The notes under the pieces: generated by a model
The model's database searches: none
What the model was told of the DNA's origin: nothing
Seen by the model: the letters and a program-made list of their open reading frames with translations, nothing else
Assembly (NCBI RefSeq): GCF_947493875.1
Contig: NZ_CANLSU010000004.1
Coordinates: 62,001-126,000, forward strand
Direction of reading: 5' to 3'
Length of the DNA stretch: 64,000 bases
Origin: an uncultured Marinococcus sp.
GTDB lineage: Bacteria > Bacillota > Bacilli > Bacillales > Marinococcaceae
Shown: positions 1 to 64,000 of the stretch, piece by piece
Position numbering within the stretch: the first letter of the stretch is position 1
Layout: every line of letters starts with the position of its first letter
Made by a program: the position numbers and the translations under genes

Positions 1-672
1 GGTTAATTTATCCACACCCTCAATGCGGATAGTGCCGGTTCCGGCGCCGCGTACTTTGCCGCCCATCGCATTAATAAAGTTGGCAAGGTCCACGATTTCC
101 GGTTCCTCTGCTACATTTTCAAGCGTGGTAGTGCCTTCTGCAAGAGCAGCGGCCATCATAATATTTTCAGTAGCGCCGACGCTTGGAAAATCAAGATAAA
201 TGCGTGCTCCCTGCAGGCGTTCCTCCACCTTCGCTTCAATATAGCCGTTGCCGATTTCGACGTGAGCTCCCATCGCTTCAAATCCTTTAAGGTGCTGATC
301 GATCGGCCGGGAGCCAATCGCGCATCCCCCCGGAAGCGCAATATGGGCGATCCCTTTTCTTGCTAAAAGCGGGCCCATGACGAGAAACGAAGCCCGCATT
401 TTGCTGACATACTCAAACGGGGCTTCTGTGGAAAGATCACCCGTAGCGTCAGCTGTCCAGCGGTGATTCTCGTAATTAACTTCTGTTCCGACGTGGCGCA
501 AAACATTGGAGATTGTGTCTACGTCTGCGAGCGGCGGCACATCATAAAGTGTGCTGCGTCCTTCTTCTGCCAAAAGAGTAGCTGCAATAACAGGCAGAAC
601 CGCGTTTTTTGCTCCTTCTGCTTTGACGGACCCCTTTAGGCGTCTGCCTCCCTGTACAATAATTTTATCCAA
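1..672 (-). CDS. murAA: UDP-N-acetylglucosamine 1-carboxyvinyltransferase (MurA), 3' end cut by window edge
   Basis: First committed step of peptidoglycan synthesis in the cytoplasm: enolpyruvyl transfer from PEP to UDP-GlcNAc. The visible 224 codons are the N-terminal half of the two-domain EPT fold. The catalytic-loop motif [10 protein letters not shown] holds the Cys that corresponds to Cys115 of E. coli. The start is TTG at 672, read as DKIIVQGG, with GGAGGG seven bases upstream. No stop is reached, because the gene runs off the left edge. A second MurA lies at 21826-23112, and two copies are normal in Bacillus. The position next to ywzB and the atp operon identifies this copy as murAA. 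ywmB, usually between murAA and ywzB, is absent. Confidence 0.95.
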
Positions 673-893
673 TTTAATTCCCTCCGCTATACTTATGCAT
701 ATTATCTTTTTGTGCTGCGTACTTTACTTAAAGAGCTGTGCATTTCTTTCGTCCATTTGTCTAGCCTTTTCATTAGTCGCTTCCCGTCTCAAAACGTTAC
801 AGCGGTAAAAAAACAGTTTTTCCATGTCAATTCCGGCAGCATCGATGAATTTCATACAGAATCCTTTACCCGCTCCCGCATTTTCATAATCTT

Positions 894-1139
894 TTATGCC
901 AAAAGTGTGAAAAACAGGTAACGGAGGTACAAAGAAAAATCAAAATAATCGATAAAGAAACTGCTTACAGAGTAGCTGATTGCAATAGCGAACAATATAA
1001 TCAAAAGTCTCCCCTTCAGGCTTTCCGGTCTCCGGATAAAAACGTCAAACCGAAACGCCTGCAGACACCACCAGGTCAGGATAAAAAAAGAGAGATGGAG
1101 CAGGATATGTATTAGTGCTTCCTGGCCGTCCGGATTCAT
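894..1139 (-). CDS. ywzB: YwzB family membrane protein (DUF1146)
   Basis: An 81-residue integral membrane protein with two predicted hydrophobic helices, at about residues 8-26 and 42-62. The opening NPDGQEALIHILLHL resembles B. subtilis YwzB (DUF1146). Its function is unknown; the family sits next to the atp operon across Bacillaceae. The start was set at the ATG at 1139, which has an AAAGG-type ribosome site nine bases upstream. A longer frame upstream adds 18 residues without family similarity. The gene is followed by a 221-base gap and then murAA. Confidence 0.8.
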   Translation of the reverse strand: MNPDGQEALIHILLHLSFFILTWWCLQAFRFDVFIRRPESLKGRLLIILFAIAISYSVSSFFIDYFDFSLYLRYLFFTLLA

Positions 1140-1427
1140 GCCATCATGCCTTTCTTTGTTGCCGTACAACGTTCTTTGCAAATTTTGAGCCACGCTTCAG
1201 AATAATCAAATGCATCAGGGAAGACAAGAGACCAAGGTTCTGCTACTATGTGCGGCGGTCGTTGGGTTCATGGAGTCCTGTACTATTATTATAAAAATTT
1301 GTATAACTATAAGCATATTTTATTATAAAGGATTCGTAATCAAACATCTATAGTTCTATCTTCTATAGAAAAGCAGATACTGCTGTTATTTAATTTCACT
1401 ACTCCCCCAGCCGTATACAATACAATT
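1140..1427. other. Intergenic region upstream of ywzB
   Basis: No gene is visible here. The middle is AT-rich with several TATAAT-like hexamers on the minus strand (about 1290-1340), likely holding the ywzB-murAA promoter. A short repeat, CTATAG repeated 15 bases apart in a partial palindrome, lies near 1350-1370. I could not pick a single -35/-10 pair with confidence. Confidence 0.4.
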
Positions 1428-1466
1428 TAAAAAAGAACCGTTTCTCCGTTGGGAAAAACGATTCTT
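1428..1466 (-). terminator. Rho-independent terminator of the atp operon
   Basis: Twelve bases after the atpC stop is a hairpin with arms 1433-1447 and 1452-1466 (two mismatches, four-base loop). On the minus strand it is followed by a T-rich tail. It closes the nine-gene operon. Confidence 0.75.
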
Positions 1467-1477
1467 CGGATGTTTCT

Positions 1478-4267
<2,790 letters not shown>

Positions 4268-4283
4268 TTACGTTCGGCAATCT

Positions 4284-5798
<1,515 letters not shown>

Positions 5799-5807
5799 TC
5801 ACCCCAT

Positions 5808-6356
5808 TCATGATAAATTCGTTTGCGTTATATTACGCTGCAATCGGTCTAGCTGACCTTGAATGCTTCCGTCAAAAATTGTATGTCCAACGTGCACCTT
5901 CATGCCGCCAATGAGCGAAGGATCCACTCTGTTTTCAATATAAAGCTCGCGCTTGCCGACCCGCTGGGCAAACTTGCGGGACACTGCCTGCTTCTCTTCC
6001 TCTGATAATGGTTTCACGGTATAAACGACCGCGTTGGCAATGCCGAGACGGTCGTTAATCAGTGCAATGACTTCCACTGCCACTTCATCAATCAGGTGAA
6101 GGCGTTTCCGGTCAAGCAGCACACTCAGCATGGAACGGCTGCGTTCACTCCAGGAACCAAAAGTACTTGCTATGAAGGACTGTTTTCTTTCGCGGCTGAT
6201 GGACGGGTACCTGAAAATCTGAGCAATATCGGGATGAGCGTGGAACACTTCGAGCATCGCTTCCCATTCCTGCTTGGTTTCTTCAAGAGCCCCGTGTTCT
6301 TCCGCACTTTTTAAAAGCGCGCGGGCGTAGCGTTTTGCCAGGGTTGGATTACTCAT
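5808..6356 (-). CDS. atpH: ATP synthase F1 subunit delta
   Basis: Peripheral-stalk subunit joining the b-subunit dimer to the top of the alpha/beta head (182 residues). The N-terminal helical bundle begins SNPTLAKRYARALLKSA. The C-terminal part has the family stretch VDPSLIGGMKVHVGHTIFDG. The start codon overlaps the atpF stop by four bases, suggesting translational coupling. Confidence 0.97.
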   Translation of the reverse strand: MSNPTLAKRYARALLKSAEEHGALEETKQEWEAMLEVFHAHPDIAQIFRYPSISRERKQSFIASTFGSWSERSRSMLSVLLDRKRLHLIDEVAVEVIALINDRLGIANAVVYTVKPLSEEEKQAVSRKFAQRVGKRELYIENRVDPSLIGGMKVHVGHTIFDGSIQGQLDRLQRNITQTNLS

Positions 6357-6844
6357 AAGCGACCGCCGCTTTCCTGTACGTATTCCTGAATCAGTTTTTC
6401 CTGTTCTTCTTCATCCAGTTCTTTTTCAATAATTTTCGTCGCAATCAGCACAGAAAGCTGGCCGACCTGGGCACGAAGCGCTTCCACTGCCTGCTCCCGC
6501 TCTCTTGTAATATCAGCGAGGGCATTGTCTTTCATACGGCTGGCTTCTTCGTGAGATTCCCGGATAATTTCCTTCGACTGCTCCTGAGCCGTTTTACGGG
6601 ATGTTTCGATAATGGACTGCGCTTCTTCACGCGCTTTCTCCATTTCCACCCGCTGCTCTTCTAAATATTTTTCCGCTTCCTGACGGTGATTTTCCGCTGT
6701 CTCTATTTCATTGGAAATGTGGTTTTCACGTTTTTTCATCTGTTCCACAATTGGACCCCAGGCGAACCGGCGAAGCAAAAGCAGTAAAATGACAAACGTA
6801 AAAAGTGAGAAAAGCACATCTCCGAACGCAAATGTAGATGGCAA
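6353..6844 (-). CDS. atpF: ATP synthase FO subunit b
   Basis: Membrane-anchored stator stalk (163 residues). One N-terminal transmembrane helix (about 8-27, LFSLFTFVILLLLLRRF) is followed by a long charged helix of roughly 120 residues rich in Glu, Lys and Gln that forms the dimeric stalk. The start is TTG at 6844, with AAAGGAGTGA upstream; no ATG fits. The 3' end overlaps atpH by four bases. Confidence 0.96.
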   Translation of the reverse strand: MPSTFAFGDVLFSLFTFVILLLLLRRFAWGPIVEQMKKRENHISNEIETAENHRQEAEKYLEEQRVEMEKAREEAQSIIETSRKTAQEQSKEIIRESHEEASRMKDNALADITREREQAVEALRAQVGQLSVLIATKIIEKELDEEEQEKLIQEYVQESGGRL

Positions 6845-6934
6845 AAGATTTCACTCCTTTCTTAGATATACAAAAGGAATGGCGAAGCCAGTTCCCCCAC
6901 TCCGCCATTTTGCTTCCCTTTCCAAAACGTATGT

Positions 6935-7165
<231 letters not shown>

Positions 7166-7213
7166 TTAGTTTAAAACTATATTGTTGTTTCGTTGTTTCT
7201 GCAGATGCTGTGA

Positions 7214-7951
<738 letters not shown>

Positions 7952-8000
7952 TCAGTCACCCCTTTACTATGTTAGTCGATTGTGCGCTGCAGCTAAAAAA

Positions 8001-8369
8001 CTACTTTTCTTTGCTGAAGTGAACGGATAAAGCATAAAGCAGCAGGTAAGGACTGAACAATCCAATCACAAGGTAAAGCAGACGGAATTGTTCCGGAAAC
8101 CGGACATAGAGCATGGCAATGACTACACCTACTGCAAGCCTTGTGGCCATCCCGAACGGAAAAATCTTTTTTTCCTCGAGTACCGCCTTCTGGATTCGTT
8201 TTGTCTCCCGGTGGGCGTGCCAGATGTTAAAAGCTCCTCCGCACGCTCCTGCAAATAAGCTCACTGCTTCCTGCCGGAACGTTGGAATCAGCGCCGGAGC
8301 TATGTACAATACAAGCATTCCAGCCAATCCTATAAATAACGAGCGGAGATACAAGCCTGTATCATTCAT
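8001..8369 (-). CDS. atpI: ATP synthase subunit I (AtpI)
   Basis: First gene of the atp operon: a 122-residue membrane protein with four predicted hydrophobic segments. The AtpI/UncI family has been linked to c-ring assembly and magnesium handling. Sequence similarity is low, as is normal for the family, so the name rests mostly on position directly before atpB, length and topology. AAAGGTGG lies seven bases before the ATG. Confidence 0.85.
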   Translation of the reverse strand: MNDTGLYLRSLFIGLAGMLVLYIAPALIPTFRQEAVSLFAGACGGAFNIWHAHRETKRIQKAVLEEKKIFPFGMATRLAVGVVIAMLYVRFPEQFRLLYLVIGLFSPYLLLYALSVHFSKEK

Positions 8370-8579
8370 GCGCGGGCCACCTTTTCCTCCAAAAACAGAC
8401 TGGTTAGTCCGTTAATACACTACGAGATCCATTGAGAGAATTTTTACACAACTTTACGTAGCAATAGTTGTCCCCTTACATGTTTTAGGCAAAAAAAAGA
8501 AACAATTGCGTGACTCATGCCGTTTATGAAGGAAATCCAAATTTCTCCCATATGTAAACCTTATCATACGTTCTTCATC

Positions 8580-8608
8580 ATCGTACAATAGCCGCCCCTT
8601 GATGTCAA
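8580..8608 (-). promoter_or_regulatory. Sigma-A-type promoter of the atp operon
   Basis: Read on the minus strand: -35 TTGACA (8603-8608), a 17-base spacer, -10 TACGAT (8580-8585). The start would fall near 8573, giving a leader of about 200 bases before atpI. The rest of the 478-base gap between atpI and upp is AT-rich and holds no gene. Confidence 0.7.
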
Positions 8609-8796
8609 TGGACGAAAATTAATAAAACCCTGTATTGTCGCGTGTTTCAGGCATTTTTTATTTTGTGTCTATTAAGTGACATTTTCATATCTTTAAGTCA
8701 AGAAAAAATTGGGCGGAAAACATGAACGTTCAGCATTTATTCTATGCATAAACGTTATCTGACTGCCCTGCTTTCATTAAATAGAATACACTTTTT

Positions 8797-8836
8797 GCAA
8801 ATCAAAGGGCTTTTCCGCCCGTATGGGAAAAGCCCT
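8797..8836 (-). terminator. Terminator of upp
   Basis: Perfect 11-bp hairpin with arms AGGGCTTTTCC (8806-8816) and its complement (8826-8836), just after the upp stop. The T-run on the minus strand is broken (TTTGATTT), so termination strength is uncertain. Confidence 0.7.
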
Positions 8837-8847
8837 CTCATCTATTA

Positions 8848-9477
8848 TTATTTCGTGCCGAACAAACGGTCACCCGCATCTCCGAGACCCGGAACAATAT
8901 AACCTTTGTCGTTTAATTTTTCATCCATCGAAGCCAGGTAAATGTCCACGTCCGGATGTGCTTCCTGAACGAGTGCCACTCCTTCAGGCGCTGCGATTAA
9001 ACACATGAGCTTGATATTTTGGGCCCCGCGTTTTTTCAGGCTGTTCAACGCTTCGATAGCAGAACCGCCTGTCGCAAGCATCGGATCAATCACGATAAAT
9101 TCCCGCTCTTCGACATCACTCGGCAGCTTCACATAATACTCCACCGGCTGGAGTGTCTCCGGATCCCGGTAAAGCCCGACGTGCCCCACTTTTGCCGCCG
9201 GGATCAGTTTGATGATTCCGTCGGTCATACCGAGTCCTGCGCGTAAAATCGGCACCACTCCAAGCTTTTTGCCTGCAAGCGTATAGGATTTGGCCGGTCC
9301 CACCGGAGTTTCCACCGTTACTTCCTGAAGCTGAAGGTTTCTTGTAATCTCAAATGCCATCAGGGTGGACACTTCATCGACAAGCTCCCGGAATTCCTTT
9401 GTTCCTGTTGAGACGTCCCGGATGAATGTAAGTTTATGTTGAATGAGCGGATGATCCAGTACATGTACATTTCCCAT
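8848..9477 (-). CDS. upp: Uracil phosphoribosyltransferase
   Basis: Cytosolic pyrimidine salvage enzyme converting uracil and PRPP to UMP (209 residues, the usual length). The PRPP-binding loop is present as [16 protein letters not shown] at about residues 129-144. The uracil-binding C-terminus reads [18 protein letters not shown]. It sits between atpI and glyA, as in B. subtilis, and has its own terminator. Confidence 0.98.
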
Positions 9478-9631
9478 AAGTATAGTCGGCTCCTTTTTCC
9501 CCGGCGCCAGCCGGTGCTTATTAACCCATGTCCCTATTGAACATATTCTTTAGAAATTCTACCTAAAAAGCGTGAGGGATTCAAGGTTATATAAAATGAC
9601 AGAAATATGCCGCAACTTCCACGCGCTGGTG

Positions 9632-9662
9632 AAAATAACAGCAGCGCCCGGATGCACTGCTG
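9632..9662 (-). terminator. Probable terminator of the redoxin gene
   Basis: Hairpin with arms CAGCAGCG (9639-9646) and CACTGCTG (9655-9662), seven of eight pairs. On the minus strand it is followed by TTATTTT. It lies eight bases past the stop of the upstream gene. Confidence 0.55.
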
Positions 9663-9669
9663 CAAACGT

Positions 9670-10164
9670 TTATTTTAAATTGTCTTCAATATACTTTACC
9701 GTTTTGCGCAGCTCCTTCGGACCCGGCCGGCCGAATGGATTGGTCTGACGGTGCTGGTATAAAAACCTGCCTTCTTCATCGAGCAGAAAATATGCAGGCT
9801 CCCCGTGCGCTCCGTGGTCTTCGTATGGCGCCTCCGAGCTGTGATAAAAGACGCCGTAATCGTCGAGCACCTTCAGTGCTTCGTCGACGAGCACCGGGAA
9901 CTTGAGCCCGTAGTCTTCGGTCATCGCGCTCAGATCCTCCGGGTTGTCAGTAGAAATGGCTGTAATATTTACGTTATTGTTTTCAAAAAAACTGCGGTGC
10001 TCTTCCCAGGCCTGCAGCTCTTCTTTACATACCGGGCACCATGACCCCCGGAAAAATACGAGAAGCTGCCAGCCCTCACCTATTTTTTCTTCGAGTTTAA
10101 ATTCTTCGCCGTTCACATCCGCGAGCGTGAACATCGGCGCTTTCTCATTTAGTTCAAAAACCAT
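9670..10164 (-). CDS. Redoxin / peroxiredoxin-like protein (AhpC-TSA fold)
   Basis: 164-residue thioredoxin-fold protein. The active-site strand reads FFRGSWCPVCKEEL, giving a CPVC pair at about residues 47-50. This is typical of the AhpC/TSA 'peroxiredoxin-like' group whose members carry FxRGxWCPxC. No signal peptide is seen, so it should act in the cytosol as a thiol peroxidase or disulfide reductase; the substrate is unknown. The start ATG at 10164 (MVFELNEKAP) follows GGAGGAG by seven bases; a frame seven codons longer lacks a ribosome site. Inserted between upp and glyA, which are adjacent in B. subtilis. Confidence 0.85.
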   Translation of the reverse strand: MVFELNEKAPMFTLADVNGEEFKLEEKIGEGWQLLVFFRGSWCPVCKEELQAWEEHRSFFENNNVNITAISTDNPEDLSAMTEDYGLKFPVLVDEALKVLDDYGVFYHSSEAPYEDHGAHGEPAYFLLDEEGRFLYQHRQTNPFGRPGPKELRKTVKYIEDNLK

Positions 10165-10247
10165 TTGAACTCCTCCTTTTCCCAATCTACATATACCCTA
10201 ACACACTTGCATTCACCCCTGAAAAACAAAGGATTCTTCCGAAAGTG

Positions 10248-10292
10248 ATAAAGAAAAACAGCTGCCTCCTTTAAATAGGAGAACAGCTGTTT
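10248..10292 (-). terminator. Terminator of glyA
   Basis: Long hairpin with arms AAACAGCTG-CCTCCT (10256-10270) and AGGAG-AACAGCTGTTT (10277-10292), followed on the minus strand by a T-rich run (TTTTTCTTT). Confidence 0.75.
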
Positions 10293-10325
10293 CAGCACGC
10301 CCTTTTTTGGCCGGCGCCTGCCGAC

Positions 10326-11585
10326 TTACAGGTATTCGTAAATTGGGAAACGGCCCGTTAAAGCTTTCACGCGTTCAGCCGCTTCTTTTAACGCTTCTTC
10401 CTCTTCATGGTTTTTCAGCGTGTAGGCAATAATGGCGCCTATCTCTTTCATTTCTTCTTCGCCGAAGCCGCGGGACGTAACGGCTGCAGAACCGAGACGG
10501 ATGCCGCTTGTGACGAATGGTTTTTCCGGGTCATACGGAATCGCGTTTTTGTTCGCTGTGAGGCCGACCTCGTCCAGTGCTTTTTCCGCTATTTTCCCTG
10601 TCAGCTCCAGGCTGCGGGTATCCATCAGCACGAGGTGGTTGTCAGTGCCGCCCGAAACGACGGTAATTCCTTCGTTCTGCAGAGAGTCGCTTAAGCTGCG
10701 GGCATTTTTCACGACGTTTTCGGAATACGTTACGAAATCCTTCTGCAGCGCTTCACCAAAGGCGACCGCTTTCGCAGCAATCACGTGCATAAGCGGTCCA
10801 CCCTGCAGACCCGGGAATACTGCTTTATCAATCTTCTTGCCGAATTCTTCCTTGCAAAGCACCAGGCCGCCGCGCGGGCCGCGCAGTGTTTTGTGCGTGG
10901 TCGTCGTAACAAAATGCGAATGAGGCACCGGGTTTTGGTGCACCCCTGCTGCTACAAGTCCGGCAATGTGTGCCATATCGACCATTAAGTACGCGTCTAC
11001 CTCATCGGCGATTTCGCGGAATTTTTTAAAGTCAATTTCACGCGGATACGCACTTGCACCGGCAACGATTAATTTTGGCTGCGTTTCTTTTGCCACGCGA
11101 AGCACTTCATCGTAGTCAATCATCTGGTCTTCTTTAGTCACACCGTATTCCACAAAGTTGTACTGCACACCGCTGAAGTTGACAGGGCTTCCGTGGGTTA
11201 AGTGGCCCCCGTGGGAAAGGTTCATGCCAAGCACGGTGTCGCCGTGATTTAAAATCGTATAGTAAACAGCCATATTTGCCTGGGCGCCGGAGTGAGGCTG
11301 CACGTTCGCATATTCTGCCGAGAATAATTCCTTCGCCCGGTCAATGGCGAGCTGTTCCACCGTATCCACGTGCTCACAGCCGCCGTAATAGCGGCGGTTC
11401 GGGTAGCCCTCCGCATATTTGTTGGTAAGAACGGACCCCTGCGCTTCCATTACTGCACGGCTCGTGAAGTTTTCCGAAGCTATCAGCTCAATCTTATCGC
11501 GCTGGCGCCCCAGCTCCTTCTGCATTGCCTCAAATATGGCCGGATCCTGCGTTTGTACACTTTCTGCATTTACCTTAGTTTCCAT
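10326..11585 (-). CDS. glyA: Serine hydroxymethyltransferase
   Basis: PLP enzyme interconverting serine and glycine while charging tetrahydrofolate with a one-carbon unit (419 residues). The PLP lysine sits in [15 protein letters not shown] at about residues 223-237; the glycine-rich GGHLTHG segment is also present. GGGAG lies eight bases before ATG. A PurR-type box pair upstream (11614-11655) suggests control by the purine regulator. A strong terminator follows, so it is probably transcribed alone. Confidence 0.99.
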
Positions 11586-11613
11586 CTGTAAATCTCCCTT
11601 CCCTTTCGGTGCG

Positions 11614-11655
11614 ATAACGAACGATTATCTTTTCCGCTAATATTTCGTTCGTTAT
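11614..11655 (-). promoter_or_regulatory. PurR box pair upstream of glyA
   Basis: Two identical 11-bp half sites in inverted orientation: ATAACGAACGA at 11614-11624 and its exact reverse complement at 11645-11655. Each contains the CGAAC core of the Bacillus PurBox. The two cores are separated by 24 bases, the spacing I recall for the B. subtilis pur operon boxes. glyA is a known PurR target in B. subtilis. Predicted effect: repression when PRPP is low. Confidence 0.7.
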
Positions 11656-11761
11656 TTTTCTCTCCGTGTTGCTATGTTTTTCATTGTAACACGTATTTTT
11701 TACGAATTTCCGTACCTTACGAAATTTTTTCGGATTTCTTTATTTTTTAATCGGCATGGGA

Positions 11762-11792
11762 AGAAAAAAGAACCGCAGTATGCGATTCTTTT
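11762..11792 (-). terminator. Terminator of ywlG
   Basis: Hairpin AAGAA(C)CGC / GCG(A)TTCTT with a five-base loop, nine bases after the ywlG stop, with a T-run on the minus strand. Confidence 0.65.
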
Positions 11793-11800
11793 TCCGGCGG

Positions 11801-12346
11801 CTATTCGTAGCGCGCACGCTCGCCGCCGATCAGCTTCGGCCGTGTTTTTGCCATCGTTACATAGGCAGCGCCAATCTGCTTCTGCGGGCCGCGAACAGGA
11901 ACCGCCACCGGCTTCAAATGCATGCCGATCAGGGTCGATCCGATATCAATGCCGGCATCTGCTTTTACCGCTTCGATGACGACCGGCTCATTCATGTGTT
12001 TATACGCATACGAGCTCATCGATCCGCCGGCTCTTGGGTGGGGTACCACACTTACTGCTTCCAGTCCGTAAGCGTCCGCCGTTTCCCTTTCCACCGTGAG
12101 CGCACGATTAATATGCTCACAGCCCTGAAAGGCAAGGCGCACGCCGGTTTCTTCGCGGAACTCCTGAAAGACATCAAACAATGCTTCGGCGACCTCCTCA
12201 GAGCCTGCCTTACCGATATGCTCCCCGAGTACTTCACTTGTGCTCGCGCCAATCACAAGCACCTGGCCGCTGCGAAGCGACGCCTGCTCCTTTAATGAAG
12301 CTAACAATTCCCGTAAAGGCTGCTGCCATTCTGCTTTGTTCACCAT
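11801..12346 (-). CDS. ywlG: YwlG family protein (UPF0340, TIGR01440)
   Basis: 181-residue cytosolic protein of the conserved UPF0340 family, with no established function. Recognisable stretches are [15 protein letters not shown] (about 30-44), [12 protein letters not shown] (about 98-109) and [20 protein letters not shown] (about 133-152). AAAGGATG precedes the ATG by seven bases. It lies 24 bases after rpiB, so the two are probably co-transcribed with ywlE. The same neighbourhood occurs in B. subtilis. Confidence 0.9.
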
Positions 12347-12370
12347 GACAACCCATCCTTTCTTCGTTCC

Positions 12371-12808
12371 TTATTGTTCAATTGCCGCTACTTTTTGGAT
12401 ACGGTCGGCGTGCCGGCCGCCTTCGTGCTCTGTACTGATCCAGGCTTTGACAATTTCGCCGGCGAGGCCGGAGCCAATGACTCTCGCGCCCATGGCCAGT
12501 ACATTGCTGTCGTTATGCGCCCGGGTCATTTTTGCGCTGAATACGTCATGGACAAGCGCGCAGCGGATGCCGTTAACTTTATTCGCAGCAATCGACATGC
12601 CGATGCCCGTGCCACAGACAAGAATCCCACGGTCCACTTCGCCGGCCGTTACTTTTTCAGCCACCGGAACCGCGTAGTCGGGATAGTCCACCGAGTCACT
12701 GCAGTCACAGCCCAGGTCCTCGTATTCCACCCCTGCTTCGTCCAGTACAGATTTAATTTCCTCTTTTAACTCATACCCGCCGTGATCGGCACCCAATGCT
12801 ACTTTCAT
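12371..12808 (-). CDS. rpiB: Ribose-5-phosphate isomerase B
   Basis: Interconverts ribulose-5-phosphate and ribose-5-phosphate in the pentose phosphate pathway (145 residues). The start KVALGADHGGYELKEEI has the phosphate-binding D-H-G-G motif. The catalytic Cys is in LVCGTGIGMSIAANK at about residues 64-78. Corresponds to B. subtilis YwlF. GGAGGAGAGG lies before the ATG. It is in line with ywlE and ywlG. Confidence 0.96.
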   Translation of the reverse strand: MKVALGADHGGYELKEEIKSVLDEAGVEYEDLGCDCSDSVDYPDYAVPVAEKVTAGEVDRGILVCGTGIGMSIAANKVNGIRCALVHDVFSAKMTRAHNDSNVLAMGARVIGSGLAGEIVKAWISTEHEGGRHADRIQKVAAIEQ

Positions 12809-12880
12809 GTCAACCTCTCCTCCGTTTGATTATACTGTTTTCAGTTTCTCACGTATCCATCAGCCTGTAAATCTCCAGGC

Positions 12881-13336
12881 TCAGTCCAGCGACTTTTCCT
12901 TCATATACCGCTCCCATGCTGCCTGCAGCGCCTCTTCCATTTCCTCTGCCGTTTCGTGGTAGACCTCCCGGCCGCCGCCGATAGGGTCTCCAATGTCCCT
13001 GTCCCCATTGGTTCCGGCATATTCCTTTAAAAGCACCGTTTTCTTTTCCGCATCCGGAAACATCCGCTTCATAATATCCTTGTGTCCCTGGGTCATCGCA
13101 AAGATAACGTCCGCCCAGTCGATTAGTTCCTTCGTCAGCGGCTGGGACTCATGGTCAATCTCCACCTGTCTTTCATCCATCGCCCGGACGGCTTCTGCCG
13201 CTGCCGGCTCTCCATTTGTAGCCATCACACCAGCTGAAGCCACCTCCACCTCCGGGTAGTGGTGCTTCATTAGTGCAGCAGCCATTGGGCTCCGGCATGT
13301 GTTTCCTGTACAAATAAACAATACGTGATAACTCAT
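12881..13336 (-). CDS. ywlE: Protein-arginine phosphatase YwlE
   Basis: Low-molecular-weight phosphatase fold (151 residues). The P-loop is CTGNTCRS at residues 9-16, with nucleophile Cys9 and Arg15. The Thr at position 13 matches Thr11 of B. subtilis YwlE, the residue reported to select phospho-arginine over phospho-tyrosine, so the arginine-phosphatase role is likely. It would counter the McsB arginine kinase in protein quality control. The general-acid loop carries IGDPIGG. The second ATG (13336) is chosen because GGAG lies nine bases before it. mntP, normally beside it, is missing. Confidence 0.9.
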   Translation of the reverse strand: MSYHVLFICTGNTCRSPMAAALMKHHYPEVEVASAGVMATNGEPAAAEAVRAMDERQVEIDHESQPLTKELIDWADVIFAMTQGHKDIMKRMFPDAEKKTVLLKEYAGTNGDRDIGDPIGGGREVYHETAEEMEEALQAAWERYMKEKSLD

Positions 13337-13361
13337 TGCCATCGACTCCTTGCAGAAGTTT

Positions 13362-14414
13362 TCATTGTTCTGAAGATGCTGCTTTTTCCAGACGGTTCAT
13401 GAGCGCGGTTCCGATTCCTTCTTCTGAAAAAACTTCACAGAACGCAGCGTCTACTTCCATTGTATCTAATTCGCGGAGAACAGCGTACAATTTTGATGCC
13501 GTTTCTTCCGGCGCCCGGCGCGAGCCTAAACTAAGAAAGGCGTCCGCCTGTGTCCACGCTGATTTGTTCTCTTCCACGGCAAGTACCGCTACTTTCTTTC
13601 CGGCCTCCTGGAGGGCCCGGAGCTTTCTCTGCCATATATCCTCCGGTCCTTTCATTAAATAGAGGGAGGTCGCCGGCGAATAGTGGCGGTATTTCATCCC
13701 CGGTGCTGCCGGGGCACCCTCTGAAGAAGCAGCTTGCGAATAGCGGACGGTGTCAGGGCCAAGCACCTGCTCGATCTGTTCCTTTGTTACTCCTCCCGGG
13801 CGCAGAATCCAGCAGAGCTCTGACGTACAGTCCACGACAGTGGACTCTACCCCGTATCCACACGGGCCGCCATCGATCACCGCATCAATTTTCCCATTCA
13901 GGTCACTGTAGACGTGCTCCGCCGTAGTCGGACTCGGGGAACCGGAACGATTGGCACTCGGTGCTGCGACCGGTACGCCTGCGTAGGTCAGCACCGCCCT
14001 TGCCACCTCGTGCTCCGGAATTCGTACAGCCACTGTGGGTAATCCCGCCGTTACAAGAGGTGACAGCGGCGTTTCTTCCGTCAGTGGGAATATAAGCGTC
14101 AAAGGTCCCGGCCAGAACGCGTCCATCAGCTTTTCCATGTTCTCTGTCCACGTTACCCCGAGCTTGCCTAGCTGAGTGCGGTCAGCAATATGAGCAATCA
14201 GCGGATTATCCGGCGGCCGGTTTTTAGCTTCGAAAATCGCCCGGACAGCTTCGGTGCATACAGCGCTTGCTCCGAGGCCATATACGGTTTCTGTCGGGAG
14301 GGCCACTGTTTTTCCCTGCGTTATCCACAGCCCCATTTCCTTCAATACAGACTTCTCCGGGGAGGCTTCATTTATTTTATCCACATTTTTTATAACCGTC
14401 TGTTTATAACTCAT
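13362..14414 (-). CDS. ywlC: L-threonylcarbamoyladenylate synthase (Sua5/YwlC type)
   Basis: First step of tRNA t6A37 synthesis: threonine, bicarbonate and ATP give threonylcarbamoyl-AMP. The 350-residue length indicates the two-domain Sua5 form. The YrdC domain spans about residues 20-210 with ALPTETVYGLGASA and KNRPPDNPLIAHI. A linker with the PGMKYRHYSP segment leads to the C-terminal Sua5 domain. It matches B. subtilis YwlC (about 346 residues). The 5' end of the gene carries two perfect DnaA boxes (14321 and 14377). Confidence 0.95.
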   Translation of the reverse strand: MSYKQTVIKNVDKINEASPEKSVLKEMGLWITQGKTVALPTETVYGLGASAVCTEAVRAIFEAKNRPPDNPLIAHIADRTQLGKLGVTWTENMEKLMDAFWPGPLTLIFPLTEETPLSPLVTAGLPTVAVRIPEHEVARAVLTYAGVPVAAPSANRSGSPSPTTAEHVYSDLNGKIDAVIDGGPCGYGVESTVVDCTSELCWILRPGGVTKEQIEQVLGPDTVRYSQAASSEGAPAAPGMKYRHYSPATSLYLMKGPEDIWQRKLRALQEAGKKVAVLAVEENKSAWTQADAFLSLGSRRAPEETASKLYAVLRELDTMEVDAAFCEVFSEEGIGTALMNRLEKAASSEQ

Positions 14415-14650
14415 GCAGCTTTCGTTCCTTCCGAAAAATTAAAATGCTTTCATATCAGGGATTATTTTGCTTTATTTTTGGTTTTTCACACTATCAACAG
14501 GTTCTGATTTTCTGTGGATAACTATGATTTCTGCCGTTAATTCAGCTTTTAAATTTACAATTTTTACGATAAATTAATGTTTTCCACATATATGGGGGTA
14601 TCTGTCTTTTGTTATCCACAGAACGTGGATAACTTTCTTACTTATTCACA
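14321..14650. promoter_or_regulatory. DnaA-box cluster at ywlC/prmC
   Basis: Four perfect DnaA boxes (TTATCCACA) fall within 300 bases: 14321-14329 (+), 14377-14385 (+), 14513-14521 (-) and 14612-14620 (+). Three one-mismatch boxes accompany them: 14580-14588 (TTTTCCACA), 14624-14632 (minus strand TTATCCACG) and 14642-14650 (TTATTCACA). The span covers the ywlC start, the 223-base AT-rich gap and the end of prmC. From memory, B. subtilis has DnaA-box clusters away from oriC that titrate DnaA, one of them near ywlC. This looks like the counterpart. The gap holds no gene; spoIIR would be expected here. Confidence 0.75.
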
Positions 14651-15504
14651 ACTGTAACGATTCGGTCGTTCCCATTCAAGTCCTTTATTACCTGAATTCT
14701 TTTTTCCGGGAAAGCTTTTTCAGCTGCCTGCCTCACAGCTTCCCCCTGCTGCCAGCCGATTTCAAAGGCAAGCAGCCCGCCCGGAGCCAAAACTTCGGCA
14801 GCACGGCTGATAATTTCTTCATAGCTGTGGATTCCCTCTTCGCCTTTACCGATCAATGCAATGGCAGGCTCCTTCTCCCGGACGAGTGGATCAAGCTGCT
14901 CCCATTCCTCCTTTGGAATGTAGGGAGGATTGGACACAATAACATCGGCCCGCTCCTTCCGGGACGCCATGCCTTCAAGAAACGATTCCTGATGAAAGAC
15001 GACCGGTGCGTTTAGCCGTCCGGCGTTTCGTTTCGCCGTCTCAAGCGCCCGGCTGTCAATATCCACAGCCTGCACCCGTGCCGACGAAAGCTCCAGGGCG
15101 AGCGTGACTGCGATAATGCCGCTGCCTGTGCCAACGTCGATGATCCTTGGCGCTTTCAGCTCTTTATTTTTTTGCACCCAGTCGATCACGTACCAGACAA
15201 GCTCCTCGGTTTCCATCCGGGGAATCAGCACGTCCGGATTAACGTGAAACTCGCGGTCGTAAAAAAAGCTGCTGCCCGTTAAATGCTGCACCGGCGTCCC
15301 GGCTGCGTGAAGGTGCACATCCTGCTGGAAATGCTCCCACGTCTGCAGCGCCATCTGCACTCTCAATGCGGCCAGCAGCTGGGCCCGGGAGAGCTGAAGA
15401 TGGTGCTCGAGAAGCCAGTCTGCTGCCGTCTCTTCTCTACCATGCTCACTCAAAAAAGAAGAAGCCCATCTCCGGGCTTCAAATACAAGTGGTTCTTCCT
15501 TCAT
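14638..15504 (-). CDS. prmC: Peptide chain release factor N5-glutamine methyltransferase
   Basis: Uses S-adenosylmethionine to methylate the Gln of the GGQ motif in release factors (288 residues). The SAM-binding loop is VGTGSGIIAVTLAL at about residues 123-136. The catalytic NPPY is seen in IVSNPPYIP near residue 191. The ATG overlaps the prfA stop by one base (TAATG), so enzyme and substrate are translationally coupled. Confidence 0.97.
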   Translation of the reverse strand: MKEEPLVFEARRWASSFLSEHGREETAADWLLEHHLQLSRAQLLAALRVQMALQTWEHFQQDVHLHAAGTPVQHLTGSSFFYDREFHVNPDVLIPRMETEELVWYVIDWVQKNKELKAPRIIDVGTGSGIIAVTLALELSSARVQAVDIDSRALETAKRNAGRLNAPVVFHQESFLEGMASRKERADVIVSNPPYIPKEEWEQLDPLVREKEPAIALIGKGEEGIHSYEEIISRAAEVLAPGGLLAFEIGWQQGEAVRQAAEKAFPEKRIQVIKDLNGNDRIVTVVNK

Positions 15505-16577
15505 TACGCTTCGCCTGCTTTTTCCATCAGCTCGGCCTGCTCTTCCATTACAAGCGGCTCGATAACCTGATCGAGCTCTCCCTGGAGAATCTGGTCAAGC
15601 TTTTGCAGCGTCAGGCCGATTCGGTGATCGGTTACGCGCGTCTGAGGGAAATTATATGTCCGGATCCGTTCGGAACGGTCCCCGGTTCCCACCGCCGATT
15701 TCCGGTTTTCGTCATATTCGGCCTGGGCTTCCTGCTGGAATTTGTCGTACACACGGGCACGAAGAATTGTCATCGCTTTTTCTTTGTTTTTAATCTGCGA
15801 TTTGCCGTCCTGACAGGAAGCGACAATACCTGTCGGCACGTGAGTCAGACGTACCGCCGACATGGTGGTGTTTACGCTCTGGCCGCCGGGACCGCTCGCT
15901 GCAAACGTATCGACACGGATATCCTTATCGTGAATATCCACTTCCACTTCCTCGGCCTCCGGCAGGACAGCCACCGTAGCTGTTGAGGTATGCACGCGTC
16001 CTCCGGATTCTGTGCTTGGCACCCGCTGAACCCGATGAGCCCCGTTTTCATATTTCATTTTCGAATACGCCGAATCGCCATTAATCATAAAAATGATTTC
16101 CCGGTAGCCGCCAAGGTCGCTTGCAGTCGATTCCACGATTTCTGCTTTCCACCCCTGTTTTTCTGCGTAACGGGTATACATTTTGTATAAATCAGCAGCA
16201 AACAGCGCCGCTTCTTCACCGCCCGCAGCTCCCCGTATTTCAATAATGACGTTTTTGTCATCGTTTGGATCCTTCGGCAGAAGGAGCCTCCGGAGTTCTT
16301 CCTCCTGGCTTTCAATACGCTCGCTCAGCTCTTCGACTTCCGATTTTACCATGTCCTTCATTTCCGCATCGTGCTCATCCTCAAGCATCGACTTGGCTTC
16401 ATCAAGCTGCTGCCGGGCTTCTTTGTATTCCCGGTAGACCTCCACGGTCCGCTGCATCTGTGCCTGCTCCTTGGACAGCTCCTTGATTTTATTCGGATCG
16501 TTTGCGATTTCCGGATCGCTCAGCTGTTCGTTTAAATATTCATAACGGTCTTCTACCGTCTGCAGTCGCTCTAACAC
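15504..16577 (-). CDS. prfA: Peptide chain release factor 1
   Basis: Terminates translation at UAA and UAG (357 residues). The codon-reading motif region reads [14 protein letters not shown], giving P-S-T for the RF1 PxT tripeptide. The peptidyl-hydrolysis motif GGQ is in [10 protein letters not shown] near residue 230. The GTG at 16577 ([12 protein letters not shown]) is preferred: it aligns with the B. subtilis start and follows AGAGGTGA. A GTG three codons upstream would overlap that site. Confidence 0.97.
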
Positions 16578-16788
16578 ACCGTTCACCTCTATTTTTCAAA
16601 TTTTATCCGACGGAAATATATTTCGTTACGTTTTACACGTTTCTCGTTCTCCTTTACAGTATACTAATTATAATACAGGGGCATAGGGGCGTCAAAATAC
16701 CACCGCATCTGTAAATTTCGTTTGACCAGTGCGGGAGCGGGGAACCGCCCTGTAGATGTCTATTGTTTCAGCAGAAGGGGGAAAAACA

Positions 16789-18117
16789 ATGAAATACGTT
16801 ATTATCGGCGGAGACGCCGCCGGCATGAGTGCAGCCATGCAGATCTACCGGCAGGATGAGAACGCAGAAATTATTACACTTGAAGCTGGGGAAATATATT
16901 CCTACGCCCAGTGCGGCCTTCCTTACATACTCGGGGGCGAAGTCGAAGACAGCGCGAATTTAATCGCCCGCGACGTCGAAACATTTCGGGAAAAGTACGG
17001 CATTGATGCCCGGGTCAACCACGAGGTAACCGGCGTTAATGCGGATAAAAAAGAAGTCACCGGGATGGACAACAATACTGGACAACCGTTTCAGGTTACG
17101 TACGACAAACTGCTCGTCGCCTCCGGCGGGCGTCCGCTTCTGCCAAACTGGCCGGGGCGGGAGCTTGAAGGCGTTCATACACTAAAAACGATTCCGGACG
17201 CCGAAACGATCAAAACAGATCTGGCGCACGTTAACCATGTCACTGTCGTAGGCGGCGGCTACATTGGCCTGGAGGTGGCGGAAAACTGCATTCATGCCGG
17301 AAAGAAAGTGACGCTTCTGCAGCGCGGTGATCAGCTTGCGGGCATATTTGATCCTGACATGGCAGAATACATCGCTGAGGAAGCTGAAGCGAACGGCATT
17401 GAGCTGCTGTTTGCGGAGAACGTTCAGCATTTATCAGGCAAAAGCCGGGTCGAAGCTGTCCATACCGACCGGCGGGTAGTTGAAACCGATGCAGTGATCG
17501 CCGGCGTCGGCCTGCGTCCGAACACGGAAATGGTGTCCAAATGCGGACTGTTCCGGCACGGCAACGGCGCACTTCAGGTGAACCGCTATATGGAAACCAA
17601 CGTCGCTGACATATATGCCGCCGGGGACTGCGCTACCCAGTTTCACCGGATCAAGGAGATCGATGATTATCTTCCGCTCGGTACCCATGCCAACAAGCAG
17701 GGACGGGTCGCCGGCCTGAACATGGCTGGAAGCGTAAAGTCCTTTAAAGGAGTAACCGGCACCTCCATTCTCCGCTTTTTCAGCCTGACGCTTGGAAAAA
17801 CCGGCATCTCCGAGGCGGAGGCTGCGGACATGCGCTTTCCGCACCGCAGTGAGATGCTTACTACATCAAGCCATGCCGGCTATTTCCCGGGAAATACCAG
17901 GCTTCATATTAAAGTCACGTACTGTCCGGACACAGGTATTATCCTCGGCGGCCAGCTTATCGGCGGCGACGGCACAGACAAACGGCTCGATGTGCTGGCA
18001 ACTGCCCTCTTCCACCGTATGACGGTAAGTGATTTTGAGGATTTGGACCTGAGCTACGCTCCGCCGTACAACAAAGTGTGGGACCCGCTTCAGCAGGTGA
18101 TCCGCCGGGCGAAGTAG
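16789..18117 (+). CDS. CoA-disulfide reductase / NADH oxidase family flavoprotein
   Basis: 442-residue pyridine-nucleotide-disulfide oxidoreductase. It has an N-terminal FAD site (IIGGDAAGMSAA, residues 5-16), a single redox Cys42 in YAQCGLPY, an NAD(P)H site (VVGGGYIGLEVAE, about 156-168) and the second FAD segment IYAAGDCA near 285. A lone Cys in this place marks the CoADR/Nox group. Bacilli that use CoA thiol or bacillithiol pools use such enzymes for disulfide reduction, but oxygen reduction cannot be excluded. AAGGGGG precedes the ATG. Transcribed against its neighbours, with its own terminator. Confidence 0.88.
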   Translation: MKYVIIGGDAAGMSAAMQIYRQDENAEIITLEAGEIYSYAQCGLPYILGGEVEDSANLIARDVETFREKYGIDARVNHEVTGVNADKKEVTGMDNNTGQPFQVTYDKLLVASGGRPLLPNWPGRELEGVHTLKTIPDAETIKTDLAHVNHVTVVGGGYIGLEVAENCIHAGKKVTLLQRGDQLAGIFDPDMAEYIAEEAEANGIELLFAENVQHLSGKSRVEAVHTDRRVVETDAVIAGVGLRPNTEMVSKCGLFRHGNGALQVNRYMETNVADIYAAGDCATQFHRIKEIDDYLPLGTHANKQGRVAGLNMAGSVKSFKGVTGTSILRFFSLTLGKTGISEAEAADMRFPHRSEMLTTSSHAGYFPGNTRLHIKVTYCPDTGIILGGQLIGGDGTDKRLDVLATALFHRMTVSDFEDLDLSYAPPYNKVWDPLQQVIRRAK

Positions 18118-18137
18118 CTGTCCGCCTGCAATAGATA

Positions 18138-18176
18138 AAGCCAGCCGGGGCACTGCACCGGCTGGCTTGTTTTTTG
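18138..18176 (+). terminator. Terminator between the flavoprotein gene and tdk
   Basis: Perfect 11-bp hairpin with arms AAGCCAGCCGG (18138-18148) and CCGGCTGGCTT (18158-18168), followed by GTTTTTTG. It lies between convergent genes and mainly serves the plus strand. Confidence 0.85.
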
Positions 18177-18177
18177 T

Positions 18178-18756
18178 TTACAGGGCAATAGGCGGGTTCG
18201 CGTGACATCTCCGGCATACCGGATAATACGAATCATTGCCGCCGATATGAATCTGATCGCCTGTATAAATCGGCCGCCCCTCGCCGTCGAGTCTTAAATT
18301 CATGACCGCTTTTTTATGACAGAACCAGCAGATGGTCTTCATTTCCTCGATTTTGTCCGCGTAGAGAAGCAGATGCTTGCTGCCTTCAAACAGTTCATTT
18401 TGAAAATCGTTTTTCAAACCGAAGCTCATCACCGGAATATCAAGGTTATCAACAATTTCCGCCAGCTGAATGATGTGCTCCTGGGACAGAAACTGCGCCT
18501 CATCGACGAGGATGCAGAACGGACGCTCTTCTTCCTGACGGACGATGTCGTAAATGTTTGTTTCTTCAAATACTGGAACAGCCTCACGCTCCACTCCGAT
18601 TCTGCTTGCTACAAATCCGACGCCGCGCCGGTCATCCAGGCCGGAGGTGAAGATAAGCACCGGTTTATTCTGCTCTTCATAATTGTGGGCCACCTTTAAA
18701 ATTTCGATGGACTTGCCGCTGTTCATTGTGCCGTATTTAAAAAATAACTGCGCCAT
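18178..18756 (-). CDS. tdk: Thymidine kinase (type II)
   Basis: Cytosolic salvage kinase making dTMP from thymidine and ATP (192 residues). The P-loop is GTMNSGKS at residues 9-16 and the Walker B region reads [10 protein letters not shown]. Structural zinc ligands are CWFCHKKA and CRRCH. The lasso region near the C-terminus ([20 protein letters not shown]) is complete. A ribosome site, GGGGAG, precedes the ATG. Located between prfA and rpmE as in related bacilli. Confidence 0.97.
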
Positions 18757-18792
18757 ATTATTCTCCCCTGCTTATCGGTTTCGGTTCGTGAT

Positions 18793-18823
18793 ATAAAAAA
18801 GACGGAAGCCGCAGCTTCCGCCT
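18793..18823 (-). terminator. Terminator of rpmE
   Basis: Hairpin CGGAAGC-CGCA-GCTTCCG (18803-18820) with a run of six T on the minus strand. It lies 20 bases past the L31 stop. Confidence 0.85.
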
Positions 18824-18840
18824 TTCCCCAACCATTGTGA

Positions 18841-19083
18841 TTAGCGGTTGTATTTTCTTTTGAACTTGTCCACACGGCCGCCGGCAGTGTTCTGCTTCTG
18901 CTTGCCGGTATAGAACGGGTGGGAGTCGGAGCTTACCTCAATTTTGATTACTGGGTACGTGTTTCCGTCTTCCCATTCGATAGTTTCAGATGAGCTTTCT
19001 GTCGAACCGCTCAAAAACTTGAATCCCGTGCTTGTATCCATAAACACAACTTTATGATATTCCGGATGCACTTGTTGTTTCAT
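18841..19083 (-). CDS. rpmE2: Ribosomal protein L31, type B (zinc-free)
   Basis: 80-residue large-subunit protein. Opening [16 protein letters not shown] and [11 protein letters not shown] are typical of type B L31. There is no Cys anywhere in the sequence, so the four-Cys zinc site of type A L31 is missing. In B. subtilis the zinc-binding form is the one encoded beside rho; here the zinc-free form occupies that place. AAAGGAAGTGA precedes the ATG. A strong terminator follows. Confidence 0.95.
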
Positions 19084-19171
19084 AGCTGGTCACTTCCTTT
19101 CAATTCTTCTCTTTTTCACACATAACGAGATTATAACAATTCCCCCGGAATTTATCAATCGTTCATTTCGT

Positions 19172-20449
19172 TTATTTCTTTCCGGTCGTTACTTTTCCCT
19201 GCTTGTCCTTTTGAAGCTCTTCAAAGAATTCCTCGTTCGTTTTGGTCTGCTTAATGCGCCGGATAAAGTGATCCACGAAATCCGGAGAATCGTTCATCGT
19301 CTTGCGGATTGCCCATAAATTATCCAGATGCTCCTTGGAAACGAGCAGCTCTTCTTTCCGGGTGCTCGAGCGGCGGATGTCGATCGATGGGAAGATACGG
19401 CGTTCGGCCAGGCGGCGGTCAAGATGGAGTTCCATGTTTCCTGTGCCTTTAAATTCCTCATAAATCACATCGTCCATCCGCGATCCGGTTTCTACAAGGG
19501 CCGTCGCCAGAATGGTCAGGCTTCCGCCTTCTTCAATATTGCGGGCTGCACCAAAGAAGCGCTTCGGACGATGAAGCGCTGCCGGGTCAATACCGCCGGA
19601 AAGCGTCCGGCCGCTTGGCGGCAGCACCAGGTTATACGCCCGTGCAAGCCGGGTGATGCTGTCGAGCAGAATGACGACGTCTTTCTTGTGCTCCACGAGC
19701 CGCATCGCCCGTTCAAGCACAAGCTCAGAAACTTTAATGTGGTTCTCAGGCACTTCATCGAATGTAGAGCTGGCTACGTCCCCGTCTACAGAACGTTCGA
19801 TGTCAGTGACCTCCTCCGGACGCTCATCCACAAGCAGCACAATCAACTCGGTTTCCGGATGGTTTTCAGTAATACTGTTGGCGACTTCTTTTAACAGCGA
19901 CGTCTTTCCGGCTTTTGGCGGAGCCACAATGAGTCCGCGCTGGCCGAAGCCTACCGGGGTGATCAGGTCAATAATCCGTGAAGACGCGCGGTTGGGACGG
20001 GTCTCCATCTGCATGCGCTCTTCCGGATACAGCGGCGTCAGCGCCGGAAAATGCGGGCGTTCCTTCGAGGAGTCCGGGTCTTCCCCGTTGACCGCTTCCA
20101 CCTGAAGCAGACCGTGGTACCGCTCCGAATCCTTCGGCGGCCGTACCTTTCCGGAAACCTTGTCCCCGTTTCTCAAGTCAAAACGGCGAATCTGCGAGGC
20201 AGAGATGTAAATGTCCTCCGTGCTCGGCAGGTAGTTAATCGGGCGCAGAAAACCGTAGCCTTCTGTCTGGATAATTTCAAGCACGCCTTCCATAAACATC
20301 AGGCCGTCTTTTTCCGCCTGCCCCTTTAAGATCGCAAAGACGAGCTCCCGTTTGTTTAATTTGCTGTAATACGATACCTTGTATTCCTTGGCGAGCCGGT
20401 ACAATTCTTTCAGCGTCATTGTCTCAAGCTCTGCGATGTTGACTGCCAA
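19172..20449 (-). CDS. rho: Transcription termination factor Rho
   Basis: Hexameric RNA helicase that ends transcription. Order: N-terminal Rho-N helices ([13 protein letters not shown]), cold-shock RNA-binding domain (GYGFLRP ... [16 protein letters not shown]), then the RecA-like ATPase with Walker [12 protein letters not shown] and Walker [17 protein letters not shown], the R-loop and the Q-loop. The TTG at 20449 was chosen since AAAGTGGTGA lies five bases upstream and the length then matches Bacillus Rho; a GTG at 20461 sits on that site. 425 residues. Confidence 0.97.
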
Positions 20450-20796
20450 TGCGGTCACCACTTTCTTTTTCTTTTATGAATGTAAAAAAGTAATCATGTA
20501 TATTAGTTCCGTCAACGTGAAGAAACACTTACACTTTGTGAATGTAAGCCGTCTTTTTTATTTCCGTTATGGCTTTCCGGCAAAACGTGTTGGGATAGTT
20601 GGAAGATAAGAAAAGGAACGGATGCCCTGCATTCTTTGGAGCATTGAAGCAGATGCGCCTTCGCTTCGCATAAAGGAGAGGAGTACTGTTGAATGGCAGT
20701 AAACGTTTTACGAATACGGATTGTTCTTCATCATTTTAACTTTGAACGACTCTGTCTGCAAGTGAAATTATCAGCACGGGAGACCTCCGGCATGAA
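20450..20796. other. Gap between rho and glpX
   Basis: No convincing gene. On the minus strand a TTGACG hexamer near 20510 could be part of a rho promoter, but no good -10 follows. A short palindrome (CTTACA ... TGTAAG) lies near 20528-20548. A plus-strand frame from 20693 has a plausible ribosome site but runs antisense into glpX. Confidence 0.4.
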
Positions 20797-20826
20797 AATG
20801 GGAAAAGGACAGGTGCCCCCTGTCCT
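20797..20826 (-). terminator. Terminator of glpX
   Basis: Perfect 8-bp hairpin AGGACAGG (20806-20813) / CCTGTCCT (20819-20826) with TTTT and a second T-tract on the minus strand, ten bases past the stop. Confidence 0.7.
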
Positions 20827-20835
20827 CTGCCTGTG

Positions 20836-21807
20836 CTATTCGTCTCTGATGACAAAATCCGGCTTTTTCTGCACGTTGTGCTTGCCGTCGACAAAACGGA
20901 CCGTCCCTGATTTCGCCCTCATGACCAGGGACTGAGTGGTCGCCTTGGAGCTTTTAAAATTCACGCCCTTCAGCAGCTCGCCCTCCGTTACGCCGGTAGC
21001 AGCGAAGATGCAGTCCTCCCCGCCGACCAGATCTGACATAAGAAGCGGCCGGCTGACATCATCAATGCCCATTTCCGTGCACCGGGCCAGCTCATCGTCA
21101 TTCTGCGGAAGAAGCTTGCCCTGCATTTCCCCGCCCAGACACTTGAGTCCGACCGCGGCAATAACGCCCTCCGGCGCTCCGCCGGAGCCAAGCAGTATAT
21201 CCACGCCTGTTTCATCAAAGGCGGTATTAATTGCACCGGCCACGTCCCCGGCGGGAATCAGCTTGATGCGGGCCCCGGTGTCACGGACGTCCTGAATCAG
21301 TTTGGCATGGCGCTCTCTGTCTAAAATAGTGACTACAACGTCTTCGATATCCTTGCCCTTTGCCTTTGCTACAGCATGCAGGTTGTCTGCAACCGGCGCA
21401 TCGATATCAATTTTCCCAATTGCTTCAGGTCCTACGGCAATTTTATCCATATACATATCCGGAGCATGGAGAAGTCTTCCATGGTCAGCAATGGCAAGCA
21501 CCGCGAGGGCGTTCCAGGAGCCGCTGGCGACGATTTCTGTACCTTCAAGCGGGTCTACCGCCACATCGACTCTCGGGCCGAAGCCGGTACCGAGCTTTTC
21601 CCCAATGTAGAGCATCGGCGCTTCGTCCATTTCCCCTTCGCCGATGACCACGGTCCCTTTCATCGGGATCGTGTCAAATACATCGCGCATTGCGCTTGTA
21701 GCAGCATCGTCGGCCTCATCCTTTTTTCCCCGGCCCATCCAGCGTGCAGACGATAATGCCGCTGCTTCTGTCACTCGTACTAACTCCATCGATAGACTTC
21801 TTTCCAT
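20836..21807 (-). CDS. glpX: Fructose-1,6-bisphosphatase class II (GlpX)
   Basis: Gluconeogenic, metal-dependent phosphatase giving fructose-6-phosphate (323 residues). Metal-site stretches are seen: [11 protein letters not shown] (about 57-67), VDPLEGT (about 85-91) and the sugar-site segment [11 protein letters not shown] near 195-205. B. subtilis GlpX (YwjI) is in the same place before murAB. GGGGGAG precedes the ATG. Ends 18 bases before the start of the murAB-side gap, so co-transcription with murAB is likely. Confidence 0.96.
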
Positions 21808-21825
21808 TGTTATACTCCCCCAAGC

Positions 21826-23112
21826 TTATGAATTTTTAATTTCCTGCATCTCCTGCTCGCTGATGGTCTCTAAACGAATATCAGCGCCTAAATAACGCAA
21901 TTTGTGCTCAACCCTTTCATAGCCCCGGGCCACATGCTCAAAGCCGGTAATAACGGTACGGCCTTCGGCCATCAGCCCGGCTACGATCAGGGCAGCTCCG
22001 GCCCGCAGGTCGCTCGCTGCCACCTGTACACCCTGAAGCTGAGCGGGCCCACGCACAATCGCAGTGCCTTCACTGGTGGTTACATCCGCTCCCATGCGCG
22101 ACAGCTCATCCACATGCTTGAACCGGGATGGATAGATGGTGTCGTGAACAATCGTTTTTCCTTCCGCTTTTGTCATCAGCGCTGTGAACGGCTGCTGCAG
22201 ATCGGTAGGAAAACCGGGATAAACGAGTGTTTTTAACTGCACAGCCTGCAGCCGCTTCGCTCCGGTGACACGTACCGAATTATCATACCATTCCACGCCT
22301 GTCCCTGTTTCCCGGAGCTTGGCCGTTAATGCTTCGAGGTGGTCCGGAATGACGTTGTCTATTACTACTTCGCTTCCCGCAGCTGCCCCGGCAATCATAT
22401 AGGTTCCCGCCTCAATCCGGTCCGGAATAATCGAATGAGTGCATCCATTTAATTCTTCCACGCCGTCAATACGGATAACGTTTGTACCCGCGCCTTTAAT
22501 ATTTGCCCCCATATTTGTTAAAAGTGTGGCTACGTCGATAATTTCTGGTTCCTTCGCGGCGTTTTCGATGACTGTCCGGCCCTTGGCCATGACTGCCGCC
22601 ATCATAATATTAATCGTCGCCCCAACGCTCACCACATCCAGATAGATGCGGGCTCCTTTCAGCTCTTTGGCATGGATATGAAGCGCTCCGTGTTCATTTT
22701 CGACAGTGGCACCAAGGGCTTCAAAGCCTTTGATGTGCTGATCAATCGGCCGCGGACCAAGATAGCAGCCGCCCGGCATGCCGATAACCGCTTTTTTAAA
22801 CCGGCCGAGCATTGCCCCCATCAGATAGTAGGAAGCGCGCAGCTTCTTTACTTTTCCGTTTGGCAGCGGCAGCGGACGGACATTCTTCGCGTTGATTTTC
22901 ATCCGGTGATTCTCTGTTTTTACATTCGCTCCTGCGTCCTGCAAAATCTCCGCCAGCGCGTCGATATCGTGAATATCCGGAAGGTTCTCGAGAGTCACAT
23001 GGCCATTTGCCATCAATGCAGCCGGTACAAGCGCCACCGCGCTGTTTTTCGCTCCGCTGACCGAGACCCGGCCTGCTAAAGGCCTGCCGCCTTCAATAAT
23101 CATTTTCTGCAT
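21826..23112 (-). CDS. murAB: UDP-N-acetylglucosamine 1-carboxyvinyltransferase, second copy
   Basis: Paralogue of the MurA at the left edge, with the same reaction (428 residues). The catalytic Cys is in [16 protein letters not shown], near residue 117. Both lobes of the EPT fold are complete, ending [18 protein letters not shown]. The ATG at 23112 is used because GAGG lies eight bases upstream; a start seven codons earlier lacks one. In B. subtilis MurAA is the essential copy and MurAB (MurZ) is dispensable. Confidence 0.95.
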
Positions 23113-23313
23113 GCAATCATCCTCTATAGTCATTATCCGGCTTATTCAGCCAGCCTGTATGGACCGGTATGTAAAAGCTTTAGGCCGGGCCCGGATCCAG
23201 GCAGGGAATGCCTTTTTATACTATTTGTGTCCTACTAATCGTTAAAAGTGTTTTCTTTTTTCAGCATAGATGTTTTTCCACTTATTAGCAAGAGAATTTG
23301 GCTGAATTTTCAT

Positions 23314-23347
23314 ACAAAAAAAGCTTCTGCAGAAACCCTGCAGAAGC
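23314..23347 (-). terminator. Terminator of fsa
   Basis: Hairpin GCTTCTGCAG / CTGCAGAAGC (23323-23346) followed on the minus strand by seven T. Textbook intrinsic terminator, 16 bases after the stop. Confidence 0.88.
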
Positions 23348-23362
23348 CTTTGCTGTTTTATT

Positions 23363-24007
23363 TTACTGCTTACGGTTTTCCCAGTCGCTCAGGAATTTTT
23401 CAATGCCCTGATCTGTCAGTGGATGCTTCAGAAGACCAGGAACAACTTTAAACGGAATGGTCGCGATATGGGCACCTCGGGCCGCTGCTTCTGCCACGTG
23501 GGTGGAGTGGCGCACGGATGCTGCAATAATATTCGTTTCAATGCCGTGAACGTTAAAGATCTCAGAAATTTCACTGATCAGGTCCAGACCGTTATGACCG
23601 ATATCGTCCAGACGTCCGAGGAATGGGGACACGTATGTCGCGCCTGCTCTTGCCGCAATTAACGCCTGTACGGAAGAAAAGACGAGCGTAACATTCGTTT
23701 GAATGTTTTCTTCTGTAAAGACCTTTACGGCTTTCATGCCTTCAAGTGTCATTGGAACTTTAACCGTAATATTCGGAGCGATTTTTGCGAGCTCGCGGCC
23801 TTCTGTGATCATGCCTTCCGCTTCCGTCGAGATAACCTCGGCACTGACGGAGCCGTCAACGATAGCAGTAATCTCTTTTAAGCGTTCATGAAAGTCAACG
23901 CCTTCTTTGGCGACGAGACTCGGATTCGTGGTGACGCCGGCGAGAATTCCCAGGTCATTCGCCTCTCTGATTTCATCGATATTCGCTGTATCTACAAAAA
24001 ACTTCAT
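23363..24007 (-). CDS. fsa: Transaldolase-like fructose-6-phosphate aldolase family protein
   Basis: 214-residue TIM-barrel aldolase of the short transaldolase group (B. subtilis YwjH/Tal). The Schiff-base Lys is K83 in NITVKVPMT. Other family marks are [11 protein letters not shown] at the start and [13 protein letters not shown]. The length separates it from the 320-residue classical transaldolases. Whether it acts as transaldolase or as fructose-6-phosphate aldolase cannot be told from sequence. GGAGGG precedes the ATG. Sits beside fbaA. Confidence 0.92.
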
Positions 24008-24149
24008 ACATGTTCCCTCCTGTTATTCAGTACTCTTTATCCAGCTCAAGCAAACGTTTGCAAATCATTTTACTATGAAAAGAAGAAGGTAAGGCGGAGA
24101 AACAGGCGGCCCGTTGCCGGGCCCCTTTTCTTCGCTTTATGCCCTTTAA

Positions 24150-25013
24150 TTATGCCTGGTTGGAAGAACCAAATTCCTGCATTTTGAACTTCACTGTTTC
24201 TTTGATGGCATCGCGTGCCGGGCCGAGGTATTTACGGGGATCATACTGGTTCGGTTGCTCTGCCAGTACTTCGCGTACCTTCGCCGCAGAGGACATCTGG
24301 CTTTCCGTGTTTACGTTCACTTTGGCGTGACCGTAACGGATCGCTTTTTTCACGTCTTCTGTCGGAATGCCTGTACCACCGTGCAGAACGAATGGAACGT
24401 CCACGAGCTGCTGGATTTCTTCCATACGGGTAAAGCTGAGGTTCGGCTCGCCTTTGTACGGGCCGTGCACAGAACCAAGCGCTGCTGCGAAGCAGTCAAC
24501 ACCGGTCTGCTCTACAAGCTCTTTACACTCTGCAGGAATAGCATAAGCTTCTTCCGCTTCAGAAACGACCAGGTCATCTTCCTGTCCGCCTACACGGCCG
24601 AGCTCGGCTTCTACAGATACGCCGATCGCATGTGCAGCATCTACAACGCGCTTAGTCATTTCAATGTTGTATTCAAGCGGGTGGTGGGACCCGTCGATCA
24701 TTACAGAAGTAAAGCCAGCTTTCATTGCCTTCATGCAGTTTTCAAAGCTCGAGCCGTGGTCGAGGTGAATAGCTACAGGTACTGTTACGTTGTATTCTTT
24801 CATCAACGCTTTTACCAGGGTAACGACTGTTTCGAAGCCGCCCATGTAGCGGGCCGCGCCTTCAGAAACACCGCAGATTACTGGAGATTTTTCCTCTTCA
24901 GCCGCCTGAAGAATGGCCTGGGTGAATTCCATGTTGTTCAGGTTGAACTGTCCTACGGCATACTGATTTTTCTGTGCTGTTTTCAGCATTTCCGTCATTG
25001 ATACCAATGGCAT
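24150..25013 (-). CDS. fbaA: Class II fructose-1,6-bisphosphate aldolase
   Basis: Zinc enzyme of glycolysis and gluconeogenesis (287 residues). The zinc-site motif [12 protein letters not shown] lies near residues 78-89. Also visible are [13 protein letters not shown] and the phosphate-binding [10 protein letters not shown]. The ATG at 25013 has GGGAGG eight bases upstream and gives the normal family length; the longer frame adds 32 unrelated residues. Located between fsa and spo0F as in B. subtilis. A weak GC hairpin downstream lacks a T-run. Confidence 0.97.
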
Positions 25014-25260
25014 AAAAATATCCTCCCTCTTCGTTTCAAGCAAAATGTTTGAGCAGCTTCCATACATAGTAAACATATTTAAGCACACGAAAGTATCTGC
25101 AGCTTTCACTCAGGCTGCATTGAATAGTGGGTATTAAAGCGTAATAATGATGTGATCAGGGCGTCTTCACTGTCAGATACTTCCGCTTGAAAACAAACCG
25201 ACTATGCTATGTAGATCTTACTCAAATTCTTTTTTCATTATAGCATATCGAGTCCAGTTG

Positions 25261-25629
25261 TCACCCTTCTCGTGAAACTTTGCCAATGACGCCCTTTAAG
25301 TTTTCAATGTCAAACGGCTTCGTGATATAGTAGGCAGCTCCGTTTTGTCTGGCCGCCTCCACCTGTTCCTTTTCGCCAAAGGCAGTCATTATAATCATGC
25401 AGGCACCTTCAAGGCGGGAGATGCTTTGAAGCTCTTTAAGCAGGGTGAGCCCGTCGATCCCCGGGAGTCTCATATCGATGATAAAAATTTCCGGCGTCCA
25501 TTCCTCCACCATATGTAAAGCAAGCTCGCCGTTATGTGCTTCCTTGACGGTGTACCCCTCTTCTTCGAGCACCTCTTTTAAGAGAAGCCGGATTCCCATT
25601 TGATCATCTACGATTAACACCCGTTGCAT
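25261..25629 (-). CDS. spo0F: Sporulation phosphorelay response regulator Spo0F
   Basis: Single-domain receiver (122 residues) that passes phosphate from sensor kinases to Spo0B. The acidic pocket is DD at 8-9, the phosphorylation site D52 in IIDMRLPG, T82 in IIMTAFGE and K104 in YITKPFD. No output domain follows. Its position after fbaA and beside ywjG is that of B. subtilis spo0F. GGAGG precedes the ATG by ten bases. Its retention contrasts with the missing spoIIR. Confidence 0.93.
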   Translation of the reverse strand: MQRVLIVDDQMGIRLLLKEVLEEEGYTVKEAHNGELALHMVEEWTPEIFIIDMRLPGIDGLTLLKELQSISRLEGACMIIMTAFGEKEQVEAARQNGAAYYITKPFDIENLKGVIGKVSREG

Positions 25630-25743
25630 TGCATGAATTCCTCCTTCTCTACTTTCTTCTCCCTGCAGTATATATTACTATGAGATTTATGACCATGTAT
25701 GTTTCAGCCAGGCATCAATTTTAAAGCAGAAAAGAGGATTTTC

Positions 25744-26265
25744 ATGAAAATTTTTTCTACCCAGCTTCAGGGTAAATTTCAAAGCATCATGGACCAGGAG
25801 GAAGAATTTGAAGATGCGGCACGTCTGGCCGTCCAGGCTGTAAGGGGGCTCGGCAGGCTCTGGATAGCGGGATCGCCGTCCGCCCATTCCATTGCTCTCG
25901 CGCTGGCCAGCCATCCGGATGCTCCGGGAGGAACGACAGCCATTATCCCCTCTCCCGAGACCGAGGCCCTGTCTGAGGTCGACCGTTTGTTTTTAATCAT
26001 TCATCCCGACGAGCAGGAGGAGATGCTTTCGTTTATCCAGACATGCGAAAACAGCGAAACACCTTTGATTATTTTCACGCAGGATGATGCCCGTATCAAC
26101 GAGCTGCTCGGGCCGTTAAACTGCCATATTTCAGCACCGTCGGCCGATCCGGTCATTCCGGACGAAACGGGAGAGCGCTACGGGTATCCATTTGACCTGT
26201 CTGCTTTCTTCGCCGGCCAGCTGTTATATTTATATATCAAAGAATTATCCGATGAACTCGAATAA
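25744..26265 (+). CDS. ywjG: YwjG family protein (DUF2529)
   Basis: 173-residue protein of the DUF2529 family, function unknown. Alternating strands and helices with GRLWIAGSPSAHSIALALA suggest a SIS-like sugar-phosphate-binding fold (inference). The start at 25744 (KIFSTQLQGKFQ) follows GAGG by six bases and gives the length of B. subtilis YwjG. Divergent from spo0F and convergent with pyrG; in B. subtilis it also lies between these two genes. Confidence 0.88.
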   Translation: MKIFSTQLQGKFQSIMDQEEEFEDAARLAVQAVRGLGRLWIAGSPSAHSIALALASHPDAPGGTTAIIPSPETEALSEVDRLFLIIHPDEQEEMLSFIQTCENSETPLIIFTQDDARINELLGPLNCHISAPSADPVIPDETGERYGYPFDLSAFFAGQLLYLYIKELSDELE

Positions 26266-26287
26266 AGCAGAGATATTCTGCATAAAG

Positions 26288-26325
26288 AAGCCTGGATGGT
26301 CTATGCCATCCAGGCTTACTTTTAT

Positions 26326-26327
<2 letters not shown>
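26288..26327 (+). terminator. Bidirectional terminator between ywjG and pyrG
   Basis: Perfect 12-bp hairpin AAGCCTGGATGG (26288-26299) / CCATCCAGGCTT (26306-26317). A T-rich tail follows on the plus strand, and a shorter one on the minus strand. Confidence 0.8.
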
Positions 26328-27945
<1,618 letters not shown>

Positions 27946-27981
27946 TTATATAAATGTTCTTTAAAATAGTTCTTTCAGGGC

Positions 27982-28018
27982 CCGCGCCGCTGAACAGGCT
28001 TCCTGCGCTTTTCTTTGT
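27982..28018 (+). repeat. Solo right end of the palindromic repeat
   Basis: Reads CCGCT-GAACA-GGCTTCC then TGCGCTTTTCTTTG. This equals the right half of the full repeats in this window, including the five-base NNNCA bulge segment and the 7-base outer stem arm. The matching left arm is absent, so it is a truncated copy. It shares its CGCTTTTCTTTG tail with the head of the next unit. Confidence 0.65.
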
Positions 28019-28136
28019 CCAGCTTCGAAGCCTAACCGCTCGGGGTTACTTCCTAGCCGACTCCGGGCAGCAGGCTGCCCTGCACGTCTGGGAAGTACCT
28101 GTCGCGGTTAAGCAAGGCTTCTGCGCTTTTCTTTTT
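28005..28136 (+). repeat. Palindromic intergenic repeat, copy 1
   Basis: Head CGCTTTTCTTTGTCCAGCT, outer arms GAAGCCT (28027-28033) and AGGCTTC (28115-28121), inner arms AACCGC (28034-28039) and GCGGTT (28104-28109). A one-sided five-base bulge, AAGCA, separates them on the right. The loop of about 60 bases contains further small stems (GGCAGC/GCTGCC). The tail repeats CGCTTTTCTTT. No open reading frame is present. Confidence 0.7.
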
Positions 28137-28261
28137 GTCCAGCTACGGGTGTTACCAGCTTAATCCATTCGTGATTTCAGCTCGTTTGTGACTTCGTCTC
28201 AAGCCGACTGAAACCGACGAGCCGTTTAAGCTGGTGCCCAAACACCCTCCGCTTTTCTTTG
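28123..28261 (+). repeat. Palindromic intergenic repeat, copy 2
   Basis: Head CGCTTTTCTTTTTGTCCAGCT, left arm GGGTGTT then ACCAGCTTAA, right arm TTAAGCTGGT, bulge GCCCA, then AACACCC and the tail CTCCGCTTTTCTTTG. The outer 7-bp stem differs from copies 1 and 3 at both arms, yet still pairs. It shares its head with the tail of copy 1, giving a tandem array. Confidence 0.7.
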
Positions 28262-28266
28262 TTCAT

Positions 28267-28321
28267 AAAAAAAACAAAAGTGGCGCCCTGCCACCATATG
28301 GAGGGGGCACACTTTTGTTTG
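28267..28321 (-). terminator. Terminator of rpoE
   Basis: Hairpin ACAAAAGTG ... CACTTTTGT (with inner GC pairs between CGCCC and GGGGG) followed on the minus strand by eight T. It lies about 100 bases beyond the rpoE stop and separates it from the repeat array and pyrG. Confidence 0.8.
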
Positions 28322-28422
28322 TCGTTAATGCTTATATAGGTATCATTTTCACCTTTACGTCACAGCCCAAAAATGATTGTACCTATACGAGTTTCGAAAG
28401 TCAAGATATCGCCACGATAAAA

Positions 28423-28959
28423 TTACCGGCTCTCTTCTTCACTTTCCTCTGTATTGTCGCTTCCACTGTCTTCTTCGTCTTCTTCTTCGTCTTCGTCGAA
28501 GCCTGGACCGGAATTGCCTGGCTCAAAGCCTTCGAGATCATTATCATCAAACGTGTCTTCGTCGGCGTCGTCTTTTTTAGAGATCGCGTCCAGATCGTCG
28601 GAAATGTCCACCAGGTCATCATCATACGTTTCTTCCTCCGGATCGATTTCATCGGCAAGCTCATCAGACCCCTGTACGGTATGACTCAGTTCTTCATCTG
28701 ACTGATCGAGAGGATACCATCCGCGAAGACCCCAGTGGTTTTCGCCCAGGTGCACAAACCGTCCGTCCAGGTTCATGGAGGTAAACAGCTTGATCATCCG
28801 GCTTTTTCTTTCTTCTTCCGTGTATCCTTTTAATTCTGTCAGACGATCCATAACTCTCGTATAGCCTGATGCTCCGCCCTCTTCTTCGAGTATCATATAC
28901 GCCAGTTCCATCGAAGACATTTCCCGTACTTTTTCTTCGCTCAACTCGTTTATTTTCAC
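28423..28959 (-). CDS. rpoE: RNA polymerase delta subunit
   Basis: Accessory subunit of Gram-positive RNA polymerase that speeds recycling and lowers nonspecific binding (178 residues). The N-terminal HARE-HTH domain (about 1-85) contains DGRFVHLGENHWGLRGWYP. The rest is a very acidic, disordered tail of Asp and Glu. The GTG at 28959 is used because AAAAGGAG lies ten bases upstream, inside the longer ATG frame. pyrG follows, as in B. subtilis. Confidence 0.94.
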   Translation of the reverse strand: MKINELSEEKVREMSSMELAYMILEEEGGASGYTRVMDRLTELKGYTEEERKSRMIKLFTSMNLDGRFVHLGENHWGLRGWYPLDQSDEELSHTVQGSDELADEIDPEEETYDDDLVDISDDLDAISKKDDADEDTFDDNDLEGFEPGNSGPGFDEDEEEDEEDSGSDNTEESEEESR

Positions 28960-29120
28960 AGCTTCATCGCTCCTTTTCACGAACATGCCCTTATGCTGAT
29001 TCTTTTATATTAATCGCTTCATCGCTACGAAAATTCATACCTAAAATTATAAACATATTTCGAAGGAAAATTCCATAATTATTATTTAATTCTTCCTGAT
29101 AGAATTTACTGCCTGTGTGT

Positions 29121-30572
29121 TTAATGGTTTTCCAGAGGTGCCCATTCGTTCTGCTGCCGGTTCGTGAGAAGGGAAACGAGCACAAACGCAGCAAGTGAAA
29201 ACAGAACGGGCATAGCCACCTCGTGCATCCCGAGCCATCCCGGAAGCCAGATGGAAATAATCATGTATGAGGCGATACCGGTGACCATTGCTGCAAGCGC
29301 TCCCCATCCGTTTGCCTTTTTCCAGTACAGTCCCAGAACGATGGGCCAGATGAACGCTGCCTCCAGTCCTCCAAAGGCAAACAAATTCAGCCAGATTAAA
29401 AACTCCGGCGGACTCCACGAAATAGCTACAACGATAATGCCGACGGCTGCCGTAACAATCAGGCTCAGCAGGCGTATTCTGTTTTCCGAAGCGTCCGGCT
29501 TGATATAGTTAATATATACATCTTTCACTACTGAGGAGCTAATCATCAGCAGCAGGGAATCCACGGTGCTCATGATGGCTGCCATCGGCGCTGCCAGGAC
29601 GACACCGGCCAGCCATCCGGGAAGAACAGTCATGGTAAGCTCCGGCATAACGGTATCGGCTACTTCAATGCCCGGTACCACCACGCGGCCCATAACTCCG
29701 GCCATATGCATTCCAAACATCATAAAAGCAACCACTGCCGTTCCGATCAGAAGCGCACGGTGCATAGCAGCCGAGCTTTTATACGACATTGCCCGTACCG
29801 CCACCTGAGGCAGCCCAACCACTCCCACACCGACTAAAATCCAGAATGACGATACATAGAGCGCAGTTAAATCTCCATCCGCGCCGAAAGGCGTAACGAG
29901 GTTCGGGTTCTCCTGATACAGGGAGGTCATAATATTGTTCATGCCGCCCCCCGCTATCAGCGTAGCGGTGAAAATAATCAATGTTCCAACTACCATAATA
30001 ATGCCCTGCACTGCGTCTGTAACCACTACTGCCCGGAAGCCCCCGATGATCACATAAAACAGGACTGCCGCTGCAAACAGAAACAGGGACGCCTGATAGC
30101 TCATGCCTGTGACCGATTCGATGAGCCTCGCGCCACCTACCCACTGGGCGGCCATGGCAGAAAATAAGAAGATGACAATGCTGAATGCCCCTAAAATAAC
30201 AACAAGTCCGTTATTATAGCGGGAGCGGAGAAAATCTACGAGCGTTACAGCCCGGTATCGTCGGGCCATAACAGCAAACCGCTTGCCAAGAATCATCAGT
30301 GTAAAATAGCCGGTAACCACCTGGGCCATGGACAAAAGCACCCAGCCAAGCCCCCGGTCGTAGGCAATGCCGGGGCCTCCGACAAAGCTGCTCGCGCTTC
30401 CGTACGTCGCAACCATTGTCATGGCAAGCACCAGCCCGCCAAGTTCACGGCTGCCCAAATAATAATCATGAAGAAAAGAAGCGGCTCCCGTCCTTTTTTT
30501 AGCGGACCATATACCGATTGCAAACGTAAGAAGTAAAAAAACGATTAATGGCACAATCACTTCTATATTCAT
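29121..30572 (-). CDS. panF: Sodium/pantothenate symporter (PanF, SSS family)
   Basis: Inner-membrane sodium:solute symporter of 483 residues with about 13 transmembrane helices. The SSS family stretch MVATYGSASSFVGGPGIAY (about 53-71) and the GFRAVVVTDAVQG segment (about 178-190) are seen. The pantothenate assignment rests on similarity to PanF and on the partner gene yhdT just upstream, the pair found together in E. coli. Its ATG overlaps the yhdT stop by one base. Confidence 0.86.
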   Translation of the reverse strand: MNIEVIVPLIVFLLLTFAIGIWSAKKRTGAASFLHDYYLGSRELGGLVLAMTMVATYGSASSFVGGPGIAYDRGLGWVLLSMAQVVTGYFTLMILGKRFAVMARRYRAVTLVDFLRSRYNNGLVVILGAFSIVIFLFSAMAAQWVGGARLIESVTGMSYQASLFLFAAAVLFYVIIGGFRAVVVTDAVQGIIMVVGTLIIFTATLIAGGGMNNIMTSLYQENPNLVTPFGADGDLTALYVSSFWILVGVGVVGLPQVAVRAMSYKSSAAMHRALLIGTAVVAFMMFGMHMAGVMGRVVVPGIEVADTVMPELTMTVLPGWLAGVVLAAPMAAIMSTVDSLLLMISSSVVKDVYINYIKPDASENRIRLLSLIVTAAVGIIVVAISWSPPEFLIWLNLFAFGGLEAAFIWPIVLGLYWKKANGWGALAAMVTGIASYMIISIWLPGWLGMHEVAMPVLFSLAAFVLVSLLTNRQQNEWAPLENH

Positions 30573-30844
30573 TATTCTTCCTCCTGATCAAGAGGAATAT
30601 CACGGAGGACAAACTTCACGACAAACCACAAAGTGACGAGTAAAAGCACCGGCCCGAGCACGCAGCTGTAAAACAGCCAGTCGGGCATACCAAGTATGTA
30701 CTGATAATCCTGGGGGTCTCTGCCTCCAAGACCATAAGCAAAACCAAACCACCAGATAAAATGGCCCACAGCAATAGCAACACCAAGAAGCGCTTCCTTC
30801 GCTGTGAGCTGCTGCAGCTTCCTCTCTTTTTCTTCCAGGCTCAT
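30572..30844 (-). CDS. yhdT: YhdT family small membrane protein (DUF997)
   Basis: 90-residue protein with two transmembrane helices (about 17-39 and 51-74) and charged ends. DUF997/YhdT proteins accompany PanF in many bacteria and may act as a helper subunit (inference). The motif GHFIWWFGFAYGLG is family-like. The start at 30844 follows GGAGG by six bases; the longer upstream frame has no ribosome site. Confidence 0.82.
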   Translation of the reverse strand: MSLEEKERKLQQLTAKEALLGVAIAVGHFIWWFGFAYGLGGRDPQDYQYILGMPDWLFYSCVLGPVLLLVTLWFVVKFVLRDIPLDQEEE

Positions 30845-31035
30845 GACCATCCTCCATTTTTTCGTTCCTTCAAAAACTTCAATTAGTTTAGCTGATTTAC
30901 CGGTCTGCTGCAACCTTATTGACAAATCGTTCCTGTTTCACGAAAATGTACGTATTGTGTCTGTAATTTCAAGCGACGTTTAATCATTATAAAAAAGGGT
31001 ATTATATTTTAATAAAGTTAAAGGTGTTGATGTAT

Positions 31036-31227
31036 ATGGCTGGCGAAAAGCAATTTGACCAATTCGAACCTGGAGAAGTCGTTCACTACGAAGGCTATGA
31101 AATGAAAGTTATTTCTGAATTTGAACGCACAGTTATTGTAGAATTCAGTGATTATCCAATTGTGGGAAAAGAAGAAGAATTTCCTTACCATCGCATCGTC
31201 CTATTAAAAAATGAAGTAACCCATTAA
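31036..31227 (+). CDS. Small conserved-looking protein of unknown function
   Basis: 63 residues, acidic and rich in beta-branched and aromatic residues: GEVVHYEGYEMKVISEFERT and PYHRIVLLKNEV. The pattern suggests a small SH3-like beta barrel similar to DUF2187-type proteins, but I do not recognise the family with confidence. AAAGG lies 11 bases before the ATG at 31036; in-frame starts at 31024 and 31030 are possible. It has its own terminator, which supports a real gene. Divergent from yhdT-panF. Confidence 0.65.
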   Translation: MAGEKQFDQFEPGEVVHYEGYEMKVISEFERTVIVEFSDYPIVGKEEEFPYHRIVLLKNEVTH

Positions 31228-31247
31228 AATAATCATCTATCAAGTGC

Positions 31248-31283
31248 AAAGCTGCTTCCTCACAAGAGGAGCAGCTTTTTTTG
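31248..31283 (+). terminator. Terminator of the small gene at 31036
   Basis: Perfect 13-bp stem AAAGCTGCTTCCTC / GAGGAGCAGCTTT with four-base loop and a run of seven T. Confidence 0.88.
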
Positions 31284-31338
31284 ATTTATAGGTTGCCCAC
31301 TCTTCAGACACTCAGAACGCAGCGGTTTATTAGTCGGC

Positions 31339-31470
31339 CGCGTTTCTCTGTCCAGCTCCGGAAGCCAGCGATTTCGCATCCCTTCAGACCTTTGTCAAAG
31401 TGAAAAAGCCACTTTTCCAAAGCCCTTCCAGGGTCCGCATCGCTGGTCAGGCTTCCTCCGCTTTTCTTTT
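31339..31470 (+). repeat. Palindromic intergenic repeat, copy 3
   Basis: Head CGTTTCTCTGTCCAGCT, left arm GGAAGCC-AGCGAT, right arm ATCGCT, five-base bulge GGTCA, GGCTTCC, then tail TCCGCTTTTCTTTT. Architecture is the same as copies 1 and 2, 3.2 kb away. Its right edge touches the stop codon of the acetyltransferase gene. Confidence 0.7.
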
Positions 31471-31954
31471 ACATATCCTTCTCCATAATCAGCATCGGGA
31501 TCTGGTAGCCACCGAACTCTCCCTGCAGCTTTTCTTTTTTCTCGAAGCCCTGGGCTTCGTAGAATTTCTGCCCGCGTGTATTTTTTTCCTCTATATACAC
31601 CCGGATTTTTTTAGCGTTTGGCTCTTCTAGCAGCGTTTCGTCAAATAATTGCTTTCCAATCCCCCGGCTCTGGTGTCCGGGAAGCAGGTATAAAGCTGAC
31701 ATTTTACAGGTTCTTTTGTCATCGATCGGGCCTAGATCGGAAAAGCCAATAACTGTTCCATCCACTTCAGCTACTTTAGAGGTGTGCTTGGATATACGGC
31801 GCATTAACATTTCATCGTTGTAGGCCTGGCTTAAATACATTTCCTGGGCCGGAAGCGGAATAATTCCCTCGTAGGCATCGTACCAGCATTCCCTTGCAAC
31901 TTCCCGGATTCGGTCCAAATCTTTGTACTTCATCGGGCGGATAATAACAGCCAT
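31469..31954 (-). CDS. GNAT family N-acetyltransferase
   Basis: 161-residue acetyl-CoA-dependent transferase. The GNAT fold is visible: motif A strand KMSALYLLPGHQSRGIGKQL holds the Q/RxxGxG acetyl-CoA loop at about residues 94-99, and motif B contains ARGQKFYEAQGF-like NTRGQKFYEAQGFEK. Substrate unknown. AAAGGAGG precedes the ATG. The stop codon lies at the edge of a palindromic repeat, which may also act as its 3' hairpin. Confidence 0.88.
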   Translation of the reverse strand: MAVIIRPMKYKDLDRIREVARECWYDAYEGIIPLPAQEMYLSQAYNDEMLMRRISKHTSKVAEVDGTVIGFSDLGPIDDKRTCKMSALYLLPGHQSRGIGKQLFDETLLEEPNAKKIRVYIEEKNTRGQKFYEAQGFEKKEKLQGEFGGYQIPMLIMEKDM

Positions 31955-32066
31955 ACTTTTTCCTCCTTTTGCATCGCAGCATGTCTTCCTGTTCTTCTTC
32001 TAGGTCTACCATTATTTACCCTTCCTGTTTGCAATAAAAACCGTAGGGCCCGCTTCATTTTTCTGC

Positions 32067-32114
32067 TTGACGTTTATCATTTCCAATTGTATAACTAATT
32101 TGTAAGCGTATTCA
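32067..32114 (+). promoter_or_regulatory. cstA promoter with cre-like site at the start point
   Basis: -35 TTGACG (32067-32072), 17-base spacer, -10 TATAAC (32090-32095). TGTAAGCGTATTCA at 32101-32114 matches the CcpA cre consensus TGWAANCGNTNWCA at all but one position and would cover the transcription start. This predicts repression when good sugars are present. Confidence 0.65.
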
Positions 32115-32135
32115 AATTATCAGGAGGACGACATC

Positions 32136-33596
32136 ATGATTACTTTTATCATCGCAGTAGCATTACTGATTGTCGGCTATTTTACATACGGCGCTTTTAT
32201 TGAAAAATTATTTACTGCAAACGACAAGCGGGCAACCCCCGCCTTCACTAAACAGGATAATGTCGACTACCTTCCCATGGGAACGAAAAGAAACTCCATG
32301 ATTCAGCTGCTGAACATTGCCGGCGTCGGCCCAATCTTCGGCCCGATTATGGGAGCTCTCTACGGGCCGGTTGCTTTTTTATGGATCGTGTTCGGCGCTA
32401 TTTTTGCCGGTGCAGTGCATGATTACTTAACCGGCATGATTTCCATCCGGAACGGTGGCGCCCACCTTCCGCAGCTTGCCGGCAAATTTCTCGGCAAATC
32501 GATGAAGCATATTGTGAATGGCTTTTCTGTACTTCTTTTATTATTAGTTGGAACCGTTTTCGTCACCGCTCCCGCGGAGCTGCTGAATGGGATTCTCCCT
32601 GGATGGATCGGCCTTGCTGCCATTATTACAGTTATTTTTGCTTACTATACGCTCGCGACACTTCTTCCGGTGGATAAAATCATCGGCAAAATCTACCCAA
32701 TTCTCGGGGCGCTGCTTCTGCTGAGCGCTGTCGGTATCGGCGGCGGGCTGATTGTGCAGGGACAGCCGATTCCCGAGCTTTCGTTTCAAAACATGCACCC
32801 GGATCAGGCACCTATTTTTCCGCTGCTCTTTTTAACTATTTCCTGCGGGGCTATCTCCGGCTTTCATGCCACCCAGACACCGATTATTTCCCGCACCACC
32901 CAGAGCGAGGGCAGCGGAAGAAAAATCTTCTACGGGATGATGATCGCAGAAGGCATCATCGCCATGATCTGGGCCGCTGCTGCCATGAGCATTTTTAACG
33001 GCGTTTCCCTAAATGAAATCATCGCTGCCGGTGGCCCCGGGGCTGTGGTCAGCGAGGTTTCAATGACAATGCTTGGTGCTGTCGGCGGTACACTTGCCGT
33101 TCTCGGGGTTATTGTACTTCCAATCACTTCCGGCGATACGTCGTTTAGAAGTGCACGGATGATTATTGCCGACTACTTCCGGATCAATCAAAAGAAAATG
33201 CCGAACCGGCTGTGGATCGCGCTTCCATTGTTTGTCGCCTCGTTTGCTTTAACGAACATGGACTTCACCATTTTATGGCGGTACTTTTCCTGGGCCAACC
33301 AATCCACCGCTATGATCGCCCTGTGGGTCGGTGCCATGTATCTCGTGCTCGCCGGGAAAAACCACTGGGTCGCTTCAATTCCGGCCACGTTTATGACCAT
33401 GGCCACGTTCACCTACATTTTAAACGCGCCGATCGGCTTTGGGCTTCCGATGGAATTAAGCTATATTCTTGCAGCCATTGGTACGCTCATTGTGATCGCC
33501 CTGTTTGTTAAACGGGCCCGCGCCTACGTGGGAACCAGGTTCCCGGTCGACGAACAGATCGAATCGGCATATGAAAAAGCACCTGCCAAAGCATAA
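32136..33596 (+). CDS. cstA: CstA family carbon-starvation transporter
   Basis: Polytopic membrane protein of 486 residues, with about 13 hydrophobic segments. The CstA signature region AGVGPIFGPIMGALYGP lies at about residues 62-78, followed by GAIFAGAVHDYLTGMISIRN. E. coli CstA and BtsT import peptides or pyruvate under carbon limitation; the substrate here is unknown. It is shorter than E. coli CstA (about 700 residues) and belongs to the short form. AGGAGG precedes the ATG. The promoter carries a cre-like site. Confidence 0.9.
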   Translation: MITFIIAVALLIVGYFTYGAFIEKLFTANDKRATPAFTKQDNVDYLPMGTKRNSMIQLLNIAGVGPIFGPIMGALYGPVAFLWIVFGAIFAGAVHDYLTGMISIRNGGAHLPQLAGKFLGKSMKHIVNGFSVLLLLLVGTVFVTAPAELLNGILPGWIGLAAIITVIFAYYTLATLLPVDKIIGKIYPILGALLLLSAVGIGGGLIVQGQPIPELSFQNMHPDQAPIFPLLFLTISCGAISGFHATQTPIISRTTQSEGSGRKIFYGMMIAEGIIAMIWAAAAMSIFNGVSLNEIIAAGGPGAVVSEVSMTMLGAVGGTLAVLGVIVLPITSGDTSFRSARMIIADYFRINQKKMPNRLWIALPLFVASFALTNMDFTILWRYFSWANQSTAMIALWVGAMYLVLAGKNHWVASIPATFMTMATFTYILNAPIGFGLPMELSYILAAIGTLIVIALFVKRARAYVGTRFPVDEQIESAYEKAPAKA

Positions 33597-33629
33597 TAAA
33601 AAGGCACCGCCCATCCCGGGTGGTGCCTT
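33597..33629 (-). terminator. Shared terminator of cstA and argS
   Basis: Hairpin AAGGCACC(G)CCC / GGG(-)TGGTGCCTT at 33601-33629 between convergent genes. On the minus strand a TTTTTATTA tail follows; on the plus strand the tail is weak. Confidence 0.75.
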
Positions 33630-33637
33630 CGTCGTTA

Positions 33638-35308
33638 TTACATCGTTTCCGGCGCGTGTACGCCGATAAGGTCCAGACCGTTCTGCACCGTCGTCTGGAC
33701 TGCCTTCGCCAGTACGAGTCTTGCCTGGGTTTTCGGCTCATCCTCAGCATCCATGACGCGGTCTGCGTTGTAGAAGCTGTGAAATGCAGACGCCAGTTCA
33801 TGAAGGTAGGTGGTCATGCGGTGCGGAGCGTATTTATCCGCTGCAATGGCCACTTCTTCCGGGAATTCACCGATTTTTTTCAGCACGTCCAATTCCTTTT
33901 CACTATGAATTGGCGTCAAATCTGCCGCCGGATCAAACGTAATCCCGCGCTCCTCCGCCTGACGGAAAATGCTGCAAAGCCGGGCGTGGGCGTACTGCAC
34001 ATAATATACCGGATTTTCGTTCGACTGCGATTTGGCCAGACTCAAATCAAAGTCCATATGTGTGTCCGGGCTTCTCATCGCAAAGAAATACCGGGTAGCA
34101 TCGATGCCGACTTCTTCCATGAGATCCTTCAGCGTTACCGCCTTGCCGGTCCGTTTGCTCATTTTCACACGCTCGCCGTTTTCAAACAGATTTACCATTT
34201 GAATAATCTGCGTTTCGAGCTGTTCTTTGTCATAACCAAGCGCCTGCACGGCTGCTTCCATCCGCGGAATATAGCCGTGGTGGTCCGCGCCCCAGATATT
34301 AATAACCTTTTCAAAGCCGCGGCCGAATTTGTTCCGGTGATACGAAATATCCGGCAGCAGATACGTATAGGTGCCGTCATTTTTCACGAGCACCCGGTCC
34401 TTATCGTCCCCGTAACGGCTCGAGCGGAACCATACCGCTCCGTCTTCTTCATACGTTTCTCCCTGGTCGTGCAGGTATTGCAGAGTTTCTTCCACATTGC
34501 CGTTTGTGTAAAGAGAGGTTTCCGAATACCACACGTCAAAGCGGACTCTGAATTGTTCAAGATCCTGCTTCAGCTTTTCGACTTCACGCTTAAGGCCGTA
34601 CTCGCGGAAAAACTCGAGCCGTTCCTCCTCCTCGACGTGAACAAACCGGTCGCCCTGCTCACTGGCAAGCTCTTCACCGAACTGGCGCACGTCTGCTCCC
34701 TGATAGCCGCCTTCAGGCATTTCCATATCCAAGCCAAGCGCTTCAAAGTAACGGCTTTCGACCGATCTGGCCAGGTTTACGATCTGGTTGCCGGCATCGT
34801 TAATGTAATATTCACGCGTCACGTCGTAGCCGGCAAAGTCCAGAATGTTGCAGAGCGAGTCCCCCACAGCCGCACCGCGGGCATGACCGAGGTGCAGGTT
34901 GCCGGTCGGGTTCGCCGATACAAACTCCACCTGGACCTTTTTCTGTTTTCCTACATCAGAACGGCCGTAGTCCGCTCCCTGGTTGAGCACTCCCGGAATC
35001 ACGTCGATCAAATAGCGGTTATCCATAAAAAAGTTAATAAAGCCAGGCCCCGCAATTTCGATGTTTTTAACGGAGGCCTTGTCTGTGTTTAAGTGATTCA
35101 CGATGTCCTCGGCGATCGCCCGTGGAGCCTTTTTTGCCACACTTGCGAGCTTCATCGCTGCGTTGGATGCAAAGTCTCCATGGCTTTTTTCCTTCGGGGT
35201 TTCAAGCACAATTTCCGGCACTTCTTCCCCCCGGGCAAGTCCTGCCGCTTCAATTGCCGCAGCAACTTCTGTTTTCAGCTGCTCTTTCACCTGATCCATT
35301 ATATTCAT
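33638..35308 (-). CDS. argS: Arginyl-tRNA synthetase
   Basis: Class I aminoacyl-tRNA synthetase (556 residues). The N-terminal Add-1 domain precedes the HIGH-type motif [12 protein letters not shown] near residues 128-139. The KMSKR loop is seen as [13 protein letters not shown]. The DALR anticodon-binding domain forms the C-terminus ([23 protein letters not shown]). The start [11 protein letters not shown] at 35308 is four bases past the ywiB stop; GGAGG lies inside the ywiB end, so translation is likely coupled. Confidence 0.98.
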
Positions 35309-35312
35309 ATGC

Positions 35313-35750
35313 TCATACGTCCTCCTCAATTACGATCGAAATTTCGTAACGCCCTACCGGCGTCCCCTGCAGTGCCAGCCGGTAATGAAAATCAATATGC
35401 ATCATCCAGCCGGGGTTGGCCCTGGTCACAGCCAGATGGTCTGTTACCGCTTCTGTATGAAGGCGGCCGTAGCCCATATCGTAGGTGCCTTCGGTACGTT
35501 CGCCGTACGCATAGACCTGACGCATGGCCACGGCCCCGCTTCGGAGCACCATAACCTCTGCGTCTCCGATTTTCAGCGTTGTCTGTACTTTTCCTATGCC
35601 CTCAAGCTCTTCTTCAAACCGGACATAGGTCCATTCCTGTTTTTCGTACATTTCGCCGTCTGCGTTCAGCTGGATGGTTTCACGTTCATCCTCCTGCTGC
35701 ATATTGGTTGTCATAGCGACTTTTACCGGGGTCTTTGCTGTGTCTGCCAC
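35313..35750 (-). CDS. ywiB: YwiB family protein (DUF1934)
   Basis: 145-residue beta-barrel, calycin-like protein of the DUF1934 family, found upstream of argS across Bacillaceae. Function unknown. Family-like stretches are [20 protein letters not shown]-type residues in the middle (about 72-92) and [19 protein letters not shown] at the end. The GTG at 35750 is chosen, with AAAGGTGG six bases upstream. Forms a two-gene operon with argS. Confidence 0.88.
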
Positions 35751-35873
35751 GATGAGCCACCTTTCTCTACGCCTGCACATACTCGCTTTTAACGTTCCGG
35801 TTAATCACTGTCTTATTTTAACACGACTTCGCGCATTGAGAAGGGAAAATTGATCAATTGAAAAGCCTGCAGA

Positions 35874-35906
35874 CAAAAAAGCTCCCCTGCCGGAGCAGGG
35901 AAGCTT
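35874..35906 (-). terminator. Terminator of the sugar ABC operon
   Basis: Hairpin AAGCT(C)CCCTGC / GCAGGG(A)AGCTT at 35879-35906 with six T on the minus strand. Confidence 0.85.
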
Positions 35907-35909
35907 TGA

Positions 35910-36728
35910 TCACCCTTTGACCGAGCCGGCGAGCAGGCCGCGGACAAAGTATCTTCCTAGTACAATATAGACAATCAGCGTCGGCAGGGCGGCAAGCATG
36001 GCGCCGGCCATCTGTACGTTCCACTGCACGATCTGGCTGCCGGATAAATTCTGCAGCGCCACCATAACCGGCTGGCTGTCTGCGTTTGTGATTGTTACCG
36101 CAAACAAAAATTCGTTCCAGATGTTCGTAAACTGCCAGATGGCGACAACGACAAACCCCGTAATGGAAAGAGGGATGATGACACGCCGGAATATCTGCAG
36201 AAAACCTGCTCCGTCAATTTTCGCTGCCTCAATCATCGTATCAGGAATATTCGCATAAAAGTTTCTAAACATCAGAGTCGTAATTGGCAGACCATACACG
36301 ACGTGGGTCAGAATCAGTCCCGGAATCGAGTTGTACAATTCGATGGTTCTGAGAAATTGAATGAGCGGGATGAGGATACTCTGATACGGAATAAACATCC
36401 CAAACAGCAGTATGGTAAAAAGAATTTCCGAGCCTTTGAACTTCCATTTGGACAGCACATATCCGTTCATCGCCCCGAGCAGCGCTGATAAAATCGTCGC
36501 CGGGATAACCAGATAAAAGCTGTTCGCCAGGTTCGGGGCCAGGGCAGTAAAGGCTTCCGCGTAGCTTGAAAAATCGATCGCTGTCGGAAATGCCCACATC
36601 GTAGCGAGACTTACTTCATCGAGCGGCTTCAGGCTGGTTACTACGATGACGTAGATCGGTGATAAAAACAGAAGCGACATGAAAATAGCTAGTGCGTATT
36701 TGAATACCGGCGTTAATCGAATGGCCAT
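35910..36728 (-). CDS. Sugar ABC transporter permease, MalG type
   Basis: 272-residue inner-membrane permease with six predicted helices. The EAA coupling loop reads MIEAAKIDGAGFLQIFRRVI at about residues 176-195, where the ATPase docks. The C-terminal LLAGSVKG is typical of MalG/UgpE-like proteins. The ATG overlaps the stop of the partner permease by one base. The operon lacks an ATPase gene, so a shared MsmX-type ATPase elsewhere is expected. A terminator follows. Confidence 0.93.
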   Translation of the reverse strand: MAIRLTPVFKYALAIFMSLLFLSPIYVIVVTSLKPLDEVSLATMWAFPTAIDFSSYAEAFTALAPNLANSFYLVIPATILSALLGAMNGYVLSKWKFKGSEILFTILLFGMFIPYQSILIPLIQFLRTIELYNSIPGLILTHVVYGLPITTLMFRNFYANIPDTMIEAAKIDGAGFLQIFRRVIIPLSITGFVVVAIWQFTNIWNEFLFAVTITNADSQPVMVALQNLSGSQIVQWNVQMAGAMLAALPTLIVYIVLGRYFVRGLLAGSVKG

Positions 36729-37687
36729 CAGCCTTCCCTCCTTCGATTGGCGAGTAAGTACGGTACGATGAATACAGCGACCAGGATGAGCATCACCATG
36801 GCAATGGCTGCCCCGTTTGCATAGTAGTTGGCCCTAAACGTCGTTTCAAACATATACACCCCCGGAACGTCGGTCACAAAATTCGCCCCCGAACCGGTCA
36901 TGGCATAGACAAGGTCAAAGATTTTCAGCGAGATGTGCGCCATAATGATAACGACACTCACGGTAATTGGCAGAAGCAGCGGAATGACTACCTTCATGTA
37001 TACCTTCCACTCCGACGCCCCGTCGACCCGGGCAGCCTCCCGAAGCTCTTCGGGAATGCCCCGCAGACCAGCCAGGTACATGGCCAGGGAAAAGCCGGTC
37101 ATCTGCCAGACAGCTGCAATCACAAGCGCGATGATGGCGACCGGGAGACCGAATTCAATACTTCCCCATTGAAAGCCGCCCAGAATAGTCGTATCAGTGT
37201 ACCAGAGCGGTTCGATACCGAAGAACGCCAAAAATGTATTGTAGCCGGTGGACGGGTTTAACAGCCACTGCCAGACAACACCGGTTACGACAAAGGACAG
37301 CGCCATTGGAAAAAGAAAAATATTACGAAAAAGCGCTTCGGCCTTTAGCTTCTGATCGATGAGTACAGCCAGGCCCAATCCACTTACAATCACGAACCCG
37401 ATAAATAGCACTGTGAAAAAAAAGGTGTTCCTTAAATCCGCCTGAAAACGGAAGTCCTGGAACAGGTATATATAGTTTGCGAGTCCGGCAAACGAAAAGT
37501 CCGGTGTCAGGCTGTTCCAGTTGCTGAGCGAGACGTACCCCGTCCATCCGATAAATCCGTATACAAATACAGCGACCAGCAAAAACGAGGGAACGATAAA
37601 CGCCACCGCCCACCAGCGGTCCTTGACTGCCTTTTTACGCTTCACCCGATCTTTTGATGCTGTTTTGTCCATTACTTCATCGGCCAT
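36728..37687 (-). CDS. Sugar ABC transporter permease, MalF/UgpA type
   Basis: 319-residue permease. A charged N-terminal tail of about 25 residues leads to the first helix (AVAFIVPSFLLVAVFVYGFIG). The EAA loop is LREAARVDGASEWKVYMKVV at about residues 216-235. The family loop YVSLSNWNSLTPDFSFAGLANY follows the first helix directly, unlike the homologue at 58149. GGAGGG precedes the ATG. It pairs with the MalG-type permease downstream. Confidence 0.93.
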   Translation of the reverse strand: MADEVMDKTASKDRVKRKKAVKDRWWAVAFIVPSFLLVAVFVYGFIGWTGYVSLSNWNSLTPDFSFAGLANYIYLFQDFRFQADLRNTFFFTVLFIGFVIVSGLGLAVLIDQKLKAEALFRNIFLFPMALSFVVTGVVWQWLLNPSTGYNTFLAFFGIEPLWYTDTTILGGFQWGSIEFGLPVAIIALVIAAVWQMTGFSLAMYLAGLRGIPEELREAARVDGASEWKVYMKVVIPLLLPITVSVVIIMAHISLKIFDLVYAMTGSGANFVTDVPGVYMFETTFRANYYANGAAIAMVMLILVAVFIVPYLLANRRREG

Positions 37688-37705
37688 CTTTTATCCCTCC
37701 TTTGA

Positions 37706-37746
37706 ACAAAAGAAGCCCGGCACCGCTTGCATCGGCACGGGGCTTC
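37706..37746 (-). terminator. Intra-operon hairpin between binding protein and permeases
   Basis: Strong stem GAAGCCCGGCACCG (37712-37725) / CGGCACGGGGCTTC (37733-37746) with TTTT on the minus strand. It lies between the binding-protein stop and the permease start. Such partial terminators commonly keep the binding protein in excess over the permeases. Confidence 0.7.
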
Positions 37747-37761
37747 CCTCTGTTAACCTTC

Positions 37762-39078
37762 TTATTTTTGCTCTTCATCCATTGCAGTCTGCATTGATTC
37801 CATCAGCTTCTCTTCGTCGCCCTGCGTAACGAAGATATTTACTGCCTGGTTCGCTTTTGTCACGAAGCCTTCAGAGGCAGCTGAACCGTGCGCAAGACTT
37901 GGCGTAAGCGATGTCTCCTGGAAGTCCTCCATCGTGTCCTGGCCGTATTCGTCATATTTGGACTCATCTGCGTCCACCCGCGCCGGGATCGAACCTTTTA
38001 ACGGGTTGAACGTGTCCTGTCCTTCCTTCGAACCGAGGACGCTCAGGAATTCTTTTACCTGTTCCGGATTTTCAACTCCCTTTGGCAGACCGAACGTATC
38101 AGTGATAACCATGAAATCTTCCGAAGTGCCAGGGAACGGGGTGTAGCCGAAGCCTTCATTTACTTCGAGGCCAAGGTCATTTACAAAGTAACCCTTTGCC
38201 CAGTCGCCCATGTTAATCATGGCAGCTTCGCCGTCTGCAACCATCTGCGCCGAATCCTGCCAGTTTCTCGAAGCGTGGTCCTCATTGACATATTCAAGCA
38301 TCTGTCCGAACTGCTCGGTAGCTGTCGCTACACGTTCATCGTCAAAGCCAACTTCTCCTTCAAATAGGGCTTCATAGTCCTCTGGACCGAGGTTGGCAAG
38401 CAGCAGGTTTTCGTAAATCTGCGTAGCCGGCCACGATTCTTTATCACCCATCGCAAGCGGCGTTACGCCTGCTGCCTCGAGCTCCTCTGCGACTTCAAAA
38501 AACTCATCGATATCAGTTGGCGGCTCGATGTCGTTTTCTTCAAACACTTCCATGTTGTAAAACATGACGTTTCCGCGGTGAATATTGACCGGTACGGAAT
38601 AAATATCGCCGTCCGAGCTGACCATATCGATTAATTCCTCCGGAAACTTGTCATTGAGCTCTTCCTCTTCGTAAAAATCATTCAGCGGCTCCATTTTGTC
38701 TGCCGCCACCCAGCTGTCATTCAGCTCAGCTCCGCCGTGCACCTGGAACGTGGACGGCGGGTCATCGCCCTGCATTCTTGTGGCAAGCACTGCTTTAGCA
38801 TTCGTACCGGCACCGCCGGCTACAGCTGCGTTTTCCACCGAAATATCGGGATTTTCCTCTTCAAACATATCGATTAAAGCCATCAGGCCGTCTTCCTCGC
38901 CAGCGCCTGTCCACCAGCTGAAGATTTCTACTTCAGCGTCGCTTCCGCCTTCTCCCGAGCCTCCGGAGCTGCCTTCATTTTCCGAACCCGATCCGGAATC
39001 CGAACCGCCTCCCCCACAGGCTGCCAAACCGAACAACAGCAATGAACTTCCTACCAGACCAACACTCTTTTTCAACAT
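37762..39078 (-). CDS. Sugar ABC transporter substrate-binding lipoprotein
   Basis: 438-residue extracytoplasmic solute-binding protein, type 1 family. The signal peptide ends in lipobox GLAAC with lipidated Cys21. A Gly/Ser/Glu-rich linker follows, then the two-lobed binding fold starting VEIFSWWTGAGEEDGL. The mature protein is very acidic, as in halotolerant organisms. GGGGGAGGG precedes the ATG at 39078. The sugar is unknown. Its promoter region carries a -10 TATAAT, a cre-like site and a palindrome, and it is divergent in role but not in strand from the yesMN genes upstream. Confidence 0.93.
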   Translation of the reverse strand: MLKKSVGLVGSSLLLFGLAACGGGGSDSGSGSENEGSSGGSGEGGSDAEVEIFSWWTGAGEEDGLMALIDMFEEENPDISVENAAVAGGAGTNAKAVLATRMQGDDPPSTFQVHGGAELNDSWVAADKMEPLNDFYEEEELNDKFPEELIDMVSSDGDIYSVPVNIHRGNVMFYNMEVFEENDIEPPTDIDEFFEVAEELEAAGVTPLAMGDKESWPATQIYENLLLANLGPEDYEALFEGEVGFDDERVATATEQFGQMLEYVNEDHASRNWQDSAQMVADGEAAMINMGDWAKGYFVNDLGLEVNEGFGYTPFPGTSEDFMVITDTFGLPKGVENPEQVKEFLSVLGSKEGQDTFNPLKGSIPARVDADESKYDEYGQDTMEDFQETSLTPSLAHGSAASEGFVTKANQAVNIFVTQGDEEKLMESMQTAMDEEQK

Positions 39079-39112
39079 GAACCCTCCCCCTTGCAGGAAT
39101 AATATGATTTTA

Positions 39113-39126
39113 TGATAACGCTTACA
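39113..39126 (-). promoter_or_regulatory. cre-like site at the sugar operon start
   Basis: TGATAACGCTTACA matches the CcpA consensus TGWAANCGNTNWCA with one mismatch. On the minus strand it lies just downstream of a TATAAT -10 element (39133-39138), so it would cover the transcription start. No good -35 hexamer precedes that -10, as expected for an activator-dependent promoter. Confidence 0.6.
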
Positions 39127-39154
39127 ATTTTGATTATAGGTCACGATCCTGCGT

Positions 39155-39179
39155 TTGTATGGAAGTATTTTCTATACAA
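39155..39179 (-). promoter_or_regulatory. 25-bp imperfect palindrome, candidate activator site
   Basis: Arms TTGTAT-G-GAA and TTC-T-ATACAA around a five-base centre, one mismatch. It spans the -35 region of the TATAAT promoter of the binding-protein gene. The neighbouring AraC-type response regulator is the obvious candidate to bind it. Confidence 0.5.
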
Positions 39180-39220
39180 TCTTTTGATTGTCTGCATTAT
39201 TTTTAGGTTACTTTATCCTA

Positions 39221-40597
39221 TTACCTTTTGCCCTGCTGATATTGTTTTGGAGAGCATCCCACCTGTTTTTTAAAGACACGGCTGAAATAGTTCGGGTCTT
39301 TGTACCCGATACTGATGCTGATTTCCTTTAACGGCCGTTCGCGGTCCTGAAGCATCCGCTTTGCTTCCTGCATCCGTATACGCGTGACGTAATCAACAAA
39401 TGATACTCCGGTTACTTCTTTAAACTGGTGGGAAAAATAGGCAGGGCTCCATTGCACATACCCCGCTATATCCTCGAGCTGGAGCGGTTTGGCATAGTGC
39501 TCCTTTACGTAGGCCTTCACCTTTTCAATCTGGTGATGCTCCCGAAAGTGAAGCCCTCTGTATGCCCCCACCACATGAAGGAGCCGCTTCCACTCCGCCG
39601 CATCCGACGGCATATCTTCTTCAAGAGTCCCGTTCATTTCCTTAACCAGTTCTTCAAGCTGAAGCCACAAATGCCTCCTCGATGATTTTTGGGGACGGGT
39701 ATGCCACCATTCGCTCCAATAATAGATGGCGGATTTTTCTTCCCCGGTCCGCAGCGCATTCACAATGGAGGAGACCCACTGGCTGCTCTGTTCCGGCAGC
39801 GCATCCTGATCTTTTTCAAGACCGGACAATGCTTCCACATAAGCCTGGAACAGCTGTTTCACGTCGTGTTCCTTTTCAGAAATTCCTATGGATGCTTTTT
39901 CCCCAAGCTCAAAATGCATGCGGCGGCGGAGACGTTCAACCTCTTCAGAGCCTCTGTTTTTACCCGTGTGGAAGAAAAAAGTCCGAAACCATCCGTCCGG
40001 CTGACGGTCCGTAAGAAAAGCGTCGTTAGTCCACCGGGTCATTTTTTCTTCTATATCCTCCGGCATATCCTCTTCGCGCATGACCGCTGCAAAACCGCAG
40101 GAAGCTTCCGGCACTGCTTCTATGAGAAGATCTGCATGGTTTTCATACGGTTCTCCGTGACAGACGCTCTGGAAAAGAAGCTTTTGCAGCCTGTGGCTGT
40201 ACTGTTTCCGTTCCTGCCTGCTGCGGTTTACTGCCGTCTGCACACGCATGAGTGTCTGAATGGTCTCTTCTTTTTTGCCCGGCTTTAACAAATACTCCTT
40301 TACACCCAACCCGAGCGCCTCCCGGGCATAGTCGAAGGAATCGTAGGCGGTGACCATAATAAAATGGATGCCGGATGCCGCCTGCTGAATGCGCTGTATG
40401 GCTTCAAGGCCGTTGCATCCCGGCATTTTAATATCCATCAGCATAATGTCCGGCCTTTTTTCGATAGCCAGCTCCACTGCCTCGGGCCCGTTCTCTGCCT
40501 CTCCGATTACTTCAATTTCCGGTAAATGAGCCGCTATCAGCTTTTTCATCGCTTTACGCTCAAGCCATTCATCCTCTGCCATCAATAGTCGTATCAT
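39221..40597 (-). CDS. AraC-type response regulator (YesN family)
   Basis: 458 residues: receiver domain (1-120) with acidic pair E9/D10 and phosphorylation site D55 in IMLMDIKMPG, a variable middle of about 230 residues, and a C-terminal AraC DNA-binding domain with two HTH motifs (LEDIAGYVQWSPAYFSHQFK and ISIGYKDPNYFSRVFKKQ). The ATG overlaps the kinase stop by four bases. Activates, by analogy with YesN-type regulators, the adjacent sugar ABC operon downstream on the same strand. Confidence 0.93.
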   Translation of the reverse strand: MIRLLMAEDEWLERKAMKKLIAAHLPEIEVIGEAENGPEAVELAIEKRPDIMLMDIKMPGCNGLEAIQRIQQAASGIHFIMVTAYDSFDYAREALGLGVKEYLLKPGKKEETIQTLMRVQTAVNRSRQERKQYSHRLQKLLFQSVCHGEPYENHADLLIEAVPEASCGFAAVMREEDMPEDIEEKMTRWTNDAFLTDRQPDGWFRTFFFHTGKNRGSEEVERLRRRMHFELGEKASIGISEKEHDVKQLFQAYVEALSGLEKDQDALPEQSSQWVSSIVNALRTGEEKSAIYYWSEWWHTRPQKSSRRHLWLQLEELVKEMNGTLEEDMPSDAAEWKRLLHVVGAYRGLHFREHHQIEKVKAYVKEHYAKPLQLEDIAGYVQWSPAYFSHQFKEVTGVSFVDYVTRIRMQEAKRMLQDRERPLKEISISIGYKDPNYFSRVFKKQVGCSPKQYQQGKR

Positions 40598-42042
40598 CCT
40601 GCCTGCCCCCCTGCTTTCTGCCATTCTTTAACCGGCATACGGAGCTTCACCGTAGTGCCCTGCGCCGGGACAGATTCCACATCCACGAGCTCCCCGGTAT
40701 GAAAGAATAATTCCAGACGCCTCCGGACGTTCTGCATGCCAAGGCCAGTGGAATGACCAATGTGCGCTTCCTGCTCTTCGCCCGCACCAAGAAGCTGCTG
40801 GCGCTGGCGCTCATTCATTCCTTTGCCGTTGTCCATTACCCGGACGACAATCTGACTGTCCTCCAGGCGCACCTGCACACGCACTTCGGCATTCTCTTCC
40901 ATCCCTTCCACCCCGTGAATAAAGGCGTTCTCGATTACCGGCTGCAGCGTCAGCCTCGGGATAGGCACATCCAGCTCGTCTGTTCCGGTTTCAATATGTG
41001 TAGATAAGCGGTTCCGAAACCTTGTTTCCTGAATATGAAAATAACTCCGGATCACATCCAGCTCGTCCCGGAGCGTTACTTCTTTTTCGATATTCCCTAA
41101 GCTGTAGCGCAGCAGAGAGGAAACAGATTCTATCAATTCCGACGTTTCTTCCGCATCTTCCAGATAAGCCATTTTTGAAATCGTGTTCAGGGTGTTGAAT
41201 AAAAAGTGCGGATTGATCTGATTCTGCAGATGCTTCAGCTCCAGCTGCTTCATCAGCTGATCCATCTCTGCCTTTTTTTCCATTTCGCCGACGTACGTAT
41301 GAATATCTGTCCGCATACGGTTGAACGTACGGCCCAGAAGCTCCAGTTCGTCTCCCGAACGAATACGGAGCGGCTCCCCCTGAAAATGGCCGCGCGATAC
41401 CTCCCCTGCTGCCCGGGACAATTCGTCGACCGGCTTTGTAATGCTTGAAGAGAACCGGAATGCGATAAAAGCAGCAATCAGTAGCGACGTAGCAAACAGG
41501 CATATAATAAAATAGCGGAATGAGGTATTACGCTCCTGAAGCTGGGCATACAGGTGCTGATACTCTGTCAGGGACTGATCGATAAGAGTCAGCGTGCTTT
41601 CCTGTATATAGGCGTTCGATTGTTCAGTTTCTGCGAGATTGCTTCCGTATTTTTCAATATCGCCCTGCAGCACAAACCCAGCGGTTGTTTCACTGTTTTG
41701 TTCGAGTGAATCGAGCAGCTGCATGTAGCTCTTCATTTCGACCGACCCCGGCTGACCTTCTTCATTACCGAGCTCCTCTGCCAGTGCCTTCATTTCCCCG
41801 GATGCCTGATAATAAGCGGCCCACGTTTCCTGTGAAGGGTTGGTCGCAATCTGCTGCGTCGCTGCCGTCCATTCTTCGGCCTGCCGGGAAATGGAATTCA
41901 ACAGCACAAAGCGGTCAAAGCTCGTACTGTATTCATTAGTAATACGCTCTGAGCTCCAGTAAATACCGATAGCTACAGCGTTAAAAAGCAGAATAAAGGC
42001 AAAGGAGAAAAACACCATTTTCGAACGGATAGATCGTATCAC
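40594..42042 (-). CDS. Sensor histidine kinase (YesM/LytS-like)
   Basis: 482 residues. Transmembrane helices at about 10-28 and 177-197 flank an extracellular domain of about 145 residues. A HAMP domain (198-250) and a His_kinase domain with H279 in INPHFLFNTLN follow, then HATPase_c with VIENAFIHGVEG and the G-box ADNGKGM-type motif MDNGKGMNE. The start is GTG, overlapping the stop of the upstream binding protein as GTGA. The kinase likely senses through that binding protein. Confidence 0.93.
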   Translation of the reverse strand: MIRSIRSKMVFFSFAFILLFNAVAIGIYWSSERITNEYSTSFDRFVLLNSISRQAEEWTAATQQIATNPSQETWAAYYQASGEMKALAEELGNEEGQPGSVEMKSYMQLLDSLEQNSETTAGFVLQGDIEKYGSNLAETEQSNAYIQESTLTLIDQSLTEYQHLYAQLQERNTSFRYFIICLFATSLLIAAFIAFRFSSSITKPVDELSRAAGEVSRGHFQGEPLRIRSGDELELLGRTFNRMRTDIHTYVGEMEKKAEMDQLMKQLELKHLQNQINPHFLFNTLNTISKMAYLEDAEETSELIESVSSLLRYSLGNIEKEVTLRDELDVIRSYFHIQETRFRNRLSTHIETGTDELDVPIPRLTLQPVIENAFIHGVEGMEENAEVRVQVRLEDSQIVVRVMDNGKGMNERQRQQLLGAGEEQEAHIGHSTGLGMQNVRRRLELFFHTGELVDVESVPAQGTTVKLRMPVKEWQKAGGQAG

Positions 42043-43031
42043 CGCTCCCCGCCCCCTTCCCGTGCAGCATCAGAAGCTCTCCAAATAACCGTCTCGGTGT
42101 GCTGTACCGAAGGCACGTACTGCTGTTGATTCAGCCGGGCCACATCATAAACCGCCTGCTCCCCCATTTGTACGGGATGCTGACGGACCGTGGCATCAAT
42201 TGTACCCTCCTCAAGCAGCTGTACTGTTTCAGGCAGTGTATCAAACCCGATCACATACAGCTCCCCGGCTCCTTCAATCTCTTCCATCCCCTGGGCTATG
42301 CCGATAGCGTCCAAAGCACTCGTGCCGTAAAGCGCTGTGATGTCGGGCTCCTCCTTCAATAAACTGTAGGTGGCCTGTGCGGCCCCAATCTCAGAGATTC
42401 CGGAATACCCGATGTCCTTAATTTCCACGCGGCCGCTTGCTTCCACAGTATCCCGGAAGCCTTCCACCCTTTCCTTCTGATTGACCGTGTCCGCACTTCC
42501 AGAAACGATGCCGACATACTGCCTTCCTTCCGTATTTCGGAGCAGCTCTTCCCCTGCCGAAACACCGGCTTCGTAATTGTCTGTGCCGATATAGGCACGC
42601 CGCCCGCTCTCCGGCACGTCACTGTCTACCGTGATAACCGGCACCCCTTTCTCCAGCGCTTTTTGCACCAGCTCCTGGAAAACAGGATCATCAATGCCCT
42701 GAGTGATAATAGCGTCTACATTGCTCTCGATCATCCGGTTCATCGTTTCAAGCTGCTCATCTTTACCTGCTTTGGACGGTCCGTACGTTTCGATATAAAT
42801 GCCCGCCTCTTCGCCCGCTGCAACAGCGCCTTCTTTGATTTGTTCCCAGTAAGGATTGCCTGCTTCTTCCATAATGAGCGCTGCCCTCGTCTGGTACGTT
42901 TCGTTTTCCTCTGAATTGACCGGTTCCACGTAAAAAGCCTTTGTGCCAAAATAAACGGTTGCTGCCAGACTGGCCAGGCAACCGAGAAAGAAAACAGCAA
43001 ACAACCAACGCTTCCTTCGTTCGCCCACCAT
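42039..43031 (-). CDS. Membrane-anchored sugar-binding protein, sensor component
   Basis: 330 residues. A basic start (GERRKRW) and a single hydrophobic helix (about 10-30) precede an RbsB/XylF-like periplasmic-binding fold beginning RAALIMEEAGNPYWEQIKEG. The only Cys in the helix is not in a good lipobox, so the helix is likely an uncleaved anchor. Translationally coupled to the YesM-type kinase. The arrangement matches the XylFII-LytS-YesN three-component systems of clostridia. Start 43031 has AAGGGGG five bases upstream; 43034 is possible. A perfect cre site precedes it. Confidence 0.88.
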   Translation of the reverse strand: MVGERRKRWLFAVFFLGCLASLAATVYFGTKAFYVEPVNSEENETYQTRAALIMEEAGNPYWEQIKEGAVAAGEEAGIYIETYGPSKAGKDEQLETMNRMIESNVDAIITQGIDDPVFQELVQKALEKGVPVITVDSDVPESGRRAYIGTDNYEAGVSAGEELLRNTEGRQYVGIVSGSADTVNQKERVEGFRDTVEASGRVEIKDIGYSGISEIGAAQATYSLLKEEPDITALYGTSALDAIGIAQGMEEIEGAGELYVIGFDTLPETVQLLEEGTIDATVRQHPVQMGEQAVYDVARLNQQQYVPSVQHTETVIWRASDAAREGGGER

Positions 43032-43047
43032 CATAGCCCCCTTATAA

Positions 43048-43071
43048 TGAAATCGTTTACAAATAATTATA
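43048..43071 (-). promoter_or_regulatory. Promoter -10 and perfect cre site of the sensor operon
   Basis: On the minus strand TATAAT (43066-43071) is followed by TGTAAACGATTTCA (43048-43061), an exact match to TGWAANCGNTNWCA. CcpA binding here would cover the start point. The cre lies 17 bases before the start codon of the sensor binding protein. Confidence 0.75.
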
Positions 43072-43112
43072 TAACTTTTTCCATAAATCACCACCCCTCC
43101 CCCCGAAAAAAG

Positions 43113-43145
43113 CAAAAAAAGGCACCGGATCATTAATCCGGCGCC
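43113..43145 (-). terminator. Terminator of the ornithine-cyclodeaminase-like gene
   Basis: Hairpin GGC(A)CCGGAT / ATCCGG(C)GCC (43121-43143) with seven T on the minus strand. Confidence 0.88.
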
Positions 43146-43151
43146 CTCTGT

Positions 43152-44138
43152 TTATTCGTCCTCTGTTATTTCAATTCCTTCTCCGGAGGCCTTAAGCTGA
43201 TCGTACGTGTAGACCGCAATGGCCGTGTCCTGCACCCCGGTGCCTGTCAGGTCGCAGAGAGTTATCTGTTCCATCGTTTCCCGGCGGGGCGCCTCTCCAC
43301 TGATAATCGCCCCGAGCTCCACGGTGCTGCTTTCATCGATGATTCCTGCTTCTTTCGCCGTCCGGTGTTCTCCGATGGAAAACACCTGCGAGGCGGCATC
43401 ACAGGCAAGAATGTCCACTGCCCCGAGTACATCCGGCTCGATTTCATTCTTTTCCGAGGCATCTGAGCCCATCGCTGTAATATGAAGTCCCGGATGCAGC
43501 CATTCTTTTTTGATGAACGGCTCTGTCGCCGGGGTCGTCGTGACGAGCACGTCGCAGTTTCGTACGACCGTTTCAAGATCGGCAGCTTCTGTCGTAACGC
43601 CAAGCTCATGCTCCATTTCACGCTGGTACGCCTCGGTCCGTTCTTTTTTGCGCCCATACACGTACACTTTTTCAATCGACGGCCGCACCATTTTCAGCGC
43701 ACGCAGCTGAAAGCGCGCCTGCGTGCCGGTACCGACAATACCTGCAATTTTTGCCTCGTCTTTAGCCATATACCTGGCTGCCACAGCTCCGGCAATTCCT
43801 GTGCGCACATCGGTCAGGTAGCCGTTATCCTGCAGTACTGCTGCCGGGAAGCCTGTATCCGAGTGAAATAAAAGCATCATGCCGCTGAGGCTTGGAAGCC
43901 CTTTGTCCGGGTTATCGAAAAAACCGGTCGAAATTTTCAGGGCAAACTGATCCATACCTTTGACATAGGCCGTTTTTGCATCCATCTCCCCATTTTTGTC
44001 GGCAATGGGCATGCTGAGCACGGGAGGCATGGTTACTTCTCCTGCCTGCAGGCGCCGGAAGCCGTCTTCAATGAGGGAAAGCGCCTGCTGATTGACATCA
44101 ATCGTATTTCTGATCGATTTTTCTTTAAATAAATACAA
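43152..44138 (-). CDS. Ornithine cyclodeaminase / mu-crystallin family protein
   Basis: 328 residues with an NAD(P)-binding Rossmann fold (IAGIVGTGTQARFQLRAL, about 131-148) and the family stretches DNGYLTDVRTGIAGAVAARY and ITAMGSDASEKNEI. Family members are ornithine cyclodeaminases, alanine or pyrroline-carboxylate dehydrogenases and ectoine-use protein EutC. The closing LCDLTGTGVQDTAIAVYTYDQ fits EutC or imine reductases, but no ectoine genes are nearby. Substrate therefore open. Start is TTG with AAAGGAGG eight bases upstream; a TATAAT lies at 44171-44176. Confidence 0.85.
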   Translation of the reverse strand: MYLFKEKSIRNTIDVNQQALSLIEDGFRRLQAGEVTMPPVLSMPIADKNGEMDAKTAYVKGMDQFALKISTGFFDNPDKGLPSLSGMMLLFHSDTGFPAAVLQDNGYLTDVRTGIAGAVAARYMAKDEAKIAGIVGTGTQARFQLRALKMVRPSIEKVYVYGRKKERTEAYQREMEHELGVTTEAADLETVVRNCDVLVTTTPATEPFIKKEWLHPGLHITAMGSDASEKNEIEPDVLGAVDILACDAASQVFSIGEHRTAKEAGIIDESSTVELGAIISGEAPRRETMEQITLCDLTGTGVQDTAIAVYTYDQLKASGEGIEITEDE

Positions 44139-44278
44139 GGACTCCGCCTCCTTTAAAATGAACTGCTTTTATTATAGGAAACATTACACTAAATCAAAAC
44201 CATTAATCATGAGAACGCTTAAATATTTACAGAACGGGAATGGCTTACCATACTTTGATTAAAAGGCAGGTGGACGGT

Positions 44279-45262
44279 GTGAAATATCGTCAGTTGGGAA
44301 ATACCGAATTGGAAGTAAGTGAGCTGAGCTTTGGCACATGGGCCATTGGCGGCGCGTGGGGAGCAACAAACGATACCGAAGCGCTTAAGGGCCTTGAGGC
44401 TGCCATGGATGCAGGCGTGAATTTTTTCGACACGGCCGACGTCTACGGGGACGGCCACAGCGAAGAGTTAATCGGAAAAGCGACAAAGGGAAAAGAAGAC
44501 AAGATTCACGTAGCCAGCAAATTTGCGCGCGGCGGCGATATTAATGACCCAAATACTTATTCCAGGGAAAGCGTCACGAACTACCTCGACGCTACGCTGA
44601 AGCGTCTCGGACGCGAACGCCTGGACCTTTATCAGATTCACTGCCCGCCGATTGACGTTTTAAAAGACGGCTCGGTGTTTCAGGTACTTGATGACCTGCA
44701 GGCGCAGGGAAAGATCCGTCACTACGGCGTCAGCGTGGAAACAGTGGAGGAAGGCATGGAATGCCTGCATTACCCGAATGTTAAGGCGCTTCAGGTGATC
44801 TACAATATTTTCCGCCAAAAGCCGGCAGAACGGCTGTTTCCACAGGCCAAAAAGCAGGGCGTCGGCATTCTGACCCGCGTGCCGCTCGCAAGTGGGCTGT
44901 TAACTGGGAAATATACAAAAGAAACGACATTTGCTGAAGATGACCACCGCAATTTCAACCGGGACGGCGACGCCTTCAATGTCGGAGAAACATTCGCCGG
45001 TCTTCCTTTCCAAAAGGGCGTGGAGCTCAGCACCTCCCTCCAGTGGATTAAAGAAGAACGGGGAACCATGGCGCAGGCAGCGCTTCGCTGGATTCTCGAT
45101 AATGACGATGTCACCTGCGTCATACCAGGATTCCGGAATGAAAAACAGGTGTCTGACAGCCTCGAGACAGTCAGCGTGCCTTCCTTCTCCAGGGAGGAGC
45201 AGGAGAAGCTGACGAAGTTTTATTTAGAGGACGTAGAACCAAATATCCGCGGCGGATATTAA
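44279..45262 (+). CDS. Aldo/keto reductase
   Basis: NADPH-dependent TIM-barrel oxidoreductase of 327 residues. The catalytic tetrad is complete: D51 and Y56 in FDTADVYG, K81 in VASKFARG, H121 in YQIHCPP. The cofactor-binding end reads IPGFRNEKQVSDSLE. Substrate unknown; the group includes general aldehyde reductases such as YhdN. The start is taken as GTG at 44279, with AGGTGG upstream and KYRQLGNTELEVS matching AKR N-termini; the longer ATG frame adds 13 residues. Confidence 0.92.
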   Translation: MKYRQLGNTELEVSELSFGTWAIGGAWGATNDTEALKGLEAAMDAGVNFFDTADVYGDGHSEELIGKATKGKEDKIHVASKFARGGDINDPNTYSRESVTNYLDATLKRLGRERLDLYQIHCPPIDVLKDGSVFQVLDDLQAQGKIRHYGVSVETVEEGMECLHYPNVKALQVIYNIFRQKPAERLFPQAKKQGVGILTRVPLASGLLTGKYTKETTFAEDDHRNFNRDGDAFNVGETFAGLPFQKGVELSTSLQWIKEERGTMAQAALRWILDNDDVTCVIPGFRNEKQVSDSLETVSVPSFSREEQEKLTKFYLEDVEPNIRGGY

Positions 45263-45337
45263 ATCGTATGATTAACATCGTTTCTTCCCGGGTAACTGTA
45301 CTAGTGGACAAATTATAAAGCAAAGGAGCGATTATAT

Positions 45338-45577
45338 ATGGGAAGCCAATCCGTTTCCGAACTAACTGCAGGTACGAACTATAAAGCGAGTGAAATTGAC
45401 AGCTTTGTAGAAAACAATCATGTTACAGTTGTTTCTAACAACGAAAATCAATTGTTTACAGAGCCTGACCGCGAGTACAAAGTCGTCTATAAATTCGGCG
45501 GCTACTTCGATCATTCGAAGGAACTCGGCGGAAAAGAATTCGTTGAAAAACCAACGTATGTTGTAGAAAAAGTCTAA
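45338..45577 (+). CDS. Small protein of unknown function
   Basis: 79 residues, mixed charge, no Cys, no membrane segment or signal peptide. Strand-rich: HVTVVSNNENQLFTEPDREY and KPTYVVEKV at the end. I do not recognise a family. AAAGGAGCG lies eight bases before the ATG and a strong terminator follows, so it is very likely a real, separately transcribed gene. It lies 75 bases after the aldo/keto reductase and could also be read with it. Confidence 0.7.
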   Translation: MGSQSVSELTAGTNYKASEIDSFVENNHVTVVSNNENQLFTEPDREYKVVYKFGGYFDHSKELGGKEFVEKPTYVVEKV

Positions 45578-45609
45578 TAACAGAATAATTCTGTATTCAA
45601 GACGAAAGA

Positions 45610-45646
45610 AAGCCGGCGCCTTTTTATTAAGGAGCCGGCTTTTTTT
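45610..45646 (+). terminator. Bidirectional terminator
   Basis: Hairpin AAGCCGGC / GCCGGCTT (45610-45641) with seven T on the plus strand, between convergent genes. Confidence 0.85.
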
Positions 45647-46478
45647 AGTGTTCCTGATCCATTGCCTGGGCAAGCGATGAGGCAATCGGCACGTCCTGAA
45701 AGCTGATGCCGAGATTGACGGAGGTCTGGGCAATTTCGGGACGCATCCCTGCCAGCACAGGCTGCACGCCGATCAGCTTTAACGAACGGATAAGCCCGAA
45801 AATCTGATGAGCGACGTGGGTGTCGATGCCGGCTACGCCGGACAGGTCGATAAACAATTCAGAAACCTGTTTTTTCGCGCATGCCTCGAGTGAATGCTCG
45901 AGTATCACTGCGGCCCGTTCTTCATCAATTTCACCTATTAACGGAAGAAGGGCAGAGGATTTATTCAGCGAAATGATTGGAGCGCTCAATTCATTAATAA
46001 TGCTTTCCTTAGCTTCCAGCTTCTGCAGGAGCAGCCGGTTGGATTTTTCCACATACGAAAGAATAATCTGATCCATGCCGTTTGTTACGAGCTCCCGCAG
46101 CTGTTCTTTCATATTGGCGGAAAGCTCTGCGTGCTCTTCCGCATAAAAACGCTTCAGATAGGCTGTGTACTGCTCCCGGTATCTCATCATTTCCCGGACG
46201 ACCCGGGCATCCTTCGTCCGGAAGTACTTGGGATCATTTATAACGCCGTCTATCCATACTTCAAAGGTATTCTCCCACGTATTCCGGTCCTCGACAAAAA
46301 TGCTTGAAAAGTATAAATGAAACTCGTACGTCTGAGACTTCAGCTCCTCAATTTCTTTTGGATCCGTCGTTGCGTAAGCAGACTCTCTGTCTGATTCCTC
46401 CAACGTTTCGTACCATGTATTCGCCATCTCCGCTGCATGATTGACAAAATAGTCACGGATCAACTGGTTGGTGCTCAT
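45645..46478 (-). CDS. RsbR-like STAS domain protein (stressosome type)
   Basis: 277 residues. The N-terminal 130 residues are helical and resemble the globin-like sensor half of RsbR paralogues. The C-terminal STAS domain (about 165-270) reads LFIDLSGVAGIDTHVAHQIF, in which the Thr of IDT corresponds to the phosphorylated Thr205 of RsbRA. PEIAQTSVNLGI is also conserved. No rsbS, rsbT or sigB lies nearby, so this is an orphan paralogue that may join a stressosome encoded elsewhere. GGGAG precedes the ATG. Confidence 0.85.
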   Translation of the reverse strand: MSTNQLIRDYFVNHAAEMANTWYETLEESDRESAYATTDPKEIEELKSQTYEFHLYFSSIFVEDRNTWENTFEVWIDGVINDPKYFRTKDARVVREMMRYREQYTAYLKRFYAEEHAELSANMKEQLRELVTNGMDQIILSYVEKSNRLLLQKLEAKESIINELSAPIISLNKSSALLPLIGEIDEERAAVILEHSLEACAKKQVSELFIDLSGVAGIDTHVAHQIFGLIRSLKLIGVQPVLAGMRPEIAQTSVNLGISFQDVPIASSLAQAMDQEH

Positions 46479-46560
46479 ACGGCACCGTCTCCCTTCTGTT
46501 TGCAGACTGCCTTTATCCTTTTATATCTTCCTTAAAAAAGCTGGAGATAAACAAGAAAAA

Positions 46561-47997
46561 TTATGACTCCGGCTGGAGCTGGCGGGATCTTCTTAACGTC
46601 CACTGATCTTTTTCAAGATGTGCTTTAAAGCGGTTCATGATCCAAAGATGAATAAATGCCTGAGTATATTGATAAAAGTACCATGGCATAGCCGGAACGT
46701 AATCATGCACCGCTACAATGCACTGATTCGTATGAGGAATTTTGCGAAATTCCAGCCGCCCCCGCTCTCCTTCGTTTACCTGGGCAAGCAGCCCCCCGGT
46801 AATATAGTAAAGCGCACGGTCTTCTTCGCTGCGTTCCTTAGAATAGGAAAGCTCAAGAAACGTTCTTTTCATGAAAGCAGGCCGCAGGCCGTACAGATAA
46901 CGATCCGTCGTTTCCACCTTTACGAACGGGCGCAGAAGCTTCGGGAGCCACTTAATATAATAACGGGCCGTCCAGTCCGCGTCTCTTCCACTTGGAATTG
47001 TCACGCGCTGGACCGAGCGGACATTGCGTTCCACAGGCGCTGGCTTCAGGCGTGCCAAAATGGATGACTGCTCCTTCCTGCTTTCCTTCAGGGAGTTTTC
47101 TGCAGCCTCCTCGAATGAAATTTTCCCATCACTAATGCCTTTCACACTTTTTGCGGGATCAGCCACCATCGGATGAATCAGGCTTTCAATTAAGGGATAG
47201 ACCAGGCTTTTCGGTGTCCCCGTAGTCACACTCACCCACAGTCTGGAAAGACGCACGGTGAAAAAAGGCACGGTGACTGCATACCGTTTTTTCCCCATCA
47301 CCTTTGAGGTGATACCCATCATTTTCCGGTAGGTCATTACATCCGGCCCTCCAACATCGATCGAACGGTTGTAGAGCGACTCTTCCCCGATACTCTTCTG
47401 CAGACTGTTTAATACGTCGGCCAGGGCGATCGGATGGGTCTTGGTCTGCGTCCATTTCGGAAGAACCATGACCGGCAGCCGCTTCACCAACTTTGCGAGA
47501 ATAGGGAATGAGGATCCCTGTGGGCCGACAATTAATCCTGCCCGTATAGCGGTTACCGGCGTCCGGTATGATTTCAGAATGTTTTCCACCTCAAGCCGAC
47601 TGCTTAAATGGCGTGACAGGTGCTCAGCTTCAGGGATAATGCCGCTCAAATAAACGACCTGCTTTACCTGCTTCTGCTCGGCGGCACGTGCGAAATTATC
47701 CGCCAGGATAACATCCATGTCCTCAAACCGCCCCTGGGTCAGTTTAGACGTCGGCATCATCGAATGGACTAAGTATAGAGCGTAATCTGCACCTTCAAGT
47801 GCCTCTTCTGCGTCCTTTAATGAAAATAAATCACACGAGCGCCACGTTACATGCTCCTCGTTTTCCTTTGTATCTATGTTTCTTGAGAGAGCAATAATAT
47901 CTGCATGCTTTTTCAGCTCCGCCATGAGATTTCTTCCAATGTAGCCGCTTGCTCCGGTAATCGCTATGACCGGCCGCCGATTGTCTGTCGCTTCCAT
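46561..47997 (-). CDS. NAD(P)-binding epimerase-like protein with DUF2867 domain
   Basis: 478 residues in two parts. The N-terminal atypical SDR domain has ITGASGYIGRNLMAEL (about 12-27) and a downstream YLSGII segment in place of the usual YxxxK. The C-terminal DUF2867 region (about 330-475) contains ARYYIKWLPKLLRPFVKVET and resembles polyketide-cyclase/START-like folds. Function unknown; such fusions are thought to act on membrane quinones or lipids (inference). AAGGAG lies nine bases before the ATG at 47997. Confidence 0.85.
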   Translation of the reverse strand: MEATDNRRPVIAITGASGYIGRNLMAELKKHADIIALSRNIDTKENEEHVTWRSCDLFSLKDAEEALEGADYALYLVHSMMPTSKLTQGRFEDMDVILADNFARAAEQKQVKQVVYLSGIIPEAEHLSRHLSSRLEVENILKSYRTPVTAIRAGLIVGPQGSSFPILAKLVKRLPVMVLPKWTQTKTHPIALADVLNSLQKSIGEESLYNRSIDVGGPDVMTYRKMMGITSKVMGKKRYAVTVPFFTVRLSRLWVSVTTGTPKSLVYPLIESLIHPMVADPAKSVKGISDGKISFEEAAENSLKESRKEQSSILARLKPAPVERNVRSVQRVTIPSGRDADWTARYYIKWLPKLLRPFVKVETTDRYLYGLRPAFMKRTFLELSYSKERSEEDRALYYITGGLLAQVNEGERGRLEFRKIPHTNQCIVAVHDYVPAMPWYFYQYTQAFIHLWIMNRFKAHLEKDQWTLRRSRQLQPES

Positions 47998-48061
47998 TCT
48001 CACACGCTCCTTCTCACTTTTAAACTTTACATACACCATTCCCTAATTTCTCCGGTACTAA

Positions 48062-48244
48062 TTACATATTTATTTTAGAAATAATCCACTGCGCCATTAT
48101 CACTGTAACAAAGCTGACAAGAAATCCAAAAATCACGAAAGCAAGCACCCACAGCCAGCCCCTGTCGAGATTCAGCCCGGCGAGCAGGCCAATCACCGCC
48201 CACGTCAACGCCGTCGGGAGCGCGTATTTTAATGCATTTTTCAT
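48062..48244 (-). CDS. Small two-helix membrane protein
   Basis: 60 residues with two hydrophobic helices (about 10-24 and 30-54) joined by NLDRGW. No family recognised. AGGAGGG lies nine bases before the ATG, which supports expression. It lies 64 bases upstream of the DUF2867 gene on the same strand and may be its operon partner. Confidence 0.68.
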   Translation of the reverse strand: MKNALKYALPTALTWAVIGLLAGLNLDRGWLWVLAFVIFGFLVSFVTVIMAQWIISKINM

Positions 48245-48346
48245 CGGGTCATCCCTCCTATTCTGCTCCTTTCCCGTTTCAAATTCCTCCCAACACTTAA
48301 GTTCATCATTTGTTCACAGCTATGTGTTGCCCACACTTGCATCAAT

Positions 48347-48364
48347 TTGTGAAATAGTGCACAA
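48347..48364 (+). promoter_or_regulatory. Rex operator upstream of ldh
   Basis: TTGTGAAATAGTGCACAA matches the Rex consensus TTGTGAAATATTTCACAA at 16 of 18 positions. It lies 63 bases before the ldh start and overlaps probable promoter elements (TTGTGA, then TAGATA 18 bases on). A weaker second site (TTGTTCAATCATTCACAT, 48381-48398) follows. Rex senses NADH/NAD+ and represses ldh when NADH is low in B. subtilis. Confidence 0.78.
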
Positions 48365-48369
48365 TATAG

Positions 48370-49389
<1,020 letters not shown>

Positions 49390-49423
49390 ACGAACCTATT
49401 ATTGTACGAATAAAGCCCTGAAG

Positions 49424-49449
49424 AACCCTTCCACTGCGAAGGGTTTTTT
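49424..49449 (+). terminator. Terminator of ldh
   Basis: Hairpin AACCCTTC / GAAGGGTT with six-base loop and a TTTTTT run, 35 bases after the stop. Confidence 0.85.
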
Positions 49450-49550
49450 CACGTCTCCCTCCCCCGAAGCGCAGGGATTCCCCATTTCAGGGCAATGTAT
49501 GTTAGAATTTGAAGGAATAGTAACATACTAGTGAGAAGGAGCCTGAATGT

Positions 49551-50597
49551 ATGAGTATTTCACGTAACGATCCGTGTCCTTGCGGCAGCGGTAAAAAATA
49601 CAAAAAATGCTGCGGCGATCCCGCCAACCAGCCAGCTTATACGACTGAAGAAGTAACCAACATACAGCTGGATCTTGCAGCCGCTGCAAACAAAGACAGC
49701 CGGAAGGATTTCAGCCATTATTACCGCCGGGTCTACCGGCCGAACTATTTCCCTTATGCCTGGCATAAATTTGTTCAAAATCTGGCGCTTGCCGACTTTT
49801 TACTGCACGGCAATGAGCGCAGGGAATGGATGAACATTCATCAGCAGATAGAGCACAACAGCCAGCACCCGCGGCTTCAGCGGCTTTATTCCAACTGGAC
49901 CGGGCATAACCTGTCACTGTTCCGCCTGAATAAAATGACCGACGACTGGTACGAGGTCACCGACCTGCTGAGCGAGGAAGTTCACCATATTGAACCACTG
50001 TCCTTTTTCCGGGACCTGCAGGAAAACATTGTGTTTCTCGCCTTTTTAGTCCCTGTAGAGGATAAATGGTATCCAATGCTTGGCCTGCTGCCGTTCCATC
50101 CGGATTTCGCCGATGATGTTATTAACAGCGTTACCGGCTCTGTTCCGGACAACGAAGCGGATAAAGCCGGCTGGATCACGCATCACCTGCCGGATGTGCT
50201 TCGCACACTAAAGGATGATCTTCAGGAGAAATACCAGGAAGCAGATAGCGCCTCCACCCGTTCTGAAGCAGGTTCAGATGCTGCGGCCGATACAAAAGAG
50301 ACCGCTGCGGCATCCACTTCAAACCTGAACGAGGATCGGCAGAAAGTAGTGGAGACACTCGAAAGCTCCGATCAGCTGTCCCAAGAAGCAGTATCTACAG
50401 CTGCAGAGCTGTGGACCCGCTTTTGCGAGCAGGAAAACCCTGTGATCCGCAAACCGGAGGCCCAGGCAGCAGCTCTTGAATACGCTGTAGGGGGCGGCAC
50501 CCAAAAAGAAATCGCCGAACGCTACGGGGTGGCCTCCTCCACTATTCGTACGCAGTGGAAAAAGATGGAGCCCTATACGTCAAATGAAAATGCATAA
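49551..50597 (+). CDS. SEC-C zinc-motif protein with C-terminal HTH
   Basis: 348 residues. The N-terminus is a SEC-C zinc finger, NDPCPCGSGKKYKKCC (6-21), as at the SecA C-terminus. The middle 170 residues (aromatic-rich, DUF-like) have no family I can name. An Ala/Ser/Glu/Thr linker (about 225-265) leads to a C-terminal helix-turn-helix, GGTQKEIAERYGVASSTIRT (about 314-333). The combination suggests a nucleic-acid- or ribosome-linked regulator, but function is unknown. AAGGAG lies nine bases before ATG; a terminator follows. Confidence 0.85.
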   Translation: MSISRNDPCPCGSGKKYKKCCGDPANQPAYTTEEVTNIQLDLAAAANKDSRKDFSHYYRRVYRPNYFPYAWHKFVQNLALADFLLHGNERREWMNIHQQIEHNSQHPRLQRLYSNWTGHNLSLFRLNKMTDDWYEVTDLLSEEVHHIEPLSFFRDLQENIVFLAFLVPVEDKWYPMLGLLPFHPDFADDVINSVTGSVPDNEADKAGWITHHLPDVLRTLKDDLQEKYQEADSASTRSEAGSDAAADTKETAAASTSNLNEDRQKVVETLESSDQLSQEAVSTAAELWTRFCEQENPVIRKPEAQAAALEYAVGGGTQKEIAERYGVASSTIRTQWKKMEPYTSNENA

Positions 50598-50602
50598 ACA
50601 AT

Positions 50603-50646
50603 AAACGGCCTGTGGGGAATTCATCCCTGCAGGCCGTTTGCTTTTT
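50603..50646 (+). terminator. Bidirectional terminator after the SEC-C gene
   Basis: Stem AAACGGCCTG / CAGGCCGTTT with inner GGG/CCC pairs, then GCTTTTT on the plus strand, between convergent genes. Confidence 0.85.
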
Positions 50647-51032
50647 CAGAAAGAGCGTTTCTTTTTTCGTTTTTTCAACGCAAGCATACGGCTTCCGGTT
50701 AGTGCCAGATGGATAGAGGCAGCCATCAGCAGGAGATCAAGCTCGAAGCCTCCAATCAGCCCCTGCTGCCATTTGACCGTTACAATCGCCCCAAGCATAA
50801 TGAGCGCAAACAGACCCGCAACCACACGCGTCAGCAGCCCAAGAATAAGCAAAACTCCTCCAGCAGCTTCGATGACTGCTACAGCGTAAGCAGTGCCGTC
50901 CGGCATACCCATGCTGCCAAACGATGCAGCCGAGGCTCCCATTCCGTTCAGTAATTTATCGGCCCCGTGAGCTAAAAATATTACGCCCGTCACGACCCGG
51001 AGAATCAACAGGCCGGCTTCCATATTTTTCAT
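50646..51032 (-). CDS. DoxX family membrane protein
   Basis: 128 residues with four transmembrane helices and a basic tail (KKRKKKRSF). The DoxX stretches GVIFLAHGADKLLNGMG (about 17-33) and AVIEAAGGVLLILGLLTRV (about 51-69) are clear. DoxX proteins are linked to thiol/oxidative stress handling or quinone-dependent oxidation; the partner here is unknown. GGGAGG precedes the ATG at 51032. Confidence 0.9.
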   Translation of the reverse strand: MKNMEAGLLILRVVTGVIFLAHGADKLLNGMGASAASFGSMGMPDGTAYAVAVIEAAGGVLLILGLLTRVVAGLFALIMLGAIVTVKWQQGLIGGFELDLLLMAASIHLALTGSRMLALKKRKKKRSF

Positions 51033-51119
51033 ATAATTTCCTCCCTTTTCTTTTTCACCAGTATGCCCAACACCTATGAATTTGAAAAGGTACTATCATA
51101 AGTCTGATGGCTTATGCCT

Positions 51120-51146
51120 ATAAAAAAGAGGCCAAACCGGCCTCTT
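51120..51146 (-). terminator. Terminator of the GNAT gene at 51148
   Basis: Hairpin AAGAGGCC-AAACC-GGCCTCTT followed on the minus strand by TTTT-rich sequence. Confidence 0.85.
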
Positions 51147-51147
51147 C

Positions 51148-51570
51148 TCACAGTTTTTTCTCCAGCCAGACGCGTTCATCTGTTAGCTCCTCTTTCACCT
51201 GAAAGCCAGCTGCCTGCAGCATATCAATAAATTCCGGGTGCTCATGGGCCAGCTTGGTCTGCACGACCTGATAGCCCTGTTCACGGGCATGAATAAGAAC
51301 GTTGCCGACAAGACGGCTTCTCCATCCGTCATCTTCAAACGCTTCTTCCATCCCGTTCAGCCAGCTGTACCATACGCTGTCATCCTTTGCGTAGCTGATG
51401 TCGTAGCCGAGAATTTTCCCTTCCTCCCGTGCCACCTGCACAAGGGATGCCCCTGCCTGTTCCAGGGTCTGGTGCATTGGTTCCATTTTTTCAAAAAGCT
51501 GAGCATGTAAATATAGGATGCCCTGAAGCACTTCACTTGGAGGCATGCCTTCGTATTTTTCTATCTGCAT
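51148..51570 (-). CDS. Probable GNAT-fold acetyltransferase
   Basis: 140 residues. The GNAT core is suggested by SLVQVAREEGKILGYDISYA (strands beta2-beta4) and the closing HPEFIDMLQAAGFQVKEEL, which matches the late helix-strand unit. The acetyl-CoA loop is atypical (RSRLVGNVLIHAREQGY instead of RxxGxG/A), so activity is uncertain. Substrate unknown. AAGGA precedes the ATG. Confidence 0.7.
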   Translation of the reverse strand: MQIEKYEGMPPSEVLQGILYLHAQLFEKMEPMHQTLEQAGASLVQVAREEGKILGYDISYAKDDSVWYSWLNGMEEAFEDDGWRSRLVGNVLIHAREQGYQVVQTKLAHEHPEFIDMLQAAGFQVKEELTDERVWLEKKL

Positions 51571-51742
51571 CGTAATTGTTCCTTCCTTCCATCACTAACT
51601 TCTAAGGCAAGTGTAGCATATGCGGGCACGGTTTATCTTTCCTACCGCCTCTTCCCTGTTCATGTTACCATGTAAAGTGATATGAAAAGACGTCCCGTCG
51701 TACGTATACATACCAGAATGTAGTTGAGGAGATCGATGAGTC

Positions 51743-52009
51743 ATGGAACTAACGTTAAATCTGTATTACCTGTTATTTATCGGCCTGGCGTTAAATGCCG
51801 TTATTTACGTCATCGCACGCATTAAACAGCACGGCCGCCGGCACCGGTTCGCCGCAGCGAATGTAACATTTATAGCTTTTTTCTCTGTTTTAATTTTAAG
51901 TATTGTATTCACCCGCTGGATCGGCCCCGACTTGTTTGCCGTGAGCGTCGGCATGATTTTTATGTTCGTTATCGCCGCCCTTTTGGATAAAAAAATGGGA
52001 GCGGATTAA
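51743..52009 (+). CDS. Small membrane protein of unknown function
   Basis: 88 residues with three hydrophobic helices (about 6-25, 41-59, 62-82) and a basic loop KQHGRRHRF between the first two. No family recognised. GAGGAG lies 11 bases before the ATG and a terminator follows, supporting a real gene. Confidence 0.65.
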   Translation: MELTLNLYYLLFIGLALNAVIYVIARIKQHGRRHRFAAANVTFIAFFSVLILSIVFTRWIGPDLFAVSVGMIFMFVIAALLDKKMGAD

Positions 52010-52010
52010 A

Positions 52011-52044
52011 TACAGCCAGGGGGCAGCGCCCCCGGCTGTATTTA
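52011..52044 (+). terminator. Terminator after the small membrane gene
   Basis: Stem TACAGCC(A)GGGGG / CCCCCGGCTGTA then TTTAGT. The T-run is short; it may act in both directions between convergent genes. Confidence 0.7.
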
Positions 52045-52076
52045 GTCTGGTAAAAATCCCCTTAACAGGCATTCAG

Positions 52077-52319
52077 TCACCCCGCGGATTTACTCTGGAA
52101 TTTTTGAATCTCCTGCATTAATAAATTAAGCTCGGCCTGGGCGCTGTTTATGGAAGCTGCTAGCCTGCCAAGTTCAATATTAGCCGTCTGATACAGGCAT
52201 TTTGTAAGTTTATCAATGGAATCGGAATTGGCAATTTTAGCATTATCTATGGATGGGGACTTACAATTTGCAGCTATTTTGAACAGCCTCCTTGAATCAC
52301 TTTTAAATTGGAGAAGCAT
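52077..52319 (-). CDS. Small helical protein, possibly started at ATA
   Basis: The open frame is 80 codons from the first ATG (52319), but no ribosome site precedes that ATG. A strong AAGGAGG (52287-52293) lies inside the frame, and nine bases after it the in-frame codon is ATA at 52275-52277. No ATG, GTG or TTG lies at a workable distance. From there the product is 66 residues: a Cys/Ser/Asn-rich start (AANCKSPSIDNAKIANSDS), then amphipathic helices with a second Cys. TATAAT sequences lie about 70-90 bases upstream. The region is more AT-rich than its surroundings. No family recognised. Confidence 0.5.
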   Translation of the reverse strand: MLLQFKSDSRRLFKIAANCKSPSIDNAKIANSDSIDKLTKCLYQTANIELGRLAASINSAQAELNLLMQEIQKFQSKSAG

Positions 52320-52444
52320 CTATGAAATGCATTCGAACTATTATATTATACCTACAAACCTCTATTTATTATAGCATAAACTAAGAAAATTCATAGTCAT
52401 ATAGTAATGAACCGGATTCAAAATCAATTTTTCGGTCATATTGA

Positions 52445-52485
52445 ATAAAAAATCCGGCAGAGCTGATTAAGCCCTGCCGGATTTT
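52445..52485 (-). terminator. Terminator of copA
   Basis: Perfect 12-bp stem AAAATCCGGCAG (52449-52460) / CTGCCGGATTTT (52474-52485), adjacent to the copA stop, with T-rich tail on the minus strand. Confidence 0.82.
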
Positions 52486-52486
52486 A

Positions 52487-54901
52487 TTATGAAATCTTCA
52501 TCCGCTGCAGGCGCAGGGCATTCAGTACAACAGAAACTGAACTGAACGCCATGGCTGCCCCGGCCACCCACGGAGCGAGCAGGCCGATGGCGGCAATAGG
52601 AATGCCGACGGAATTATACACAAACGCAAAGAATAAATTTTCTTTAATGTTTTTCATCGTTGCGCGGCTCATGAGTACAGCATCTGCTGCGCTGTTTAGA
52701 TCCCCTCGCATCAGCGTAATGTCCGCTGCCTCCACGGCGATGTCTGTGCCTGTACCAACAGCCATGCCGATGTCAGCGGTCGCAAGCGCCGGTGCATCGT
52801 TAATCCCGTCTCCGACCATGGCGACGCGCCGTCCTTCACGCTGCAGCCGTGTTACTTCGCTGCTTTTCTGTTCAGGGAGTACGCGCGCAATCACACGGTC
52901 AATCCCTACCTCTGCTGCAATAGCGCGGGCAGTTTTCTCGTTATCACCGGTAATCATAACGACTTCAAGCCCTGCCGCCTGCATGCGTTCCACTGCCCGT
53001 CTGGATGTCTCCTTCACTGTATCAGCGACGGCAATCCAGCCGGCAAAGCGGTCGTTTACTGCTACTCCCATAACTGTTTTACCCTGATCCTCCAGCGTTT
53101 CGTTTTCTGCTCCTTCCGGAACACCTTCCACACGGCGCTCCGCCAGCCAGGCACTTGTGCCAACCGCTATAGTGCCGGCCTCTGTGACTGCAAGCACCCC
53201 TTTGCCGGGTACTGCTTCAAACGAAGAAGCAGGCTGCAGCGTAAGATTTTTCTCCGCCGCATCCTGGACAATCGCCTGGGCCAGCGCATGCTCGGAGGAC
53301 TGCTCCGCTCCGGCAGCGTGCATCAGCAGCTGCTGCTCCGTCCAGTCCGGAGCCGGTACAATATCTGTCACTGCCGGCTCTCCTTTTGTAATCGTACCGG
53401 TTTTATCAAGCAGAATGGTTTCCACTGCCCCGGTGCTCTCGAGATATTGGCCGCCTTTAAACAGCACACCGTTTTCAGCAGCTCTGCCGGAGCCTGCCAT
53501 AATAGACGTCGGCGTTGCGAGACCGAGCGCACATGGGCAGGCAATGACAAGAATGGCGATGGTTGGCAGCAGTGCCGCTTCAAGCGATCCGGGCTGCACA
53601 AAAAGAATCCAGGCGAGAAAGGTCAACAGTGCGATGCCAATTACAATCGGTACAAACACTCCGGATACACGATCGGCAAGGCGCTGAATCTCCGCCTTTC
53701 CGCCCTGGGCTTCTTCCACGACCCGGACAATCTGGGACAATGCCGTGTCCCTGCCGACCCGGGTGGCGCGCATGCGGATACGCCCGTTTCCGTTCACCGT
53801 GGCACCAATCACCGTGTCTCCCGTGTCTTTTTCCACCGGAATACTTTCACCCGTAAGCATGGATTCATCCACAGACGAGCGGCCGTCTATGACCTCCCCG
53901 TCCACTGGCACCCTCGCTCCCGGCTTCACGTGGACGACGTCGCCCTCCTGAACATCTTTGCTCTTTATTTCTGTTACTTCTCCGCCGCGTTCCACCAGGG
54001 CTGTTTCCGCTTTTAACGAAAGCAGCGATTTAATGGCGCGCGAGGTGCGTCCCTTCGCTTTCGCCTCAAACCACTTGCCAAGGAGGATAAGGGTAATGAT
54101 CACTGCTGACGTTTCAAAATACAGCCCTTCGGATGCATTGCCTGTCAGCACAAAATACAGGCTGTAAAAATAGGCAGCCGAGGTCCCAAGGGCGACCAGC
54201 ACATCCATATTGGCGCTGCCGCTCCGCAGTGATTTATAGGCGCTCCGGTAAAACGTGGAGCCGATGATAAACTGAACCGGCGTCGCAATGCCTAACTGAA
54301 CCCAGGGGTTCATCAATACTTCCGGGGACCAGAGAAAGGACAGAAATCCGAAATGGGATACCATCGTCCATACAAGCGGAAGGGTCAAAAGCGCGGAAAT
54401 CAGCAGCTGCCATCCTTTTTTCCGCTGCTCTTTTTCTCTCGGGTCCTCTGTCTCTTCCTCGGTGCGTTCAGTTAACCCGTACCCTAATTTGTCTACTGCC
54501 TGTTCCATGTCCTCTACAGAAACTTCTCCGTCCAGATAGTGAACCGTGGCACGCTCCATTGCCAGGTTGACGGTGGCTTCCGACACGCCAGGAAGTTTAT
54601 TCAGCTTCTTTTCCACCCGGTTGGCGCAGGCGGCACAGGTCATTCCGGTGACGTCAAACACCGCTTCGCTGCGGCGAACGCTATAGCCCGTCTGTTCTAC
54701 TTTTTCTTCCATGTCATGCGGTGCTACCTCACTGGGATCATACTGTACCGAAAGCTGTTCGGTCGTTAAATTAACAGAGGCTTCCGACACACCCTCCATT
54801 TTCCCAATCTGTTTTTCAATGCGCCTCGAGCATGCTGCGCAGGTCATTCCCTCTATGGAGGCGTTCCAGTGGGCAGAACTATTAGCTGTCTGGTTTTCCA
54901 T
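52487..54901 (-). CDS. copA: Copper-exporting P1B-type ATPase
   Basis: 804-residue membrane pump for Cu(I) export. Two N-terminal heavy-metal domains have CAAC at residues 21-24 and 89-92. The transmembrane metal site is CPC in [13 protein letters not shown]; the phosphorylation site is [11 protein letters not shown]; the actuator TGES motif is [11 protein letters not shown]; the nucleotide-binding HP motif is in SSEHALAQA. CxxC pairs plus CPC and the copZ/csoR neighbours fix copper rather than zinc or cadmium. GGGAGTGAGGTG precedes the ATG. It has its own CsoR-type operator. Confidence 0.97.
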
Positions 54902-54937
54902 TATGACACCTCACTCCCTTACAGGCTTTCTTTAAAT

Positions 54938-54965
54938 ATTATACCCCCGTATAGTATTTTGCAAA
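54938..54965 (-). promoter_or_regulatory. copA promoter with CsoR operator
   Basis: On the minus strand: -35 TTTGCA (54960-54965), 16-base spacer, -10 TATAAT (54938-54943). The spacer and -10 overlap ATACTATACGGGGGTAT (54941-54957), which differs at two positions from the B. subtilis copZA CsoR operator as I recall it. Apo-CsoR binding would block RNA polymerase. Confidence 0.75.
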
Positions 54966-54975
54966 CAAAGAATGC

Positions 54976-55008
54976 GTAAAAAAGCGGACCGTGCCGTCAC
55001 GATCCGCT
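54976..55008 (-). terminator. Terminator of copZ
   Basis: Stem AGCGGA(C)CGTG / CACG(A)TCCGCT (54983-55008) with TTTTTT on the minus strand. It separates copZ from copA, so the two have independent transcripts. Confidence 0.8.
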
Positions 55009-55020
55009 CCTTCTTATTAT

Positions 55021-55233
55021 TTACGCGGATACAACATCGTACCCCTGGTCATCTATCGCTTCATCGATATCTTTTCGTGAAGTTACGTCAGGATCGTATT
55101 CTACATCTACGGCTCCAGTATCAAGGTTTACTTTTACATTCGAAACGCCCTGCAGTTCGCCAACGCCGCCTTCTACCGCAGAGACGCAGTGACCACAGCT
55201 CATTCCTTCCACCTGAATCGTTTCTTTTTTCAT
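55021..55233 (-). CDS. copZ: Copper chaperone CopZ
   Basis: 70-residue single heavy-metal-associated domain. The Cu(I) site is C13-G-H-C16 in GMSCGHC; the CGHC form is typical of CopZ chaperones rather than pump domains. It delivers Cu(I) to CopA in the cytoplasm. The start is set at the ATG at 55233, since AAAGG is too close to the Met three codons upstream. The promoter and CsoR operator lie just upstream. Confidence 0.95.
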   Translation of the reverse strand: MKKETIQVEGMSCGHCVSAVEGGVGELQGVSNVKVNLDTGAVDVEYDPDVTSRKDIDEAIDDQGYDVVSA

Positions 55234-55259
55234 TTCAACCATCCTTTCTATACCCTCAT

Positions 55260-55288
55260 TGTATAATACACCGGCGGGGTATTGTCAA
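55260..55288 (-). promoter_or_regulatory. copZ promoter with CsoR operator as spacer
   Basis: On the minus strand: -35 TTGACA (55283-55288), -10 TATACA (55260-55265). The 17 bases between them (55266-55282) are ATACCCCGCCGGTGTAT, a pseudo-palindrome of the CsoR operator type (ATAC...GTAT around G/C tracts). The operator fills the spacer exactly. Confidence 0.72.
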
Positions 55289-55291
55289 AAA

Positions 55292-55585
55292 TCACTTCAT
55301 CATCCGCCGCATAACAGCCATCAGCTCTTCAATGGATTCTTCGCCCTCGCCGTCTTTAATTGCATTTGCCACGCAGTGTGAGGTGTGGTCCTCCATTAAT
55401 GCCAGCGACACTTTGTTGGTCGCCGACTGAATAGCTGCAATCTGGTTTAAAATATCCACACAGTAGCGATCGTTTTCCACCATATCGTGAACGCCGCGCA
55501 CCTGTCCTTCAATGCGCTTTAATCGATTCAGCATTTGTTGTTTATTAGGTTGGACGGTCCTTTTGTTGCCTGAAGCATGCTCCAT
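55292..55585 (-). CDS. csoR: Copper-sensing repressor CsoR
   Basis: 97-residue all-helical DUF156/CsoR repressor. The Cu(I) ligand triad is C42, H67 and C71 (DRYCVDIL and EDHTSHC), matching Cys-His-Cys of B. subtilis CsoR. RLKRIEGQVRGVHDMV is the DNA-binding helix. Cu(I) binding releases it from the copA and copZ operators. The ATG at 55585 follows AAGGAG by eight bases. The stop lies four bases from the copZ -35, so csoR is transcribed into copZ. No operator is seen before csoR itself. Confidence 0.95.
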   Translation of the reverse strand: MEHASGNKRTVQPNKQQMLNRLKRIEGQVRGVHDMVENDRYCVDILNQIAAIQSATNKVSLALMEDHTSHCVANAIKDGEGEESIEELMAVMRRMMK

Positions 55586-55711
55586 ACTGTCCACTCCTTC
55601 TTATCGCTTATTTACCGCTAGTTTACTAGGTTGCACGGCGTTAATCAATTTTTATGATTCATAGAAAAGCACTGTTTTTTATGATAATTTTTAAAAATTT
55701 TCAATTTAGGG

Positions 55712-55767
55712 TTGCGTTAAATGAAAGCGTTTTCTATAATGAAGTCATTCTTCCAAAACGTTTCGGA
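55712..55767 (+). promoter_or_regulatory. Promoter, cre and self-operator of the LacI-type regulator
   Basis: -35 TTGCGT (55712-55717), 17-base spacer, -10 TATAAT (55735-55740). A cre-like TGAAAGCGTTTTCT (55722-55735, one mismatch) fills the spacer. TCCAAAACGTTTCGGA (55752-55767) lies just past the start point; it matches the operator at 56811-56830 except at one base and overlaps the ribosome site, suggesting autorepression. Confidence 0.75.
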
Positions 55768-55775
55768 GGCTGATC

Positions 55776-56789
55776 ATGAATACTATCAAAGATATCGCTA
55801 AAGCAGCCGGCGTTTCGGTCACTACTGTTTCAAGAGCCCTAAATGGATACAGCGACGTCAATGAACAAACGCGTCAACGTATCCAGGAGGTCGCTGAACA
55901 GCTGGACTATGCGCCAAATCATATTGCACGCGGCCTCGTTATGAATCGTTCGAAGACAATTGGGCTCTTAACCTCCCAATCCTTTCCTTCCAATTCGAAG
56001 GATACGTTCACACTTGATATTCTGGCCGGCGTAAACGAATACGCCAACGAATACGGTTATGACCTCATCGTATTTCAATCCCGTCCTGCCGGAGACCGCA
56101 CGTATTATCAAATGTGCCGGGAGCGGCAGCTCGAAGGAGTAATCACCCAGAACCTTCCCCATGATCACTCCGCCACTGAGGAGCTGGCGGCTACCGGACT
56201 GCCGTGCGTGTTTATCGACAACCAGGTGGAAAGTGGTACCGCAAGCTTTGTTACCACCGACAACGCAGACGGTGCACGTCAGGCGCTGGTGCATTTGATC
56301 GGCCTCGGTCATGAACATATCGCATTTATGAACGGCCATCATTACGCCTACGTATCCAGGGAGCGCCGCAAAGGCTACGAAGAAACACTCCGGGAGTTCA
56401 GCCTGCCCTACCGTGAGGAATACATACGGGAGGCTGCCTTCGATGAAAAAATGGCAGAGCAGGAAGCGCTCGGGCTGCTTCAGGCCTACCCGCACATTAC
56501 GGCCGTCTTTTGCGCAAGTGACCTGATGGCTCATGGCGTCATGCGGGCAGCACATCAGCTTGGATATGTGCTTCCGCAGGATCTGTCCATTATCGGCTTT
56601 GACGACCTGGTGCTAGCGGAGTACTTTTCACCACCGCTTACGACCGTCCATCAGGACAGGTACACGCTGGGCCGCAAAGCCTGCGAATTACTTATTGATA
56701 AGATTGAAGGGAGAGAAACACCTGACAGTCTGGTAATTCCTGCGTCACTGACCGTCCGGGAATCCACCAGTCCCCCGGGGAGTAAGTAA
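55776..56789 (+). CDS. LacI/GalR family transcriptional repressor
   Basis: 337 residues. The N-terminal HTH and hinge helix read NTIKDIAKAAGVSVTTVSRA through YAPNHIARGLVMNRS; a periplasmic-binding-like effector domain follows (TIGLLTSQSFPSN ... LSIIGFDDLVLAEYFSPPLTT). It heads the sugar operon on the same strand and is predicted to bind the palindrome TATCCGAAAC/GTTTCGGATA before the next gene and a similar site in its own leader. GGAGG precedes the ATG. Confidence 0.95.
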   Translation: MNTIKDIAKAAGVSVTTVSRALNGYSDVNEQTRQRIQEVAEQLDYAPNHIARGLVMNRSKTIGLLTSQSFPSNSKDTFTLDILAGVNEYANEYGYDLIVFQSRPAGDRTYYQMCRERQLEGVITQNLPHDHSATEELAATGLPCVFIDNQVESGTASFVTTDNADGARQALVHLIGLGHEHIAFMNGHHYAYVSRERRKGYEETLREFSLPYREEYIREAAFDEKMAEQEALGLLQAYPHITAVFCASDLMAHGVMRAAHQLGYVLPQDLSIIGFDDLVLAEYFSPPLTTVHQDRYTLGRKACELLIDKIEGRETPDSLVIPASLTVRESTSPPGSK

Positions 56790-56810
56790 TTTTTCTTTAC
56801 TTTTCCCTGC

Positions 56811-56847
56811 TATCCGAAACGTTTCGGATATTTTGAAATCGATTTCA
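56811..56847 (+). promoter_or_regulatory. LacI operator and cre site before the sugar operon
   Basis: A perfect 20-bp palindrome, TATCCGAAAC/GTTTCGGATA, at 56811-56830. Four bases on is TGAAATCGATTTCA (56834-56847), itself a perfect palindrome and an exact match to the cre consensus. The pair lies 18-54 bases before the binding-protein start, suggesting combined specific and catabolite repression. Confidence 0.82.
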
Positions 56848-56864
56848 CATAAGGAGGAATAGGC

Positions 56865-58124
56865 ATGAAAAAAGCTGCAGCCGTTACAGGAGCGTTTATA
56901 ATGCTCGCCGGATGTTCAACTGCGGACATCTCCCCCACCGCTGAGGACGAAGTTACGATTACGTACGCCCGCGGTGTGGATACGACCAACGCGACAGATG
57001 CCACGATCAAGGCATTTGAAGAAGAGCATCCAAATATCAATGTGGAGGTCCGGGAGATGCCGCCGGATACAGGCGAACAGCATAACCAGTACGCCACGAT
57101 TTTAAGCAGCGGCAGTGATGAAATCGATGTGTTTGCCGCTGACGTCGTCTGGCCGGCAGAATTTGCCCAGGCCGGCTATGCGCTTCCGCTCGACCGCCTG
57201 ATTGAAAGGGACAATGTTGATATTGACGCCCATTTTCCAGCCACCATTGAATCCACTTCCTATAACGGCCGGCAGTTTGCCATGCCAGCTTACACAGATG
57301 CCGGTCTTCTGTTTTACCGGAAGGATATCGTAGACGAACCACCGGAAACGTGGGAAGAGCTTGAAACGATGGCCGCAGAGCTTCAGGGCGAGGAAGGCAC
57401 GTCCTTCGGCTACGCGATGCAGGCTTCCCAGTATGAAGGACTTGTCACCAACGCTATTGAATACATTGGCGCCTATGGCGGCCAGATCATTAATGAAAAC
57501 CAGGAGGTAGTCGTTAATTCCCCCGAGGCTATTGAAGGCATTCAAAAAATGATCGATGTGACCCAGTCTGACTTTGTGCCTAATAATATTTTAAATTTCC
57601 AGGAAATAGAAACGGAAAACGCATTTATCAATGGTAACACCGTCTTTGCCAGGAACTGGCCGTATCTGCTATCCACCTCGACCGATCCGGAAATATCCAA
57701 CATCCCGGATAATGTCGGCTTCACTACGCTTCCGTCCGGAAGCGATGGCACTGCCTCGGCACTTGGCGGATGGACGACGATGATTAATAAAAATTCCGAA
57801 GAGGTCGAGGCTTCGTGGGAATTTGTAAAATTTATGTCCAGTGAGCAGGGCCAGAAAATCGGCGCTCTCGAAGGCAGCCGGGCTCCTACTATTGAGTCGT
57901 TATATGACGATGAAGACATCCAGGAGGCAAATGCTCTATTTGCGGATGATGCGTTCGTCGAAACGCTTCAAAATGCAGTTCCCCGTCCAGTGACGGCGGA
58001 CTATCCGGAGGTTTCGGATATCATGCAGATTGAGCTTTCGCGTGCAGCAGCGGGTGAAATTACGGCTGAAGAAGCTGCTGCCAACATGGAACGCAAATTG
58101 AGCGCCGTTTTGAATGAAGAATAA
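56865..58124 (+). CDS. Sugar ABC transporter substrate-binding lipoprotein
   Basis: 419 residues. A short signal peptide ends in lipobox MLAGC with Cys17. The family 1 binding fold starts VTITYARGVDTTNATDATIK, and includes DVFAADVVWPAEFAQAGYALPL and TRAPT-like GSRAPTIESLYDD. The protein is strongly acidic. AAGGAGG lies eight bases before ATG. It is first of the structural genes under the LacI operator. The ligand is unknown; the downstream enzymes suggest a glycoside or anhydrosugar. Confidence 0.94.
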   Translation: MKKAAAVTGAFIMLAGCSTADISPTAEDEVTITYARGVDTTNATDATIKAFEEEHPNINVEVREMPPDTGEQHNQYATILSSGSDEIDVFAADVVWPAEFAQAGYALPLDRLIERDNVDIDAHFPATIESTSYNGRQFAMPAYTDAGLLFYRKDIVDEPPETWEELETMAAELQGEEGTSFGYAMQASQYEGLVTNAIEYIGAYGGQIINENQEVVVNSPEAIEGIQKMIDVTQSDFVPNNILNFQEIETENAFINGNTVFARNWPYLLSTSTDPEISNIPDNVGFTTLPSGSDGTASALGGWTTMINKNSEEVEASWEFVKFMSSEQGQKIGALEGSRAPTIESLYDDEDIQEANALFADDAFVETLQNAVPRPVTADYPEVSDIMQIELSRAAAGEITAEEAAANMERKLSAVLNEE

Positions 58125-58148
58125 TACGGATTCAAAGGAGGAAGCCCC

Positions 58149-59474
58149 ATGGCTGGAAAATCTGGACGCAAATTTCAATTAAACGAAAAACAATTAGGCT
58201 ACGCAATGGTCGCCCCGGCGCTCGTTTTGATTCTTCTTGTCGTAATATGGCCCATTATGCTTTCCGGCTGGAACAGCCTGTTTGACTACCGGCTGAATGA
58301 CCCGACCAAGTCGGAGCGTATTATGAGCGAAAGCCTGAATCTCGAAGAATACGCCGATAACCGGTACCTTGTCGAACAAAATGTTAACGAGTTAAGCGAA
58401 GCTTATCCGGAAGGGGAAGAGACGTTTAACGAAACCTGGGCTGTCGTCCAGGAGCATCATGAAGAGCTCGTGGACGATGAGGGGATGGCTTCAAGCTATC
58501 AGGAAGTCAACAGTATGCTGAATAACTACGAGCCGATCACAGACGATAACCTGCGCATTCAGTCGATCGACGGCTCATGGGGCAGTGATTTTGAAGCCGC
58601 AATGGATGAACAAATTGAAGCCGTCAACTCCGTGCAGCAGCAGGCTGACGGTGACATCGCCCTGGAAATTGGCTATCTGGCCGCCCAGCTTGAAAACCTG
58701 CAGGGCTCGGTGCTGTCCCCGAACTTTGTCGGCCTGCAGAATTACACGGATTACCTGTCGGATGGCCGGACCTGGACCGCTTTAACGAATACGACCTTCT
58801 TTACGATTGTTTCTGTCGGTGCTGAGCTGATCATCGGCCTTGGTGTCGCCCTGTTAATCAACCGGACCTTCAAGGGGCGCGGAATTGTACGGGCATCGGT
58901 TCTCGTGCCGTGGGCTATTCCAACAGCCGTGGCTGCCATGATGTGGAGCTATCTATTCGACGGGCAGTCCGGGATCGTCGCCCACTATATGGCTGCCATC
59001 GGATTAATTTCCGACCCCGGCGCCCTTTTAACGACAGCGTCCGGCTCCATGTTTTCCATCATATTTGCCGACGTCTGGAAAACGACGCCTTACATGGCTC
59101 TCCTCCTGCTTGCCGGGCTTCAGACTATACCAAACACGCAGTATGAAGCAGCGGAAGTGGACGGGGCCGGCAGAGTCCAGAAGTTTTTCTTTGTAACCCT
59201 GCCGCTGTTAAAGTCAGCAATTCTCGTGGCCCTGCTCTTCCGGACCCTTGATGCCTTCCGCGTGTTTGACCTGATTTATGTACTGACCGGCGGCGGCCCG
59301 GCAAACGCTACGGAATCGATTTCCGTCTTTGCCTACAAGGCCCTGTTTGAACAGCAGAACTTCGGTGCCGGCTCTGCCCTTTCCGTCATTGTATTTGTCT
59401 GTGTGGCCATCATCAGCTTTATCTTCGTCAAGCTGCTTGGTTCGGACCTGTTTCCGGAAAGAGCGAAAAAATAA
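58149..59474 (+). CDS. Sugar ABC permease, UgpA/MalF type, with long extracytoplasmic insertion
   Basis: 441 residues against about 290-310 for the family. Helix 1 is at about 18-40. Residues 54 to 190 form an acidic, helical insertion (rich in Glu, Asp, Asn, Gln) with no hydrophobic segment. The normal family sequence resumes at FVGLQNYTDYL (193). The EAA loop is EAAEVDGAGRVQKFFFVTLP, near 335. The insertion would lie outside the membrane, between helices 1 and 2. It is in frame and intact. GGAGG precedes the ATG. Confidence 0.92.
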   Translation: MAGKSGRKFQLNEKQLGYAMVAPALVLILLVVIWPIMLSGWNSLFDYRLNDPTKSERIMSESLNLEEYADNRYLVEQNVNELSEAYPEGEETFNETWAVVQEHHEELVDDEGMASSYQEVNSMLNNYEPITDDNLRIQSIDGSWGSDFEAAMDEQIEAVNSVQQQADGDIALEIGYLAAQLENLQGSVLSPNFVGLQNYTDYLSDGRTWTALTNTTFFTIVSVGAELIIGLGVALLINRTFKGRGIVRASVLVPWAIPTAVAAMMWSYLFDGQSGIVAHYMAAIGLISDPGALLTTASGSMFSIIFADVWKTTPYMALLLLAGLQTIPNTQYEAAEVDGAGRVQKFFFVTLPLLKSAILVALLFRTLDAFRVFDLIYVLTGGGPANATESISVFAYKALFEQQNFGAGSALSVIVFVCVAIISFIFVKLLGSDLFPERAKK

Positions 59475-59493
59475 GTGGAAGGAGTGACTGTAC

Positions 59494-60315
59494 ATGCTTA
59501 AAAACCAAGCCGGTATCCGCTTTTACATTTTCCTGGCTATCTTCGTATTTCTCGTTATGTTTCCATTCATCTGGATCTTTTTAACATCCCTGAAGCCCCA
59601 GAATGAGCTCACATCGTTTGCATGGTTTACATCCAATGCTACTCTTGAGTCGTACGCATCAGCGATTACGACGAGGCCGCTCTTTCGTTACATGCTCAAC
59701 AGCTTTGTCGTTTCCGGCCTGACCACGGTTTTATCGCTCTTGATTGCTTCGTTCACGGCCTATGCGGTTACGCGGCTGCCCATCCGCGGCAAGACTTTAA
59801 TTTTAGGCCTCGTCCTAGCATCATCGATGTTTCCGCCAATTGCAATTTTGTCGCCAATCTTTAACTTTGTGACGGACACGGGACTTCGCAACAGCTATAT
59901 CGGACTTGTTATCCCGTACATTACCATCAGCCTGCCGCTAGCTATCTGGATTCTGGCCACCTTTTTTCAAAAAATCCCGTGGGAGCTCGAAGAATCGGCC
60001 AAGCTGGACGGCGCTACGCCATTTCAGACGTACCGGCAGATCATTCTGCCGCTCGCCACACCGGGCATCTTTACTACGGCAATTCTCGTTTTCGTCGCAG
60101 CCTGGAATGAATATCTTTTCGCCCTGGCGATCAATACCGCCGATGCCTGGCGCACGATTCCGGTCGGCATCTCCTTCTACCAGAGTGAATACACAGTGCC
60201 GTGGGGCGACATTTCCGCCGCTACCGTCATCGTCACCATCCCGATTGTCATTCTCGTTCTGATTTTCCAGCGCCGGATAGTTTCCGGACTTACGAGCGGG
60301 TCAGTAAAAGAATAA
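59494..60315 (+). CDS. Sugar ABC transporter permease, MalG type
   Basis: 273 residues, six predicted transmembrane helices. EAA loop ELEESAKLDGATPFQTYRQI at about 168-187. The C-terminal VSGLTSGSVKE is typical. Partner of the long permease just upstream, 19 bases away; GGAAGGAG precedes the ATG. No ATPase gene follows, so a shared MsmX-like ATPase is expected. Confidence 0.94.
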   Translation: MLKNQAGIRFYIFLAIFVFLVMFPFIWIFLTSLKPQNELTSFAWFTSNATLESYASAITTRPLFRYMLNSFVVSGLTTVLSLLIASFTAYAVTRLPIRGKTLILGLVLASSMFPPIAILSPIFNFVTDTGLRNSYIGLVIPYITISLPLAIWILATFFQKIPWELEESAKLDGATPFQTYRQIILPLATPGIFTTAILVFVAAWNEYLFALAINTADAWRTIPVGISFYQSEYTVPWGDISAATVIVTIPIVILVLIFQRRIVSGLTSGSVKE

Positions 60316-60345
60316 TCAACCACATATAAAAAGGAGTGGACTCCC

Positions 60346-61389
60346 ATGAAAACAGTAAATATCGGCGTTATCGGGTGCGGAAGCATTGCGAGAAACCGCC
60401 ACATTCCAGAATATGAAGCAAATGCACATACCACCATCCGGGCGGTCTGTGACCTCGTACAGGAGCGCGCCGAAGAAACGGCCTCCCGTCTCGGGGCTTC
60501 GGCCTATACCGATTACCATGAATTGTTAAAGGACGAATCGATTGAGGCGGTGAGCGTCTGCACCTCCAACCATATGCACGCCCAAATCAGCATCGACGCC
60601 CTGTTTGCCGGCAAGCACGTGCTCTGTGAAAAGCCGATGGCAACAAGCGCCCAGGAAGCTGAAGAAATGATGGAGGCCGAAAAGCGAAGCGGCAAAAAAC
60701 TAATGATTGCCCACAACCAGCGCTTCGTTCCTTCGCACTTGAAGGCAAGGGAGCTGATTGCGGGCGGCGAGCTCGGCAAAATCTTCAGCTTCCGGACGAC
60801 GTTTGGCCACGGCGGTCCTGAAGGGTGGAGCATTGACGGCAAGGACAGCTGGTTTTTCCGCAGGGAGGAAGCCTTTATTGGTGCCATGGGAGACCTTGGG
60901 GTGCACAAATCCGACCTTATTCAGTTTCTGCTCGATGAGCCGGTAACCCAGGTGGCTGCTTTTGTGGAAAACAATGCAAAGGAAAATATCACGGTGGATG
61001 ACAACGCCGTCTGCCTGCTCAGAACAGCGGGCGGCCTGATCGGAACTCTCACGGCCAGTTGGGCGTATGTGCCCGAGGAAGACAACTCGACAATCATTTA
61101 CGGTGAAAAAGGGACGCTCCGCCTTGAGGATGATCCGGTCCATTCGCTGACTGCCCATTATACCAACGGCCATACGGTCCGCTACGAGCTGGGAGGCATT
61201 CAGACAAACGATGCCGGCGGCCAGGAAGGCTCCGGCGTGATTGATGCCTTTACTGAAAGCATCGTCTCAGATACTGGAGTGCCGGTCTCCGCTGCAGACG
61301 GAAAGCAGGCCCTCGACGTTATTCTGGCGGCTCTTGCGTCCAGCGAACGCGGGCAGTTTGTTACTATCGGAAAAGAAGGTGTTCAATAA
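60346..61389 (+). CDS. Gfo/Idh/MocA family NAD(P)-dependent sugar dehydrogenase
   Basis: 347 residues. The N-terminal Rossmann domain has IGVIGCGSIARNRHIPEYEA; the catalytic EKP is in VLCEKPMATS, near residue 95; the substrate-binding GDLGVHKSDL holds the catalytic Asp/His pair near 182-186. It would oxidise a sugar or sugar derivative, often at C3 of a glycoside, with NAD(P). Co-transcribed with the ABC importer upstream and a TIM-barrel isomerase downstream, an arrangement like E. coli ycjS/ycjR and the levoglucosan genes. Confidence 0.92.
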   Translation: MKTVNIGVIGCGSIARNRHIPEYEANAHTTIRAVCDLVQERAEETASRLGASAYTDYHELLKDESIEAVSVCTSNHMHAQISIDALFAGKHVLCEKPMATSAQEAEEMMEAEKRSGKKLMIAHNQRFVPSHLKARELIAGGELGKIFSFRTTFGHGGPEGWSIDGKDSWFFRREEAFIGAMGDLGVHKSDLIQFLLDEPVTQVAAFVENNAKENITVDDNAVCLLRTAGGLIGTLTASWAYVPEEDNSTIIYGEKGTLRLEDDPVHSLTAHYTNGHTVRYELGGIQTNDAGGQEGSGVIDAFTESIVSDTGVPVSAADGKQALDVILAALASSERGQFVTIGKEGVQ

Positions 61390-62357
61390 TGAAGATCGGC
61401 GTTTTTACTGTTCTTTATGCTGATTTGGCTTTTACAGACATGCTCGACAAGGTGAAACGTGCCGGAGTGCAGGCGGTAGAGCTTGGCACCGGCGGCAACC
61501 CGGGCAGCGCCCACGCAAATGTGGACGAGCTTTTACACAGCGAGAATGCACGCAAACAGTTTCAGGAAGCCCTGGACTCCCGGGGCTTAACCGTCAGCGC
61601 GCTCAGCTGCCACGCCAACCCAATTTCTCCGGATCCGGCTGAAGCGAAGGAGGCGGACGAAACATTCAAAAAAACCGTACAGCTTGCGAGCCTCCTGAAT
61701 ATTCCTGTCGTCAATACATTTTCCGGGGTTGCCGGAAGCGACGAGAGCGCTAAGCATCCAAACTGGCCGGTCGCGCCGTGGCCGAGCGCGTATTCGGACA
61801 TTTACAACTGGCAGTGGGAGCAAAAGCTTATTCCCTATTGGAAGGAGGCCGGGAGCTACGCTAAAGAACACGGCATCAAGGTCGGTATCGAGCCCCACGG
61901 AGGCTTTCTGGTTCATACGCCGTATACGGTATTGAAGCTGCGGGAGGCAACCAATGATGCCGTGGGCGCCAACCTTGACCCGAGTCATATGTGGTGGCAG
62001 GGGATCGATCCGGTCGCCGCGATCAAAATTCTCGGAAAAGAAGGAGCGATCCACCACTTTCACGCTAAGGACACGTACATTGACCAGGATAACGTCAACA
62101 TGTACGGCCTCACTGACATGCAGCCGTACAGCAGCGTTCAGACCCGGGCCTGGAGCTTCCGTTCGGTCGGCTTCGGCCACGGCATGAAGGAATGGAGCGA
62201 CATGATCAGTGCGCTCCGGACGTTCGGCTATGACCATGTAGTCAGCATCGAGCACGAAGACCCAATCATGTCGCTTGATGAAGGCTTCGAGCGGGCTGTA
62301 CAAAACCTAAACTCCGTAAATATCTCTGAACGCCCGGTCGACATGTGGTGGGCATAG
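61389..62357 (+). CDS. Sugar phosphate isomerase/epimerase family protein (TIM barrel)
   Basis: 322 residues, AP-endonuclease-2-like TIM barrel. Metal ligands are visible as Glu in GIEPHGG, Asp in ANLDPSHMWW, His in HHFHAKD and Glu in SIEHEDP. The ATG overlaps the stop of the dehydrogenase by one base (TAATG). In related clusters this family isomerises, epimerises or cleaves 3-keto sugars. It is the last gene of the operon, followed by a terminator. Confidence 0.92.
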   Translation: MKIGVFTVLYADLAFTDMLDKVKRAGVQAVELGTGGNPGSAHANVDELLHSENARKQFQEALDSRGLTVSALSCHANPISPDPAEAKEADETFKKTVQLASLLNIPVVNTFSGVAGSDESAKHPNWPVAPWPSAYSDIYNWQWEQKLIPYWKEAGSYAKEHGIKVGIEPHGGFLVHTPYTVLKLREATNDAVGANLDPSHMWWQGIDPVAAIKILGKEGAIHHFHAKDTYIDQDNVNMYGLTDMQPYSSVQTRAWSFRSVGFGHGMKEWSDMISALRTFGYDHVVSIEHEDPIMSLDEGFERAVQNLNSVNISERPVDMWWA

Positions 62358-62371
62358 CCCTCCGTACCAAA

Positions 62372-62407
62372 AAAAGCTGCTTCCCTTTACTCAGGGGGCA
62401 GCTTTTT
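62372..62407 (+). terminator. Terminator at the end of the sugar operon, shared with liaR
   Basis: Stem AAAGCTGC..CCCT / AGGG..GCAGCTTT with TTTTT; overlaps the liaR stop on the other strand, so it works in both directions. Confidence 0.82.
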
Positions 62408-63035
62408 AAAATAGGCGATGCTTGTATGCATAAACGACTGCCTGGGTCCGGTCCTGCACCTGGAGCTTATGGAGCACACTGCTCACGTGTACCTTTGCCG
62501 TTTTCAGGGCAATAAACAGCTCTTCGGCAATTTCGATATTGGTCTTTCCATCCGCAAGCAGCCGCAGCACCTCGAGCTCGCGTGCGGTCAGTTCCTCGTG
62601 CAGCTCCCTCCGGTCCCGCCGTTTCATGTTCGCCATCAGTTTTCCCGCTACTTCCGGCTCGAGAATCGACTGGCCGTCGTGCGTTTTCCGGATGGCCGCT
62701 GCGATCTCCCCGGCCCGGGAGGTTTTTAAAATATAGCTTACCGCCCCCGCTTCAAGCGCCGGATACACCTTTTCGTCATCGATAAAGCTTGTGACGATAA
62801 TGATTTTGGCTTCCGGCCACGCCTCCATAATTTTTGCTGTCGCCTCAATGCCGTTCATATCATCCATTACAAGATCCATGAGAATAATATCCGGCCTGAG
62901 TTCAAGCGCCAGCCTGACCGCTTCCCTTCCGCTTGAGGCTTCAGCGGTTACTTCCATATCCGGCTGCGTTGATAAATACGAGGTCACCCCAATACGCACC
63001 ATTTCATGGTCGTCTGCAAACAGGATGGTAATCAT
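62406..63035 (-). CDS. liaR: LuxR-type response regulator LiaR
   Basis: 209 residues. Receiver with phosphorylation site D54 in IILMDLVMDDMNG; T/S and K positions in IIVTSFIDD and ILKTSRAG. The C-terminal LuxR HTH reads LTARELEVLRLLADGKTNIEIAEEL. Strong similarity to B. subtilis LiaR (ADDHEMVRIGVTSYLSTQ). It responds to cell-wall antibiotics acting on lipid II. The ATG overlaps the liaS stop by four bases; the longer frame adds eight residues only. Confidence 0.93.
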   Translation of the reverse strand: MITILFADDHEMVRIGVTSYLSTQPDMEVTAEASSGREAVRLALELRPDIILMDLVMDDMNGIEATAKIMEAWPEAKIIIVTSFIDDEKVYPALEAGAVSYILKTSRAGEIAAAIRKTHDGQSILEPEVAGKLMANMKRRDRRELHEELTARELEVLRLLADGKTNIEIAEELFIALKTAKVHVSSVLHKLQVQDRTQAVVYAYKHRLF

Positions 63036-64000
63036 GCCTCTTCCCCCTTTGACAGCCATGGCACTTTTACGTCGATCCGGCTGCCTTCTCCCGGCAGGCT
63101 CACCAGATGAAAGCGCCCGCCGATTTCCTCCGTTCGTTCCTTCATCGTGCTTAAACCGTAGCTGTCGGGTTTTTCTTCCTCCATATAAAAGCCGACACCG
63201 TTATCCTGGATACGCAAAATAATAAATTCTTCCCGCTGCAGCAGAGAAACCTTCAGCTCCGTCGCCTTTGCGTGGCGCAGCGTGTTGGAAATCGATTCCT
63301 GGCTGATCCGAAACAGCTGGTCCTCCACTCCCTTTTCAATCGGAAACGGCTCAATCACCTGCTTAATCTGCAGCGGCACCTTCGTCGTCAGATCGTTCAG
63401 CAGCTGAGCAATTCCTTCCTGCAGTGTTTGCTTATTCAGTGCAGCCGGCCGCAGATGAAGAAGCAGAGCCCGCATTTCGAGCTGGGACTGGTTGATCATC
63501 CGCTCAATGGTCTGCCATTCCCGGGAGACCTCCCCGGCGCCGGCCTGTTCATTAACCGCAGATATCATCATAGAGGCCGCAAACAGCTGCTGGCTGACCG
63601 AATCATGGAGCTCACGGGCAATCCGGTTTCTTTCCTGCGAAATAACTTCCTGCAGGCTTTTCTCCCGGTCTTCGGCCCGTTCTGTGGCCAGCTTCTGCCC
63701 CCGTTCAGCCTGTCCGTGCAGCTGACGCTCCACCATTTCAAGCTCCGTACGCAGCTCTTCCACTTCCCGGTACACCTCTGCCGGCCAGATTGTTTTAGAG
63801 CTTCCTCTGCCCAACCGCTCCAGCACAGCCTGCAGCTGCTGCCAGCGGGCGTTCCAGGCCCGGAACACCAAAAATCCGAGCGCGGTGCCAAGCAGAACGA
63901 TCAGAACCACGAGCAAAAATCCATACGGCAGTCCGCTCATAGTACGCCCCGTCAGTACGTCCCACATGCCAAAGGGCAGCAGCAACAAAAGCGGAATCAC
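63032..64000 (-). CDS. liaS: Sensor histidine kinase LiaS, 5' end cut by window edge
   Basis: 322 visible residues with no upstream stop before the edge. Two hydrophobic segments appear at the start, followed by a coiled coil and the HisKA_3 dimerisation domain with the phosphorylated His in NRIARELHDSVSQQLF. HATPase_c contains QESISNTLRHAKAT and QDNGVGF. Matches B. subtilis LiaS closely in MRALLLHLRP and YGLSTMKER. A GTG sits at the edge, but the family is about 40 residues longer, so the true start should lie outside. liaF is expected beyond. Confidence 0.92.
   Translation of the reverse strand: MIPLLLLLPFGMWDVLTGRTMSGLPYGFLLVVLIVLLGTALGFLVFRAWNARWQQLQAVLERLGRGSSKTIWPAEVYREVEELRTELEMVERQLHGQAERGQKLATERAEDREKSLQEVISQERNRIARELHDSVSQQLFAASMMISAVNEQAGAGEVSREWQTIERMINQSQLEMRALLLHLRPAALNKQTLQEGIAQLLNDLTTKVPLQIKQVIEPFPIEKGVEDQLFRISQESISNTLRHAKATELKVSLLQREEFIILRIQDNGVGFYMEEEKPDSYGLSTMKERTEEIGGRFHLVSLPGEGSRIDVKVPWLSKGEEA

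Follow-up and report, generated by a model that had tools for sequence, protein, structure and literature searches.

How do palindromes whose stems differ in sequence from copy to copy come to share one fold and one pair of ends, and what brings them to gene ends? The question is raised by three full repeat units and one solo right end in the window, by which we mean the whole 64-kb stretch of DNA that was analyzed. A preliminary description of these palindromes had claimed a common fold with a constant bulge, stems that change on both arms, and relatives elsewhere in the Bacillaceae.

Units 1 and 2 are flanked by ORFs that, by eye, resemble pyrG and rpoE. Ahead of them lies the solo right end (27976–28013, + strand), which on reading the sequence is a unit-3-type tail, truncated at its 5' end and terminating in CGCTTTTC (28006–28013). 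The 3-nt spacer TTT (28014–28016, +) separates this tail from unit 1 (28017–28131, +), which is of type A and has the head GTCCAGC, a TNC/TNC loop and the tail CGCTTTTC; its outer stem is GAAGCCT/AGGCTTC, its inner stem AACCGC/GCGGTT, and its bulge AAGCA. Unit 2, of type B (28137–28257, +), follows after the spacer TTTTT (28132–28136, +), whose 5 nt is the commonest spacer length, and has the outer stem GGGTGTT/AACACCC, the inner stem ACCAGC/GCTGGT and the bulge GCCCA. Unit 3, of type C (31350–31466, +), is preceded by a degenerate tail-like stretch, GTCGGCCGCGTTTCTCT (31333–31349, +; recognized by eye), and has the outer stem GGAAGCC/GGCTTCC, the inner stem AGCGAT/ATCGCT and the bulge GGTCA. 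Two nucleotides past its tail is the TAA stop codon (31469–31471, − strand) of an opposing ORF (31469–31954; 176 open codons), which we judged by eye to be acetyltransferase-like. Two congeners (G300 and G397; loci L226 and L229) carry about 1.4 kb before the place of unit 3 that is absent from the window (31277–31313), and this segment resembles by eye a sodium/proton antiporter gene.

Sequence, folding and a covariance model bore out the three full units and the solo right end with the fold that had been claimed for them. In every unit, GTCC and a 3-bp AGC/GCT pairing are followed by a symmetric TNC/TNC loop and a 7-bp stem; a bulge then interrupts the 3' side, an inner stem of at least six pairs lies further in, and the tail is GCTTTTC. 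The AGC/GCT pairing, which lies outside the 7-bp stem and beyond the symmetric loop, was missing from the elements listed at first. The covariance model matched the window at 28017–28134, 28137–28260 and 31350–31469 with 59–66 bits; these scores are not independent, because the model was trained on eight rows that include these three units. Three weaker matches (18, 12.5 and 11.8 bits) were not accepted as units. When fold energy on the + strand was compared with dinucleotide shuffles, units 1–3 gave z values of −3.4, −5.8 and −2.8, and 0, 0 and 1 of 200 shuffles folded as well as the real unit. The window had no Rfam match at the gathering score.

Beyond the window, what defines the family is the foot TGTCCAGC-TNC-[7 bp][6 bp] ... 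[6 bp]-NNNC(R)-[7 bp]-TNC-GCTTTTC. The interior differs widely in sequence and length; the whole unit is mostly ~110–125 bp, and longer or nested units reach ~340 bp. Conservation of TNC is partly search-selected, since TNC was included in most search motifs; the bulge was not a search criterion. Among 265 units filtered on pairing, 160 had a 5-nt bulge, 93 a 4-nt bulge, six a 6-nt bulge and six an 8-nt bulge. Of the 160 5-nt bulges, 156 had C at position 4, and position 5 was A in 121 and G in 36; C at position 4 recurred in 80 of the 93 4-nt bulges. Elsewhere in its own genome, the window's family has two copies that depart from NNNCA (locus L002), one with an 8-nt bulge and the other with an internal loop. 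The constant 5-nt NNNCA bulge of the preliminary description thus has to be given up, bulges of 4, 6 or 8 nt being present in 105 of the 265 units.

The stems fared differently. In an unfiltered test, each GTCCAGCTNC head was joined to an TNCGCTTTTC tail at the correct distance with pairing ignored, which gave 261 unique feet. At least 11 of 13 pairs were formed in 217 of these, against a mean of 10.3 and a maximum of 20 feet when the 3' arms were shuffled. Mean pairs were 6.32 of 7 in the outer stem and 5.38 of 6 in the inner stem (3.36 and 3.28 with shuffled 3' arms; highest means among 500 shuffles, 3.61 and 3.47). Restricting the set to one unit per locus left 105 feet, of which 90 had at least 11 of 13 pairs (500 shuffles: mean 6.4, maximum 15). 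Four pair types are in use at several stem positions of the 265-unit set, and stems are less conserved than ends and loops. Fewer than five of seven outer pairs were found in 14 of 240 units, most of which share a symmetric two-base mismatch, and on reading ~5 of the 240 were chimeras with unmatched arms. Units with unmatched arms are few; mismatched units therefore arise without accumulating. Across the family, then, stems change on both arms and pairing is kept. The suggestion that a folded substrate is selected or copied stands as far as it rested on co-varying arms, to which conserved ends and loops can be added, and falls as far as it rested on a constant bulge.

Of the 397 genomes sampled from the order, 188 contain the family, as do 75 of 135 genera; about half of the order's sampled genomes thus carry it, some with ~100 copies (109 in G209 and 102 in G191, the copy-richest). 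This count used a stricter pattern whose reversed control gave 0 or 1 match per strand in rows, and rows were de-duplicated by flank or foot ahead of every count. In the window's genome, the pattern TCCAGCTN{88,118}CTTTTC was matched 31 times and its reversed control 4 times; the stem filter leaves 16 distinct units, with at least four interior types that have only the foot in common. A covariance-model search of the whole genome returned eight matches, mostly fragments, and patterns were chosen for counting because these matches were few and fragmentary; the patterns overlook diverged and longer units. A tandem-junction scan of named genomes gave at least 120 stretches, nearly all, among the matches listed, from Bacillaceae, Planococcaceae and their kin. 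The two stretches from a Sedimenticola MAG and from Dyella read like coding sequence. Loci L076–L195 were picked by the junction CGCTTTTCTTTGTCCAGCT, and 99 of these 120 contain a full unit by the stem filter; arrays and TTT spacers are over-represented among them because that junction defined the choice. Outside the order, 16 of 140 genomes of the class had one or two pattern matches, of which the match in G499 and one of two in G519 are unit-like by eye.

The statement that similar palindromes occur in other Bacillaceae was right, as the 188 genomes and the junction-scan matches attest. No Rfam match to the family itself was found in the window or in 14 related loci; when the threshold was relaxed, a mir-507 match far below its cutoff (26.7 of 79 bits) overlapped one unit of L104. 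Plasmids and phages gave no match to blastn with one unit each, nor did plasmids to a window unit, blastn being weak for sequences this variable. Viral contigs gave six matches to the head pattern alone and a single junction match, which was read out, resembles coding sequence and was rejected. We found no prior description in the open-licence literature, a coverage outside which most subscription journals lie, and this family of folded short repeats in Bacillus-like bacteria is apparently undescribed.

At orthologous sites, genomes differ by the presence or absence of entire units, which stand alone or form head-to-tail arrays. Four congeners were read at the pyrG-rpoE site. The tail occupies the same place in G300, G380 and G397; between identical outer flanks, the window and G300 have tail-A-B, G380 has tail-B, and G397 has tail-A. 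The fourth, G257, has an interrupted remnant and then C-A between the same outer flanks, so that a full type-B copy is absent from both G257 and G397. A comparison of four sites across 26 genomes of the genus to which the named Rossellomorea query loci belong, with three of the sites read out in 10–15 genomes each, showed that arrays stand behind hairpins that look terminator-like by eye, that whole units have been gained or lost, and that a 5'-truncated lead tail is often left. Filled and unfilled states were also read at several sites in G191 and six relatives. At one of these, the near-empty G165 runs from ..GATC directly into TTAGTGACC, reading GATCTTAGTGACC at the place of the array, and the filled G191 has ..CTAGTG, three units and then TTAGTGACC. 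The successive G191 units are preceded by CTAGTG, GTGGTG and TTGGTG, all similar to the flank TTAGTG. The left side of site 371 has gained about 36 nt, and some 'empty' sites hold remnants, which makes them collapsed and not never-filled.

Spacers within arrays are mostly 3–6 nt long, with 5 nt in 85 of 134 (108 arrays, junction-selected loci left out). They resemble the 3' flank of their own array: identity was 0.507 for 131 spacers outside the junction-selected loci, against 0.369 ± 0.022 with shuffled flanks, and none of 2000 flank shuffles reached the observed value. Over all 179 arrays, the figures were 0.582 and 0.473 ± 0.017. For isolated copies (57 rows, several from one composite), lengths of 3–6 nt were compared and 5 nt alone stood out (0.449 against 0.380 ± 0.020; highest shuffle 0.453), and no clear target duplication was found. 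Units also occur inside another repeat family that exists without them too. In the G191 loci, a different palindromic repeat was seen seven times with a unit inserted at the same position and once uninterrupted. There is no duplication at that junction; we therefore think that a single insertion probably occurred, after which the composite spread.

On these sequences, our preferred reading, at a probability of about 0.6, is that the window palindromes are copies of an order-wide, non-autonomous, fold-dependent and REP-like family of mobile repeats. Recognition of a folded single strand agrees with ends that are conserved without terminal inverted repeats, with a conserved but irregular hairpin, with an interior free to vary and with short spacers. 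The hairpin, as single-stranded DNA or as RNA, would be the substrate recognized at copying, and only self-complementary units would propagate under such recognition. A new unit would enter a GCTTTTC-like stretch, in most cases the tail of an older unit or a purine-rich run past a stop codon, and its entry may create a short duplication of about 5 nt. The family would then be a Gram-positive counterpart to REP sequences with the same preference for stop codons, and would open two questions to testing: why palindromes gather beside stop codons, and which machinery mobilizes such repeats where RAYT is not found. A stronger version, which we consider doubtful, holds that these are order-wide mobile hairpins homing to functional 3' gene ends (stop codons and 23S rRNA ends), moved by a machinery other than a Y1/HUH transposase or any known reverse transcriptase, and recognized solely via the folded foot, with an interior free to become anything, other repeats included.

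Placement was assessed in 182 distinct arrays by the distance from the array tail to the nearest end of an opposing ORF, ORFs being taken as open codons (at least 100; at least 80 in the G191 count) without gene prediction. The opposing end lay at −1 to +5 nt in 55 arrays, at 6–25 nt in 2 and at 26–150 nt in 30, and 95 arrays had none within 150 nt. In roughly one third of the arrays, that is, the tail abuts the stop codon of the opposing frame. The 43 arrays of G191, a subset of the 182 that was fetched once the effect had been seen, gave 10, 2 and 13 in the same three classes with the 80-codon threshold. On the same strand, no frame of at least 100 codons ends less than 33 nt ahead of the first head in any of the 182 arrays; other counts gave four open frames at −5 to 7 nt that are shorter or overlap. 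The 95 arrays without a called ORF also often have stop-like triplets at −1 to 5 (65, against 15 at 10 to 16 and 34 at 20 to 26), and thus a T/A-rich target may explain part of the stop-codon effect. The 3' end of a 23S rRNA match is 0 nt away from one copy in the order sample and 4 nt away from another, from which it follows that translation as such is unnecessary for placement. At L047 and L061, a 23S rRNA gene lies immediately ahead of units, beyond which are 5S rRNA and tRNA genes (L047) or tRNA genes (L061).

Could the hairpins simply be kept by their hosts? The opposite strand would be transcribed as the end of an mRNA, in which the hairpin tunes ribosome release, decay or termination, and copies would be retained for function and not spread. 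We regard this as a serious if unlikely alternative, and it is compatible with mobility. The adjacency of array tails to stop codons speaks for it, as do the copies beside 23S rRNA ends, the orthologous sites within one genus, and the compensatory base changes that are expected of a structured 3'-UTR RNA and are present here. Arrays at orthologous sites within genera could reflect a host function. Mismatches point the same way: on the head-to-tail strand, A.C outnumbers G.T by 63 to 25 in the 265 pairing-filtered units, whose copies are related, which amounts to a G.U excess on the other strand and favors that strand if the folded molecule is RNA. However, the excess is a modest 16 to 8 in one-per-locus outer stems, the larger counts are not independent, and wobble pairs are few for an RNA. 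Against host selection also stand the 95 of 182 arrays without an opposing ORF end inside 150 nt, the copies that lie inside another repeat, and the nesting of some units. Under the mobile-repeat reading, a unit at a gene end would still form a strong 3'-UTR hairpin a few nucleotides from the stop codon in the mRNA of the opposing gene, and such a hairpin may, by analogy with reports on REPs, affect translation or mRNA decay. A passage in PMC12306157 reports that E. coli REPs within 15 nt of a stop codon lower the translation of the upstream gene.

The orientation of units was also recorded. In contig C1 of G191 (92 kb–3.19 Mb), 17 of 17 arrays up to 1.58 Mb are on one strand and 22 of 26 beyond 1.80 Mb are on the other, among the matches listed; among the same matches, the unit strand is the local coding strand in 34 of 43 arrays. 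A general replication-strand rule was rejected, being strong in G191 and unclear in other genomes. Same versus opposite coding strand was 9:6 in Marinococcus, 12:6 in the order sample, 32:35 in the junction loci, 5:1 in the Rossellomorea-type loci and 8:10 in ten genomes.

If the units are mobile, they might be classical REPs moved by a RAYT or IS200-type Y1 transposase, which we think quite improbable. The one-sided bulge of the hairpin and its short unpaired foot would suit such an enzyme, and 293 of the 397 genomes contain Y1_Tnp matches; G209 (109 copies, 3 matches), G027 (92, 3) and G244 (69, 2) are copy-rich examples. Yet G191 (102 copies), G324 (40), G082 (32) and G212 (31) have no Y1_Tnp match in a search that was a loose first pass and can miss matches, the GTAG/CGTC tag is absent, and the units are 3–6 times the length of a REP. 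A Y1 transposase of the REP type is thus not upheld as a requirement, given one copy-rich genome with a match (G209) and another without (G191). The window's genome has one Y1_Tnp/RAYT-like ORF (L007:1249–2001, − strand), with neighbors that look by eye like ssb and galU. Judged by eye against the characteristic motifs, its first HUH histidine and its catalytic tyrosine are presumably replaced; because key residues are seemingly lost, this ORF may be domesticated or dead. No unit was seen in its 3.2-kb locus. Nor was an autonomous copy, with a gene between matched head and tail, recognized among the loci examined: orphan long head-tail pairs, once read out, were longer or nested units, and a 4-kb pair in L121 joins a unit to a distant array. 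RVT_1, searched in the same loose manner, matched four of ten copy-rich genomes and gave no match in G191, G082, G165, G212, G209 and G244. The 102-copy G191 therefore has neither a Y1_Tnp nor an RVT_1 match; an earlier mobilizer may since have been lost, which is compatible with absence today.

Arm correction without selection is hardly probable either. Template switching between the arms would perfect quasi-palindromes and make a selected fold unnecessary, and single-arm mismatches are indeed few (204 of 3445 cells are non-Watson-Crick in the pairing-filtered set), but the process should wipe out the TNC/TNC loop and the one-sided bulge, whereas the loop is common to the foot and the bulge retains its length and its C. 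Very improbable is a retroposon, whose reverse-transcribed transcripts would insert 3' end first, with 5' truncation leaving solo tails and template jumps making arrays: a 5'-truncated tail often precedes the first unit, short filler spacers occur, and arrays close with a complete tail (though by the way arrays were found), but six of ten copy-rich genomes, G191 and G209 included, have no RVT_1 match, and the type of a lead tail follows that of later units, consistent with recombination within arrays.

Among known systems, the mobile-repeat family comes closest to REP/BIME sequences of the GTAG and CGTC families, with which it shares multi-copy extragenic palindromes, conserved ends, stems that vary by family, and a position close to stop codons. 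The termini of GTAG REPs often supply the TAG stop codon, according to part of PMC3733652, and a passage in PMC12306157 gives the number of E. coli REPs lying no more than 15 nt from a stop codon as 446 of the 4,072 predicted, compared with 260 of 496 for an earlier study. In contrast, a REP palindrome is 20–40 bp long and these units are mostly ~110–125 bp and up to ~340 bp; their ends are (T)GTCCAGC and GCTTTTC in place of a GTAG or CGTC tag. Unlike REPs, the units form head-to-tail arrays with 3–6 nt spacers and, as far as tested, do not require a Y1 partner. The family thus resembles REPs in behavior and differs from them in size and tag. Another short intergenic repeat, bcr1 of the Bacillus cereus group, is given as 147–167 bp in a section of PMC2267715, where a cited title ascribes to it mobile-element characteristics and specificity to that group; we set it beside the units by description only.

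Other comparisons are structural. The units do not resemble a MITE of a DDE transposon, for at their outermost ends solely AGC/GCT is complementary and the stems lie further in. IS200/IS605-type transposons have imperfect-hairpin ends and no long terminal inverted repeats, and their left flank and right end are often similar in sequence. These features recur here, the left flank being similar to the right end in many copies. The differences are that no transposase gene was recognized inside units, that G191 has no Y1 match, and that array spacers resemble flank duplications, although insertion in another repeat left no target duplication. Integron attC sites are long imperfect hairpins with one-sided extrahelical bases, a variable interior and tandem arrays, all of which the units share; the end motifs differ, and no gene cassettes lie between the units read. 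A SINE-like retroposon calls for a reverse transcriptase in the genome, for which six of ten copy-rich genomes gave no RVT_1 match.

The Bacillaceae-1 RNA (RF01690), like the units, is folded, repeated and from Bacillaceae, but its sequence and fold are different and its model is 67 nt long. It has no match in the window at the gathering score; in the 14 related loci, it accounts for the Rfam matches at that score that touch units, and these fall on inserts in or beside the units. Examples are L227:1115–1181, L228:4405–4469, L229:5657–5723, L097:3423–3488, L111:5096–5161, L090, L076 and L163. The RNA appears in a table of PMC2864571, and a portion of PMC8208703 gives eight annotations of it in B. 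subtilis. It looks like a mobile palindromic repeat itself. In Bacillus niameyensis, a larger subfamily of units forms a tandem array of 206-bp units (L163, about 2219–4275, − strand), which has ten Bacillaceae-1 matches at identical spacing. A third palindromic repeat family (CTTGACTCCTGCGGGATGAAGAGGG..) was seen at L395 (− strand, about 1907), L074, L367, L370, L374, L377, L381 and L393, where copies both with a unit and without one were seen, the position of the unit being constant.
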